The position numbers and the translations under genes are program-made. A stretch of 64,000 bases of DNA, taken from Verrucosispora sp. WMMD573. GTDB lineage: Bacteria; Actinomycetota; Actinomycetes; Mycobacteriales; Micromonosporaceae. The stretch is taken from the NCBI RefSeq assembly GCF_027497175.1, contig NZ_CP114901.1, positions 2,480,001-2,544,000 on the forward strand, read 5' to 3'. The notes below the pieces were generated by a model. It was given only the letters and a program-made list of their open reading frames with translations, was not told where the DNA came from and searched no databases. This document shows, piece after piece, positions 1-64,000 of this stretch (the first letter of the stretch is position 1; each line of letters starts with the position of its first letter).

Positions 1-3000
1 GAGGAGACCGGCACCACCGCCGCCGACGTCTCCGGGCACGGCAACAGCCTCACCGTCGGCGCGTCGGCGACGCGGGTCGCCGGCCGGTCCGGAGTAGGAA
101 CTGCGCTGTCGCTGCCGGGCACGGCCGTGGCCACCAGGGCCGGCGCGATCAACACGCCGAACCCCGACACCGGAGTCTCGACGCCGGTCCGCACCGACGC
201 GGATTTCACCGTCGCCGCCTGGGTCAAGATCAGTTCACTGTCGGGCTCCGGTGCGCAGGCGGTGGTGAGTGCGAACGGTTCCCGCATGCCGGCCTACCAC
301 CTGGGTTACGTCGTCAGTGGCCAACGGTGGCGGTTCACCATGGCCACGGCTGACATCGACAACGCCCCGATGGTCAGCGTGCACTCCAACGCCGCACCCA
401 CAGCGGGTAAGTGGACACATCTGGCCGCCACCTTCGACGGGGCGTCCAAGAAGCTGACCCTGTATGTCAATGGAGTGGCGCAGACCGAAACCGCGACGCT
501 GTCCGGCGGGTTCAACGCCACCAGCGACTTCTTCGTCGGCCGGCGTAAGTGGAACGGCGGCTACGACAGCTTTTTCACCGGCGTCGTGGACGACGTGCGG
601 TTCTACAACTTCACCGAGACCGCGGCCAACCTGGCGAAACTCGCCGTGCCGCTGCAGCCGAAGATCACCTTCCCCGACGGGGCCGACGTCACGGCCGGGG
701 GCCAGCTGACGGTCAGGTTCGACGCCGGTGGAGACACCAACGTCACCAAGTTCCGGTACAGCATCGACGACACCGAGCTCGGAAGCACGGTGAACGCCAC
801 CACGGCGGGCGGCACCGCTACCGTCACGATCAACCTGGGCAGTTCATTGGGCGAGCTGCCGGTTTACGCCGTGGCGGTTGACGACGGCAACCGGGCCGGC
901 GGTATGGGCGAGGGTGTGATTACGGTGTCTGCTGCGGCGAGCCTGTCGGGCACCGTGTGGGATCCGAACTTCTTCCCGCAAGCGGGAGCCATCGTAAGGC
1001 TGCAACCTGGTGGCTACCAGGCGATATCGCAGGCCGACGGCACCTACGCCCTGGCTAACTTTCCCACCGGCTCGTACACGATCACCGTCACGTACGGCGG
1101 GCGATGCGGGTTGGCGTTCAACGAGCCGGTCGAGATTGATGGTCGAGGGCTGACGACTGACATCTTCCTCGCCTTCGTTAGCGACGACCTCGGTCACACC
1201 TGCTCTGAGCAGACCATGCCCTTCATCGGGGCCAGTACGGTGCTCGCTTTGACCGGTGACGATGCGGTCGCTGCGGTGTCGTTGCCCTTCGCGTTCCCCT
1301 TCTACGGTGGCGCGTACCGCAGTGCCTGGGTGGACACCAACGGCTTGCTGACCTTCACCGATCCGGGTGGCTCACACCCGTACACCGGTCAGCAGCCTGC
1401 TCCGGTGGCACCGGCAGCCGCGGTGGCTCCGTTCTGGGACGATCTTGTCGTCGACGCTTCAGCGAGCGTGCGCACCGCGACCACCGGCTCGGGAGCCGGC
1501 CAGCGGTTCGTGGTGGAGTGGCGCAACGTGCACCGCAAGGGCAACACCGGGCAGCGGGTGTCCTTCGCGACGGTCCTGGCCCCTGACGGCACCGTGACGA
1601 CCAACTACGACCAGCTCGACAACGCCGCAGAGCGCGGTGCCCACGCCATCGTCGGCATCGAAGCGGAAGACGGCCAGGACCGGTTGCGGTACTCCACCGC
1701 CGAGCCGGTACTGGCCAGCAGCCAGGCAATCACCTTCACCCGCCCCGAGTCGGAAGGGGAGTTGGAGCTGCACAGCCTGTCCGGCACGCTCACCAACGCC
1801 GCCGGCGCCGCAGTGGTCGGTGCGACGGTCACCCTCGACCCGAGCGGGGTAAGCACCACGACCGGCGCGGGTGGCGCGTACAGCTTCACCGGCCTGGTCG
1901 CCGACAGCTACACCGTCAGCGCGCAGATGGCGGGACGGTGTGGCGCGCTGGTACGTAGCCAGGTGGAGTTGTTCGCCGATGTGGTCCGTGACCTGCGACT
2001 CGGGCCGGACTACGGGGGTCTGGGATACGCCTGCAGCACCGGGCCGTCCGCTTTCGTGTCGGCGTCGACGGTGCTGGGGCTGACCGGTGACGACGCGGCG
2101 ACCATGGTGGCGTTGCCGTTCCCGGTGCGTTTCCACGGCGAGTCGTACACCTCCGGTCGGGTGCACACGAACGGTCTGGTGAGTTTCGGTCCGTCCTCGG
2201 GTGAGCCGGACACCTGGGTCAACCCGACGATGCCGACGGTGGCGGCGCCGAATGCGGTGGTGGCGCCGTTCTGGGACGACTTCGAGGTGGACGCGTCGGC
2301 GAGTGTGCGGACGCAGACGGTGGGTTCGGCGCCGAACCGGTCGTTCGTGGTGGAGTGGCGCAACGTCGGGTTCCGGCCGACGAACGCGCAGCGGGTCACC
2401 TTCGAGGTGATCTTCCACGAGGACGGGCGGATCGCGTTCCACTACGGGGCGATGTCCACCCCGACCCAGCAGGGTGCGGCGGCGACGGTGGGTCTGGAGA
2501 ACGCCTCGGGGACGGTCGCGGCGCTGTACTCCTACCACGAGGCGGCGTTGACGGCGAACAGCTCGATCACCTACACCCCCGCACCGGCCGGATCGGTCGA
2601 GGGCGTGTTGACCACGGTGGTGACCGGTAACCCGGTAGCCGGAGCGACGGTGACGTTGAATCCGGGCAACCGCAGCACCACCACCGCGGCCGACGGCAGC
2701 TATCAGTTCACCGCGGTGCCGGTCGGGGAGTACAAGGTCGCCGCGTCGACCGGCGACAGCCGGTGCGCCGGCCAGTACGCCCGCGAGATCATCAATCACC
2801 CCGGCGGCGTGTCGGGAGTGGACCTGTCGGTGATGGTCGACGGTGACGAGTTCGGCTACAAGTGCACCGCCGGGGCGCGGACGTTCGTGCCCGGTGACAC
2901 GGTGGAAGCGTGGCAGGGCGACGAGACGGTGTGGCAGAAGAACCCGCCGTTCCCGGTGAAGCTCTACGGGGAGACGTACACCTCGGCGTGGATCAGCGCC

Positions 3001-4275
3001 AACGGCCTGATCAGTTTCAAGGATCCGGCGTACTTCGGGTGGATCGGTTCCTGGCCGGGGTCGATCCCGTCGCCGGCGGCGGAGGGCTCCCCGAACGCGG
3101 CGGTGTACGTGCTGTGGGACGACTGGGTGGTCGACTCGCAGGCCCGGATCGCCACCAAGGTCAGCGGCACCGCGCCGAACCGGCAGTGGGTCGTGGAGTG
3201 GCGCAACGTGCACATCTACGGCGACACCAGCACCCGCGCGACCTTCGAGGCGGTGTTCAAGGAGAACGGCGAGATCACCCTGGCCTACGCCGACATCGAC
3301 CCAAACAAGTCGATCGAGCGTGGCGGTGAGGGCACCGTCGGGATCGAGAACGGCGACGGCTCCGTCGGTTTCCAGTACCTGTTCCGCGAGCCGTGGCTCG
3401 CCACCGGGCAGGGCGTCACGTTCACCCCGAACCCGCCCGGGCAGGGAAGCGTCGCCGGCACCGTCACCTGTCAGGGCTCCCCGGTGGCCGGGGCGACGAT
3501 CACGGTGGCGGACCGGACGACGACCACCGCCGCCAACGGCACCTACCAGATCACCGCCGTGCCCGCCGGCAGCTGGGCGGTCATCGCCACCGTGCCCTCC
3601 GGGGCGTGCCGGGGCTCGGACGTGCGGCAGGTCGTGGTCGGCACCAACACCCAGGCCACCGCCGACTACACCCTGGGCAACACTGTCGCCGGGGGCGGCT
3701 ACCGGCTGACCGAGCAACCCGTCACCTACACCCCCGCCAACGGCACCGTGCTGCCACTGACCGGCGACGACGCCTACACCTCGATCGCGCTGCCCTTCCC
3801 GGTCAGCCTGTACGGGCAGACCTACAACACCGGCTGGGTGGACACCAACGGACTGGTCAGCTTCCTCAACCCCGGCGAACCGTCACCCGACGCCTGGCCC
3901 ATCCCATCGCCGGCCAGCCCCGAGGAACCCAACGCCGCGCTGTACCCGTTCTGGCACGACTGGGTCGTCGACGCCAACGCCAGCGTCCGCACCGCCGTGC
4001 GGGGCAGCGCACCCGCCCGGCAGTTCGTCATCGAATGGCGCAACGTCCACTCCTACGAGGACCCCCGCACCCGCGTCACCTTCCAGGCGATCCTCGACGA
4101 AGCCGGCGGCTACAGCTTCGCCTACACCGACAACGACGGCACCTTCCTCGAACGCGGCGGCGGCGCCACCATCGGCATCGAGAACGCCGACGGGACCGCC
4201 GCGATCCAGTACACCTACCGCCAACCCGTCCTCCGGCCCGGCTTGGGGCTGCGGTTCAACCCGCCCACCCCCTGA
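1..4275 (+). CDS. Secreted LamG and four-fold repeat protein (5' end outside window)
   Basis: The reading frame is open from base 1, so the gene begins upstream; the visible part is 1424 residues. It opens inside a LamG/concanavalin-like domain (about residues 1-215), recognisable by a GTTAADVSGHGN start and a DDVRFYNF end, followed by an Ig-like segment. After that come four copies of a unit of about 275 residues. Each unit has a carboxypeptidase-regulatory-like beta fold (GTVxxxGxPVAGATV type) and then a beta-rich domain carrying VDTNGL, FWDDxxVD and VEWRNV signatures. No catalytic residues stand out, so an adhesive or surface-display role is inferred. A strong stem-loop follows the stop and an Rhs protein gene follows in the same direction, suggesting a shared extracellular function. 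The true substrate is unknown. Confidence 0.8.
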   Translation, partial: EETGTTAADVSGHGNSLTVGASATRVAGRSGVGTALSLPGTAVATRAGAINTPNPDTGVSTPVRTDADFTVAAWVKISSLSGSGAQAVVSANGSRMPAYHLGYVVSGQRWRFTMATADIDNAPMVSVHSNAAPTAGKWTHLAATFDGASKKLTLYVNGVAQTETATLSGGFNATSDFFVGRRKWNGGYDSFFTGVVDDVRFYNFTETAANLAKLAVPLQPKITFPDGADVTAGGQLTVRFDAGGDTNVTKFRYSIDDTELGSTVNATTAGGTATVTINLGSSLGELPVYAVAVDDGNRAGGMGEGVITVSAAASLSGTVWDPNFFPQAGAIVRLQPGGYQAISQADGTYALANFPTGSYTITVTYGGRCGLAFNEPVEIDGRGLTTDIFLAFVSDDLGHTCSEQTMPFIGASTVLALTGDDAVAAVSLPFAFPFYGGAYRSAWVDTNGLLTFTDPGGSHPYTGQQPAPVAPAAAVAPFWDDLVVDASASVRTATTGSGAGQRFVVEWRNVHRKGNTGQRVSFATVLAPDGTVTTNYDQLDNAAERGAHAIVGIEAEDGQDRLRYSTAEPVLASSQAITFTRPESEGELELHSLSGTLTNAAGAAVVGATVTLDPSGVSTTTGAGGAYSFTGLVADSYTVSAQMAGRCGALVRSQVELFADVVRDLRLGPDYGGLGYACSTGPSAFVSASTVLGLTGDDAATMVALPFPVRFHGESYTSGRVHTNGLVSFGPSSGEPDTWVNPTMPTVAAPNAVVAPFWDDFEVDASASVRTQTVGSAPNRSFVVEWRNVGFRPTNAQRVTFEVIFHEDGRIAFHYGAMSTPTQQGAAATVGLENASGTVAALYSYHEAALTANSSITYTPAPAGSVEGVLTTVVTGNPVAGATVTLNPGNRSTTTAADGSYQFTAVPVGEYKVAASTGDSRCAGQYAREIINHPGGVSGVDLSVMVDGDEFGYKCTAGARTFVPGDTVEAWQGDETVWQKNPPFPVKLYGETYTSAWISANGLISFKDPAYFGWIGSWPGSIPSPAAEGSPNAAVYVLWDDWVVDSQARIATKVSGTAPNRQWVVEWRNVHIYGDTSTRATFEAVFKENGEITLAYADIDPNKSIERGGEGTVGIENGDGSVGFQYLFREPWLATGQGVTFTPNPPGQGSVAGTVTCQGSPVAGATITVADRTTTTAANGTYQITAVPAGSWAVIATVPSGACRGSDVRQVVVGTNTQATADYTLGNTVAGGGYRLTEQPVTYTPANGTVLPLTGDDAYTSIALPFPVSLYGQTYNTGWVDTNGLVSFLNPGEPSPDAWPIPSPASPEEPNAALYPFWHDWVVDANASVRTAVRGSAPARQFVIEWRNVHSYEDPRTRVTFQAILDEAGGYSFAYTDNDGTFLERGGGATIGIENADGTAAIQYTYRQPVLRPGLGLRFNPPTP
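930..4260 (+). repeat. Four tandem coding repeats of about 830 bp
   Basis: Four diverged in-frame units begin near 940, 1770, 2595 and 3445. Each encodes a carboxypeptidase-regulatory-like segment followed by a domain with the conserved FWDD and EWRNV motifs. The copies are recognisable at protein level but not identical at DNA level, which points to old duplication rather than recent amplification. Confidence 0.75.
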
Positions 4276-4293
4276 CCCCGCCACGGTGACCAC

Positions 4294-4324
4294 GAGGGGC
4301 CGTCTCTGGATGAGGCGGCCCCTC
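4294..4324 (+). terminator. Stem-loop after the LamG protein gene
   Basis: A 9-bp perfect stem (GAGGGGCCG paired with CGGCCCCTC) encloses a 13-base loop, 19 bases after the stop codon. There is no T-tract, as is common in high-GC actinomycetes. It probably separates this gene from the downstream Rhs gene. Confidence 0.5.
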
Positions 4325-4368
4325 CACAGCCCACACCTGCTGATCCTCAGAGCCTCTGGAGGCGACCG

Positions 4369-7300
4369 GTGACCTCACATTCGTCCAAAACGGTACTTAC
4401 AGTGATGTTGCGCCCGCTCAGCGTACCGGCGCGCCGTCCTGCGTTGCTCGCGACGGCCGTCGCCGTCACCCTGATGGCTGGCCTGCTCCAAGCCGTCCCT
4501 GCGGAGGCTATTCCGGCCGGTTACCAGCCGACCTCCGCCAAGCCCACGCCGCCCGTACCCGTGAAGGCGGTCAAGCCTGCAGCGGCGCCCACGGCGGAGG
4601 TGCCGCCACCGGCGTCAGCCAAGCCGGCTCCTGTCTGGCCGTCGGCCGGCTCCGCGGTGGTCGACCTGACCGCCGCCCGGCCCGACGCCGCAGCAGCCCG
4701 GGTAGGCACCCTGCCGGTGCGGCTCGCCAGGCCGACCGCGGCCGCCCGCGGCGGGGCGGCCCCCGGCCGGGTACGCGTCGAGGTGCTCGACCGCCCGGCC
4801 ACCGAGCGCGCTGGAGTCCGAGGCCTGCTGTTGAATGTGAAGCGCGCGGACGGGGTCGCGGAGAGCGGCCGAGCCAACCTCACCGTCGACTACGGGTCGT
4901 TCGCAACCGCGTACGGCGCCGACTGGGCCAGCCGACTCCGGCTCGTGACGCTGCCCGACTGCGCCCTGAGCACGCCCGAGAAGAAGCAGTGCTCGGGCAC
5001 CGCCGTGAAGTCCCGCCACGACCTGCGTTCCCGTTCGGTGACGGCGAGTGTTCCGGTCGGCACGGCCGGCACCTTGGTAGCGCTCGCGGCGGGCGACTCC
5101 GGCCCTGCCGGCGACTACAAGGCTACCTCCCTGCAGCCCTCCGCCACCTGGAGCGCCGGCGGCAGCGCGGGCGCCTTCACCTGGTCGTATCCGATGCGGG
5201 TGCCGCCTGGCATCGGCGGTCCCGAACCGCAGGTCGAGCTGAGCTACTCATCCCAGTCGGTCGACGGTCGGCACGCGGCCTCCAACAACCAGCCCTCTTG
5301 GATCGGCGAGGGCTTCGAGGGCTGGCCGGGCGGCTACATAGAACGTAGCTACCGGAACTGTTCTGACGACATGGGCGGCTCGGCGAACAATACCGAGAAG
5401 GCCACCGACCTTTGCTGGGAGACGGACAACGCCACCGTATCCCTGGCTGGGCACGCTGGGGAGCTGATCTACAACGCCACCGAGGGGCGTTGGCACCTGC
5501 GCAACGACGACGGCTCGCGGATTGAGCGGAGGACCGGCGCGAGCAACGGCGACAACAACGGTGAGTACTGGGTGCTCACCACCACTGCCGGCACGCAGTA
5601 CTGGTTCGGTCTCAACCGACTTCCTGGCTGGGTCGCCGGTAACCCGCTGACCAACTCGACCTGGACTGTGCCCGTCTTCGGTAACGAGCCGAACGAGCCC
5701 TGTCACGCCACCGACTTCGCTGACTCCGACTGCGTACAGGCATGGCGGTGGAACCTCGACTACGTTGTGGATCTGAACGGCAACTCCGTCTCCTATTGGT
5801 ATGGCAAGGAGACCAACAAGTACGCGCGCAATCTCGACGCCGAAGACGCCGTCAGCTACGTCCGGGGCGGCTGGCTTGACCGAATCGACTACGGCACCCG
5901 CCAGACAAACGGCGTGGACTCGGTGCTGAGCATTCCGGCGCCGCTGCGCGTCGAGCTCACCGAGGCCGATCGTTGTCTGACTGGTTGTACCACGCACGAC
6001 GAGGCGCGCTGGCCGGACACCCCCTGGGACTCCGAGTGCACCGGCTCGTCCTGCACGGACAAGTACGCCCCGACGTTCTGGACCACCAAGCGGCTCTCCA
6101 AGGTGACGACCCAGGTGCGCAGCGGCAACGGTTACAGCGACGTCGAGCGCTGGACGCTGACCCACACGTTCCCCGACCCTGGGGACGGCACCCGGGCCGG
6201 CCTCTGGCTCTCCAAGATTTCGCACGTCGGCCTCGTAGGTGGCACTGCCAGCCTTCCGGACATCGAATTCACGCCCGTGCAGTTGCCGAACCGGGTGGAC
6301 ACCATCGACTTCGCCGCGGCGATGAATTGGATGCGGATCACGAAGATCCGCAACGAGGCTGGCGGGACGATCAGCGTCAACTACTCGGACCAGGACTGCA
6401 AGGCGGGGCAGACCATGCCCACACCCCAGACGAACACGAGACGCTGCTATCCGGTCATCTGGGAACCTGAGGGCTATAGCAGCCCTGTTACAGACTGGTT
6501 CCACAAGTATGTAGTCGACACGATCTACGAGAACGACAACACCGGTGGCGCCCCGCCGCAGGGCAGTCCCCGGGTCGCCTACAAGTACACCTACCTGGAC
6601 GGAGCCGCTTGGCACTACACCGACGACGACGGGCTGATCGACAAGAAGCGTAAGACGTGGTCGGAGTACCGGGGATATGGCCGGGTTGGCGTCACGGTGG
6701 GCGACGCTGGTGAGCAGACGTACAGCGAAACCCGTTACTTCCGCGGTATGAATGGTGACCGCGCAACTCCGTCGGGCGGGACCAAGGTCGTCACCATTGA
6801 CGGGATTCCTGACGAGGACTGGTACTCCGGCGTGACGCGCGAGAGCATCGTGTTCGACGGCCCGGGTGGCTCGGTCGTCTCTCGTGAGCGCAACACCCCC
6901 TGGTCTTCGGCACCGACCGCCACCCGGACCATCAACGGGGACACGGTCACTGCGAGGTTCAACCGGATCGGTACAACCACCAAGCACGTGACACTCGACG
7001 CCGGGCGTGGCGAGCGGGTCACCAAGGCCGTCACCACCTACGACATCTACGGCATGGCGGTGGCCGTGGACGATCTGGGCGAGGACGGCGTCGCGGGCGA
7101 CGAGCGGTGTAGTAAGAGCGACTACAGTCCGCGCAACACTGAGGCCTGGCTGATGGACAGGGTGCACCGGGTCCAGACGTACGCTGTCAAGTGTGCCGAC
7201 GCCGCCACCCCCGCGTCCCTAGGCGAGGACGACGTCATCGGCGAGGTCCGCACCTGGTACGACGGCCACGCCTTCCAGGAGGCACCGACCCGTGGCCTGA

Positions 7301-10300
7301 CCACGCGGACGGAGGAGCTGGCCGCCTGGAACGCCGGCGCGCCCACCTTTACCACGACCACCCGATCCGCCTACGACAACCACGGCCGGATCACCTCAAC
7401 TTGGGACGCGAACAACTATGAGACCAAGACTGCGTACATGCCTGCGGCAGGAGGGCCGGTAACCGGCAAGACGATCACCAACCCGGCGCTGCACGTCACC
7501 ACCACGACCCTCTCGCCCGGTTACGGAATGGAGACATCGGTCGTGGACCCGAACGGCAAGCGCACCGACATGAGCCACGACGGGCTCGGCCGGTTGACCG
7601 GAGTGTGGCTTCCGGACCGGGACAAGGCGACTCAAACCGCGAACATGACCTTCAGCTACACCGTCCGCACCGACGGAGCATCGGCCGTCGCCGCCTCCAA
7701 GCTCACCCCGTCCGGCGGCTACTCGACCTCGTTCGTCCTGTACGACGGGATGCTGCGGGAACGGCAGACCCAGGCACCGTCGATCTCCGGCGGACGGCTG
7801 ATCACCGAGACGTTCTACGACACGGCGGGGCGCAAGTCGAAGAGCTTCGGCTCCTATCACACGACGGGGACGGCCGGCATCACGTTGGTGACCACCACCG
7901 AGCGAGCCCTGGTGCCAAACCAGACCCGGACGGTGTACGACGGGGCCGGACGGACGAGGGCCGAGGTATTCCAGCCCTACGACGCCGAGCGCTGGCGGAC
8001 CTCGACCTATCACGCCGGTGACCGCACCGATGTCACCCCGGCGGCTGGTGGCACCGCCACCTCCAGTTTGACCGACGCCCGGGGACAGCTTGTGGAGCTG
8101 CGGTACTACCATGGGGCCACGCCGACACCCGGCACCGCCGGCAGTTGGGACGCCATGACGTACACCTTCAACCGCAAGGGTCAGAAGACGGCGGTCACCG
8201 ACTCCCGCGGTAACACGTGGACGTACACCTTCGACATCCGGGGCCGACAGACTTCGGTCGACGATCCTGACAAGGGTACGGCTGTCTCCACCTACGACAA
8301 CGGTGGCCGGGTCACCACCCTGACGGACGCCCGCGGCAAAAAGCTGGCGTACGGGTACGACTCGCTCAACCGCAAGCGCGCGGTCTTCGAGGATCGGATC
8401 GGCGGCACCACACGAGCAATGTGGATCTACGACACCCTGGCAAAGGGGCAGCTAAGCCAGTCGACCCGCTACGTCGGTGGCGCCGCCTATCAGGTGAAGA
8501 TCACTGGCTATACGGAAACGTACCAGCCGACCGGCAGCGAGATCGTGGTCCCCGAATCCGAGACCGGGCTCGCTGGCATATATCACTTCGGCGCCACCTA
8601 CAACGTGGACAACTCGGTGGCATCGCAGAGCATGCCGTCGACGAATAGTAACCTGCCAGCGGAGACACTGCTGTTCGATTACAACAGCTTCGGCCTGCAG
8701 AGCGGCCTACGCACGTTGTACGGCGGAGTCGAATCCTCGTACGTCGCAGACACCGACTACAGCGCGCTAGCCGAAATCGACCAGGTGGAGCTCTATACGG
8801 GCACGGGCGGCCGAGTCTACCAGAAGTACACCCGGGAGTTGGAGACGGGACGCCTCACCGGCATCCGAACCGACCGCGATTCGGTTGCGCCGCACATCCT
8901 CTCCGACATCCATTACCGATACGACAACACTGGCAACGTCACCAAGGTCGTGGACGTCGCCCCTGACCCGGTCGACGACACCCAGTGCTTCGCCTACGAC
9001 TACCTGCGCCGGCTCACCCACGCGTGGACGCCATCGTCAAGTGACTGCGCCGCGACTCGTTCGGCTACAGCGCTGGGTGGCCCCGCCCCGTACTGGCGGT
9101 CGTGGACCTACGACAGCGTCGGCAACCGGCGTACGGAAACCGTGCACACCGCCACCGGAAACACCACGACCAACTACAACTACCCGGCTGACGGCGCGCC
9201 TAAGGCGCACAGCCTGACTTCCACCACTGGCGGACAGACCGGCAGCTATACCTACGACGAGACCGGCAACACGCTGACACGGTCCGCCGCCTCAACCGGA
9301 ACGCAGACGCTGACCTGGGACTTCGAGGGCCACCTCGAAACGGCAACCGACTCCACCGGCCAGACCAGCTTTGTCTACGACGCCAACGGCAACCGGCTGA
9401 TCCGCCGAGACCCTTCAGGCAAGACCTTGTATCTGCCGGGGCAAGAGATCCGCTACGACTCCGGCACGAGCACCACCACCTGCACCCGTTACTACTCCTA
9501 CAACGGCGCAACGATCGCGTCCCGGACGGTCGTCGGCCTGAGCTGGCTGACCGGGGACCACCATGGCACGGCCGGGGTGGCGGTCGACACCACGACCCAG
9601 CAGGCGACGATTCGCCGGGAAACCCCGTTCGGCACTCCGCGTGGATTCAGCCCTGCGTGGCCCAACGACAAGGGCTTCCTCGGGGGTACCAAGGACAACA
9701 CCGGCCTGACTCATTTGGGTGCCCGAGAATACGACCCGGCCATCGGTCGCTTTATCAGCGTCGACCCGGTGATGGACCTGTCCGACCCGCAGCAGATGAA
9801 CGGCTACAACTACAGCAACAACAGCCCGGTCAATGCCAGCGACCCTAGCGGGTTGAAGGTATGCGGCAACGACGATTGCAGCATGTACACCACGCCCACC
9901 CCCGATGGAGAGATCGTTCATGAGCCCGGTGGGAAGAAGACCAAGATAAAGAAGTATCCGCCAGGTTCCTGTTCCGGCCGCTTCTGTATCGGAGCGCCGC
10001 ACAAGCCAGTGCACCACGGCCCCTGGAACGATAGCTTCGTGTACGACCCGAAGGCCAAGGCCACACCGGCCGACATCGCCAGCTGGGCCAAGTGGCAGGC
10101 GCGCCGGTATGGGTGCATCGCTTCCGTCCGGGCAGGGGTCGGTAAGTGCGCTGATTGGGGCGAAGCCCCCTACATGTACGACCGCTTCGCCTCGGGAACC
10201 GGCGAGCCCTACGTCTTCGACTTCGCTCCCGCTTACGACCAGGATCCCTTCCTGCGCAACGTCATCGACGCGGAGATCGCGGCAGCGCAACGGGCCTCCG

Positions 10301-10674
10301 AGCAATTAGCAGGCAGATCGGGCAGCAGCTCGTTCGAGATCACCGGCAAGAACCGGAACATCAGGTCGAATCCGGACACCGAACGCTGGCAGAAGACTAT
10401 CGGCTCGTTCAACATCTGGGCCAGCGCCGACGTCACCGTCACCGGCGACACCGTCGCCATGCGGATTACCATCCACGCCGAGGACCGGTGGAACTTCAAC
10501 AGGAACGAGAACGACCTCGCGACGGGTATCTCTGACAACGAGAACGGCCGCTTTGCTGAGCTGGGCTGGGCGAAGGGCTTCAACTCCTCAGGCTCTATGG
10601 TGAAGGACGTGGTGTGGAAAGCAGGATCGCCCAAGAGCGCGGTGGTGACCGAACCGTACAGGCAGCGCTGGTGA
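4369..10674 (+). CDS. Secreted Rhs/YD-repeat protein with polymorphic C-terminal domain
   Basis: A 2101-residue protein starting at a GTG preceded by GGAGG at good spacing. The N-terminus has a basic stretch and a hydrophobic segment ending in VPAEA, a Sec signal. The middle has many YD-type repeats (for example YDGLGRL, YDANGNRL) expected to build a hollow beta-shell. The Rhs-associated core ends with LGAREYDPAIGRFISVDPV and NASDPSGL near residue 1830. Beyond it lies a tip of about 270 residues with no recognised toxin family; it contains a NIWASADVTVTG strand and an ENGRFAELGWAKGF motif. In Rhs systems this tip is the effector part and varies between strains. The next gene overlaps the stop by 4 bases, as immunity genes usually do. 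Toxin activity is inferred from architecture only. Confidence 0.85.
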   Translation: MTSHSSKTVLTVMLRPLSVPARRPALLATAVAVTLMAGLLQAVPAEAIPAGYQPTSAKPTPPVPVKAVKPAAAPTAEVPPPASAKPAPVWPSAGSAVVDLTAARPDAAAARVGTLPVRLARPTAAARGGAAPGRVRVEVLDRPATERAGVRGLLLNVKRADGVAESGRANLTVDYGSFATAYGADWASRLRLVTLPDCALSTPEKKQCSGTAVKSRHDLRSRSVTASVPVGTAGTLVALAAGDSGPAGDYKATSLQPSATWSAGGSAGAFTWSYPMRVPPGIGGPEPQVELSYSSQSVDGRHAASNNQPSWIGEGFEGWPGGYIERSYRNCSDDMGGSANNTEKATDLCWETDNATVSLAGHAGELIYNATEGRWHLRNDDGSRIERRTGASNGDNNGEYWVLTTTAGTQYWFGLNRLPGWVAGNPLTNSTWTVPVFGNEPNEPCHATDFADSDCVQAWRWNLDYVVDLNGNSVSYWYGKETNKYARNLDAEDAVSYVRGGWLDRIDYGTRQTNGVDSVLSIPAPLRVELTEADRCLTGCTTHDEARWPDTPWDSECTGSSCTDKYAPTFWTTKRLSKVTTQVRSGNGYSDVERWTLTHTFPDPGDGTRAGLWLSKISHVGLVGGTASLPDIEFTPVQLPNRVDTIDFAAAMNWMRITKIRNEAGGTISVNYSDQDCKAGQTMPTPQTNTRRCYPVIWEPEGYSSPVTDWFHKYVVDTIYENDNTGGAPPQGSPRVAYKYTYLDGAAWHYTDDDGLIDKKRKTWSEYRGYGRVGVTVGDAGEQTYSETRYFRGMNGDRATPSGGTKVVTIDGIPDEDWYSGVTRESIVFDGPGGSVVSRERNTPWSSAPTATRTINGDTVTARFNRIGTTTKHVTLDAGRGERVTKAVTTYDIYGMAVAVDDLGEDGVAGDERCSKSDYSPRNTEAWLMDRVHRVQTYAVKCADAATPASLGEDDVIGEVRTWYDGHAFQEAPTRGLTTRTEELAAWNAGAPTFTTTTRSAYDNHGRITSTWDANNYETKTAYMPAAGGPVTGKTITNPALHVTTTTLSPGYGMETSVVDPNGKRTDMSHDGLGRLTGVWLPDRDKATQTANMTFSYTVRTDGASAVAASKLTPSGGYSTSFVLYDGMLRERQTQAPSISGGRLITETFYDTAGRKSKSFGSYHTTGTAGITLVTTTERALVPNQTRTVYDGAGRTRAEVFQPYDAERWRTSTYHAGDRTDVTPAAGGTATSSLTDARGQLVELRYYHGATPTPGTAGSWDAMTYTFNRKGQKTAVTDSRGNTWTYTFDIRGRQTSVDDPDKGTAVSTYDNGGRVTTLTDARGKKLAYGYDSLNRKRAVFEDRIGGTTRAMWIYDTLAKGQLSQSTRYVGGAAYQVKITGYTETYQPTGSEIVVPESETGLAGIYHFGATYNVDNSVASQSMPSTNSNLPAETLLFDYNSFGLQSGLRTLYGGVESSYVADTDYSALAEIDQVELYTGTGGRVYQKYTRELETGRLTGIRTDRDSVAPHILSDIHYRYDNTGNVTKVVDVAPDPVDDTQCFAYDYLRRLTHAWTPSSSDCAATRSATALGGPAPYWRSWTYDSVGNRRTETVHTATGNTTTNYNYPADGAPKAHSLTSTTGGQTGSYTYDETGNTLTRSAASTGTQTLTWDFEGHLETATDSTGQTSFVYDANGNRLIRRDPSGKTLYLPGQEIRYDSGTSTTTCTRYYSYNGATIASRTVVGLSWLTGDHHGTAGVAVDTTTQQATIRRETPFGTPRGFSPAWPNDKGFLGGTKDNTGLTHLGAREYDPAIGRFISVDPVMDLSDPQQMNGYNYSNNSPVNASDPSGLKVCGNDDCSMYTTPTPDGEIVHEPGGKKTKIKKYPPGSCSGRFCIGAPHKPVHHGPWNDSFVYDPKAKATPADIASWAKWQARRYGCIASVRAGVGKCADWGEAPYMYDRFASGTGEPYVFDFAPAYDQDPFLRNVIDAEIAAAQRASEQLAGRSGSSSFEITGKNRNIRSNPDTERWQKTIGSFNIWASADVTVTGDTVAMRITIHAEDRWNFNRNENDLATGISDNENGRFAELGWAKGFNSSGSMVKDVVWKAGSPKSAVVTEPYRQRW

Positions 10675-11384
10675 CGAGCCTGCGGCGGTCACTGCCGGCC
10701 CTGGCGGCTGCGGTGGGGATTCTCCTCACCGCAGCCTGCGGGCTAAACAGCAGCAGCAGTTCCTCGGCCGGCGGGCAGCGGTCGTCGGCGGCCCCGCTCA
10801 GCACGAGCTCTGCGCTTACCGGGGTGCAGTCACCTCATGACTTCGCCCCAGGGGTCGAGGAGCAGATCGGCGAGGCGCTGATCGGGCCAGATCTTGATGT
10901 TGTCGATGTTCGGAGCGTGCCGCTGGAGTCGCCGTACGCCGACGACGTCCTGTCGCCTGTCTGCGGGAACCGCCCGGGCGGCGGGGTCTACCTGAGCGCG
11001 TTCGGGCAGCGTCGTCAGTGGACCGGCCCGGATCTCGAGATCGAACAGTTCTCCGGCGCCTGGGGCGTGATCCCGGCGGCCGAGGCTGTCGCCCAAGTCC
11101 GCGGCAAGCTGGGCTGTGGCACGTACCGGGAACGCGAGGGACCGCACCGTGTCCTCGGCGAGCGGCACTTGCCCAAGTTGGCCGGGCTGGACGGCCAGCT
11201 CATGTTCTGCGAGGTGGTCGATGAGGACGGTCCGGAGCGGCCGACATATATCTGCACGGCGTTGCTGGCGCGGGATGGGGTCGCTACCCGGATCCAGGCC
11301 CGTGCCACCGGTGCCGACCAGGCCGAGCAGTTGGTTGGGGAGTTGAGCGTCCAGGCAGCGCGCGCGCTTACGGCCGAGCCCTGA
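10671..11384 (+). CDS. Putative lipoprotein, candidate Rhs immunity protein
   Basis: The GTG start overlaps the Rhs stop (GTGA), so translation is probably coupled. A longer in-frame start exists at 10614 inside the Rhs gene but would place the signal sequence internally. The 237-residue product begins with a basic n-region, a hydrophobic core and a LTAAC lipobox, then a Ser-rich linker (SSSSSSAGG), which fits a lipoprotein anchored outside the membrane. The rest has no family I recognise. Position directly after a polymorphic Rhs tip suggests an immunity or accessory protein; an extracellular immunity protein would imply that the toxin acts at the envelope. This role is inference. The gene ends exactly where a transposase remnant begins. 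Confidence 0.6.
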   Translation: MTSLRRSLPALAAAVGILLTAACGLNSSSSSSAGGQRSSAAPLSTSSALTGVQSPHDFAPGVEEQIGEALIGPDLDVVDVRSVPLESPYADDVLSPVCGNRPGGGVYLSAFGQRRQWTGPDLEIEQFSGAWGVIPAAEAVAQVRGKLGCGTYREREGPHRVLGERHLPKLAGLDGQLMFCEVVDEDGPERPTYICTALLARDGVATRIQARATGADQAEQLVGELSVQAARALTAEP

Positions 11385-11560
11385 CACCCGGTCCGGTTCT
11401 GGTAGAAGATCGCGTTCACGATCTCCCGCAGGTCATAGTCATTCTCACGACCCGATACCGAGACCGCGACCCGCTTGGCTTTCCATGCCTGCAGAAACGG
11501 TCTGATCAGCTCCCACTGCTCGTCGCTGACGTCACTGGGGTACGGCTTTCGATCACCCAT
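11384..11560 (-). pseudogene. Truncated IS5-family transposase N-terminus
   Basis: Minus-strand frame starting at 11560 encodes about 59 residues typical of IS5-type DDE transposase N-termini: a YPSDVSDEQWELIRPFL start and a REIVNAIFYQNRTGCQ helix. The match stops at the end of the lipoprotein gene, and the frame then runs as antisense through that gene. The DDE catalytic domain is absent, so this is a dead remnant. It marks an old insertion or deletion at the end of the Rhs locus. Confidence 0.75.
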
Positions 11561-11864
11561 GACCGGGCTAACGCCACAGCCGCCCGACGGTCACGACCAG
11601 AACTGACATTCAACCCATCGACCCACTGCCATCTATAGCGACCCCGCCGGAAGGCCACCCACCAGACTACCTTTTTGGAGGGTGGGCGGACGGGATGGCA
11701 CGAAGCCTCCCACACCGATCGTGGTCACATTGGTGGTCACAGCCCAAGATTAAATAGTCATCATTGCGCGACATGTGGCGACAGGGGGTGTGATTTGACG
11801 TAGAGAATTTTCCCTGATCAAAGCACCTGTCGGCATCCGGCGGTATGGCGTGACAGAATTGTGA
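11561..11864. other. Non-coding stretch between transposase remnant and tRNA remnant
   Basis: No open frame with coding character was found in these 304 bases. The base composition is lower in GC than the neighbours, consistent with degraded mobile-element DNA. Nothing else was identified. Confidence 0.5.
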
Positions 11865-11913
11865 CCATACTGGCAGTGTGGGGGTCAGGGGTTCGAGTCC
11901 CCTCGGCTCCACC
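11865..11913 (+). other. 3' half of tRNA-Ala(GGC), likely attachment-site scar
   Basis: The segment folds as the 3' half of a tRNA. The anticodon stem is CCATA/TGTGG with loop CTGGCAG (anticodon GGC), the variable loop is GGGTC, the T-arm is AGGGG-TTCGAGT-CCCCT, the acceptor strand is CGGCTCC, then A and CC. Position 70 is T and position 73 is A, matching the G3:U70 identity rule of tRNA-Ala. The 26 bases before the anticodon stem do not form a D-arm or a matching acceptor strand (GGAGCCG expected), so the 5' half is missing. Such half-tRNAs are what tyrosine integrases leave at attachment sites. No integrase gene is visible here. Confidence 0.65.
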
Positions 11914-11953
11914 GACCGCAGCATCGTGCGAACCGGTGGTTGTTGAACGTGAG

Positions 11954-11980
11954 TGCCCCCGTCCGGGTTGGACGGGGGCA
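11954..11980 (-). terminator. Strong stem-loop downstream of the ThuA/GSDH gene
   Basis: Perfect 11-bp stem (TGCCCCCGTCC with GGACGGGGGCA) and a 5-base loop, 23 bases beyond the stop of the minus-strand gene that ends at 12004. It is symmetric, so it could act in both directions. Confidence 0.65.
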
Positions 11981-12003
11981 TCGCCACGTCTGTGGTAATG
12001 CGT

Positions 12004-15000
12004 TCAGTTGGCGTACGCCTCCAGCTCCCAGAGCGAATGACCCCACGCCGTACCCCGGGCGGTGCCGTAGATCCGCAGATAGCGGCCATTGGCACCGAGC
12101 GCGGTGTGCTCGTCCACCCCGCCGTCGGCCCCGGTCACCGTCTTCACGTCGACCCAGGTGGTGCCGTCGTTCGAGGTCTGGATGCGGTACGAACTGCTGT
12201 ACGCCGCCTCCCAGCTCAGCTTGACCCGGCCGATGGCGGTCGGGCTGCCGAGGTCGACCCGGATCCACTGCGGGTCGGAGAACGCCGACGACCAGCGGGT
12301 GGTGAGGCTGCCGTCCACCGCCTGGGCGCCGGACATGCCGGCCCCCTCGCTGCTGGACGTCAGCGTCGGCTTGTTCAACAGCAGGTTGGTGCCCGGCGGC
12401 GGCCCGCTGGTGCCGCCGTACACCTCGAATTCGAACAGGGAGTAGCCCCAGCCGGTGCCCCGGGTGGTGCCGGTGAGCCGGACGTACCGGCCGGAGCCGG
12501 TCAGGCCGGTGAGGTCGTCCACGCCACCGTCGCCGCCGGTCACGGTGCGGATGGTGGTGAAGTTGACCCCGTCCGGCGAGGTCTGGATCTGGTACCCGCT
12601 GCCGTACGCCGCCTCCCAGGTCAGCTTGACCCGGTTGATGTCGTACGTGGCACCGAGGTCGACGTCGATCCACTGCGGGTCGCTGAACGCGCTGGCCCAC
12701 CGGGTGCCGGGCGCGCCGTCGAACGCGTTGGCGGCGACGAAGGCATCCTGCACGCTGGAGGCGCGGGCCGGCTTGCCCCGGGCCAGGTTGGTGCCCGGTT
12801 CCGGACCGGGCCCGGGGCCGCCGCCGGTCGAGAGGGTGAACTCGTCGATGTCGAAGTACGGTCCGGTGCCCTTGAAGACCAGGAACAGGGTGCGGGTGCC
12901 GGTCGGTGCGGTGATCCCGCCGGTGACCGTGGCGAACGTGGCGTATCCGCCGGTCGGCACCACCGTCGCCTGACCGACAAGCGGTCCGGTGGGTGAGTCG
13001 ACCCGCAGTTCGAGGGTGCCACCGCCGCCCGCCGGGGCACCGACCCGGGCGCTGAACGACTGGATGCCGGTCAGGTTGTACGGGTGGAACGAGATCCAGT
13101 CGTTGTTGTCGATGTAGCCGATCGCCGCGCCGCCGTGCGCGCTGCCCGCGTTGACGACCTGGATGCCGGACGAGTCGCCGAAGTGCTCGGCCTGGCGCAC
13201 CCGGGGCTGGAGAACGGCCTGGGTGTGCGTGGTGAGCGGCGGCTGACCGGCGCCACCGAGGTCGGTGTACTCGGCGTCGATGATGCCGAAGATGTTCGCC
13301 GCGGTGTCGTGCTCGCCGTCGACCGAGGTCTGGATCACCCCGGAGCAGCCCTGGACGCTGCTGAGCTGGTGACCGTGTGAGTCGTGGCCGAGGACGTAGT
13401 TCACCTTCACCCGGGCGCAGTCGATCTGGCCGTCCTGCGCGTCGGTGACCGTGACGGTGAACGGTATGGCGTCCCCGAAGGTGAACGTGGACCCGTTCAA
13501 CGGCGTGTTCACGGTGACCACCGGAGCGCTGTTTCCGACCGTGATGACGGTGCTCGCGGTACCGATCTTGCCGGTGCTGTCCCGAACGGTCAGGGTGGGT
13601 CGGAAGGTGCCGTTGGTGGTGTAGGTGAATGTCGGGTTCGCCGTGGTCGAGTCGGTGCTGCCGTTGTTGTCGAAGTCCCAGGCGTAGGTGAACGGGTCGC
13701 CGTCCGGGTCGAGCGTGCCGGCCGACGAGAACCGCACGGTCAGCGGCGCGACGCCGCTGGTCGGGGTGGCCGAGACGACCGCACGTGGGGCTCTGCCCTC
13801 GCGGGCGTACTCGATCCGGTAGAGGGCCGAGTTGGCGTCGCCGTTGAACCAGCCGGTGCCGTAGTCGAGCACATAGAGCGCGCCGTCCGGGCCGAACTCC
13901 ATGTCCATGACCTGGGTGCCGGTCCAGGGGAACGGGTTGATCTTCAGCGGCTGGCCGGCCGAGTCGAGTTTGATGTTCTTGATCCAGCGACGGCCGAACT
14001 CACCGGCGAAGTACGTCCCGTCGTAGTACTCCGGAAAAGCCACGTCGGAGGTGCTGTCCGGGTCGAACCGGTACACCGGGCCGCCCATCGGGGACAGACC
14101 GCCACCGGTGAACTCCGGCGGGGAGCCGGAACCGCCGTACGGCAGCCAGGCCGGGATGGCGGGCGGCAACTGGGTGAGACCCGTGTTGTTGGGCGAGTTG
14201 TTCACCGGCCCGTTGGCGCAGTCGAACTTCGGGCCGGACGGACCGGACGGGAAGGTGTAGTCGTTGTACGCGTCGTTGCGGGCGGTGCAGTACGGCCAGC
14301 CGTAGAAGCCCGGCTTGTCGATCCGGGCGAACTCCACGTTGCCCGCCGGGCCCCGGTTGGGGTCGGCGGTGCCCGCGTCCGGACCGTAGTCGCCCAGGTA
14401 GACGACGCCGGTCTCCTTGTCCACGCTCATCCGGAACGGGTTCCGGAAGCCCATCGCGTAGATCTCCGGACGGGTCCGCGCGGTGCCCGGCGCGAACATG
14501 TTCCCGGCCGGGATGGTGTACCCGCCGGCCGCGCTCGGCCTGATCCGCAGCACCTTGCCGCGCAGGTCGTTCGTGTTGCCCGCGGTGCGCTGGGCGTCGA
14601 AGGCCGGGTTGCGGCCGGTTCGCTCGTCGATCGGGGTGAAGCCGCTCGACTCGAACGGGTTGGTGTCGTCGCCGGTGGACAGGTACAGGTTGCCGGCCGC
14701 GTCGAAGTCCATGTCGCCGCCGACGTGGCAGCACATGCCCCGACTGGTCGGCACGTCCAGGATCAGTGTCTCGCTGGCCAGGTTGATGGTGTTGTCCGCG
14801 TTGGCGGTGAACCTCGATAGCCGGTTCACGCCGTCCCACCGGGCGAAGTCCGCCGGCGTACCGGTGGTGGGTGCCCCGCCGCCCGGGGTGTCCAGCGGTG
14901 GCGCGTAGAACACGTACACCCAGCGGTTGGTGGCGAAGTTCGGGTCGACCTTGATGCCCTGCAGACCCTCCTCGTCGCCGGTGTAGACCGGCAGCGTGGC

Positions 15001-15927
15001 GGCGACCTTGGTGTTGCCGGCCGCGTCGGTGTGCCGGATGACGCCGTTACGGGAGGTGTGGAACACACCCCGGTCCGGCAGCACGGTGAGGCTCATCGGC
15101 TCGCCCGTCTCGGCCGCGCCCTTTGCCAGCTCGACCTGCTGGAAGTTGCTGGTGACGGTAGCGCCGCAGTCGGCCTCGGCCGCGCCGGCCGCGCTCATGA
15201 TGCCGCCGAGCAGGTGGGCACGGAAGTTCGGCTCGGCGTACGACTCGTCGGTGTGCCCCAGGCCGGTGTACCAGGCCCGGCCGCCGGAGTAGTTCTGGCA
15301 CCAGGAGATCGGGTGGTCGTACCCGTTGCCGCCGCCGCTGTAGGTGCTCTCGTCCAGGGTGGCGAGCACGTGCACGCTGCCCCGGGGGTTGGTGCGGTAG
15401 TTGTACCACTCGTCCAACCGGTTCCAGCGCTGCGGCAGTGCGGCGGTGGAGGGGTGCACCTGATCGGCGACCTTGATGGTCGCGGTCTGGTTGGCCGGGT
15501 GCGAGGCGAAGTACGCCCCGACGAGCCCGCCGTACCAGGGCCACTCGTACTCGGTGTCGGCGGCGGCGTGCACGCCCACGTACCCGCCACCGCCCTCGAT
15601 GTACCGCTCGAACGCGGCCTGCTGGGTGGCGTTGAGAACGTCACCGGTGGTGGACAGCCAGATCACCGCGGCGAACCGGTCCAGGTTGGCGTCGGTGAAC
15701 TGGGCCGCGTCCTCGGTGGATTCGACGGTGAACCCGTTGGCCGCGCCGAGCTGCTGGATGGCGGCGATGCCGGGCACGATGGATCCGTGCCGGAATCCGG
15801 CGGTCTTGCTGAAGACCAGCACGGTGAACGGTGCGGCGCTGGCCGCGGGCGGCACGGCGACGATGCCGCCCGTCACGAGGATTGCGCTCAGTACGGCGCC
15901 GAGCCACGATCTCAGAGATCTGCGCAC
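12004..15927 (-). CDS. Secreted ThuA / glucose-sorbosone dehydrogenase / PKD / CBM6 / discoidin protein
   Basis: A 1307-residue exported enzyme. Residues 1-31 form a signal peptide ending in AASAA. A ThuA-like (glutamine-amidotransferase-like) domain follows (about 33-245; FSKTAGFRHGSI, GYVGVHAAADTE). Next is a beta-propeller of the PQQ-dependent glucose/sorbosone dehydrogenase family (about 255-690; GLQGIKVDPNF, CCHVGGDMDFDAAGNLYLST). Then come a PKD domain (YAWDFDNNGSTDS), a CBM6-like domain (QAEHFGDSSG, FDIDEFTLS) and two F5/8-type discoidin domains at the C-terminus (RWASAFSDPQWIDVDLG and RWSSAFSDPQWIRVDLG). Such proteins oxidise or remodel sugars on polysaccharides; the exact substrate is unknown. 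A LacI-type operator-like site lies upstream, which would fit sugar control. A strong terminator follows. Confidence 0.85.
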   Translation of the reverse strand: MRRSLRSWLGAVLSAILVTGGIVAVPPAASAAPFTVLVFSKTAGFRHGSIVPGIAAIQQLGAANGFTVESTEDAAQFTDANLDRFAAVIWLSTTGDVLNATQQAAFERYIEGGGGYVGVHAAADTEYEWPWYGGLVGAYFASHPANQTATIKVADQVHPSTAALPQRWNRLDEWYNYRTNPRGSVHVLATLDESTYSGGGNGYDHPISWCQNYSGGRAWYTGLGHTDESYAEPNFRAHLLGGIMSAAGAAEADCGATVTSNFQQVELAKGAAETGEPMSLTVLPDRGVFHTSRNGVIRHTDAAGNTKVAATLPVYTGDEEGLQGIKVDPNFATNRWVYVFYAPPLDTPGGGAPTTGTPADFARWDGVNRLSRFTANADNTINLASETLILDVPTSRGMCCHVGGDMDFDAAGNLYLSTGDDTNPFESSGFTPIDERTGRNPAFDAQRTAGNTNDLRGKVLRIRPSAAGGYTIPAGNMFAPGTARTRPEIYAMGFRNPFRMSVDKETGVVYLGDYGPDAGTADPNRGPAGNVEFARIDKPGFYGWPYCTARNDAYNDYTFPSGPSGPKFDCANGPVNNSPNNTGLTQLPPAIPAWLPYGGSGSPPEFTGGGLSPMGGPVYRFDPDSTSDVAFPEYYDGTYFAGEFGRRWIKNIKLDSAGQPLKINPFPWTGTQVMDMEFGPDGALYVLDYGTGWFNGDANSALYRIEYAREGRAPRAVVSATPTSGVAPLTVRFSSAGTLDPDGDPFTYAWDFDNNGSTDSTTANPTFTYTTNGTFRPTLTVRDSTGKIGTASTVITVGNSAPVVTVNTPLNGSTFTFGDAIPFTVTVTDAQDGQIDCARVKVNYVLGHDSHGHQLSSVQGCSGVIQTSVDGEHDTAANIFGIIDAEYTDLGGAGQPPLTTHTQAVLQPRVRQAEHFGDSSGIQVVNAGSAHGGAAIGYIDNNDWISFHPYNLTGIQSFSARVGAPAGGGGTLELRVDSPTGPLVGQATVVPTGGYATFATVTGGITAPTGTRTLFLVFKGTGPYFDIDEFTLSTGGGPGPGPEPGTNLARGKPARASSVQDAFVAANAFDGAPGTRWASAFSDPQWIDVDLGATYDINRVKLTWEAAYGSGYQIQTSPDGVNFTTIRTVTGGDGGVDDLTGLTGSGRYVRLTGTTRGTGWGYSLFEFEVYGGTSGPPPGTNLLLNKPTLTSSSEGAGMSGAQAVDGSLTTRWSSAFSDPQWIRVDLGSPTAIGRVKLSWEAAYSSSYRIQTSNDGTTWVDVKTVTGADGGVDEHTALGANGRYLRIYGTARGTAWGHSLWELEAYAN

Positions 15928-16355
15928 GGTGAGTCCTTTCGAGGACGGCGTGCGCCGATCACGCCTGGTGGGGTGCAGGTGGTGGAGCCGAGCATGCTCG
16001 CGGCCCGCTCAACGCGCCGTCGCCGGTGCGAGCGTGAGGCATGTACATACATCGTTACGGCTGCGTCACGGGCGCGTCAAGCGCTCAAGCCATCTTTGTG
16101 AGAGCGTTATCTCGGCAGCTCAGCCGGCATCGGCAGGTTCGAGGTCAGGAGGCGGGCCGCTCGCCTGCTCGGGCTCGGGACGCGCTCGGCGCGAACCTGC
16201 CGCGTCTGCGGGCGGCGAAGACGTTGACGACGGACGCGACGCTTGTCCAGCCGAACAGCAGACCGGTGCTGTGGGCGGCCAGATGGTCGGTACCGTGTGG
16301 CTGGCCGGCCTGGGCGCGACGGTGTGCGGTGCCGGCGAACGCGTAGTCGGGCGGG
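15928..16355. other. Intergenic region with possible operator and small antisense frame
   Basis: This gap separates the minus-strand ThuA/GSDH gene from the plus-strand MarR gene. It holds the 5' leader of the former, a LacI-type operator-like sequence at 16098-16113 and most of a small minus-strand frame with coding-like codon use (16145-16381). No other genes were found. Confidence 0.5.
16098..16113. promoter_or_regulatory. LacI-type operator-like sequence
   Basis: GTGAGAGCGTTATCTC resembles the GAGAGCG..CTCTC operators bound by LacI-family sugar repressors in actinomycetes; it is an imperfect palindrome (GAGA and TCTC ends intact). It lies about 170 bases upstream of the ThuA/GSDH start. 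Binding is an inference. Confidence 0.3.
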
Positions 16356-16381
16356 GTGATCTCGGTGTCGAACTCGTCCAC
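16145..16381 (-). CDS. Possible small membrane protein (78 residues)
   Basis: A GTG-start frame (VDEFDTEITPPDYAF...) with strongly GC-biased third codon positions, as in real genes here. It contains one hydrophobic stretch (GLLFGWTSVASVVNVFA) followed by an Arg-rich segment, which would suit a single membrane helix. It overlaps the MarR start by 26 bases in antisense. There is no clear ribosome-binding site and I do not recognise the family, so this is a weak call. Confidence 0.25.
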   Translation of the reverse strand: MDEFDTEITPPDYAFAGTAHRRAQAGQPHGTDHLAAHSTGLLFGWTSVASVVNVFAARRRGRFAPSASRARAGERPAS

Positions 16382-16775
16382 GCTGGGCCGCCGGCTCGAC
16401 CTTGGTCCGAGCGAGTACCAGGCGATGAAGCACCTCATGACAGCCGAGCGTCCGCTCGGCCCGGTCGAGTTGGGGGCTCTGGTCGGACTCACCTCAGGCG
16501 CGGCGACCACGCTCGTCGACCGACTCGAACGGGCCGGTCATCTCGCTCGTCGTCGGGACCGGCACGACCGCCGCAGGTTGACCCTGGAGCCCACAGCCGA
16601 CGCACTGGACGGCGTCCGGCGGCAGATGCGACCACTCGAAGACGCGCTCAGTGCGGTCCTCGAGACGTACTCGGGCGAGGACCGACGAACAATCGCCCGG
16701 TTTCTCGGCGACGTCATCGCCGCTTACCGGCAGTTCAACGCCGGGGCCGGTACGCATCGCCGCGCGGCCCGGTGA
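16356..16775 (+). CDS. MarR-family transcriptional regulator
   Basis: 139 residues with a winged-helix DNA-binding core: LGPSEYQAMKHLM, then GPVELGALVGLTSGAATTLVDRLERAGHLARRRDRHDRRR, the typical recognition helix and wing. An in-frame stop at 16344 forces the GTG start at 16356, leaving a short N-terminal dimerisation helix compared with ordinary MarR proteins of about 150 residues. Either the family member is naturally short or the 5' end is degraded. MarR proteins usually repress a neighbouring gene and respond to small ligands; the target here is not evident. Confidence 0.75.
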   Translation: MISVSNSSTLGRRLDLGPSEYQAMKHLMTAERPLGPVELGALVGLTSGAATTLVDRLERAGHLARRRDRHDRRRLTLEPTADALDGVRRQMRPLEDALSAVLETYSGEDRRTIARFLGDVIAAYRQFNAGAGTHRRAAR

Positions 16776-16823
16776 ACGGCTGCGGCCATCGCCTCGGGGC
16801 TGTTCAGCAGACCTCGGGTCCGC

Positions 16824-17222
16824 TCAGGGAAGGGTGAAGTCGAGTCGGGTGACCCGGTCGGCGGTCACCGTCGCGGTCTGCGGGGCGCTGTCCCGTTCGC
16901 CGGTGCTCACGATGATCTCGTACCGGCCCGGTGGAAGCCGCCACTCGTAGCGGCCGGCGTCTCCGGTCAGCACGCCGACCTCGGGGATCGCCGGCGCGGG
17001 CTCGTCAAGGGCAGTGACCTGCACGGACGCCTGACGCACCGGGTCGCCCGCCGGGGTGGTGACGGTGCCGGTCACCGTGCCGGCCGGGCTGGTGCGACCG
17101 GGCGGGGGTGGCGGCCCGTCGTCGGAGACCGGGTCGTCTCCGCCGAAGGCCAGCAGGCCAGCCCCGATCAGCAACGGCGCGGCGATCAGGAGTGCGAGCA
17201 CCCCGACGCGCTTACGGCTCAT
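16824..17222 (-). CDS. Small exported protein with carboxypeptidase-regulatory-like domain
   Basis: 132 residues. The N-terminus (RKRVGVLALLIAAPLLIGAGLLAF) is a signal anchor. A Pro-rich linker (DDGPPPPPGR) leads into a single beta-sandwich with GTVTTPAGDPVRQASV and YEWRLPPGRYEIIV, the pattern of carboxypeptidase-regulatory-like domains. There is no catalytic residue set; a cell-surface structural or binding role is likely. The same fold recurs in the large repeat protein at the left end of the window. It lies about 110 bases downstream of the protease gene on the same strand, but a strong stem-loop separates them. Confidence 0.65.
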   Translation of the reverse strand: MSRKRVGVLALLIAAPLLIGAGLLAFGGDDPVSDDGPPPPPGRTSPAGTVTGTVTTPAGDPVRQASVQVTALDEPAPAIPEVGVLTGDAGRYEWRLPPGRYEIIVSTGERDSAPQTATVTADRVTRLDFTLP

Positions 17223-17283
17223 GACTGCTTCCTCACTGGCGATGACGGACAGTAGCTGGGACGTACCCGAGGCGGTGACGGTT

Positions 17284-17324
17284 CCGTGCGGGTGGGCAGC
17301 TGCTCGCCGGCCCCACCCGCACGG
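17284..17324 (-). terminator. Stem-loop terminator after the V8-like protease gene
   Basis: Perfect 13-bp stem (CCGTGCGGGTGGG with CCCACCCGCACGG) with a 15-base loop, directly after the stop of the minus-strand protease gene at 17335. There is no T-tract. Confidence 0.65.
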
Positions 17325-17334
17325 GCAGCTCGGG

Positions 17335-18393
17335 TCAGCTGTTACGCCAGGTGATCAGGTTGTTGAAGACGCTCTCCGTGATGCGGGTGCCGTGGTTGTT
17401 TGTCGAGTGTGGCGAGGAGCCGTGCAGGCCGTACGCGTGGATCGCCATCACGCACTGCCCGACACAGTACGAACTGCCGGCGGCCCGGGTCTGGTAGACC
17501 GGGCTGCCACTCTGGCAGCCGAACGTGTCGTTCTGGTAGAAGACCTGCCGGGCGTGGGTGACCGCGACGGTCTGCCCGGCGTGTCGCCACTGCTGGCCGA
17601 AGGTCTTGTCGCACGGGTAGCCGCTGACGGTGGTCGCGGTGCCGGTGAGCGAGGCGCTCTGCCACCACATGCCGAACCAGCCGGTGCTGTTGCCGGCGGC
17701 GCAGCTCAGCCGGATGGCCCCGTAGTCGTACGTCTCGTCGCCGCTCTGGGTCCAGCCGGTGACCGAGAGGAGTTGGGTGGCGGTGCAGGTGCCGTACGGC
17801 GTCGACGTCCCGTTGCGGGCCGGGATGATCTGGAAGTCCCCGCGCGGATAGAAGTTGTTGCCGCCGCCGCCGTTCTGGCCGCCACCCGGGTGCACGCAGT
17901 GCCCGGCGGTGGCGATGATGCTCGGGCCGTAGAGCCAGCCGGTGCAGCCCCAGGTGCTGCCGTTGGTGGTGCGGACGATCTGCACGATGGCGCTGGACGG
18001 GAAGACCGTGGTCGGGTCGACCCGGACCCGGTTGTCGGTGCCGATGACGCTCTGGATGCCGATCGAGTCGCCGTCGGACGCGGCGGGACGACCGCCGGCG
18101 TCGAACCGGCTGCCGCCCGGCCCGACCTTGCCGGTGCCGACCGACCCGGTGGTGCCGGAACCCCGTACGCCATCGAGGCCGCGCTGCGCGGCGGCGGCGG
18201 GCACGGTGCCCGAGTCGGCGACCGCGCCGTGCACGTCGGTGCGGGCGGCGGTGGTCGGAGCCTCGGCGGTCGGTGCGGCGGTGGCCGGTGCGGCGGCGAG
18301 CGCCGACGCCAGGACGGCGGTGATCCCGATCGCGAGAATGATCCCCGGCCGGGTTCTGCTGAGTGGTGTGGACGTCACGAGAGCCCTCCTCAT
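17335..18393 (-). CDS. Secreted V8-like (glutamyl endopeptidase-type) serine protease
   Basis: 352 residues. A signal peptide ends near residue 40 (AAPATAA), and a propeptide of about 75 residues precedes the trypsin-like domain. The catalytic triad is visible as His165 (ATAGHCV), Asp223 (TYDYGAIRL) and Ser295 (CQSGSPVY). Paired cysteines around the active site (WGCTG...GHC, CVGQC) suggest disulfides, fitting an extracellular enzyme. The S-G-S-P motif and domain order match the V8/glutamyl endopeptidase group; specificity for Glu is known for some members but is not proven by sequence. A terminator follows the gene. Confidence 0.85.
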   Translation of the reverse strand: MRRALVTSTPLSRTRPGIILAIGITAVLASALAAAPATAAPTAEAPTTAARTDVHGAVADSGTVPAAAAQRGLDGVRGSGTTGSVGTGKVGPGGSRFDAGGRPAASDGDSIGIQSVIGTDNRVRVDPTTVFPSSAIVQIVRTTNGSTWGCTGWLYGPSIIATAGHCVHPGGGQNGGGGNNFYPRGDFQIIPARNGTSTPYGTCTATQLLSVTGWTQSGDETYDYGAIRLSCAAGNSTGWFGMWWQSASLTGTATTVSGYPCDKTFGQQWRHAGQTVAVTHARQVFYQNDTFGCQSGSPVYQTRAAGSSYCVGQCVMAIHAYGLHGSSPHSTNNHGTRITESVFNNLITWRNS

Positions 18394-18497
18394 CGAAGCT
18401 GAACGCTTCCGATGGGCAAGCTATATCGGTCAGGTTGATCCACACTCGTGTGTGTCTGTCCGTCGACACCGCTACGTCCCTTTCCAGACAGATCGCT

Positions 18498-19796
18498 CTA
18501 GTCTGGCGCGAGGGTTCGGGTGGACACCTCTGACCAGGGTGGGCTCCCCCCGGGGCGGGGCAGCGGGTACAGGATCTGAAGGAGCGGTCCAGCCATCGCG
18601 GTGGTTGCCACGGCCATCAGAATCATCGACGAGTAGAGCTGGCTGTCGAGCATGCCGAGTTCCAGGCCGACGGTGAGGATGATCATTTCGGTCAGACCCC
18701 GGGTGTTCATCAGGACGGCCAGCGCCCCAGCCGGCCGGGTGGGCACCCCGCCGAGGCGCGCAGCGGTGAAGGCGCCGACGAACTTGCCACCCACTGCGAC
18801 GACGAGGATGAGGACGAATTCGACAACGTCGCCGATCTCCATGGCGGACAGGTCGACCTTCAGCCCGGCGACGACGAAGAAGACCGGGAGCAACAACCTG
18901 CCGTTCAGGTGCGTGATCTGTTCGCTGACCTGAGCGGTGGCGGACCGGACGGGAAGCACGGCCCGGGGCATCATCGCGCCGAACAGGAAGGCACCGAAGA
19001 TGAAGTGCAACCCGATCCAGTCGGTGAATGACGCCGACAGCAGCAGGCCCACCAGGGTAGTGATCAGGGGGGCCGGTCGGGGCGGGCCGGCCTCGCGCTC
19101 ATCGAGCAGACGCCGTAGCAGCGGCCGGACGATCAGGAACATCGCCAGCAGGTACGGCAGGAACAGCAACGTCCACAGAGATCCGGTACCGACCACGGCG
19201 ACCACGACGGCGAGCAGCAACCAGGCCAACACGTCGTCGATTGCGGCGCAGGCCAGTGCCACGCTGCCGAGCCAGGTGCGGTCCAGCCCTCGGTCGATGA
19301 GAATGCGGGCCAGCACGGGGAACGCGGTCACCGACATGGCAGCGCCCATGAACAGCATGAACCCGAGCCTGCTGTCGGTCGGATGCCGGGGGAACAGGTG
19401 GAGAGCCAATAGCACGCCGAGGCTGAACGGCAGCGCGATGGAGCCGGCGGCGACGGTGCCGGCGACCACCTGGCGTCCGTGCAGCAAGTCGGTGTTCAGC
19501 TCCGCGCCGACGCTGAACATGAACAGCACGACGCCGATAGTGGCCAGCGCGCCCAGAACCGGCCGGATGTCTTCCGGGAAGAGGGTGTCCGAGATGGTGC
19601 CGCTGAGCAGCGTCGGACCGAGCAGGATGCCGAGTGCCACCTCGCCGATGACGGGCGGTTGCCCGAGGCGCCGCGCCGCCGCACCCGCCACGAAAGCGAG
19701 CAGTGAGATCAGCGCCAAGGCGAGGAGGAGCATCGGAACCTGATGCGACGGCATCGCCTCTGCCTCCTGCGCGAAGATCGAATCGGTCGTCGACAC
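18498..19796 (-). CDS. Cation/proton antiporter (CPA2/Kef type)
   Basis: 432 residues with about 12 hydrophobic helices. Family signatures are PPVIGEVALGILLGPTLL near the N-terminus, an FMFSVGAELN segment, AIDDVLAWLLLAV (the conserved Asp pair region of CPA2 exchangers) and a NTRGLTEMIILTVGLELG motif near the end. It acts in the cytoplasmic membrane, exchanging Na+ or K+ for H+. The C-terminal TrkA-N domain of Kef channels is absent. Genes of this type often accompany antibiotic clusters, where they are thought to support resistance or export by ion homeostasis; that link is inference. It is downstream of the MFS gene on the same strand, 27 bases away, so the two are likely co-transcribed. 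Confidence 0.85.
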   Translation of the reverse strand: MSTTDSIFAQEAEAMPSHQVPMLLLALALISLLAFVAGAAARRLGQPPVIGEVALGILLGPTLLSGTISDTLFPEDIRPVLGALATIGVVLFMFSVGAELNTDLLHGRQVVAGTVAAGSIALPFSLGVLLALHLFPRHPTDSRLGFMLFMGAAMSVTAFPVLARILIDRGLDRTWLGSVALACAAIDDVLAWLLLAVVVAVVGTGSLWTLLFLPYLLAMFLIVRPLLRRLLDEREAGPPRPAPLITTLVGLLLSASFTDWIGLHFIFGAFLFGAMMPRAVLPVRSATAQVSEQITHLNGRLLLPVFFVVAGLKVDLSAMEIGDVVEFVLILVVAVGGKFVGAFTAARLGGVPTRPAGALAVLMNTRGLTEMIILTVGLELGMLDSQLYSSMILMAVATTAMAGPLLQILYPLPRPGGSPPWSEVSTRTLAPD

Positions 19797-19823
19797 CTCG
19801 GCCGACCACAGGCTGCGGGCGTC

Positions 19824-21077
19824 TCAGGAGCCCTTGGGGGGCGTGACCGCGACGGGACTCCCCGTCGGGATCAGCACGTCGGCGGACTGGTCGAGGGCTC
19901 TGCTGCGTTGGGCGGGACGCGAGGCCAGGTAGACGGCGGAGACCGTGACCGCGGTGGCCACGATGCCCAGCAGCAGCCGGTAGTCCAACAGGGCGATCAG
20001 GGCCGCGCCGACGGCGATCGACAAGGTCTGCGGGACGGTGACCGCGAACTCGAAGGCGGCCGACGTGCGACCCAACAGGCTCTCCGGCGTGCGCCGCTGC
20101 AACGCAGTGGTCGCACCCACGACCAGCCACGGGACGCAGAGACCGAGCAGAGTCATCGCGGCGATCACCAGCGCCGTCACCTGGATCATCAGCAGCAGGC
20201 TGGAGACGGCGACCAGCGCCAGGCCGACGACGACGGTCATGCCCTCACTGGTCCTGCGCATCACCGCACCCGCCGTGACCCCGCCGACGATGGTGCCGAT
20301 CGCCTGGGCTATGCCGAGCACGCCCAGGAACGTTGGTGCGTGACCAAGGCCGGAGGTGACCACCGCCAGCCCGATCGCCTCGAAGAAGCCCAGCACCAGC
20401 ATTGCCAGTCCGCAGGAGATGACGAGCTGGCGCAGCGTCACGGTACGGCCGATGAAGCGCAGGCCGGCGCTGATCTCGGTCAGCCAGTGTTCGCCCGACC
20501 GGGTCGGCTTCGGCTCGTTCACCTCGACGGCGAGCAGCGCCACGGCAGCCAGGACGAACAGTGTGGCGTCGATGAGGATGACGGCCTGCGGGCCCAGCCA
20601 GGCGAACAGGCCGGCACCGATGACGGGCGCGAAGACCCGCAGCAGACCGCGCACCGACTGGATGAGCCCGTTGGCGTCGCCCAGCGAGTCCTTCGGCACG
20701 AGAGACGGCAGCAGCGCTAGCTGTGCCGGACCGGTCACGCTGCCCAACGCGCCGTAGGCGAACATCACCAGGTACACCAGCCAGATCTGATCGGCGCCGT
20801 TGACCAGGAGCAGCAGCAGGACGACCGTGGCGAGGGCGAGGTTCGCGCCGATCAGCAGCGGGCGTCGGCGTACCCGGTCGGTGAGCAGACCGGCAGCGGG
20901 GAGCAGCAGACTTCCGGCCGCGAACGAGAACATCACCAGGGCCGCGGCCGAGGTGCTGCCACTTATCGTCTTCACCCAGATCGCCATGGCGAGGAACAGG
21001 GCGAAGTCACCCAGATTCGATGCCGTGTCGGCCAATACGTAAAGCCGCATCCGTCGCGTGGCGAGAATCCGTGACAT
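19824..21077 (-). CDS. MFS transporter, probable peptide exporter of the NRPS cluster
   Basis: 417 residues with 12 predicted membrane segments in the pattern of MFS drug exporters: DTASNLGDFALFLAMAIWV in helix 1, the AGLLTDRVRRRP loop 2-3 signature, and a GPAQLALLPSLVPKD loop. The start at 21077 (MSRILATRRM) is chosen because GGGAGAAGG lies just upstream; an in-frame start 57 bases earlier would add a charged tail without a binding site. It is divergent from the NRPS genes across a 423-base gap, and forms an operon with the antiporter. Export of the NRPS product or self-resistance is the likely role. Confidence 0.85.
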   Translation of the reverse strand: MSRILATRRMRLYVLADTASNLGDFALFLAMAIWVKTISGSTSAAALVMFSFAAGSLLLPAAGLLTDRVRRRPLLIGANLALATVVLLLLLVNGADQIWLVYLVMFAYGALGSVTGPAQLALLPSLVPKDSLGDANGLIQSVRGLLRVFAPVIGAGLFAWLGPQAVILIDATLFVLAAVALLAVEVNEPKPTRSGEHWLTEISAGLRFIGRTVTLRQLVISCGLAMLVLGFFEAIGLAVVTSGLGHAPTFLGVLGIAQAIGTIVGGVTAGAVMRRTSEGMTVVVGLALVAVSSLLLMIQVTALVIAAMTLLGLCVPWLVVGATTALQRRTPESLLGRTSAAFEFAVTVPQTLSIAVGAALIALLDYRLLLGIVATAVTVSAVYLASRPAQRSRALDQSADVLIPTGSPVAVTPPKGS

Positions 21078-21500
21078 GTCCTTCTCCCTGTCTGTTGGGC
21101 GCCGACGCGGGTGCGGCCTAAAGACTGCCCCCAAGGGTCACACAAAAGAGCAGCTGAAGGGGTGAATCAGTTTCCACTTGGCACAGTCTTGCCAGCGTGG
21201 CTCGGCCCACTTGGGGGACTAGAGTGCTCAAGAACCCAGGCAAAACAGGACAAGAATGCCCTGTCTCCTGGTCCTTCTGACCCAATCTCCGGCTGCATGT
21301 CCCGATTGGTTCCTGTCGGTGCTGCCCGTTGACACCCCGTTGCAGTCGCTCCTAGCGTGCTGCCTCGTAACCCCGGCGGGACTCGATCCCCAATGCCGGA
21401 AACGGACGGTAATTCAAACATCACGCGCGTCGCAAGAATGGACGAATGGTGGCGCGTTGAATTTGTTCATCCGGTCGATCCCGGTGTTAGGGAGTGCGCG
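21078..21500. other. Divergent promoter region of the NRPS cluster
   Basis: These 423 bases separate the left-pointing transporters from the right-pointing synthetase genes. An in-frame extension of the stand-alone A-domain gene runs back to 21357 but lacks a ribosome-binding site. Lower-GC patches and repeated CCACTTGG sequences (near 21173 and 21208) may be regulatory. No separate gene was found. Confidence 0.45.
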
Positions 21501-23453
21501 ATGAGCCGATCGCTGGTGGCTGCGGAAAGCGCTGTCAGTACGAGCGCTCCGGTCAATGCCGAGACGGTGGCAGCCAGTCTGCTGGTGCTTGCACACGCCG
21601 GGTCCGCGGAGGCGGTGACCGGTGAGTTGACCGACCTGACGACCGGGCGATCGGCAACCGTTTCGCTGCCCTGGCGGGCCCGCCGGGCGGTGCTGGTCGC
21701 GACCGTCGGGAAGCAGCTGACGCGGCTCGGAGCCAGCCCGCCGACCATGGTCCGGGTCGGCCACGGCGAGGGACCGTACATCGTCGTCACCGGAGGACGT
21801 GTCGCGCCGTCGGCCGACGCGGCGCTGCTGGCCGGCCGCGTCGATCGGATCCTCGACGAGGCGGGTGACGGACCGGTCGGCGCGATCGACCTCTGCGGCG
21901 AGGAGGACGCCCGGATCATCGCGGCGGCCCACCGCGCCGGCGGCCCACCTCGCGACAGTGTGCCCGCCCTCGTTCGCGCCCAGGCGCTCACCCAACCGAC
22001 GGCGATCGCGATCGAGGACACCGTACGACAGGTCAGCTACGCCGCCCTCGTGCGAGCGGCCGACCGGTACGCGAACGACCTGCGCAAGGCTGGTGTCGGA
22101 CCGGGCGACACGGTCGCCGTCGGGATGGCCCGTCGGGCCGAGTTGGTGGTCACGTTGCTGGCGGTCTGGTCGTTGCGGGCCGTGTTTCTGCCGGTGGATC
22201 CCACCCACCCCCGCGCCCGGCTGGAAACCCTGCTCGACGCCGCGGACGCGCGCTTCGCCGTGTTGACCGATCCACGGTTGGTCACCCGGCCCGATTGTCG
22301 AGCCGTCGCCCCGCCCGCCGAGGACCTGATCCCGGTCGGCGGCGCCGACCCGGTCGGCGGTGCCGCACCGACGGACGGTGACCTGGCGTACGCGATATCG
22401 ACCTCCGGGTCGACTGGCCGACCGAAGGTGGTCGGAGTGTCGCACGCTGCGCTGGCGCACTGCGTCACCACCTTCGCCGACGTGTTGGAACTGGATACTC
22501 CGACCGTCGCCGGCACGACCGCGCTGACCTTCGACATCTCGCTGCTCGAAATCCTCCTGCCACTGGCCACCGGCGGCCGGCTGCTCCTGGTCGATGACGC
22601 GATGCGGCGCGACCCGGTCCGGCTGGGCGAGTACCTTTCCGCCGGCCGACCCGACCTGATCCAGGCGACGCCGTCGGGATGGCGTCTGCTCCTGCCGCAC
22701 CTGCCCCCGGACCTCACCGGATCGACCCTGCTCTGCGGCGGTGAGGCGGTGACCTCCGAGCTGGCCGGCCGCCTGGTCGGCACCGGTGCGAGCGTCTGGA
22801 ACGTCTACGGCCCGACCGAGGCCACCATCTGGTGCACCGCCCACCGGGTCGGCCAGCCGGTGCCCGATTCGGTACCGATCGGGGTGCCGTTGCCGGGGAC
22901 CACCGCCGTCGTCCGGGGACGGAACGGCCGCCCGGTGCCGATCGGGCAGGTCGGTGAACTTCATGTCGGCGGTCCGCAGCTCGCCGTCGGTTACCTGGGT
23001 GACGCCGAGCGCACCGCCGAGGTGTTCCGCGACGGCGAGTACCGCACCGGCGACCTGTGTGCCTGGCGTCCCGACGGCACGCTGGCATACCACGGACGCG
23101 TCGACAACCAGGTCAAGATCCGGGGACACCGGGTCGAACTCGAAGAGATCGAGACGTACGCCGAGCGTCACCCGGCGGTCAGCCAGGCGGCGGCGGTTGT
23201 GGTGGCTGCCGCCGCAGACGACCAGCGGCTCTTCCTGTATGTGCGGACCGGCTCGGACCGCGCGCCGGTCACCGAGGCGATCCTCCGGGAGCACCTGGCG
23301 GCGTCGTTGCCCGTGGCGCTGCTGCCGCAACGGATCGTCGCGCTACCGGAACTGCCTCTCACGCCCAGCCAGAAGGTCGACCGACGGGCGTTACGGGAGG
23401 CGGCCTTGACATACCTCAACCGTCGGACCGCTTCCGGGGAGACGCCATCATGA
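21501..23453 (+). CDS. Stand-alone NRPS adenylation domain (Gly-like pocket)
   Basis: 650 residues. The start at 21501 follows AGGGAG at 6 bases; longer in-frame starts lack this. The first 150 residues look like the tail of a condensation domain (RVDRILDEAG..., EEDARIIAAAHRAGG), then comes a full A domain: [10 protein letters not shown] (A3), NVYGPTEATIW (A5), YRTGDLCAW (A7), KIRGHRVELEEIE (A8) and a Lys-bearing A10 in which NGK is replaced by SQK. No carrier domain follows. The pocket read by eye is D-I-L-Q-L-G-V-I-W-K, close to the glycine code DILQLGLIWK. It likely activates Gly and loads it onto the first carrier domain of the next synthetase. The stop overlaps the carbamoyltransferase start (ATGA). 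Confidence 0.85.
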   Translation: MSRSLVAAESAVSTSAPVNAETVAASLLVLAHAGSAEAVTGELTDLTTGRSATVSLPWRARRAVLVATVGKQLTRLGASPPTMVRVGHGEGPYIVVTGGRVAPSADAALLAGRVDRILDEAGDGPVGAIDLCGEEDARIIAAAHRAGGPPRDSVPALVRAQALTQPTAIAIEDTVRQVSYAALVRAADRYANDLRKAGVGPGDTVAVGMARRAELVVTLLAVWSLRAVFLPVDPTHPRARLETLLDAADARFAVLTDPRLVTRPDCRAVAPPAEDLIPVGGADPVGGAAPTDGDLAYAISTSGSTGRPKVVGVSHAALAHCVTTFADVLELDTPTVAGTTALTFDISLLEILLPLATGGRLLLVDDAMRRDPVRLGEYLSAGRPDLIQATPSGWRLLLPHLPPDLTGSTLLCGGEAVTSELAGRLVGTGASVWNVYGPTEATIWCTAHRVGQPVPDSVPIGVPLPGTTAVVRGRNGRPVPIGQVGELHVGGPQLAVGYLGDAERTAEVFRDGEYRTGDLCAWRPDGTLAYHGRVDNQVKIRGHRVELEEIETYAERHPAVSQAAAVVVAAAADDQRLFLYVRTGSDRAPVTEAILREHLAASLPVALLPQRIVALPELPLTPSQKVDRRALREAALTYLNRRTASGETPS

Positions 23454-25228
23454 AGGTTCTGGGCCTCAGCGGGCTGCACAACAGCGTCGACTTCAAACGC
23501 AGCGAGCTGCCCGACCTAAGTGCCCGCGAGTACCGCATCGTGCAGGGTCTGGATTCGGCGGCGGCACTGGTGGTCGACGGCGTCGTCCGGGCTGCGGCCG
23601 CGGAGGAGCGGTACACGGCGCAGAAGGCGACTGGCAGTTTTCCGGTACACGCGATCCGCGACGCGCTGCGTCGGTCCGACATCAGTCCGGACGAAATCGA
23701 CGTCGTCGCCCACGGGTTCGCCCACCGGGCCGCGGACCTGGACCTGTCCGACCCCTACCTGGCCGCCCGGTACACCGAGGTCTACCACCCCGAGGTGCAG
23801 TTGACCTGGCTGGGCCAGGAGTTCCCCGGCGTGGACTGGGCGGCGAGGCTGACACCGGTGCCGCACCATCTCGCCCACGCCGCCAGCGCCTACTACCCCA
23901 GCGGCTACGAGGAGGCGCTGCTGCTGGTGGCCGACGGGATGGGGGAGACGGAGAGCCTCACCGTGGCCGTCGGCACCGGCGGCAAGATCGAGGTACTGCA
24001 CCGCATCCCCGCCCTGCACTCGATCGGCACGCTCTACGGCGTCTTCACCATGTACCTCGGCTTCGACATGATGATGGACGAGTACAAGGTGATGGGCCTG
24101 GCCGCCTTCGGCGACCGGCGGGCCCACTTCGCTGAAATGTCGAAGCTGGTCAAGTTGCTCGACGGCGGCACCTTTACGGTGGCCGCGCTGGCCGCTGATC
24201 GTGACCTGCTGGAGCGCGAGACGCACCGGGGCGTGCTCGCCATGCTCGCCGACCGCTTCGGCCCGCCCCGCGAGCCGGGTACCCCCATCGAGCAACGGCA
24301 CCGGGACATCGCCGCTGCCCTCCAGGCCGTCGTCGAACTGTGCCTGGTGCACGTGTTGCGCCACTTCCGCCGCGAGACCGGGCTGCGGGATCTCTGTTAC
24401 GCCGGGGGCGTCGCCCTCAACTGCTCCGCCAACGGTGTGATCGCCCGCAGCCGGCTGTTCGAGCGCATCTTCATCCCGCCGGGCGCGGGCGACGACGGGT
24501 CGGCCGTCGGCGCGGCTCTCTACGTGCAGGCGCAGCAGGAGCCGGCGACCAGGATTCCGGCGATGTCGATGCCGTACTGGGGAACCTCCTTCACCGACGA
24601 GGAGATCGGTGCGGCCATCGGGGGACGGACCGACGTGGTCGTACGCCAGGTGTCGGAGCGGGCGCGGCTGCTCGCCGAGACCTCCGAGGCGCTGGCGGCC
24701 GGTGAGGTCGTCGCGTGGTTCCAGGGCGGTATGGAGTTCGGGCCGCGGGCGCTGGGCAACCGCAGTCTCCTCGCCGATCCCCGGGACGAGCGGATGCGCG
24801 ATCACATCAATGCGTTGATCAAGCGCCGGGAGGACTTCCGTCCCTTCGCACCGGTGGTCACCGTCGAGGCGGCGTCGACGTACTTCGAGATTGAGCCGGG
24901 TGACGAGGACCGCTTCCGGCACATGCTCTTCACCACCCGGACCCGACCGGAACACCGGGCTTCGCTCGGTGCGGTCACTCACTTCGACGGTACGGCCCGA
25001 GTGCAGGTCGTCTCCCGTGACGGCAACCCGATGTTGTGGGAGCTGCTGACGGCGTTCGCGCAGCGGACCGGTATCCCGGTGCTGCTCAACACGTCTTTCA
25101 ACCTGCGGGGACAACCGATCGTGCGGACCCCGCAGGTCGCCGTCGACACGTTGCTGCGGGGCGGGCTCGACCGCTTGGTCATCGGTGGACACGTCGTGAC
25201 GCCGAAGGTGGAGGAGGGCCGGCGATGA
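23450..25228 (+). CDS. Carbamoyltransferase (NodU/TobZ/CmcH family)
   Basis: 592 residues, the usual family size (about 570-600). The N-terminal Kae1-like domain carries PHHLAHAASAYYPS, with the metal-binding HxxxH, then ADGMGETES and CYAGGVALNCSANG; the C-terminal YrdC-like part carries AGDDGSAVG and FGPRALGNRSLLADPRD. Family members use carbamoyl phosphate and ATP to make a carbamoyl-adenylate and transfer the carbamoyl group to a hydroxyl (or amino) group. Here it sits between the stand-alone A domain and the second synthetase with 4-base overlaps at both ends, so it is co-translated with them. It probably carbamoylates a hydroxylated residue of the peptide; the acceptor site is unknown. 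Confidence 0.9.
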   Translation: MKVLGLSGLHNSVDFKRSELPDLSAREYRIVQGLDSAAALVVDGVVRAAAAEERYTAQKATGSFPVHAIRDALRRSDISPDEIDVVAHGFAHRAADLDLSDPYLAARYTEVYHPEVQLTWLGQEFPGVDWAARLTPVPHHLAHAASAYYPSGYEEALLLVADGMGETESLTVAVGTGGKIEVLHRIPALHSIGTLYGVFTMYLGFDMMMDEYKVMGLAAFGDRRAHFAEMSKLVKLLDGGTFTVAALAADRDLLERETHRGVLAMLADRFGPPREPGTPIEQRHRDIAAALQAVVELCLVHVLRHFRRETGLRDLCYAGGVALNCSANGVIARSRLFERIFIPPGAGDDGSAVGAALYVQAQQEPATRIPAMSMPYWGTSFTDEEIGAAIGGRTDVVVRQVSERARLLAETSEALAAGEVVAWFQGGMEFGPRALGNRSLLADPRDERMRDHINALIKRREDFRPFAPVVTVEAASTYFEIEPGDEDRFRHMLFTTRTRPEHRASLGAVTHFDGTARVQVVSRDGNPMLWELLTAFAQRTGIPVLLNTSFNLRGQPIVRTPQVAVDTLLRGGLDRLVIGGHVVTPKVEEGRR

Positions 25229-28200
25229 CCGTCGGGGTCAGCCAGCCGGAACCGCTCGTCGCCGCCACCCTCGCCGCAGACGACGAGGTGGTACCGGGCG
25301 TGTCGTTCCGTCGCGGCGAAGCGACCCGGCAGCTCGATGTCACCGAGGCGGCCCTCACCGCCCTCGCTGGTCGACTCGGCACCACGCCGGCGACCGTCCT
25401 GGTCGCCGCGACGCAGGCGTTGGTGGCCGGCGACCGGGGTCGGACGGCTGCCACGACGGTGGTGGTCGGCGTGATCGTCGCCCACGCCGACGGCGGTGCC
25501 GCCCTGCGGGCGGTGCGCTGCGCGGTCGAACCGGGGCTGCCGCTGCGGCGGCTGGTCGAACGAACCGCGACGGCGTTACCGGCGGCGCGGGCGGCGACCG
25601 ACGGTGAGGTGCGGATCGCCGTGGTTCCGCTCGGTCGCCTCGGCGACGGACTCAACGCGCACGATGTCGCCGACCTAGAGCACGAAACCGTGTGGTGCGA
25701 CGCCGTCCTGGAGGTCACCGCCCGCGACGGTCGGCTGGTGGTGCGCTGCGACCACGACGAGGACCGGTACGCCCCGGTGAGCGTCGCCGCCCATCTGCGT
25801 CGCCTCGACGACATCCTGGCCGATCTGGTGGCGGGCACCGGGCAGCTGCCGTCGGCGGGCGGGGCGTTCGCCACGGCGACGGTGACGGAACCGCCCGGTG
25901 CCGTGGTCGAGCCCGCCACCCCGACCGAACGACTGATGGCCACCATCTGGGCGGAGCTGCTTGACCTGGACCGGGTCGGCGCCGACGACAACTTTTTCGC
26001 CCTGGGGGGCCACTCCCTGCTCGCGGCCAAGGTGGTGGCTCGGACGGCGGCCGTGCGACGGGTCACGCTCACCGTGGACCGGCTCTTCGCCCATCCGGTC
26101 CTAGCCGACTTCGCCGCCCTGGTCGACGCCAGCGAGCCGGCCGCCACGATGCCCGCCCTCACCGCGCACACAGGTGATCCCGTGGTGTCGTTCGGGCAGG
26201 AACGGCTCTGGTACCTCGATCGGCTGCGCCACGGCTCGGCTCTCTACAACGTGCCGGTCCTGGTGCGGTTGACCGGACGGGTCGACGTCCGGCGGCTGCA
26301 CGACGCCGTGCAGGCGGCGGTGACCGCTCATCCCGCGCTGCGCACGGCCCTGGAAACCGTCAACGGCCATCCGGTCGCCCGCCTGGCCGACCCGCCCGGG
26401 ATCGACTGGATCGTCGCGGACGCCAGCGAGGGTGGCGAACAACAGGGGCGGAGGTTGGCCGCCGCCGGCGTCGCCCGGCCGTTCGACCTGGCGACGGCCC
26501 CGCTGCTGCGCGGCGGGCTGATCCGCGTTACCGGCGAGGAGTGGCTGTTCTGGCTTTCGATCCACCACGCCGCCTGCGACGGCTGGTCGCTGGACATCCT
26601 GCTCACCGAGATCTTCGCCGGCTATCGCGGGGATCAGCCGGTTGTGCGGTCTCGGACCGGGGCGTCCTACGCCGACTACGCCGCCTGGCAGCGCACCGTG
26701 CTGACTCCGCAGGTGATCGCGGACGGAGTGGCCTGGTGGCGGGAACAACTAGCGGGTGCACCGCCGACGGTGGAACTGCCCGCTGACCGCCGTCGTCCCC
26801 CGGTGGCAAGCCACGCTGGCCGGACGCTGCGCTACCGGCTGCGCTCCTCGACCGTGTCGACGTTGCGGTCCGTCGCGCGGGCCCACTCGGTCACCGTCTT
26901 CGACCTCCTGGTCACGGCGTACCTGCTGCTGGTCGGCCGCTGGTCGGGTCGAACCGACGTGGTGGTGGCGACCCCGGCCGCCGGCCGACCGCTACCCGAA
27001 CTCGACACCGTTGTCGGTTTCTTCGTCAACACCGTCGTGCTGCGGGCCGACCTGAGCGGCACGCCCACCTTCGCCGAACTGGTCGCCCGGGTACGCGGCG
27101 TCTCGGCCGCCGCCCAGGCACATCAGCAGATTCCGTTCGCGTCCCTGGTGGACGCCCTCGACCCGGAACGCGATCAGAGCCGTGCCCCGCTCGCCCAGGT
27201 CGCCTTCGCGCTGCATCAGCACGCGCGGGGGCGCTGGGAAGCGGACGGCCTGGTCGCCGAACTCGATTCGGTGGACACCGGCACCGCCAAGTTCGACCTG
27301 ACCCTGGCGGTGATCGACACCGGCGACGCAGAGTTCGGGGTGGAGGTCGAGTACGCGACCGACCTCTTCGACGAGTCCACCGCCGACCGGTTCGCCAGCC
27401 AGTGGACGGTGCTGCTGGAGCGGCTGCTCGCCGACGTCGACGCCCCGGTCACCACAGTGTCCGCGCTGCCGGCGTCGGAGGAGCGGCTGCTGCTGGACCG
27501 GGCGGGGCAGGCCCGTGACTATCCCGCCGAGTCGACCGTGGATGCGGTGGTGGCGGGGTGGGCGCGGTCGTCGCCGGGGGCGGTGGCGGTGGTGGATGGG
27601 GATGTGTCGGTGTCGTACGGGTCGTTGTTGGCTCGGGCGGATGTGTTGGCGGTGCGGTTGGCGGGTTTGGGTGTGGGTCGGGGTTCGTTGGTGGGTTTGT
27701 GTTGCCGTCGGTCGGTTGATCTTGTGGTGGGGATGTTGGGGGTGTTGCGGGCGGGGGGTGCGTATGTGCCGTTGGATCCGGATTATCCGGCGCAGCGGTT
27801 GGAGTTCATGTTGGCGGATACGGATGTGCGGGTGGTGGTGGGGCATCGGGACCTGCTCGACCAACTCCCACTCGACCGTCGGCACGCCGTCACCCTGCCC
27901 GAGGCGCCTGCTGAGATCGACCCCGTCACCCCTGACGAACTGGACCGGTCGGCACGTGGCGGGGACGACGCCGCATACGTCATCTACACCTCCGGGTCGA
28001 CCGGCGAGCCGAAGGGGGTGGTGGTGCCGCACCGGGGCATCACCCGGCTGGTCGGGCGGCCCGACTACGTCGAGCTGACCCCGCGTACCGTCCTCGCGCA
28101 ACTCGCCAACGCCGGCTTCGACGCCATCACCTTCGAGGTGTGGGGCGCGCTCGCCAACGGCGGGCAGGTGGTGATCGTGCCCACCGAGACGGTGCTTTCC

Positions 28201-29407
28201 CCGGTGGGGCTCACAGCGTTGCTGCGTGCCCGGTCGGTGACCACGGTCTTCATCACCACCGCGTTGTTCAACGCCACCGTCAACACGGTGCCCGACGCCT
28301 TCGCCACGGTGGACCAGCTCTACTTTGGCGGCGAGACCCTCGACCCGGCAACGGTGGGACGGGTCATCGACGGTGGGCGGGGCCCCGCACGGTTGCACAA
28401 CATCTACGGCCCGACCGAGGTGACCACCTTCGCCACGTACACCCGGCTTACCGCCGAGCCCGCCAGCGGCGGAGCCATCGGCTCCGCGATCGGAAACACC
28501 TGGGCGTACGTGGTGGACGAGTGGGGCTGCCTCAGCGGCGTGGGTGTCCCCGGTGAGTTGTGGTTGGGTGGACCGGGGGTTTCCTGGGGCTACTGGAACC
28601 GGCCGGGACCGACCGCTGACCGGTTCGTGCCGGACGCCTTCTCCGGGGTGCCGGGCGCTCGGTTGTACCGCACCGGTGACGTGGTGTTCCAGCGTACCGA
28701 CGGGTCGCTGGAGTTTGTCGGCCGCACCGACCACCAGGTGAAGATCCGGGGGTTCCGGGTCGAACTCGGCGAAGTCGAGTCGGTGTTGCTGGCGGAGCCG
28801 GCGGTGACGGCGGCAGTGGTGGTCGCCGTCCGGCGCGACGGTGCGCCGCTACACCTGGTCGGCTACGTGCAACCGGTGGCGGGCGCTCCGGTCAGTGTGG
28901 ATCGGCTGCGTGAGTTCCTGACCGAGCGGCTGCCGGAACACATGGTGCCGTCGACGTTCGTGGTGATGGACGCGCTGCCGCTCAACCCCAACGGGAAGAT
29001 CGACCGGGCGGCGCTACCCGCCCCGGACGCCGGACACCCCCCTGGTCAGGCCGCGTTCCGTGTCCCGGATGAACCACTCGAACAGATCATCGCCGAGGTC
29101 TGGGGCGAGGTGCTGGACGTCGACGGCATCGGCCTCGACGACAACTTCTTCAGGCTCGGTGGGCACTCGCTGCACGCCGTTCAGGTCTGCGGGCGGCTGG
29201 AACGCACGCTGCGGACCCCTGTATCGGTACGCCAACTCGTCGAACAACCCACTGTCGCGGACCTGGCCCGGCGCCTACGCGCCGACGGACCGGACGCGCG
29301 CCGGCTCGACCAGATCGCCGCCGTCGTCAGGCAGGTCCGTCGACTCAGCCCCACCGAACGCGCCGCCCGACTCGGCACCGCGTCCGCAGCAACGAAGGAG
29401 AACACTG

Positions 29408-29421
<14 letters not shown>
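25225..29421 (+). CDS. NRPS: (half C)-T-C-A-T, second module Ile-like
   Basis: 1398 residues; the start overlaps the previous stop (ATGA). Residues 1-220 resemble only the C-terminal lobe of a condensation domain ([26 protein letters not shown]) without an HHxxxDG motif, so it should be inactive. A carrier domain follows (GGHSLLA, Ser near 263), which has no A domain of its own and is presumably loaded by the stand-alone A protein. Then a full C domain ([10 protein letters not shown] near 445), an A domain (about 772-1270) and a second carrier ([10 protein letters not shown] near 1310). The A pocket read by eye is D-A-F-F-Y-G-I-T-F-K, matching the published isoleucine code DAFFYGITFK. It therefore likely makes a Gly-Ile dipeptidyl thioester. 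The first part of the A domain lies in an exact DNA repeat shared with the next synthetase. Confidence 0.9.
27534..27869 (+). repeat. 336-bp exact repeat, copy 1 (A-domain N-terminal part)
   Basis: Identical base for base to 34195-34530 (offset 6661). It encodes the A1-A2 part of the A domain ([12 protein letters not shown] to HRDLLDQLP). Its codons are rich in G- and T-ending forms (GTG, TTG, GGT, GAT), while sequence on both sides uses mainly C-ending codons. This marks a recent copy or conversion event. Confidence 0.9.
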
Positions 29422-36028
<6,607 letters not shown>

Positions 36029-36063
36029 CCGGCCCGCCGACCGTCCAGTTCGAAGGGACCGCC

Positions 36064-39000
36064 ATGTCTGACACCCTCGCCGAGCGGCTCGCCCAGCTCT
36101 CCCCGGAGCGACGCCGACTGCTGCTGGAGCGGTTGGGCCGCGGCGACGCGCGTGCAACCGGAGTTCCACGGGCACCCCGCGACGCCGCCCTCCCACTGTC
36201 GTTCGCCCAGGAGCGGCTCTACTTCCTGTGGCGGCTGGCTACCACCTCGGCCGCGTACCACGCTCCGGTGGCGGTGCGCCTGCGGGGGCCGGTCGACGTG
36301 GCGGCGCTCGGCGTGGCGCTGTCGGCGGTGGTGGCCCGGCACGAGGTGCTGCGCACCCGCTACGTCGACGGCGCGCAGGGTCCCGAACAGATTGTCGGCC
36401 CGGCTGTCCCGGTGCCGTTGCCGGTGGTGGACGTACCGGCCGGCCGCCGGACGGAAGCGGAGCTGCGCGAGCTGATCGACGCCGAGACGCTGCGCCCGTT
36501 CGACCTCGCCGAGGGCCCGGTCCTGCGGGCGATGCTGTACCGGCGGGCACCGGAGGAGCATGTGCTGCTGCTGGTGCTGCACCACATCGCCTGCGACGGA
36601 TGGTCCCTGCCGATCATGTGGCGGGAGCTGTCCGTGGTCTACGGCGGCGGCGTCGCCGCGGCGGCACAGCTACCACCGCTGCCCGTGCAGTACGCCGACA
36701 TCGCCTGGTGGCAGCGGCGTCGCAGAGCCGACGGGGAGTACGAGCAGGGCCTGCGTCACTGGCAGGAACGGCTGACGCAGGTGCCCGTGCTGGACCTGCC
36801 GACCGCCCGACCCCGGCCGGTGGTGCCCACCTTCGACGGGGATCGGGTACCGGTACGGGTGCCGGCTCCGGTCGCGGACCGACTGCGTGAACTCGGCCGG
36901 GCCAGCGGTTGTACCCCGTTCGTCGTGCTGCTCGCCGCCTTCCAGGTGCTGCTGTCGCGGTTGTCCGGTCAGTCGGACATCGCGGTCGGCACCCCCGTGG
37001 CCGGGCGGGACTCGGACGCGGTCGCCGGGCTGGTCGGGTTCTTCGCCAACACCGTCGTGCTGCGGGGCGACCTGTCCGGCGATCCCACCTTCACCGAACT
37101 GCTCACCCGGATCCGGGCCGTCGTGCTCGATGGACTGGCCCATCAGGACGTGCCCTTCGACCAGGTTGTCGAGCGGATCAACCCGGCGCGGGACGCCAGC
37201 GCCACCCCCCTGTTTCAGGTCATGTTCACCACCGACGGGGACGCGGCCGCCGCCAACGATGCCTGGAACCTGGGCGACGTGGCCGTCGAGCCGTACCCGG
37301 GGGCGGGGCAGGGCGCACAGGTCGACCTGACCCTCGGTCTGCGCGAGGGCCCCGACGGACTGGCTGGTGAGCTCGAGTACAGCGTGGACCTGTTCGACCG
37401 GGACTCCGCCGAGCGGATCGTGGAACACCTGAAGCAGCTGCTCGCCGGCATCGCCACCACACCGGACCGCAGGATCGGTGACTACCACCTGTCGACCAGC
37501 CACGAGCGCCGCCAGATCCGGGACTGGAACAACACCAGGCTGACCTACTCGCCGTCAATCTCGATCGAGCAGCACTTCGAGGCGTACGCGGACGCGACAC
37601 CGGACGCGCCCGCGCTGGTCTGCGACGGTCAGGTCCTCACCTTCGCGGCCGTCGAGGAGCGCGCGAACCGGATCGCGAACCTGCTGCGTCGCCACGGGGT
37701 CGGCATCGACGACCGGGTGGCGATCTGCGTCGGCCGTGGCCACGACACGGTCGTCGCGCCACTGGCCGTGCTCAAGGCCGACGCCGCCTTCGTACCGGTG
37801 GACCCGGAACAGCCTCGGGCCCGGGTGGCCGTACTCCTGAACGACGCCGCGCCCACGGTGGTGCTCAGCGACGCCGCCACCGCCGCTGACCTGCCACCCG
37901 GCCCGTGGCAGGTGGTCCGGCTCGACGACCCGGACGCCCTCGCCGGGGTGCCCGCCGACCGGCCGCCCCGCACCGCACCCCCGTCCGCCCTGGCCTACGT
38001 GATCCACACCTCCGGGTCGACCGGTACGCCGAAGGGCGTGATGGTGACGCGGGGCGGCACGGCGAACCTTCGGGCGGCCTGGACGACCTGGGAACCGGGG
38101 TCGCTTCGCCGGTGGATGACCATCGCCAGCTCGGCTTTTGACGTCTTCGTTGGTGACCTGGTCCGCAGCCTGACCTTCGGTAGCTGCCTGATCCTCGGCC
38201 CCCGGTCGCTCGCCCGTGACCCGCAGGCCCTGGTGGACATGCTCGCCGTGGAAGGCGTTGACGCGTTCGACACGGTGCCCGCCGTACTGACCGCGATCAC
38301 CGCGCACCTGACGGACACCGGCCGTACCCTGCCCGACCTCAGGCTGCTGATGGTCGGTGCGGACAGCTTCGCGGTCAGCGACTACACGGCCGCGCTGGGG
38401 GTGCTGCCCAGCGGGGTGCGGATCGTCAACGCCTGGGGGGCCACCGAGACGTCGATCGACAGCACGATGTTCGCGGCCCGGCCCGGCGTCACCACCGTCT
38501 CCGGCATCGTCCCGGTGGGTTCTCCGGTGGCGAACACCGCCGTGCACGTGCTAGACGAGCAGTTGCGTCCGGTGCCGATCGGCGTCGTCGGTGACCTGTA
38601 CGTCGGCGGTCACGGGGTGACCCGGGGTTACCTCAACCGGCCCGGACTGACCGCCGACCGGTTCCTACCCGACCCGTACGGCAGCGACAGCGGCAGCCGG
38701 CTCTACCGAACCGGGGACCGGGGCCGGTGGCTCGCCGACGGTGTCATCGAGTTCATCGGCCGAAGTGACGACCAGGTGCAGATCCGGGGCCACCGGGTCG
38801 AGCCCGGCGAGATCGAGACAGTGCTGCGCGGGCACGACGCGGTCAGCGAGGCGTGCGTGGTGGCGATTCGCGACGGAGTGTCCCACCACCGGCTTGTCGC
38901 CTACGTCGTGGCCGCGCCCGGCCGTGCCGCGTCCACCGGCGACCTGCGCGCCTACCTGGACGAACGATTGCCGGCCCAGTTGCGGGTCGCGGCCTTCGTG

Positions 39001-42000
39001 CCGATCGACCGGCTACCCCGCACGCTCAGCGGCAAGGTGGACAAGTCCCGGCTGCCGATGGTCACGCCCGAGGACGATGCCGTGAACCGGGTCGCCCCGC
39101 GAGATGACACCGAACGCGCCGTGGCCGAGGTGTGGCGGCAGGTGCTGGGCCGTGCCGACGAAATCGGCGTACACGACGACTTCTTCGAGATCGGTGGGCA
39201 CTCGCTGCTGGCCACCCGGGTGGTCTTCGGCCTACGTCAGGCGCTCGGGATCGAGCTGCCGGTCCAGGCGGTGTTCGACGCGCCGACGGTCGCCTCGATG
39301 GCGGCCCGGCTCGCTACCGCCGGGCCCGCTGACGGCCCGCCGCCGGCACCGGCGCCGCGCCCGGCCGAGGGGATGCCGCTGTCGTACGCGCAGGAGCGGC
39401 TCTACTTCCTCTGGCAGTACGCACCGGAGTCACCTGCCTACAACATGCCGGTCGCGGTGCGCCTGCATGGGGCGCTCGATGAGGGCGCCCTCGCCGGTGC
39501 CCTGGGCGACGTGGTCGCCCGGCACGAGATCCTGCGAACCCGCTACCTCGCCACCGAAGAGGGGCCGGTGCAGGTCGTCGACCCGCCGCTGCCGGTCGCG
39601 CTGCCGGTCCTCGCGGTCGGCGGACTCGCCGACGACCTGGTGAGCCGGATCCTGCACGACGAGTGGGCCCGACCCTTCGACCTCGCCGGGGGCCCGGTGG
39701 TGCGTGGCTGCCTGCTGCGGGTCGACGAGCACGAACACGTCCTGCTCGTCGTGCTGCATCACATCGCCTACGACGGTTGGTCCCACCAGATCGTGTGGCG
39801 GGAGGTGGCCGAGTGCTACCGAGCCCGCCGCGCCGGCACCGTACCTCAGCTCGACCCGGTGGCCCTGCACTACGCCGACTTCGCCTGGTGGCAACGGCAG
39901 CGGCAGGCGCACGGTCGGTACGAGGGAGCGCTCGGCTACTGGCATCGGCAGCTAGCCGATCTCACGGTGCTACGCCTGCCGACCGACCGTCCGCGCCCCG
40001 CGATGCCCAGTTTCGCCGCCGACCGGGTACGCCTGGAGTTGCCCGAGCAGACCGTACGGCAGCTGCGAGAGCTGGCTGCGGCGCGAGGCGTCACGCCGTT
40101 CATGGTGCTACTCGCCGCCTTTCAGGTGCTCCTCGCACGGCTGAGCGGCCAGCGTGACATCGCGGTGGGCACGCCGGTCACCGGCCGCAGCCGCCCCGAA
40201 CTCTCCGATGTCGTCGGATTCCTGGTCAACAGCGTCGTCGTGCGTACCGAACTCGGCGACACCCCGCACGGTCCGACCTTCGTCGAGTTGCTGGAACGGG
40301 TACGGGGCACGGTGCTCGGCGCGTTGCGCCACGCGGAGGTGCCCTTCGATCAGGTGGTGGAGCGGCTCAATCCGGTCCGGGACCAGAGCCTGTCGCCGTT
40401 GTTCCAGGTGATGTTCACCCTGGCGGGCGCCGAGGACGAGCCCGCCGATCTTGTCGATGTCGAGGTGCGGACGCAGGACCTGGCGCTCACCTCGCTCCAG
40501 TTCGACCTGGCGCTGATGATGCACCTCTCCGGTGACCAACTCACCGGGGAGCTCTACTACGCCACCGACCTGTTCGACGGTGGCACCGTCACGCTGCTGG
40601 CCGAGCGGCTGGTACGCCTGCTGAGCAACCTGGTGAGCGAGCCGACGACACCGGTCTGCCAGGTCGAGATCCTGGCCGAACGGGAACGGCGTGATCTGCT
40701 CAGCACCTGGGCGGGCAGGGCAGGCGAGCCCTCCGCCACGACACTCGCCGAACTCTTCGAGGCACAGGTCGCCGCCACCCCGTCCGCGCCCGCCGTGGAG
40801 GCGGGCGGCCGGAGCCTCCGCTACGCCGAACTCAACGAGCGGGCCAACCGGCTAGCTCGCGCCCTGGTCGCCCGTGGGGTCGGCCCGGAGCGGACGGTCG
40901 CGCTCGCGTTGCCCCGCTCGATCGACCTGATCGTCGCCATCGTAGCGGTGGCCAAGACCGGCGGCGCCTACCTGCCGGTGGACCTCTCGTACCCCGCCGA
41001 ACGGCTCGCCTTTCTGCTGGACGACAGCGCACCGACGGTGGTCCTCACCACGCGGGCCGGTCTGGCCGTACCGCCGGTGGCCGCGGCGGCCGGGCGGGTC
41101 GTGCTGGAGGAGCTCGACCTGACCACGGCAGCCCCGGCGAACCTGTCCGATCTGGACCGTCTCGGCCCGTCGCGCGCCGCCCACCCGGCGTACGTCATCT
41201 ACACCTCGGGCTCCACAGGTGTCCCGAAGGGCGTCGAGGTGACCCACAGCGGCCTCGCTGGGCTGCTGGCCAACCAGATCGCCCGGCACGACGCCGGACC
41301 CGGTGCGCGGGTGTCGCAGCTGGTGTCACCGAGCTTCGACGTGATGGTGGCGGAGGTGTCGATGGCGCTGCTGGCCGGTGGCTGCCTCGTGCTGGCGCCT
41401 GCCACCCTCGCAGGCGAGGAACTGTACGCCTATCTCGCCCAGCACCAGATCAGTCATGCGCACATCCCGCCCTCGGTGCTGGCCACCGTTCCGCAGCGGG
41501 AGCTGACGCACCTGAGCACGATCGTGACCGGTGGCGAGGGGTGCCCGCCCGACGTGGCCGCCTTCTGGTCGACCGGCCGTCGGATGGTGATGGCCTACGG
41601 CCCGACCGAGGCGAGCATCGATGTCAGCTCGCGAAGCTACGACCCGGCCTGCCCCCCGGACCCGGGCACCGTACGCGCCGACATCGGCCGTCCGATCGCG
41701 GGCGTGCGAGTGTACGTGCTGGACGAGGGGCTGCGCCCGGTCGCGCCGGGGGCGGCCGGTGAGTTGTATGTGACCGGTCCCGGGCTGGCCCGGGGTTACC
41801 GGGCCCGACCCGGCCTGACGGCCTCCCGGTTCGTGGCCGACCCGTACGGGCCGGCCGGCTCGCGCATGTACCGCACCGGCGACGTGGTGTGCTGGCGGCC
41901 CGATGGCGGGTTGAACTTCCTGGGCCGGGCCGACGAGCAGGTCAAGGTGCGCGGGTTCCGGGTGGAACTCGGCGAGATCGAGGCGGTGCTGGCTGCCGGC

Positions 42001-45000
42001 CCACAGGTGGGGCAGGTGGCGGTGGTGGTCCGCGAGGACCGCCCCGGCGACCAGCGGTTGGTGGGCTACGTGAGCGCGGCGGACGGTGCCCAGGTCGATA
42101 TGGAGGCGGTGCGGGCAGCGGCGGCCGAGCGGCTGCCCGGTTTCATGGTGCCGTCGGCCATCGTGCTGCTGGAGGCGTTGCCCCTGACGCCGAACGGCAA
42201 GCTGGACCGAGCGGCGCTGCCGGCACCGGACCTGGGCACGGGCGGCGGCCGGCTGCCAGTCGGTCACCGGGAGTCGGTGCTGTGCGGGCTGTTCGCCGAG
42301 GTGCTGGGCATCGACCGGGTCGGTGTCGACGACGGCTTCTTCGACCTGGGCGGGCACTCGCTGCTCGCGACGCGACTGGTCGCCCGGGTGCGGTCGGTGC
42401 TGGGGGTGGAGCTGACCGTCCGCGCGCTGTTCGAGAATCCGACTGTCGCCGCCCTCGCCAGGGCCGTCGACCCCACCCTGCCCGCCCGCCCGTCGGTCCG
42501 CGCGGTGCCGCGCGGTGAGCGTATTCCCCTTTCCTTCGGCCAGCAGCGCCTGTGGTTCCTGGACCGAATGGACGGAACCGACACCGGTGCCCGGAACACG
42601 CCGGTCGCGCTGCGCCTGGCCGGCCCGCTCGATGTGGACGCGTTGGTCGCCGCCATAGCCGACCTTGTCGCGCGGCACGAGCCGCTGCGGACGGTGTTCG
42701 GCGAGGACGCCGGAGCGCCGTTCCAGACGGTGCTGCCCCCGACCCGGCCGCCGATGCCGGTGCGGGACACCACCGAGGCGGACCTCCCCGACGCGCTGGC
42801 CAAGGCGACCGCGGGCGGCTTCGACCTTGCCGCGCAGATTCCGCTACGCGCACATCTGTTCCGCCTTGATCCGGAACTCCACGTCCTCCTGCTGGTCATC
42901 CACCACATCGCCGTCGACGGGGCGTCGCTCGCGCCACTGAGCCGAGACCTGGCCGACGCCTACACGCTGCGTCGCGAGGGCCGGGTGCCGCAGTGGCCGC
43001 CGCTGCCGGTGCAGTACGCCGACTACGCCGTCTGGCAGCGGGAGATCCTGGGTGACGACGCTGACCGCGACAGCGAAATCAGCCGGCAGCTCGACTACTG
43101 GCGGACGAATCTGGCCGGGTCGCCGGAGGAACTGGCCCTGCCCACCGATCGGACCCGCCCTCCAGTCGCCAGCTACGCGGGCGACACCGTCGCCCTGAGC
43201 CTGGCCGCCGACCAGCACGACGCGCTGTTGAAACTGGCTCGCGACCGGCGGTCGAGCCTGTTCATGGTGGTGCAGGCCGGACTCGCGGCGCTGCTGTCGA
43301 GGATGGGCGCGGGCACCGACATCCCGATCGGCACCCCGTCGGCGGGCCGGGGCGATCCGGCGTTGGAGGCGATGGTCGGCTACTTCGTCAACACCCTGGT
43401 GCTGCGTACCGACCTCAGTGGCGATCCCACCTTCGCCGAACTGCTCGACCGGGTTCGGGACACCGACCTGGCCGCATACGACAACCAGGACGTCCCTTTC
43501 GAACGTGTGGTGGAGGCGGTCAGTCCGACCCGTTCGCTGGCCCGGTTCCCGCTGTTCCAGGTGCTGCTGGCGTTCCAGAACAACGCCGCCGCCGCGTTCG
43601 ACTTCGCGGGCCTGCGGGTCAGCCACGAGGCGGTCCGGCACGGAGTGTCGGAGTACGACCTGACTCTGGACGTGTTCGAGGACTACGGCCCGGATGGCTC
43701 CCCAGCGGGTCTGCGCGGCTACCTGGAGTACTCGACCGATCTCTTCGACGAGCCGTCCGTGAGTGCGCTGGCCGAACGCCTGGTGCGGCTGCTGACCTCT
43801 GCCGCCACCGATCCGCACCTGCCGGTGAGCGAGCTGGAGGTGATGTCGGACGACGAACGCCGCGCACTCACCGAGGACTGGATGGGCCCGAGCCTGCCCG
43901 CGCCGCCGGTCCGGCTGGTCGACCTGCTCGTCGAGCAGGTGTCCCGTACCCCTGACGAGATCGCCGTGGTCCATGACAGCCAGCGGATGACCTTCGCCGA
44001 GTTGGACGGGCGGGCCAACCGACTGGCGCGGCTGCTCATCGACCGGGGGGTCGGCCCGGAGCTGGTGGTCGCCCTGGCCGTGCCACGCTCGGCCGACATG
44101 ATCGTGGCCCTGTTCGCGGTGCTCAAGGCCGGCGGCGCCTACCTGCCGTTGGACCTGGAGCATCCGGCGGACCGGCTGGCCTTCATGCTGGCCGATGCGG
44201 CACCGGTGGTCGTTCTCGGCACCGCCGACGGCCTGGCCGCGCTGCCGCGGCTGGCCACTCCCGTGGTCCAACTCGACCACGACGCGGTACGCGCCGAACT
44301 GGCCGCGCTCTCCGACGCGGAGCTGACCGACCCGGAGCGGCTCCAGCCGCTGCGACCGGAGAACCCCGCATATGTCATCTACACCTCCGGGTCGACGGGC
44401 CGGCCGAAGGCGGTGGTGATCGAGCACCGGGGCATGGTCAACCTCTACTGGAGCCATCGACACACATTCTTCCGGCCAGAGGTGGCAGCCGCCGGCGGTG
44501 GCCGGCTGCGGATCGGCTTCACCGCGCCACTGACCTTCGACACGTCGTGGGACTCCCTGCTGTGGATGCTCGACGGTCACGAGCTGCACGTGATCAACGA
44601 CTTCGTCCGCCGGGACGCGGAGGCTTTCGTCGACTACATCGACCGGCAGCGGATCGGCTTCGTCGACCTCACGCCGTCGTTCATGCAGCAACTCGTAGCG
44701 GCCGGCATGTTCGCCGCCGGCCGGCACCACCCGACGGTGCTGATGGTCGGTGGTGAGGCTGTCACCGAAACGCTGTGGGACGCGATGCGCTCCGCGCCGG
44801 ACACGGCCAGCTACAACTTCTACGGCCAGACGGAATGCTCGAACGACACCGCCTCGTACCGGGTCGCCGACGGGGACGTACCGCTGATCGGCAAGCCCAT
44901 CCTCAACTCCCGCCTGTACGTGCTGGACGAGGCTCTTCGGATGGTGGCGCCGGGTGCGGCAGGGGAACTGTACGTGGCGGGTGCCGGACTCGGCCGCGGG

Positions 45001-46485
45001 TACTGGGGGCGTGCGGGGCTGACCTCGACCCGGTTCGTCGCCGACCCGTTCGGCCCACCCGGCACCCGCATGTACCGCACCGGGGACCTGGTGCGCTGGG
45101 GGTTGGACGGCAACCTCGGCTTCGTCGGCCGGGCCGACGACCAGGTGAAGGTACGCGGCTTCCGGGTGGAACTGGGCGAGATCGAGGCGGTGCTGGCCGC
45201 GGACCCCACGGTCGGCCAGGTCGCGGTCGTGGTGCGCGAGGACCGTCCCGGTGACCAGCGGCTGGTCGGCTACGTCTGCCCGGTCGCCGGCGGACGGGTC
45301 GACGTGGCCGCGCTGCGGGCCGGGGCCGGCCGGCAGCTTCCAGGCTTCATGGTGCCGTCGGCGCTGGTGTCGATGGACTCGCTGCCGCTGACCCCCAACG
45401 GCAAGCTGGACCGGTCGGCGCTGCCCGTGCCGGAGTCGACCGGCGGTGCCGGTGGCCGGGGACCGGCCGGCCCCCGTGAGGTGGTGCTGTGCGGTCTGTT
45501 CGCCGAGGTGCTGGGCATCGATTCGGTCGGCGTCGATGACGGTTTCTTCGACCTGGGCGGCCACTCCCTACTGGCGACCCGCCTGGTGTCGCGGGTGCGT
45601 ACGGCCCTGGGGGTGGAGCTGACCATCCGGACGCTGTTTGAGAATCCCACTGTCGCCACTCTGGCCCCGGCCATCGAGTCCGGGGTGACATCGGATCCGT
45701 TCGACGTGCTCCTGCCGATGCGTGCGCACGGGGACGGCGAGCCGCTGTTCTGCGTACATCCGGTCGGTGGGCTGAGCTGGTGCTACTCGGGACTGCTCCG
45801 GCAGGCGGGCATCGCTCGCCCGATCTACGGGCTGCAGGCGCGTGGCGCGAACGGCGGCGCGTTGCTGGCCGGCAGCGTCGAGGAGATGGCCGACGACTAC
45901 CTCGTCGAGATTCGACGGATCCAGCCGCGCGGCCCCTACCACCTGCTCGGCTGGTCCTTCGGCGGCCTGGTTGCACATGCCATGGCCACCCGGCTGCAGG
46001 CCGACGGCGAGCGCGTCGCGGTGCTCACGCTGATCGACAGCTACCCGGCGACCGACGTGGCGGACGTGCGGGTCGAGACCGAGGTGGAAGCCCGTGCGCT
46101 GCTCTTCGACGCCCTCGGTCTGCCGGAGTCGTCCGCCGACCGGGGTGAGGCGACCGGTCCCTCCGACGGCGGACTCCGGCCGAAACCGGACGACGAACTG
46201 CTCGACGCCAAGTCCGTTGAGGCGCTGACCGGGGTGGTGCTGAACAACGCCCGCCTGATGGACGCGTTCACGCCTCGGCGCTTTCACGGCGACATGCAGT
46301 TGTTCGTGGCCATGCGGACCTGGGACGACCGGCTCGACCCCGCCGCGGTGTGGCGGACGTACGTCGAGGGTCAGGTCGACGTGGTGCGGGTCGACTGCGA
46401 ACACGACCGGATGACGCAGGCCCCGGCGCTGGACAGCATCGGCCCGGCGGTGGCCGACCGGCTGCGAGACGCCCGCGGCCATTGA
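36064..46485 (+). CDS. NRPS: C-A-T-C-A-T-C-A-T-TE (terminal synthetase)
   Basis: 3473 residues; ATG at 36064 follows GAAGGGA. Three full modules. C domains carry [10 protein letters not shown] (near 173), [10 protein letters not shown] and [10 protein letters not shown] (near 2279). Carrier serines lie near 1046, 2098 and 3168 (all GGHS). Pocket codes read by eye: module 1 D-V-G-D-M-G-A-I-D-K, close to Arg/Orn codes (DVADIGAIDK, DVGEIGSIDK); module 2 D-V-A-H-V-G-A-I-D-K, unassigned but with the same acidic IDK end; module 3 D-T-D-D-M-G-F-N-D-K, unassigned, with YGQTE in place of YGPTE. A type I thioesterase closes the protein (about 3220-3473; GWSFGG nucleophile elbow near 3296) and should release or cyclise the peptide. 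No epimerisation domain is present. Confidence 0.92.
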
Positions 46486-46512
46486 AATCCCCAGGACAGA
46501 GAGGAACCACCG

Positions 46513-48816
<2,304 letters not shown>

Positions 48817-48829
<13 letters not shown>

Positions 48830-50766
48830 CCCTCGTCAACATGCCGTTTGCCGATCGGCGTCGGCCGTCGTTCGGGCTCAGCCAGCTGTCCGCGCTGGTA
48901 CGTCGCGACTTCGCGACCGAATTCGACGTTCGGGTGTGTTACCTCAACCATGACTTCGTCCGTTACTTCGGCGCACAGGAGTACGACGCCATCGCCGGAG
49001 ACATGGACTTTCACGTCGCCGGTGTGGGGGACTGGATGTTCCGGCAACTCGCCTTTCCGGAACTGCCCGACAATGTCGACGAATACTTCAGTCGCTACTT
49101 CACCGGACCGGCAAAGGCCGCCCTGCGGCGGACGGTGCTGCGCCGTCGTGAGGGCCTGACGGACTTCCTGCTCAGCATGATCGACAAGTATCGGCTCGAC
49201 GAGGCCGAACTGCTCGGGTTCAGTTCGATGTTCACCCAGAACCTGCCCAGCCTCGCGGCGGCCCGGCTGGTCAAGGGGCGCAACCCGGCGGTGACCACGC
49301 TGATGGGGGGCGCGAACTGCGAGGCGCCGATGGGCGCGGCTCTGGCGCGGCACTGCCCGCAGCTCGATTTCGTCTTCTCCGGCCCCGCCCTGGTCACCTT
49401 CCCCGAGTTCCTGCGTAGCGTGCTGAACGACGACCTGGACCGTGCGCACCAGATCAGAGGCGTGGTGACTCGGCGCAACCAGATGGAGAGCCGGTACCGC
49501 AAGGCGATCGGCCCCAACGCCGACATCGACGACTACTTCGACCCGGACTACACCGAGTTCCGGGCCTCGTTCGAGCAGATGGTGCAGCTGCCGGCCGCCG
49601 CCGCGGAGCCGATGTTGTTCTTCGAGACCTCCCGTGGCTGTTGGTGGGGGGAGCGGGCGCACTGCACGTTCTGCGGCCTCAACGGCCAGACCATGGCCTA
49701 CCGGGCGATGCGGCCGGAGAACGCGCTCAAGCAGTTCGACTGGCTGTTCTCGCACGCGCCGTGGGCGACGAAGTACTGCTGCACGGACAACATCATGCCG
49801 ATGGACTACCTCACCGAGGTGTTCCCGAAACTCGACCCGCCCGAGGACATCTCGATTTTCTACGAGGTGAAGGTGGGTCTGGACATCGAGGACATGGCGG
49901 TGCTGAAACGCGCCGGGGTCAACGAGATCCAGCCCGGCATCGAGGCGATGGCGACGCCGACGCTCAAGCTGATGCGCAAGGGCACCTCGTCGTTCCAGAA
50001 CATCCAGTTCCTCAAGAACTGTCTGCGGTTCGGCATTTCCCCGGTGTGGAACCTGTTGATCGGGTTCCCCGGTGAGGCGGAGGAGACCTACCGGCGGTAT
50101 GTGGAGGATCTGCCGCTGCTGTCCCACCTGCCGCCGCCGCAGGGGTGCTTCCCGGTCCGCTTCGACCGATTCAGCCCCTACTTCAACAACGCGGCCGAGT
50201 ACGGGCTCGACCTTGAGCCGGTGGATCACTACCGGCTCACGTACCCCTTCGACCCGGAGGGGCTACGCGACGTTGCCTACTACTTCGCCGACCAGAACGT
50301 CTCCGACTACATGATCTCGGCGGCGACCTGGATACGTCCGCTGCGCGACCGGGTCGACCAGTGGAACGCGGCCTGGGTGGCGAGCGGTGGGCCCGTGCTG
50401 AGCCTCACCCGGGCCGACGGAGTCACCACCATCCGAGACACGCGGTCAGGCCAGGAAAACAGCTACCTGCTCGATGACGTCGACACGGAGTTGCTGCTGC
50501 ATCTCGACAAGCCGGTACGGGTGGACAAGCTCGCCACCGAGTTGCCGCACCTGGCGGACGTGCTTCAGAGCCGGCTGGCCGGGTTGCGCGAGCGACGGCT
50601 GCTCTTCTTCGAGGGGCACCGGGTGATGAGTCTCTGTGTTTCCGACAGTGATGTCGATCCGATGCCCCGGCCCCGCCGCACCGTGGTCGGTGGGACGAGG
50701 TCGCTACCGCTGTCGCCGACCCGACCAGCGCCGGACATCCGGGATCTGTCCGTGCCCGTGGCCTAG
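48817..50766 (+). CDS. B12-type radical SAM protein of the RiPP-maturase-1 family, in an NRPS cluster
   Basis: 649 residues from ATG at 48817 (GGAAGG 6 bases upstream). The N-terminal half resembles a cobalamin-binding domain (LMGGANCEAPMG, FVFSGPALVTFPEF). The iron-sulfur motif is Cys275-x7-Cys283-x2-Cys286 (RGCWWGERAHCTFCGLNG), not the usual C-x3-C-x2-C; this spacing fits the 'RiPP maturation radical SAM protein 1' (TIGR03975-like) family. PGIEAMATPTLKLMRKG and WNLLIGFPGE are further shared features. Members are thought to be methyltransferases acting at unactivated carbons of peptides. No precursor peptide gene is visible nearby, so here the substrate may be an amino acid or carrier-bound peptide of the NRPS. 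A close homologue is encoded at 59191-61026. Confidence 0.8.
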
Positions 50767-50788
50767 GCCCGGATCGAAGGAGCCAGTC

Positions 50789-51607
50789 ATGCCGATCGTG
50801 GTGGCCAACGGTACGAGGATCAACTATGCCGAGCGTGGTGCGGGTGAGCCGGTCGTCCTGGTGATGGGAACCGGCAGTCCGGGCAGCGTCTGGCAACTGC
50901 ACCAGGTGCCGGCACTGGTGGCGGCCGGCTACCGGGTCCTCACCTTCGACAACCGAGGGATCTCGCCGTCGCCGCCGGGTGCCGCGAAGCCAACGGTGGA
51001 GGACATCGTCGGCGATGTCGTCACGCTGGTGGAGCGCATCTGCGGCGGTCGGGCCCGACTGATCGGCACGTCGATGGGCGCGCACGTGGTGCAGGAGGTG
51101 ATGGTTGCCCGTCCGGACGTCGTGCAGCAGGCGGTGCTGATGGCGACCCGGGGCCGGACCGACACCTTCCGGGGAGTGCTCGCCTCGGCGGAGGCGACCA
51201 TCGCCCTGGGGGAGGCCAAGCTTCCACCGCGGACGTACGCCGTTTGGCGGCTGATCCAGAGCCTTTCTCCGCACACGCTCAACGACGAGGAGCAGGCGCG
51301 TTCCTGGCTGGACCTGATGGAGTTCTTTCCACCCTCCATCGAGGTAGCAGAAGCTCAGACGGAACTGGAACGGATGGCTGACCGGCTCGACGCGTACCGC
51401 CGGCTCACGCCGCCGCCGGACGGCTGCCTGGTGATCGGCTTCGCCGACGATCTGGTGACGCCGCCGCACCTGGGGCGGGAGGTGGCCGAGAGCATTCCCG
51501 GCGCTCGTTTCGAGGAAGTCCCCCGGTGCGGGCATTTCGGCTATCTGGAGCGCCCGGAAGCCGTCAACGCCTTGCTCGTCGAGTTTCTTCGGTCAAGCGT
51601 CCGATGA
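50789..51607 (+). CDS. Alpha/beta hydrolase
   Basis: 272 residues; ATG at 50789 follows GAAGGAG. Typical alpha/beta hydrolase landmarks: oxyanion-hole region MGTGSPGSVW, LTFDNRGIS, the nucleophile elbow IGTSMGAHV (Ser), an acid after VIGFADD, and a His in CGHFGYLERPE. It could be a stand-alone thioesterase-like editing enzyme, an esterase or a hydrolase maturing the peptide; the sequence does not decide. It lies 22 bases after the radical SAM gene and is probably in the same transcript. Confidence 0.8.
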   Translation: MPIVVANGTRINYAERGAGEPVVLVMGTGSPGSVWQLHQVPALVAAGYRVLTFDNRGISPSPPGAAKPTVEDIVGDVVTLVERICGGRARLIGTSMGAHVVQEVMVARPDVVQQAVLMATRGRTDTFRGVLASAEATIALGEAKLPPRTYAVWRLIQSLSPHTLNDEEQARSWLDLMEFFPPSIEVAEAQTELERMADRLDAYRRLTPPPDGCLVIGFADDLVTPPHLGREVAESIPGARFEEVPRCGHFGYLERPEAVNALLVEFLRSSVR

Positions 51608-51702
51608 CCACGTCCTGCAATGGATTGTGCGCCGTCCCGTGCCGCGAGCGTGATGCCGGCAAAGGGCGACAAATGCGTAATCGAAGCGAATAGGAGGTAA
51701 TT

Positions 51703-52455
51703 ATGGAAGCTTCATTGGTGGATCCTCTGGTAAGTATCGCGGCGCACGAGGTGAACTCGGAGCAGTTGGCCGAGGCGCGCGAGCATCTCTCCCGGTTCGG
51801 TCTCGCGAAACTGTCCTTCATCGTGCCGGAGGAGGTGAAGGCTGCCGTCGCGGCCGAGGTGCTGGAGCTGGTCGGTGCGGCGGGTGTCCGCCGTGACCTG
51901 CGCTTCGCGTCGACCGGCAACACCCTACGGAGAATGCGAAACGTGCGGCGCGACGAGGTAGTGCGCCGCAGCACCGTCATCCCGGCGATCTATCACTCGG
52001 AGGCACTGCTCGAATTGCTCACCGAGGTGGCTGGGGAGGCCGTGCTGCCGTGCCCGTACGAGCCGGAGCAGTACGTGATCACCCGGCTGGAGGAGTCCGG
52101 CGACACGCACGGCTGGCACTGGGACGACTACGCCTTCGCATTAGTGTGGATCATCGAGTGCCCGGCGGTCGAGCACGGCGGTTTCGTGCAGTGCGTGCCC
52201 GGCACGACGTGGAACAAGAACGACCCGCAAATTCATCGAGCGTTCCTTGACGGGCCGACATATTCGGCCTCGTTCGTGCCCGGCGACCTGTATCTGATGC
52301 GCACCGACACCACCCTGCACCGGGTATATCCAATTACCGCAGGGATCCGCACGATCATCAATATGGGATATGCCGCCACCACGGATCTGGAACGGCATAT
52401 CTCACACGAAACCATGGACGCGTTGTGGGCCGAATCGGCTCCGGCGGCGCCCTGA
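51703..52455 (+). CDS. Fe(II)/2-oxoglutarate-type oxygenase with HWD motif
   Basis: 250 residues; strong AGGAGGT ribosome-binding site. The double-stranded beta-helix metal triad is visible as His139-Trp-Asp141 (THGWHWDDYAF) and His206 (TTLHRVYP), with Arg216 placed to bind 2-oxoglutarate (GIRTIINMGYA). The retained Asp argues for hydroxylation rather than chlorination, because halogenases of this fold replace it with Gly or Ala. I do not recognise a characterised close relative. It likely hydroxylates an amino acid or the peptide, possibly creating the hydroxyl that is carbamoylated. A 95-base gap with lower GC precedes it, so a local promoter is possible. Confidence 0.7.
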   Translation: MEASLVDPLVSIAAHEVNSEQLAEAREHLSRFGLAKLSFIVPEEVKAAVAAEVLELVGAAGVRRDLRFASTGNTLRRMRNVRRDEVVRRSTVIPAIYHSEALLELLTEVAGEAVLPCPYEPEQYVITRLEESGDTHGWHWDDYAFALVWIIECPAVEHGGFVQCVPGTTWNKNDPQIHRAFLDGPTYSASFVPGDLYLMRTDTTLHRVYPITAGIRTIINMGYAATTDLERHISHETMDALWAESAPAAP

Positions 52456-52473
52456 TCCACCAAGGAGGAAACA

Positions 52474-53514
52474 ATGACCGACACAACTGCTGCGGCACGT
52501 CCGACAACGACTCCCTCATACACGGTCGGTGCCGCCGCCAGCCTCTTCTCGTCCTATGTGGTCACCGCGGCCATCTCCGCCAGCCACCAGCTCGGCCTGC
52601 TCGACCTGCTGCACGCCGAGGGCGGGACCGACGTCGCCACGGCGGCCGGCAACCGTCTGGACCACGGTGTCGTCCGCCGCCTGCTGGACACCATGGTCTG
52701 GGCGAAGGTGGTGGACACCGATGGCGACCGTTACATCGTCGGCCCGGGTTTCGCGGACGTGTTCGCCGCCCGCGGCTACTTCTACTGGGTGGTCAAGGGC
52801 TGCGGCGAGTTGTTCTCCATCGCTCCCGACGTCGCGGCACCGGAGCAGCGGGTCGGCGACTTCTACCACCGCGACATGCGAGCTGTGGCGATCGGTTCCC
52901 GCCTGATCGGCGACAGCGAGGTGGAACCCCTCTTCGACGAGATCATCACCGGGTTGGACTTCGGCACGATCGCCGACCTTGGCTGTGGTTCCGGGCAACG
53001 CCTGATCCGAATCGCCGAGCGTGATCCGTCAGTGACCGCAGTCGGTGTCGACATCGCTCAGGGCTCGGTGGAACTGGCCGAGAAGTCGGTGGCCGACGCG
53101 GGCCTGGAGGGTCGGGTGCACATCGTGCGGGGTGACGTGCTGACCCTGGAGCCCGCCGAGGTCTTCGCGGACGTGGAGGTGGTGACCTGTGTCTTCATGG
53201 GGCACGACTTCTGGCCGATGCAGCGGTGCGTGGATGGGCTGGCGAACCTGCGGCGGGCGTTCCCGAACGTCAAGCGGCTGCTGCTCTGCGACGTGGTCCG
53301 CACCCCGGGTCCGGCCAGCCCGGAGACGACCACCATCTTCACCCTCGGCTTCGAGCTGATCCACGCGCTGATGGGCGTCTACATCCCGAGTCGGGAGGAG
53401 TGGCTGTCGGCGTTCCGCGCGGCCGGTTGGCAGCTGGTCCGCGAACGTCAGGTGGCCGCGCCGCCGTCCGGGATCCTGTTCGAGTTGGTCCCGTCCGCCC
53501 CTCGGAGCGCCTGA
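52474..53514 (+). CDS. MppJ-like SAM-dependent C-methyltransferase
   Basis: 346 residues; AAGGAGG precedes the ATG. The SAM-binding loop is DLGCGSGQRL (near 169-178). The protein closely resembles MppJ of mannopeptimycin biosynthesis as I recall it: VTCVFMGHDFWP, LRRAFPNVKRLLL, FTLGFELIHALMGVY. MppJ is a non-haem-iron methyltransferase that methylates the beta carbon of phenylpyruvate on the way to beta-methylphenylalanine. His244 and His297 match the positions of its iron ligands. It should act on an arylpyruvate; together with the halogenase, a beta-methyl (halo)aromatic residue such as beta-methyltryptophan or -phenylalanine is plausible. A transaminase would be needed and is not in the window, so a housekeeping one may serve. 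Confidence 0.82.
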   Translation: MTDTTAAARPTTTPSYTVGAAASLFSSYVVTAAISASHQLGLLDLLHAEGGTDVATAAGNRLDHGVVRRLLDTMVWAKVVDTDGDRYIVGPGFADVFAARGYFYWVVKGCGELFSIAPDVAAPEQRVGDFYHRDMRAVAIGSRLIGDSEVEPLFDEIITGLDFGTIADLGCGSGQRLIRIAERDPSVTAVGVDIAQGSVELAEKSVADAGLEGRVHIVRGDVLTLEPAEVFADVEVVTCVFMGHDFWPMQRCVDGLANLRRAFPNVKRLLLCDVVRTPGPASPETTTIFTLGFELIHALMGVYIPSREEWLSAFRAAGWQLVRERQVAAPPSGILFELVPSAPRSA

Positions 53515-53515
53515 G

Positions 53516-53743
53516 ATGTCCAACCCGTTCGACCGGCAGGACGGCACCTACCTGGTGCTGGTGAACGCCGAGACGCAGTACTCCCTGTGGCCCGAGTCGA
53601 ACCCGGTACCAGCCGGCTGGTCGGTGGCGCACGGTCCGGCGGGTCGGGACGACTGCCTCGCCTTCGTCGAGGCCACCTGGACCGACATGCGGCCGGCGAG
53701 CCTGGTCCGGGCGATGGCGGCGGACTCTGGAGTGTCGCAGTGA
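53516..53743 (+). CDS. MbtH-family protein 2
   Basis: 75 residues: NPFDRQDGTYLVLVNAETQYSLW, then PVPAGW and a CLAFVEATWTDMRP end, all classic for MbtH. It begins 1 base after the methyltransferase stop and overlaps the next oxygenase start (GTGA). It differs clearly from the MbtH protein encoded at 46513, so each may serve different A domains. Confidence 0.93.
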   Translation: MSNPFDRQDGTYLVLVNAETQYSLWPESNPVPAGWSVAHGPAGRDDCLAFVEATWTDMRPASLVRAMAADSGVSQ

Positions 53744-54759
53744 GCAACGACTGGCCCCGCTATCAACTCAGCGACGCCGATCTCGCGTCGTTGGCCTCGA
53801 TCGCCGAGACGATCCGGTCGGCACCGTTCGCTGACCCTCTTCGCCCCGAGTTCTACGACCGAAACAGGTACGCGGTGCGGCACCTGCCGCCCGGCCTGTG
53901 GGAGTTCCTGGACGAGTTCCGGCACGGCGAGCCGGCGGCGGCCTGCTCGGTCCACGGCTTCCCGATCGACGATCGGGAAGCTGGGCCGACGCCGAGGCAC
54001 TGGAACGCCGAGCAGCGTGGCGCCCAGGTCACCGAGGTCGAGGTGTTCATGGCGCTGTGCGGCATGGCGTTGGGGGATCCTTTCACCTGGGCCACGCTTC
54101 AGGATGGACGGCTGGTGCAGAACATCGTGCCGATCGCCGGAGACGAGGAGCGGCAGAACGGGCACGGTAGCGAGGCGTTGCTGGAGTTCCACACCGAGGA
54201 TGCGTTCCATCCGCACCGTTGCGACTACCTGTTGCTGTTCGGCGTGCGCAACGAGGACAAGGTGGCCACCACGGTGGCGTCGGTCCGGGACCTGACCCTG
54301 GACGCGGCCGACGTCGAGGTGCTCCGGCAGCCCCGGTATCACATCCGACCCGACGACGAGCACATTCGCCAGCTCACCCTGAGCCAGCCGGACCACCCGG
54401 CGCTCAGGTTGGTCGAGCGGATGCGGGACGCTCCGGAGCCGGTGGCGGTGCTGTTCGGCGATCCGGCGCGGCCGTACCTGCGGATCGACCTGCCGTTCAT
54501 GCAGTGCGTGGGGGGCGACGACGACGTCACCGCCCAACGTGCGCTGGACGCGCTGCACACGCAGCTGCTCGCGCATCAGCACGATGTGGTGGTGGAGCGC
54601 GGGACGCTGCTGATCGTGGACAACTACCAGGCGGTGCACGGCCGCAAGTCGTTCCGGGCCCGCTACGACGGGACCGACCGGTGGCTCAAGAAGATCACGG
54701 TCAGCCGCAACCTGCGGAGGGCCACCGGGGCGCCGGCTAGGAGTCGGGTGCTCGTCTGA
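53740..54759 (+). CDS. VioC/MppO/AsnO-type amino acid beta-hydroxylase
   Basis: 339 residues from a GTG that overlaps the MbtH stop; the family is typically 330-360 residues. The clavaminate-synthase-like signature is His151-Thr-Glu153 (LLEFHTEDAFHPHRCDY), with the third ligand in NYQAVHGRKSF (His near 299) and Arg residues in FRARYDG for 2-oxoglutarate. The H-x-E triad (Glu instead of Asp) is characteristic of the VioC, MppO and AsnO group, which hydroxylate the beta carbon of free Arg, enduracididine or Asn. A basic-residue module in the terminal synthetase makes Arg, or a relative, the best guess. The hydroxyl could also be the carbamoyl acceptor. Confidence 0.85.
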   Translation: MSNDWPRYQLSDADLASLASIAETIRSAPFADPLRPEFYDRNRYAVRHLPPGLWEFLDEFRHGEPAAACSVHGFPIDDREAGPTPRHWNAEQRGAQVTEVEVFMALCGMALGDPFTWATLQDGRLVQNIVPIAGDEERQNGHGSEALLEFHTEDAFHPHRCDYLLLFGVRNEDKVATTVASVRDLTLDAADVEVLRQPRYHIRPDDEHIRQLTLSQPDHPALRLVERMRDAPEPVAVLFGDPARPYLRIDLPFMQCVGGDDDVTAQRALDALHTQLLAHQHDVVVERGTLLIVDNYQAVHGRKSFRARYDGTDRWLKKITVSRNLRRATGAPARSRVLV

Positions 54760-54782
54760 CCAGGAAAGACCAGGACCACCGG

Positions 54783-54806
54783 GGTGGGCGCGGTGTGGCG
54801 CCCACC
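54783..54806 (+). terminator. Stem-loop between hydroxylase and SDR genes
   Basis: A 9-bp stem (GGTGGGCGC with GCGCCCACC) and 6-base loop lie in the 74-base gap. There is no T-tract. It may attenuate read-through into the SDR gene. Confidence 0.4.
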
Positions 54807-54833
54807 ACGGCCACACAGGAAGGGCAGAGTCCG

Positions 54834-55586
54834 ATGCGGTCGGTAATCATTTCCGGTGCCTCCAGTGGCATCGGCTGGGCGACAGCGCAACGCTTCGCCA
54901 GCGGCGGCGACCGGGTCATCAACCTCGACGTAGGACCTCCCACCGTTCCGCACCACCCTGCGGTGACGTGGATCGAAGCCGATGTTGCGGACTGGTCGGC
55001 GACCCGCGCCGCGGTACGGCAGGTGGCCGAGACAGGGCCGATCGACGTGGTGATCGCGAACGCGGGAGTCAGCGTCCGGCACGGTGTGTTGGAGCTGACC
55101 GAGGCCGATGCGCGCCGGGTCGTCGACGTCAACCTGCTCGGCGTGCTGGGGTTGTGGCAGGCTGCGGCCAGGGTGATGGTGCAGCAGCAGGCCGGGGTCC
55201 TGCTGGCCACCGCCTCGGTCAATGGAGCACGGGGGTACCCGTTCTACGCCGACTACAACGCCACCAAGGCCGGCATCGTGGCGCTGTGTCGGACTTTCGC
55301 CCTGGAACTGAGTCCCTGGATCCGGGTGGCGTGCGTCAGCCCTGGGGCGGTGCTGACGCCGATGCAACTGGCCGAGTACACGCCGGCCATGCTTGACGAC
55401 GTGAACGCCAAGATCCCGGCCGGACGGCACGCCGCGCCGGACGAGATCGCTGCGGCGTTTCACTACCTAGCCTCCGCAGAGGCGAGTTTCCTCACCGGCC
55501 AGGAGTTGGTCATCGACGGCGCGGAAACGGCCGGAGCGACCACCGCTGTGTTCGGTACCGGCACGAAGGTCGAGGCGGTGGCATGA
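54834..55586 (+). CDS. Short-chain dehydrogenase/reductase
   Basis: 250 residues; the ATG follows AGGAAGGG. Rossmann motif SGASSGIG (residues 7-14), NAG at 76-78 (IANAGVS) and the catalytic Tyr141-x3-Lys145 (FYADYNATKAG) with a Ser near 128 define a classical SDR. It oxidises or reduces an alcohol/ketone with NAD(P)(H). Placed last among the NRPS tailoring genes, it may act on a hydroxylated side chain or a precursor; the substrate is not evident. Confidence 0.85.
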   Translation: MRSVIISGASSGIGWATAQRFASGGDRVINLDVGPPTVPHHPAVTWIEADVADWSATRAAVRQVAETGPIDVVIANAGVSVRHGVLELTEADARRVVDVNLLGVLGLWQAAARVMVQQQAGVLLATASVNGARGYPFYADYNATKAGIVALCRTFALELSPWIRVACVSPGAVLTPMQLAEYTPAMLDDVNAKIPAGRHAAPDEIAAAFHYLASAEASFLTGQELVIDGAETAGATTAVFGTGTKVEAVA

Positions 55587-55657
55587 GCGAGCGGATCATC
55601 AGGCTGAGCGTGGTCGGGCCGTATGACGGTGCGACGCGGAACGAGGTCTTGGCATGA
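55583..55657 (+). CDS. Possible 24-residue coupled ORF
   Basis: The ATG overlaps the SDR stop (ATGA) and its own stop overlaps the next start (ATGA), so ribosomes could pass through it from gene to gene. The peptide (MSERIIRLSVVGPYDGATRN then EVLA) matches no family I know. It may be a translation-coupling bridge rather than a functional peptide. Confidence 0.3.
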   Translation: MSERIIRLSVVGPYDGATRNEVLA

Positions 55658-56088
55658 ATCTACGACAGCGGGAGTCGGCGCAGACCAGAAAGACGGTGTT
55701 GTGGGTGATGGCTGGTTTGGTGGTGTTTCTGGTGTTGGCCGGTGCGGGCTCGATCGTCTTCCTGACCGCGCGCAGCGGTGGCGTCGCCAAGGATTTGGTG
55801 GACGACTACTACCGCACGCTGGAGGAGAGGCGCTTCGACGACGCGTACGGGATGCTCTGCCCCGAGGTCCGCGCCGACCAGTCTCCGGAGGCGTTCGCGT
55901 CGGCGATCGATGCCCGGCTGCCAAGCTCCCACGAGATGACCGGTGAGCTGCGGGTCAACGGTCTACCGTGGAAGACGACCGGCACCGTGGGAGTCCGCGT
56001 CAACTACGCCGACGGCACGACGCAGGACCGGATGGTGTCACTGCTCCGCGAGGACGGTGGCTGGCTGATCTGCGAAGCGTCGGCGTGA
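55654..56088 (+). CDS. Membrane-anchored NTF2-like protein
   Basis: 144 residues. One N-terminal membrane helix (VLWVMAGLVVFLVLAGAGSIVFL) precedes an extracytoplasmic domain with DLVDDYYRTLEERRFDDAYGMLC and a C-terminal GGWLICEA strand. This is the layout of small lumazine-binding/NTF2-like (DUF4878-type) proteins of unknown function. Its link to the peptide clusters is only positional. Confidence 0.6.
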   Translation: MNLRQRESAQTRKTVLWVMAGLVVFLVLAGAGSIVFLTARSGGVAKDLVDDYYRTLEERRFDDAYGMLCPEVRADQSPEAFASAIDARLPSSHEMTGELRVNGLPWKTTGTVGVRVNYADGTTQDRMVSLLREDGGWLICEASA

Positions 56089-56096
56089 GTGGCCGC

Positions 56097-56148
56097 GCCC
56101 GCGCCCCGGGGTGCCGCATGACGGCCCCTCCGGGGCGGGGGCGCGGGC
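56097..56148. terminator. Bidirectional terminator between convergent genes
   Basis: An 11-bp stem (GCCCGCGCCCC with GGGGCGCGGGC) encloses about 30 bases that can form a smaller inner hairpin. It sits between the stop of the plus-strand gene at 56088 and the stop of the minus-strand regulator at 56153. Confidence 0.6.
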
Positions 56149-56152
56149 GAGA

Positions 56153-57124
56153 TCACAGCCAGCGTTGCCGGACCGCGTTGGCACCAGCCTGGAAGCGGCT
56201 CTCCGCGCCGAGCCGGGCGGTCAGGTCGGACATCATTCGCTGGACGGTACGCACCGACAGCCCGAGTTTGCGGGCGGTCACCTCGTCAGTGTTGCCGTCG
56301 CCGAGCAACTGGAGCAACTGGCGTTCGGTCGGTTCGAGCCCGTTCTCGTCGACAGTCGCCGCGGCGCCGAACGGCGTGGCTGTCGACCAGGCGTGGTCGA
56401 ACAGCGCGCTGAGCGCCGCGGTGATTCCCTCGTTGTGGATCTCGATGGCGCCCTTTCGGGCGTCGTTGGGGTCGACTGGAAGCAACGCGATGCGGCGATC
56501 CACGATGACCATCTGGAACAGGACCACCGGAAGACAACGGGTCTCGCCGCCCAGGCCGTTGAACCAGCGGGCGTACGCGAGGGTGCCCGGATCGTTGCGG
56601 AAGCTTTCCTGGTAGATCGACTTGATGGTGACACCCCGCTCCAGCGCTTCCTGGTTGACCGGCTTGCTGGCGGCCATCGCGTCCGGCCGGTGCGCGCCGC
56701 CCGGGTTGAACGACAAGCATTCCTTCTGGGTCAACCGGGCGAGTTGCTGCAAGCGTTGACGTACCGATTCGAGTTGGACAATCTGAATTAATTGGTCCTG
56801 GTGGTCGGCCTGGTGCGCCTCGGAAAGGGCATGGATGGCGGCCTGAGTGGCCTCGATCTCGTACTGCTGCTGCGCTATCTCCGCCTTCGCGCGGGCGAGC
56901 AGCGCCGCGAGACCCACCTTGGGGCTGGTCGGCCTCAGGCTGCCCGGGCTGACCGGCGACTCGCTGACCAGAGCGAGTTCGATCAGCTCGTCGAGCGCGT
57001 CGTGTACCTGCTGGGTGTCGATCTCCAACGACTCGGCGATCTCGGCGATACCCCAGGTCGACTGGCGCAACATGGTCATGTAAACGGCCTCGGCGGTGGT
57101 CGATATACCCAGGGTGCTGAACAC
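56153..57124 (-). CDS. LuxR-type regulator with TrmB-like N-terminus
   Basis: 323 residues from a GTG with GGGAGG at 6 bases. The N-terminal part (AEAVYMTMLRQSTWGIAEIAESLEID) looks like a TrmB-type winged helix, followed by a Gln-rich coiled-coil-like stretch (about 85-135) and a central ligand or sensor region. The C-terminus is a LuxR-type HTH: LEPTERQLLQLLGDGNTDEVTARKLG then SVRTVQRMMSDLTARLGAESRF. Proteins of this layout control nearby secondary-metabolite genes in actinomycetes. It is divergent from the tiny secreted peptide gene at 57351. It could govern the NRPS cluster, the RiPP operon or both. Confidence 0.8.
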   Translation of the reverse strand: MFSTLGISTTAEAVYMTMLRQSTWGIAEIAESLEIDTQQVHDALDELIELALVSESPVSPGSLRPTSPKVGLAALLARAKAEIAQQQYEIEATQAAIHALSEAHQADHQDQLIQIVQLESVRQRLQQLARLTQKECLSFNPGGAHRPDAMAASKPVNQEALERGVTIKSIYQESFRNDPGTLAYARWFNGLGGETRCLPVVLFQMVIVDRRIALLPVDPNDARKGAIEIHNEGITAALSALFDHAWSTATPFGAAATVDENGLEPTERQLLQLLGDGNTDEVTARKLGLSVRTVQRMMSDLTARLGAESRFQAGANAVRQRWL

Positions 57125-57350
57125 TCTGCGCCTCCCACTCAGTGTGCGTGCCCTGCGGCGGTTGCCGGAAGAGATTGTCAGATGGCAATGAGGGCTGGCA
57201 AGATCCGATCGCGCTGACGGAATCCCGCCTGGCGCGATCCCGTCACCTGGATCTTGTTGACCACCTTCGTCTTGGTCAAGAGACTGGCTCCATCAACGGT
57301 GCTCATTGGCACCGGCAAGGCAAATCACCTGATTCGGGAAGGAAGGCGCA

Positions 57351-57491
57351 ATGTCTCGTCGCATCAAGATCGCTTTTGCTGCCCTGGCCCTCGTGGTTGG
57401 CGCGTCCGCACCGATCGTCCACCCCAGGCAGCCGGTGAACGACGTCGAGGACCCGGCCGCCGGGTTCTCCTGGGGCATGCCGCTGAGGTAG
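57351..57491 (+). CDS. Tiny secreted peptide (46 residues)
   Basis: An excellent ribosome-binding site (GGAAGGAAGG) lies just before the ATG. The product has a basic start (SRRIK), a hydrophobic core (IAFAALALVVGASA) and a likely cleavage after ASA near residue 20, leaving a mature peptide of about 26 residues ending DPAAGFSWGMPLR. It contains no Cys. It lies between two LuxR-type regulator genes and is divergent from one of them. A signalling peptide is an attractive idea but unproven; it could also be a small exported hypothetical protein. Confidence 0.55.
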   Translation: MSRRIKIAFAALALVVGASAPIVHPRQPVNDVEDPAAGFSWGMPLR

Positions 57492-57545
57492 TCCACGTGT
57501 ACCGGGGGTGTCGGTGGGGGATGCCTACGACAATTGGATGGAAAC

Positions 57546-57815
57546 GTGCAGCTGTCAGCCGTAACGCTCATTCCAATGACGACGGCACGGACGCCTTTGA
57601 CGCCCGAACGGCTCAAAGACCTGATCCTCGGCTGTCGGGTGGACGGTGACCGAGTTGAACACGTCAAGGTCATTGAGCGTGCCGGATTGATGTGGATAGG
57701 GGCTTACGTCGCCATTTGCGACACCGAGTCGGCCGACCACAATCTGGCTGATCTATGCGGGCGGGCCGCTGCCCGGCTCGACGGCTGGGAAATCATGCGG
57801 CAGTGGAATCTGTGA
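57546..57815 (+). CDS. Small hypothetical protein
   Basis: 89 residues from a GTG with GGATGG upstream; a TTG at 57534 and an ATG at 57576 are alternative starts. The sequence (TPERLKDLILGCRVDGDRVEHVKV, RAGLMWIGAYVAICD, LDGWEIMRQW) is soluble-looking and mixed alpha/beta. I do not recognise a family. It follows the secreted peptide gene by 54 bases and may share its transcript. Confidence 0.5.
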   Translation: MQLSAVTLIPMTTARTPLTPERLKDLILGCRVDGDRVEHVKVIERAGLMWIGAYVAICDTESADHNLADLCGRAAARLDGWEIMRQWNL

Positions 57816-57927
57816 ACGACGCGTAAACCATAGGCGTCGAGACAATGTCCGGTCGCAGGGAAGAAGTGAAGCCGCCAAAGCCGGGCAGTCGGTCGGTCAC
57901 CCCTGCCGTTATCGATGGGCACATGAA

Positions 57928-58620
57928 GTGATATATGATAATCCAGTCACACATTCCACCGTAACCGACAGAAACCTCGTGCAGCGCGCCGCCTATCAGG
58001 ATCGACGCGTGCTCAGCGCCGACATCAGCGCCGTCCTGCTCAGCGCCGAGCTGGTCGACCTGACCCGAACCGAACTCCTGGTCATCGCGCCCGCCCTCGG
58101 GCAGATGCCGCTGCCGTCCGGGGTCTTCGGCGAGCTTCGCGCCCGCAACCTGAAGGTACGGGTGCTCTTCACCCCGGGCGGGGAACCACTGGCCGACCCG
58201 GTGGCGACTCTCGCCCGCGACGGGGTCGCGCTGCCGACCCCGCTGCACCTGCCGTACTTTCTCGTTGTCCGGGACCGGGCGGTGGTCTATTTACCGCACC
58301 AGGATCCGGTGCGGCCGAGCAGTGATCGACTGACGCGGATCCGCAGTGTCGTGATGGGCGACTCGCTGGCGACGGTGTTCGGCCTGATGTGGGACACCGC
58401 GCTGCAACGGGCCCGGTCCGCCCGGACAACCGCCCGGTCAGACGAGGGTGACGACCTGATCCGCGCGCTCAGCGAGGGCCTGACCGACGATCAGGCAGCC
58501 GTCACCCTGCACATGAGCCGGCGTACCTTCGCCCGGCGGGTATCGGACATGATGCACCGACTTGATGCCAGCACTCGCTTCCAGGCCGGTGTCCATGCCG
58601 CCCGTCGCGGCTGGATCTGA
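57928..58620 (+). CDS. LuxR-type orphan regulator
   Basis: 230 residues from a GTG in a locally AT-rich stretch (GTGATATATGATAATCC). The middle (TELLVIAPALGQMPLPSGVFGEL, RVLFTPGG) resembles the phospholipase-D-like sensor region found in some actinomycete regulators. The C-terminal HTH is ALSEGLTDDQAAVTLHMSRRTFARRVSDMMHRL, then RFQAGVHAARRGW, which parallels the end of the regulator at 56153 (RFQAGANAVRQRW). It lacks that protein's N-terminal winged helix. It ends tail-to-tail with the RiPP operon, so it is a candidate local activator. Confidence 0.75.
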   Translation: MIYDNPVTHSTVTDRNLVQRAAYQDRRVLSADISAVLLSAELVDLTRTELLVIAPALGQMPLPSGVFGELRARNLKVRVLFTPGGEPLADPVATLARDGVALPTPLHLPYFLVVRDRAVVYLPHQDPVRPSSDRLTRIRSVVMGDSLATVFGLMWDTALQRARSARTTARSDEGDDLIRALSEGLTDDQAAVTLHMSRRTFARRVSDMMHRLDASTRFQAGVHAARRGWI

Positions 58621-59184
58621 TCAGACCGACAGGTACGGCACCGGCCAGTGCCGCATCCGAAACGGTAGAACCAGCGTCCGGTCGTCGGCCTGGACCGCCA
58701 GGCCTGCCTCGACCGCGTCCGCGACCAGGTCCGCGTCGACGATGTCCGAGCGGCCGTCCACCGACTCGGCGAGCCGGGCGAACCGGTCAGCGCCCTCTTC
58801 GATGACCATCCGAGCGGCGGGTTGGCCGGGTCGGACATCCTTGATCGTGACTATCCCCGGCCCTCGGCGGTAGTAGAACGAGCCATAGCGGTAGTCGCGA
58901 GCCCAGGCCACGGTGTGGGCGACGTCGTCGAACTCCATCCCCAGGCATGGCGGCAGCAGGTGCGAGTAGGTGTGCAAGGGGAACGCGGGGCGACCGCTCA
59001 GCGCCCACCGGAGCCGAACCGCGTGGCTGGTCACCGCGCGGAGCAGCCGCAGCAGGTCGAGGTCCTGCGTTGGCGAGTGTCCGAACCGCAGGGGCTCCGG
59101 CAGTTCTACGGCACGCAGACTGTAGGCCGCCGGGTCATCGCGCAGCGCATCGAAGGTAACGGCCGTACTCGTCGCCGTCGTCAT
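58621..59184 (-). CDS. DUF5825-like protein of radical SAM RiPP loci
   Basis: 187 residues with no catalytic motif visible. Features are FGHSPTQDLDLLRLLRAVTSHAVRLRW, then HLLPP, a YRYGSFYYRRGPGI segment and a C-terminal LPFRMRHWPVPYL. From memory it fits the DUF5825 proteins seen beside B12-type RiPP radical SAM maturases, but I could not check this. It is the last gene of the operon, 6 bases after the maturase stop. A peptide-binding or partner role for the maturase is inferred. Confidence 0.55.
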   Translation of the reverse strand: MTTATSTAVTFDALRDDPAAYSLRAVELPEPLRFGHSPTQDLDLLRLLRAVTSHAVRLRWALSGRPAFPLHTYSHLLPPCLGMEFDDVAHTVAWARDYRYGSFYYRRGPGIVTIKDVRPGQPAARMVIEEGADRFARLAESVDGRSDIVDADLVADAVEAGLAVQADDRTLVLPFRMRHWPVPYLSV

Positions 59185-59190
59185 CGCAGA

Positions 59191-61026
59191 TCAGCTCACC
59201 TTCAATGGTTCGGTGGAAGTCGCCACGGTGATCCACTGACTCTGTTCGGTGAAGACCAGTCCGTTCCCGGCCAGTCCCGCCAACCAGTCGGTAACGTCGT
59301 CCGCGCTGAGGCCGTACCCGGCCACCCGGGCGGCAAGTGCCTTGGCGGTTCGCCCGTTCTCCAACTCGCGGTACGCGGCCACGAACCCAGATCCGGTGAT
59401 CCGGTGGTCCCGTTCCGGCCAGCCGACCCGTCGGTCCTCCAGGACGATCTCCTGGTCGTCGGCGTGCAGGATCCGCAGCGAGCTGGAGGGGTACGCGTCG
59501 ATCCACACCTCGATGAGCTTGTGCAGACCCTCGGCCTCAGCGTCGGAGAGCCCGGCCGGATCGGTGTCGAACAGGTAGACCATGTCCATCAGGCGGTCCG
59601 GCGCGAGCGCGTACACGTGCTCGTACAGCTTCGCGGGCCGGCGGGTGGGAAAGCCCAGCAGCGGGTTCTCGAAATACGGGCTGAAACGTTCGAGTAGGAT
59701 CCGGGCCGCGCTGGCCGGTGGTTGCAGATGGACCAGCGCCGGCAGCTGCCGCAGCACCGCCTCGTAGTCGGCGGTGGACTCGGTGGGAAAGCCGTAGAGC
59801 CAGTTCCACGAGACCGTCAGTGACGCCGCCTCGCAGTCGCGCAGCGTCCGGACGTTGCGTACCCCGGTGACGCCCTTGTCCATCAGCTTGAGGACCGGGC
59901 TGACCAGCGACTCGATGCCCGGCTGGACGTGGGTGACGCCGGCCTGCCGCAACACCGCGATCTCGTCCGGGCGCAGGTTCGATTTGACCTCGTAGTGAAT
60001 CCGCAGATCCCAGTCGAGCGCGGCCACGCTCGGCAGCAGCTCTCGGAAGTAGCGGTTGTCGATGATGTTGTCGACCATGATGGCGTCCAGCGTCTGGTGG
60101 CGCCGGACCAGCGAGGTCAGCTCCTCGATGACGGTCTGCGGCGGCTTGGCGCGGAACTGCATGCCGGTGCCGTTGAGACCACAGAAGGTGCAGTGGTGCT
60201 TCTCGCCCCACCAGCAGCCCCGGGCGCTCTCCAGCACCAGCTTTGGCTCCACGTACTCACCGACCGGCGACTCGGCGATCAGCTGGAACCAGTCGTCGTA
60301 GTCCGGCATCGGCATCAGCGCCGGTGGGACCAGCGGGCCCTGTGGGTTGTCGTGCCGACCGTCCGGGCCGCGCCAGGACAGCCCCGGTACGCCGGCCAAG
60401 TCGATCCGGCCGTCGAGCGCGTCCAGCAGCGCCGGAAAGGCGACCTCACCCTCACCGCGAACCACGTAGTCGACGAACGGAAAGTTGGCGTGGATTGCCG
60501 CACCCATCGCGCCGTCACAGTTTCCACCGCCGAAGACGATCGGCACCTGCGGTGCCAAAGCCTTGATCCGCCGGGCCGTCGCGAGGCTCGGCGCGTTCTG
60601 CATGAACGTCGTGGTGAACCCGACGAGGGCCGGCCCGGTCGCGATGATCTCGCGGGCCGCCGCCTCGACGAAGGCCGCGGCGTGTGCGCGCATTCGAACG
60701 ACCCGTTCGATGTCGACGCCGCGCTCCTCGGCATAGCAGCGCAACTGCGCGATCCCGAACGATTCGTCATCGTGCAGCACCCCGGCGAACACCCAGTCGC
60801 CGAGCCCATGGAACAGGCCCTCCTCGGCGATCTCGGTGTACTCCGATGGCCCCAGGTCACCGTCGGTGGCCTCGATCAGGAACTCGGCCCACCGGATCCC
60901 ACCGTGGTAGGTCAGCGGTTCCGGTCGGCCCGTGGCGACGGTGACGGCCTTGAGTAGTCCGATGGGCAGCGAGGGGCAGTCCAGGGACTGCCACGGCATG
61001 GCCGCGAGGCAGATGGTCATCGTCAT
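59191..61026 (-). CDS. RiPP maturation radical SAM protein 1 (B12-type, likely C-methyltransferase)
   Basis: 611 residues. Two ATGs (61026 and 61020) are possible; GGAG is better spaced for the second. The longer frame upstream would run through the peptide gene and is not used. The N-terminal part looks like a cobalamin-binding domain (ALVGFTTTFMQNAPSLATAR, PIVFGGGNCDGAMG). The iron-sulfur motif is Cys271-x7-Cys279-x2-Cys282 (RGCWWGEKHHCTFCGLNG), the spacing of the TIGR03975-like maturase family. Later segments (PGIESLVSPVLKLMDKG, WNWLYGFPTES) match the homologue at 48817-50766. It should modify the 27-residue peptide encoded just upstream, probably by radical methylation. Confidence 0.88.
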   Translation of the reverse strand: MTMTICLAAMPWQSLDCPSLPIGLLKAVTVATGRPEPLTYHGGIRWAEFLIEATDGDLGPSEYTEIAEEGLFHGLGDWVFAGVLHDDESFGIAQLRCYAEERGVDIERVVRMRAHAAAFVEAAAREIIATGPALVGFTTTFMQNAPSLATARRIKALAPQVPIVFGGGNCDGAMGAAIHANFPFVDYVVRGEGEVAFPALLDALDGRIDLAGVPGLSWRGPDGRHDNPQGPLVPPALMPMPDYDDWFQLIAESPVGEYVEPKLVLESARGCWWGEKHHCTFCGLNGTGMQFRAKPPQTVIEELTSLVRRHQTLDAIMVDNIIDNRYFRELLPSVAALDWDLRIHYEVKSNLRPDEIAVLRQAGVTHVQPGIESLVSPVLKLMDKGVTGVRNVRTLRDCEAASLTVSWNWLYGFPTESTADYEAVLRQLPALVHLQPPASAARILLERFSPYFENPLLGFPTRRPAKLYEHVYALAPDRLMDMVYLFDTDPAGLSDAEAEGLHKLIEVWIDAYPSSSLRILHADDQEIVLEDRRVGWPERDHRITGSGFVAAYRELENGRTAKALAARVAGYGLSADDVTDWLAGLAGNGLVFTEQSQWITVATSTEPLKVS

Positions 61027-61085
61027 CGTCTCCGAGGTCCGGCACGGTTGACAGGAGGTGGTGGGTGCCGAGGGGCGACCGCGCT

Positions 61086-61114
61086 GGTCCGGGCGGGTGA
61101 GTCCCGCCCGGACC
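61086..61114 (-). terminator. Stem-loop between precursor peptide and maturase genes
   Basis: A perfect 12-bp stem (GGTCCGGGCGGG with CCCGCCCGGACC) and 5-base loop lie 7 bases after the peptide stop. There is no T-tract. Such structures in RiPP operons allow partial read-through and stabilise the precursor message, giving more peptide than enzyme. Confidence 0.7.
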
Positions 61115-61121
61115 ACCGGGC

Positions 61122-61205
61122 TCACTTGCCCTGCTGCTTGAGAATCACGTGGTACTTGCACGAGCCGTGCGTGACCTTCTTGATGGCCACCTTCTTGATC
61201 TTCAT
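61122..61205 (-). CDS. Putative RiPP precursor peptide (27 residues)
   Basis: The ATG at 61205 overlaps the stop of the ferritin-like gene (ATGA), with GGGGAGGTGA 7 bases upstream, one of the best ribosome-binding sites in the window. The 27-residue product has a Lys/Val/Ile-rich N-terminal half (MKIKKVAIKKV), then THGSCKYHVILKQQGK. It has one Cys (16), two His (13, 19), one Tyr (18) and nine basic Lys/His residues in all, and no signal peptide. It lies directly before a RiPP radical SAM maturase and is followed by a stem-loop. Position, translation signals and composition make it the likely substrate of the maturase and the diiron protein. The mature product and any cleavage site are unknown. 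Confidence 0.75.
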   Translation of the reverse strand: MKIKKVAIKKVTHGSCKYHVILKQQGK

Positions 61206-62038
61206 GTCCGTTCACCTCCCCTCACGAAGGACAGACCGGCGGCCCGTAGCCGGGCCCGGTGCCGCCGGACGAACCAGGCCCGCACCTGCTCCGGGTCGCG
61301 GCCGGTCAACCGGGCACAGGACGTGGAGATGCTGTCCAGTGCGGTGACGTCGAAGCCGATGTCGTGCCACTGCTGACCGTGCTCGCGCCACAGTTCGGCG
61401 CCGGCCGGGGTGGCGGAGACCCGGGACAGGTAGTTGAGCCCGATGGCGATGTGCTGGATCTCGTCGGTCCGCACCGCCTGGTACAGCCGACCGAGCGGAT
61501 CTCCGGCGAAGATCTCGCTGAACAGGATGAACTCGTCGGCCGCGAGTCCTTCCAGGATCGTGTGGACGAGTGCCCGGCCCATGTGCGGCAGGCTCAGCAG
61601 CATCTCGTCCAGCGGTTCCATCGTCTCCTGCGCGTCCGGCTCGACATCGCCGCCGATCGCGCGGGCGTACTGGTAGAAGGCGTCGGCGTGCCGTGCCTCG
61701 TCGGCCGTGGCCAGGGCGAGGCTGAAGCGCAACGGCGCATCCTCGGTGTGTGCCGCGAGCGTGGCCGCGGCGACCAGCCCGGCCTGCTCGGCGTAGTAGC
61801 CACGTGAGGCGGCCCGCCAGGCGATCTCCGTGCGGTCCCAGTCGCTGCGACGCAAGGCATCGCCGATGATGTCGGCTGCCCGCCAGGCCCTCTTGTCCCG
61901 GGTCACCCCGAAGACCCGGTACGCGACGGCGTCGCTGTCGAGTTCGTCGTGCCGAATGAGTGCCATGACCAGCTCCAACGCAGCAGGAGAAAGGTTCTCG
62001 GCAGCACGTTCGCCAGGGAAGGCCGGGCGGCGATCCAT
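61202..62038 (-). CDS. Ferritin-like diiron protein of the RiPP operon
   Basis: 278 residues, mostly helical. The diiron ligand set typical of ferritin-like carboxylate proteins is visible: Glu84 (YYAEQAG), Glu114-x2-His117 (ADEARHADAF), Glu169 (LAADEFILF) and Glu193-x2-His196 (TDEIQHIAIG). Relatives include AurF-type N-oxygenases and ribonucleotide-reductase-like oxidases, which activate O2. As first gene of the operon, with its stop overlapping the peptide start, it probably oxidises the peptide, or may support the maturase. A 14-bp perfect palindrome abuts the start codon and could be an operator; no good ribosome-binding site is visible, so a leaderless message or a later start is possible. 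Confidence 0.75.
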   Translation of the reverse strand: MDRRPAFPGERAAENLSPAALELVMALIRHDELDSDAVAYRVFGVTRDKRAWRAADIIGDALRRSDWDRTEIAWRAASRGYYAEQAGLVAAATLAAHTEDAPLRFSLALATADEARHADAFYQYARAIGGDVEPDAQETMEPLDEMLLSLPHMGRALVHTILEGLAADEFILFSEIFAGDPLGRLYQAVRTDEIQHIAIGLNYLSRVSATPAGAELWREHGQQWHDIGFDVTALDSISTSCARLTGRDPEQVRAWFVRRHRARLRAAGLSFVRGGERT

Positions 62039-62039
62039 G

Positions 62040-62059
62040 GGTTCGGCCGAACCGTTCGG
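62040..62059. promoter_or_regulatory. Palindromic operator candidate upstream of the RiPP operon
   Basis: GGTTCGGCCGAACC (62040-62053) is a perfect 14-bp palindrome, and it overlaps a second one, CCGAACCGTTCGG (62047-62059). Both lie immediately before the ferritin-like gene start, between two divergent genes, where a repressor or activator would bind. Confidence 0.45.
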
Positions 62060-62209
62060 GGTGCCTCGCGTCCTGCCTGCGGCCGGTCCTGCCAGCCACC
62101 TCTCCGCCCGGAGCTAGGCGCCACCGTAACGACGGCATCAATCATGGTCAAGGAGTCCGTACCTGGTCGTGGCACAGATGTGCCATCCGGTCCGGCCTAC
62201 CCTGCGCTG

Positions 62210-63568
62210 ATGACTGCGGGACTGGAGCGACTGCGGCACCGGGCAAAAGGGCTGGGCCCACTCGTCGCGGCGCACGGCATCGGTGTCGTCGGTACCGAGA
62301 TCACCGCCTTGGCGCTGCCCACCCTGGCGATCCTCCACCTGGGGGCGTCGCCGCTGGTTGCCAGCGCGTTGTTCGCCATCGAGTTCGGTACCCAGGCGCT
62401 GGCATCGCCGGTACTCGGCGTGTTCGTCGATCGGGCCCGTACGCCGCGCCGGCTGCTCGTCGTCGGGAGCCTCGGCTACGCGGCCGTGGTATCGACGGTG
62501 CCGGTCGCCGCCCTGCTCGACGTACTCGTGATTCCGTTGCTCGCGGTGGTCGCCGTGGTTGCGGGTGGACTCGGTGCCCTTGTCACGATCGGCCTACAGG
62601 CGACCGTGCCGACCCTGGTGCCGCCACAGCGACTGGTCGCGGCGAACTCGGCCATGGCCGGGGCGCGCTCGGTCGGGCAGGTCGCCGGTCCGGCCCTCGC
62701 CGGTTGGCTGGTGCAGGTGGCCGGAGCCGCCGTGGCGATGGGCGTCGACGCGGCTACCCGACTGGTCAGCGTCGTCGGGTACGCCAGGCTGCGTCCCGTC
62801 GCCGTCGCCGACCCGGCCAGCGTGCCTCCCGCCGTCGTGGGTGGGATGGTCGACCAGTTGCGCGAGGGTATCGCGGCGTTGCGGCACCGTCCGGTCCTGG
62901 TACGGGTGGCCGTGACGGCGGCGGCGCTCAACTTCGGCGGCTCCGCCCTCGGCGCGCTCTACCTCGTCTTCGCCTACCAGCACCTGCACCTCTCACCCGG
63001 GCTGGTTGGCATCACCTACGTCGTCAGCAGCGTCGTGTCGATTATCGCGGTCACGATCGCGGGTCGGGTCATCCGCACCCTCGGCATGGCTCGGGTCGTG
63101 CCGATGTTCGCGCCGCTGGCCGGTGCCGCGCTGTTCCTGATCCCGGCGGCCGTCGTCGCCCCGCCCTTCCTCACCCTCGTGGTCTACGAGGCCCTCTTCT
63201 CCTTCTGCGCCACCATCTGGTTCATCGCCACCACGACCCTCCAACAGTCGCTCGTACCCGCCCACCAGTTGGGCCGGGTCATCGCGCTCGGCCGGGCCGC
63301 GACGACCCTCGCGATTCCGGTCGGCGCCCTGCTCGGCGGGGCGCTCGCGCAGTGGTGGGGTCTGACACCGACGTTGATCCTGTTCGCCACCGCCGCGCTG
63401 CTCGGCGGCTGTGTGAGTGGCCTACGCGGCGTCGGCCCGGTGCTGCCCGTCGAGGACTCTGGCACGATCTCGCCAATCGACGCCGCCGACGGCGGCCCGC
63501 AGGTTGGCACCAACGCGCCATCCTCGAAGCCAGCCGTTGACGCCACACCTCGCCGACCCGACAGTTGA
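62210..63568 (+). CDS. MFS transporter, probable RiPP exporter
   Basis: 452 residues from the in-frame ATG at 62210 (MTAGLERLRHRAKGL); an ATG at 62144 would add 22 residues with no binding site, so the start is uncertain. About 12 membrane helices, with FVDRARTPRRLLVVGS as the loop 2-3 signature and GLQATVPTLVPPQRLVAANSAMAGARSVGQVAGPALAGW typical of MFS drug exporters of the enterobactin-exporter-like group. A disordered tail of about 50 residues ends the protein. It is divergent from the RiPP operon and probably exports its product. Confidence 0.8.
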   Translation: MTAGLERLRHRAKGLGPLVAAHGIGVVGTEITALALPTLAILHLGASPLVASALFAIEFGTQALASPVLGVFVDRARTPRRLLVVGSLGYAAVVSTVPVAALLDVLVIPLLAVVAVVAGGLGALVTIGLQATVPTLVPPQRLVAANSAMAGARSVGQVAGPALAGWLVQVAGAAVAMGVDAATRLVSVVGYARLRPVAVADPASVPPAVVGGMVDQLREGIAALRHRPVLVRVAVTAAALNFGGSALGALYLVFAYQHLHLSPGLVGITYVVSSVVSIIAVTIAGRVIRTLGMARVVPMFAPLAGAALFLIPAAVVAPPFLTLVVYEALFSFCATIWFIATTTLQQSLVPAHQLGRVIALGRAATTLAIPVGALLGGALAQWWGLTPTLILFATAALLGGCVSGLRGVGPVLPVEDSGTISPIDAADGGPQVGTNAPSSKPAVDATPRRPDS

Positions 63569-63650
63569 ACCGGCATCACGTATGGCGCCCCGCGCTCTGC
63601 GATCTCCGCCCGGGACCGCACTCGCCGAGAAGCCAACGACGGGAAGCGCC

Positions 63651-64000
63651 ATGGACCTGTTGTCCGCCTACCGTGACATGCTCACCATCCGACTCTTCGA
63701 GGAAAGCCTGCTGCGGTGTGCGGAGCAGGGCCTGGTGCCCGGCACGATCCACCCGTACACCGGCCAGGAGGCGATCGCCGTCGGTGTGCTGGGCGCCCGG
63801 CATCCGGATGAGTGGGTGGTCAGTTTCTACCGCTGCCACGGTCACGCCCTGGCTGCGGGCTGCTCGCCGGAGTCGATAATCCGTGAGGTCCTCGGCCGCC
63901 GGGGTGGGCTCTGCGGCGGCAAGTCCGGCTCGATGCACCTCGCCGACCGGGCCCACCGGCTGCTCGGCTCCACATCGATCGTCGCCGCCCAGCTTCCGAT
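63651..64000 (+). CDS. 2-oxo acid dehydrogenase E1 component, alpha subunit (3' end outside window)
   Basis: ATG at 63651 follows GGGAAG. The 116 visible codons match the start of pyruvate/acetoin dehydrogenase E1 alpha subunits: YRDMLTIRLFEESL, PYTGQEAIAVG, SFYRCHGHALAAG and GGLCGGKSGSMHL. The thiamine-diphosphate motif (GDG...N) lies beyond the window. Such enzymes decarboxylate 2-oxo acids and pass acyl groups to lipoyl carriers. The relation to the RiPP operon is unclear; it may begin a separate locus. Confidence 0.85.
   Translation, partial: MDLLSAYRDMLTIRLFEESLLRCAEQGLVPGTIHPYTGQEAIAVGVLGARHPDEWVVSFYRCHGHALAAGCSPESIIREVLGRRGGLCGGKSGSMHLADRAHRLLGSTSIVAAQLP

Follow-up and report, generated by a model that had tools for sequence, protein, structure and literature searches.

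On the minus strand of a 64,000-nucleotide stretch from Verrucosispora sp. WMMD573 (the window), a reading frame of 27 codons lies in the gene order ferritin-like protein, small ORF, B12-binding radical SAM enzyme (B12-rSAM), DUF5825 protein. Does this small ORF encode a RiPP precursor and, if so, do the enzymes around it define something new? An initial annotation, made from the letters of the sequence, had proposed both. The frame is present as claimed and translates to MKIKKVAIKKVTHGSCKYHVILKQQGK, which can be divided into a leader, MKIKKVAIK(K), a core of about THGSCKY and a free tail, HVILKQQGK. The expression signals on which that annotation drew, namely an ATGA overlap of the start codon with the stop (TGA) of the ferritin-like gene before it, a strong ribosome site and a stem-loop after the stop, were all read or scored from the window sequence. 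The hairpin starts 3 bases past the stop codon, and its score was reached by 0 of 100 mononucleotide shuffles. Coordinates are collected in Table 1.

Table 1. Features of the precursor locus in the window and immediately beyond it
Feature	Position	Strand	Remarks
TrmB/LuxR-type regulator	56153..57124	-	in same 5 loci as the regulator-like protein
Regulator-like protein, weak C-terminal HTH match	57928..58620	+	in 5/17 loci
DUF5825 protein	58621..59184	-	PF19142 82.6 bits, cut-off 25
B12-binding radical SAM enzyme, TIGR03975	59191..61020	-	profile match; start ATG 61020 or 61026
Hairpin 3' of precursor stop	61082..61118	-	16-position stem, one mismatch, 5-base loop, no T run
Precursor peptide gene, 27 aa	61122..61205	-	counterpart in 17/17 loci
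Ferritin-like diiron protein (predicted R2/R2lox fold)	61202..62038	-	predicted fold and homologues
Shine-Dalgarno GGAGGTGA of precursor gene	61212..61219	-	6 bases ahead of ATG
MFS transporter, divergent	62210..63568	+	Pfam match; homologue in 16 other loci
TPP-dependent dehydrogenase E1 alpha	63651..64000	+	continues past window to equivalent of 64607
E1 beta	64604-65569, beyond window		follows E1 alpha
Class-III aminotransferase	65566-66885, beyond window		follows E1 beta

Homologous loci were collected by three routes across several genome sets, starting from the precursor itself, from DUF5825 and from the diiron protein. The precursor search in 201 relatives gave 4 good matches, its own genome included; DUF5825 was matched in 33 of 250 genomes of the same family, with a single match in WMMD573 itself; and within the genus the diiron protein found a match (E ≤ 1e-20) in 10 of 160 genomes, 2 of these 10 having no rSAM match. 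Wherever the diiron protein, the rSAM enzyme and DUF5825 occur together, which is the case at 17 loci, the gap between the diiron and rSAM genes holds a small ORF with the motif G-x-C-[KR]-Y (17/17), so the frame is more than a chance one. Operons without it, the outcome that the initial annotation had set against its own proposal, numbered 0 of 17. The loci spread over three actinobacterial families: 8 are from the same genus, 6 from elsewhere in the same family, 2 from family f15 (G177 and G1199) and 1 from Streptacidiphilus sp. 4-A2. The families involved we take to include the Micromonosporaceae (that of WMMD573) and the Pseudonocardiaceae; individual loci appear to belong to Micromonospora phaseoli (G007), M. 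qiuiae (G058) and Actinopolyspora xinjiangensis (G177), and G309 and G219 would be Solwaraspora strains. At the Streptacidiphilus locus (L093, 8001-10740) the precursor ORF is open, and the matches to both the diiron and the rSAM gene fall in more than one frame, perhaps through sequencing error or decay.

These loci yield 18 peptides of 22–32 residues, since L050 carries two in tandem, both with the motif. All share a leader pattern MxIxxVx[ILV], an invariant core GxC[KR]Y and a free tail, with the longer form [TA]HG[STV]CKY in 15 of the 18. In the 17 peptides other than that of L135, Ile3, Val6, Lys9, Gly14, Cys16 and Tyr18 are invariant; position 12 is Thr in 14 and Ala in 3, His13 is found in 15, and position 17 is Lys in 16 and Arg in one. 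In the L135 peptide, MAIKKVRLEKSVTGTCRYLVPIKTQARTVKKH, Ile3, Val6, Gly14, Cys16, Arg17 and Tyr18 are retained, and positions 9, 12 and 13 are Glu, Val and Thr. Stop codons shorten two peptides to 23 and 22 residues, the L042 peptide stops 4 residues past the Tyr, and the 18 tails terminate in K, L, S or H. The conserved core that had been anticipated is thus borne out; the varying leader is not, the leader being loosely patterned and the C-terminal tail varying in its stead.

For 12 representatives of the 17 peptides, codons 2–18 show fewer replacement than silent changes (pN 0.22, pS 0.34), and codons 19–23 drift freely (pN 0.52, pS 0.50). The other frames gave pN 0.25 and pS 0.30 (+1, with 45 stop-codon cells left out) and pN 0.26 and pS 0.23 (+2); so short and GC-rich a gene yields a modest contrast. 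Gly14 is retained through four different codons. At the RNA level, GGAGGTGA precedes all 17 precursors of the first comparison as well as the L135 precursor, and a hairpin follows the stop. In 16 of the 17 precursors scored, no more than 1 mononucleotide shuffle in 100 reaches the hairpin's score, and in the exception, that of Actinopolyspora, 30 do; in L048, L049 and L051 the hairpin sits about 50 bases further on. So regular a hairpin would suit a small ORF that is no product at all but a leader peptide or RNA element controlling the downstream rSAM gene, with the stem-loop as its attenuator. We regard this as highly improbable: GxC[KR]Y is kept at the protein level across three families, both copies of the tandem duplication have it, the hairpin is followed by no T run, and the curated role of the rSAM family is to act on peptides, with no other candidate substrate seen between the genes. 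A translated precursor is the reading pursued below.

The neighbouring enzymes are likewise as first described. Against TIGR03975, a model for RiPP maturation rSAM C-methyltransferases, the rSAM enzyme scored 556.9 bits (cut-off, 281.85); PF02310 (B12-binding) and PF04055 (radical SAM) are also above cut-off, and a CX7CX2C motif is visible in the sequence. The DUF5825 protein is probably its partner. Since its predicted structure gave no convincing match in a fold comparison, binding of the leader by DUF5825, such as through a PqqD-like winged-helix domain of the kind in RRE-containing proteins, is put forward as putative. Elsewhere in the window a second TIGR03975 enzyme (48817-50766, plus strand; 531 bits) lies inside an NRPS cluster, where inspection by eye gave MbtH-like proteins, an FAD-dependent halogenase-like protein (46728-48290), a flavin reductase-like protein, an alpha/beta hydrolase, PhyH-type and TauD-type oxygenases, a methyltransferase and an SDR as neighbours. 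No RiPP precursor was noticed near this enzyme, and a member of a peptide-maturase family serving an NRPS product would, if true, be of interest in its own right.

For the diiron protein, a Pfam/NCBIfam scan returned no family above cut-off. The predicted model is a helical bundle of R2/R2lox/ADO type, in keeping with the diiron assignment in the initial annotation, and homologues suggest that translation starts at the ATG at 61966. Four carboxylates and two histidines (E84, E114, H117, E163, E193 and H196) are invariant in all 71 aligned homologues; we take them to be putative metal ligands on the basis of R2 motifs. At the position presumed to correspond to the R2 radical Tyr, four residues past the first His ligand, 68 of the 71 homologues have Phe and 3 have Leu. 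Identity as a class I RNR R2 was rejected on this lack of a radical Tyr and on the lack of an RNR Pfam match. An MNIO (DUF692) was also considered and rejected, as the Pfam scan (E up to 1) contained no PF05114 and the predicted fold is of R2 type. Distant relatives (36–37%) occur at L112 (388-981, minus strand) and L113 (7729-8313, plus strand) with an NRPS gene directly downstream, in place of precursor and rSAM, which suggests a possible further role of this diiron lineage with non-ribosomal peptides.

The conserved gene set is larger than the four genes of the initial annotation. An MFS transporter gene adjoins the operon in 17/17 loci, the 16 others showing 27–84% identity to that of the window with the lowest value in Actinopolyspora, and the E1 alpha/beta pair is close by in 15 of 17, namely all 14 of the same family plus L135. 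A class-III aminotransferase was found in 13/17 and a P450 in 8/17, absence here meaning no match within the stretch examined per locus at E 1e-20 or 1e-5, depending on the comparison. The arrangement varies between genera, and the genes stay together. E1 alpha matches PF00676 at 176.6 bits and E1 beta matches PF02779 and PF02780 at 72.5 and 74.9 bits; against the PDH models they score 225 and 169, short of the cut-offs of 394 and 321. As the genome holds nine E1_dh matches, one of them weak, the cluster E1 is one paralogue among several. Neither E2/E3 partners (gene tables, by eye) nor a protease gene was recognised. The TrmB/LuxR-type regulator gene is the probable edge of the cluster. Between it and the regulator-like gene lies an 89-residue protein lacking a Pfam match (57546-57815, plus strand), with counterparts in the four other regulator-bearing loci. 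At the Solwaraspora-type locus L048 (90-5056), a lanthipeptide-dehydratase-type-like protein and P450s were seen upstream by eye.

Which of these enzymes the peptide belongs with can be approached through loci that have only part of the set. A sister locus (L053/L136) consists of a small ORF, rSAM, DUF5825 and MFS, a minimal cluster at which no diiron match was found. In an rSAM tree of 41 rows, which does not include L135, it groups with the 16 diiron-associated rows at a support of 100/99, a value that applies to these 17 rows taken together. Its candidate precursor, MKIKVENVKRPDETRTKKELPRSTGIIPIRSLENK (MKIKVENVKR...), has a similar leader start, no Cys and no core motif. As far as this one locus can show, with a candidate picked by a simple Shine-Dalgarno rule, the core motif follows the presence of the diiron gene. 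Two loci on nearby rSAM branches gave the candidates MKLKKTEIRG... and MTLNKTALRG..., and the same rule gave nothing comparable in 7 of the 10 loci tried. On these few loci, then, the leader seems to go with the rSAM enzyme and the core with the diiron protein; this association seems to be the best evidence in our analysis for the substrate of the latter. In other DUF5825/B12-rSAM loci, L118–L132, two kinds of small ORF recur upstream of the rSAM gene, MKRR[ST]VRHDPI...VIVKMLL and MRKNVVENDPINGNRDQLR...VTVTVK, with a P450 beside 6 of the 15 loci; these are apparently further groups of C-methylated RiPPs.

The minimal L136 version, together with the frequency of rSAM/DUF5825 loci that have no diiron gene (25 of the 41 rSAM rows), invites a simpler account, in which precursor, rSAM and DUF5825 make a plain C-methylated RiPP and the diiron, E1 and aminotransferase genes form an unrelated adjacent pathway. 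We think this quite improbable, given that the diiron gene stands directly upstream of the precursor in 17/17 loci, that the core motif was seen only with the diiron gene, and that the L135 genes for E1 alpha, E1 beta, diiron protein, precursor, rSAM, DUF5825 and MFS share one orientation and are separated by short gaps.

The reading that we prefer, and consider probable, is that of a RiPP precursor that is modified by B12-rSAM/DUF5825, by the diiron protein and often by E1 and aminotransferase, then cleaved and exported by the MFS transporter. Judged from sequence, a short encoded precursor beside modifying enzymes, with leader and core conserved, is found at 17/17 loci, as a RiPP assignment demands. 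A precursor of 22–32 residues would be translated from the strong ribosome site beside the diiron stop codon. Its N-terminal MxIxxVx[ILV]K-like segment would act as a minimal leader, with putative binding to B12-rSAM/DUF5825, and this pair would C-methylate the core. The R2-like diiron protein may oxidise GxC[KR]Y by hydroxylation, desaturation or formation of a Cys/Tyr bond. Where E1 and aminotransferase genes are present, as in most clusters, their products could then work further on the oxidised residue or provide a building block for it, after which a putative protease would remove leader and tail and the product would leave through the MFS transporter. Curation of the rSAM family as a RiPP maturase supports this sequence of events; the lack of E1 from 2/17 loci and of the aminotransferase from 4/17 counts against it.

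A more specific chemistry can be proposed, tentatively and as a doubtful case. Oxidation by the diiron protein might leave an electrophilic carbonyl or an unsaturated core residue, to which the TPP-dependent E1 might add a two-carbon acyl unit from a 2-oxoacid, the aminotransferase converting the resulting ketone to an amine. TPP enzymes of or near the E1 type carry out carboligation in other natural-product pathways, for example those to prodigiosin and avilamycin. If true, thiamine chemistry would here extend a ribosomal peptide through C–C bond formation, in addition to C-methylation by the B12-rSAM.

E1 alpha/beta and class-III aminotransferases are also small-molecule enzyme types, and in pearlin biosynthesis 3-thia-amino acids are built on a peptide carrier and then released. 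By analogy, the diiron, TPP and aminotransferase enzymes might build a small molecule on one residue of the peptide and release it, leaving no large peptide product; the shortness of the core, and an L042 peptide that ends so soon after its Tyr, would fit. If the peptide were a carrier that grows at its end, however, that end should be conserved, and here the conserved Cys and Tyr are internal and the C-terminus is unconserved; nor was an amino-acyl ligase noticed by eye in the gene tables. A carrier role is accordingly judged unlikely, and a modified and exported peptide remains our preferred reading.

On that reading, the precursor, with its 22–32 residues and one Cys, lends itself to testing as the substrate of an R2-type diiron protein; for such a protein in a RiPP pathway, no described case was found in the open literature. 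The cluster also brings thiamine-dependent E1 and aminotransferase chemistry together with a ribosomal peptide. With so small a leader and so constant a core it is an appealing candidate for reconstitution in vitro, and its layout (diiron gene, then an ORF of 22–32 codons, then rSAM) is a searchable signature, with 110 diiron homologues as places to look.

How far the system departs from known ones differs from part to part. In the alignments made here the diiron protein shares 7–20% identity with R2-like ligand-binding oxidase, aldehyde-deformylating oxygenase, class I RNR R2 and a VlmB homologue, and is set apart from RNR R2 by the Phe or Leu at the presumed radical-Tyr position. Daptide clusters (PMC10036551) also contain a class-III aminotransferase, and the daptide model NF041821 is the best NCBIfam match of the aminotransferase here, at 235.7 bits; the TPP E1 pair stands in place of the daptide oxidative decarboxylase. 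Identity with daptides was rejected, since the score lies below the cut-off of 450 and none of the 18 precursors has a C-terminal Thr. Biphenomycin-like clusters (YHxYxY precursors) are described in PMC12257519 as having a second B12-rSAM with DUF5825; an iron oxygenase and a B12-rSAM act on one peptide there. An iron enzyme is encoded beside B12-rSAM and DUF5825 in both cases, but theirs is an MNIO (DUF692) and the one here is of R2 type, with no Pfam family above cut-off.

The closest likeness in enzymes is to the clavusporins, for which C-methylation by a homologous pair of B12-rSAM and DUF5825 is reported (Zhang et al., Nat Chem Biol 2025, as cited in PMC12257519 and PMC12951456). There too B12-rSAM and DUF5825 are encoded together and act on a ribosomal peptide; as far as these citing descriptions go, the diiron protein, E1 pair, aminotransferase and GxC[KR]Y substrate distinguish the present cluster. 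Other DUF5825 loci of the same family have differing small ORFs upstream of rSAM, such as MRKNVVENDPINGNRDQLR.... The TIGR03975 rSAM, its DUF5825 partner and a short Lys-rich precursor are thus the known part, and the "undescribed RiPP class" of the initial annotation is too strong for the whole module because the B12-rSAM/DUF5825 pair has already been reported to C-methylate RiPPs. What stands of that proposal is the combination: no description of a RiPP cluster that unites an R2-type diiron protein, a TPP E1 pair and a GxC[KR]Y core was found in the open literature. The cluster is best read as a new RiPP subfamily on a known, clavusporin-type B12-rSAM/DUF5825 module, and the diiron/TPP chemistry, if shown, would leave room for a separate RiPP class.
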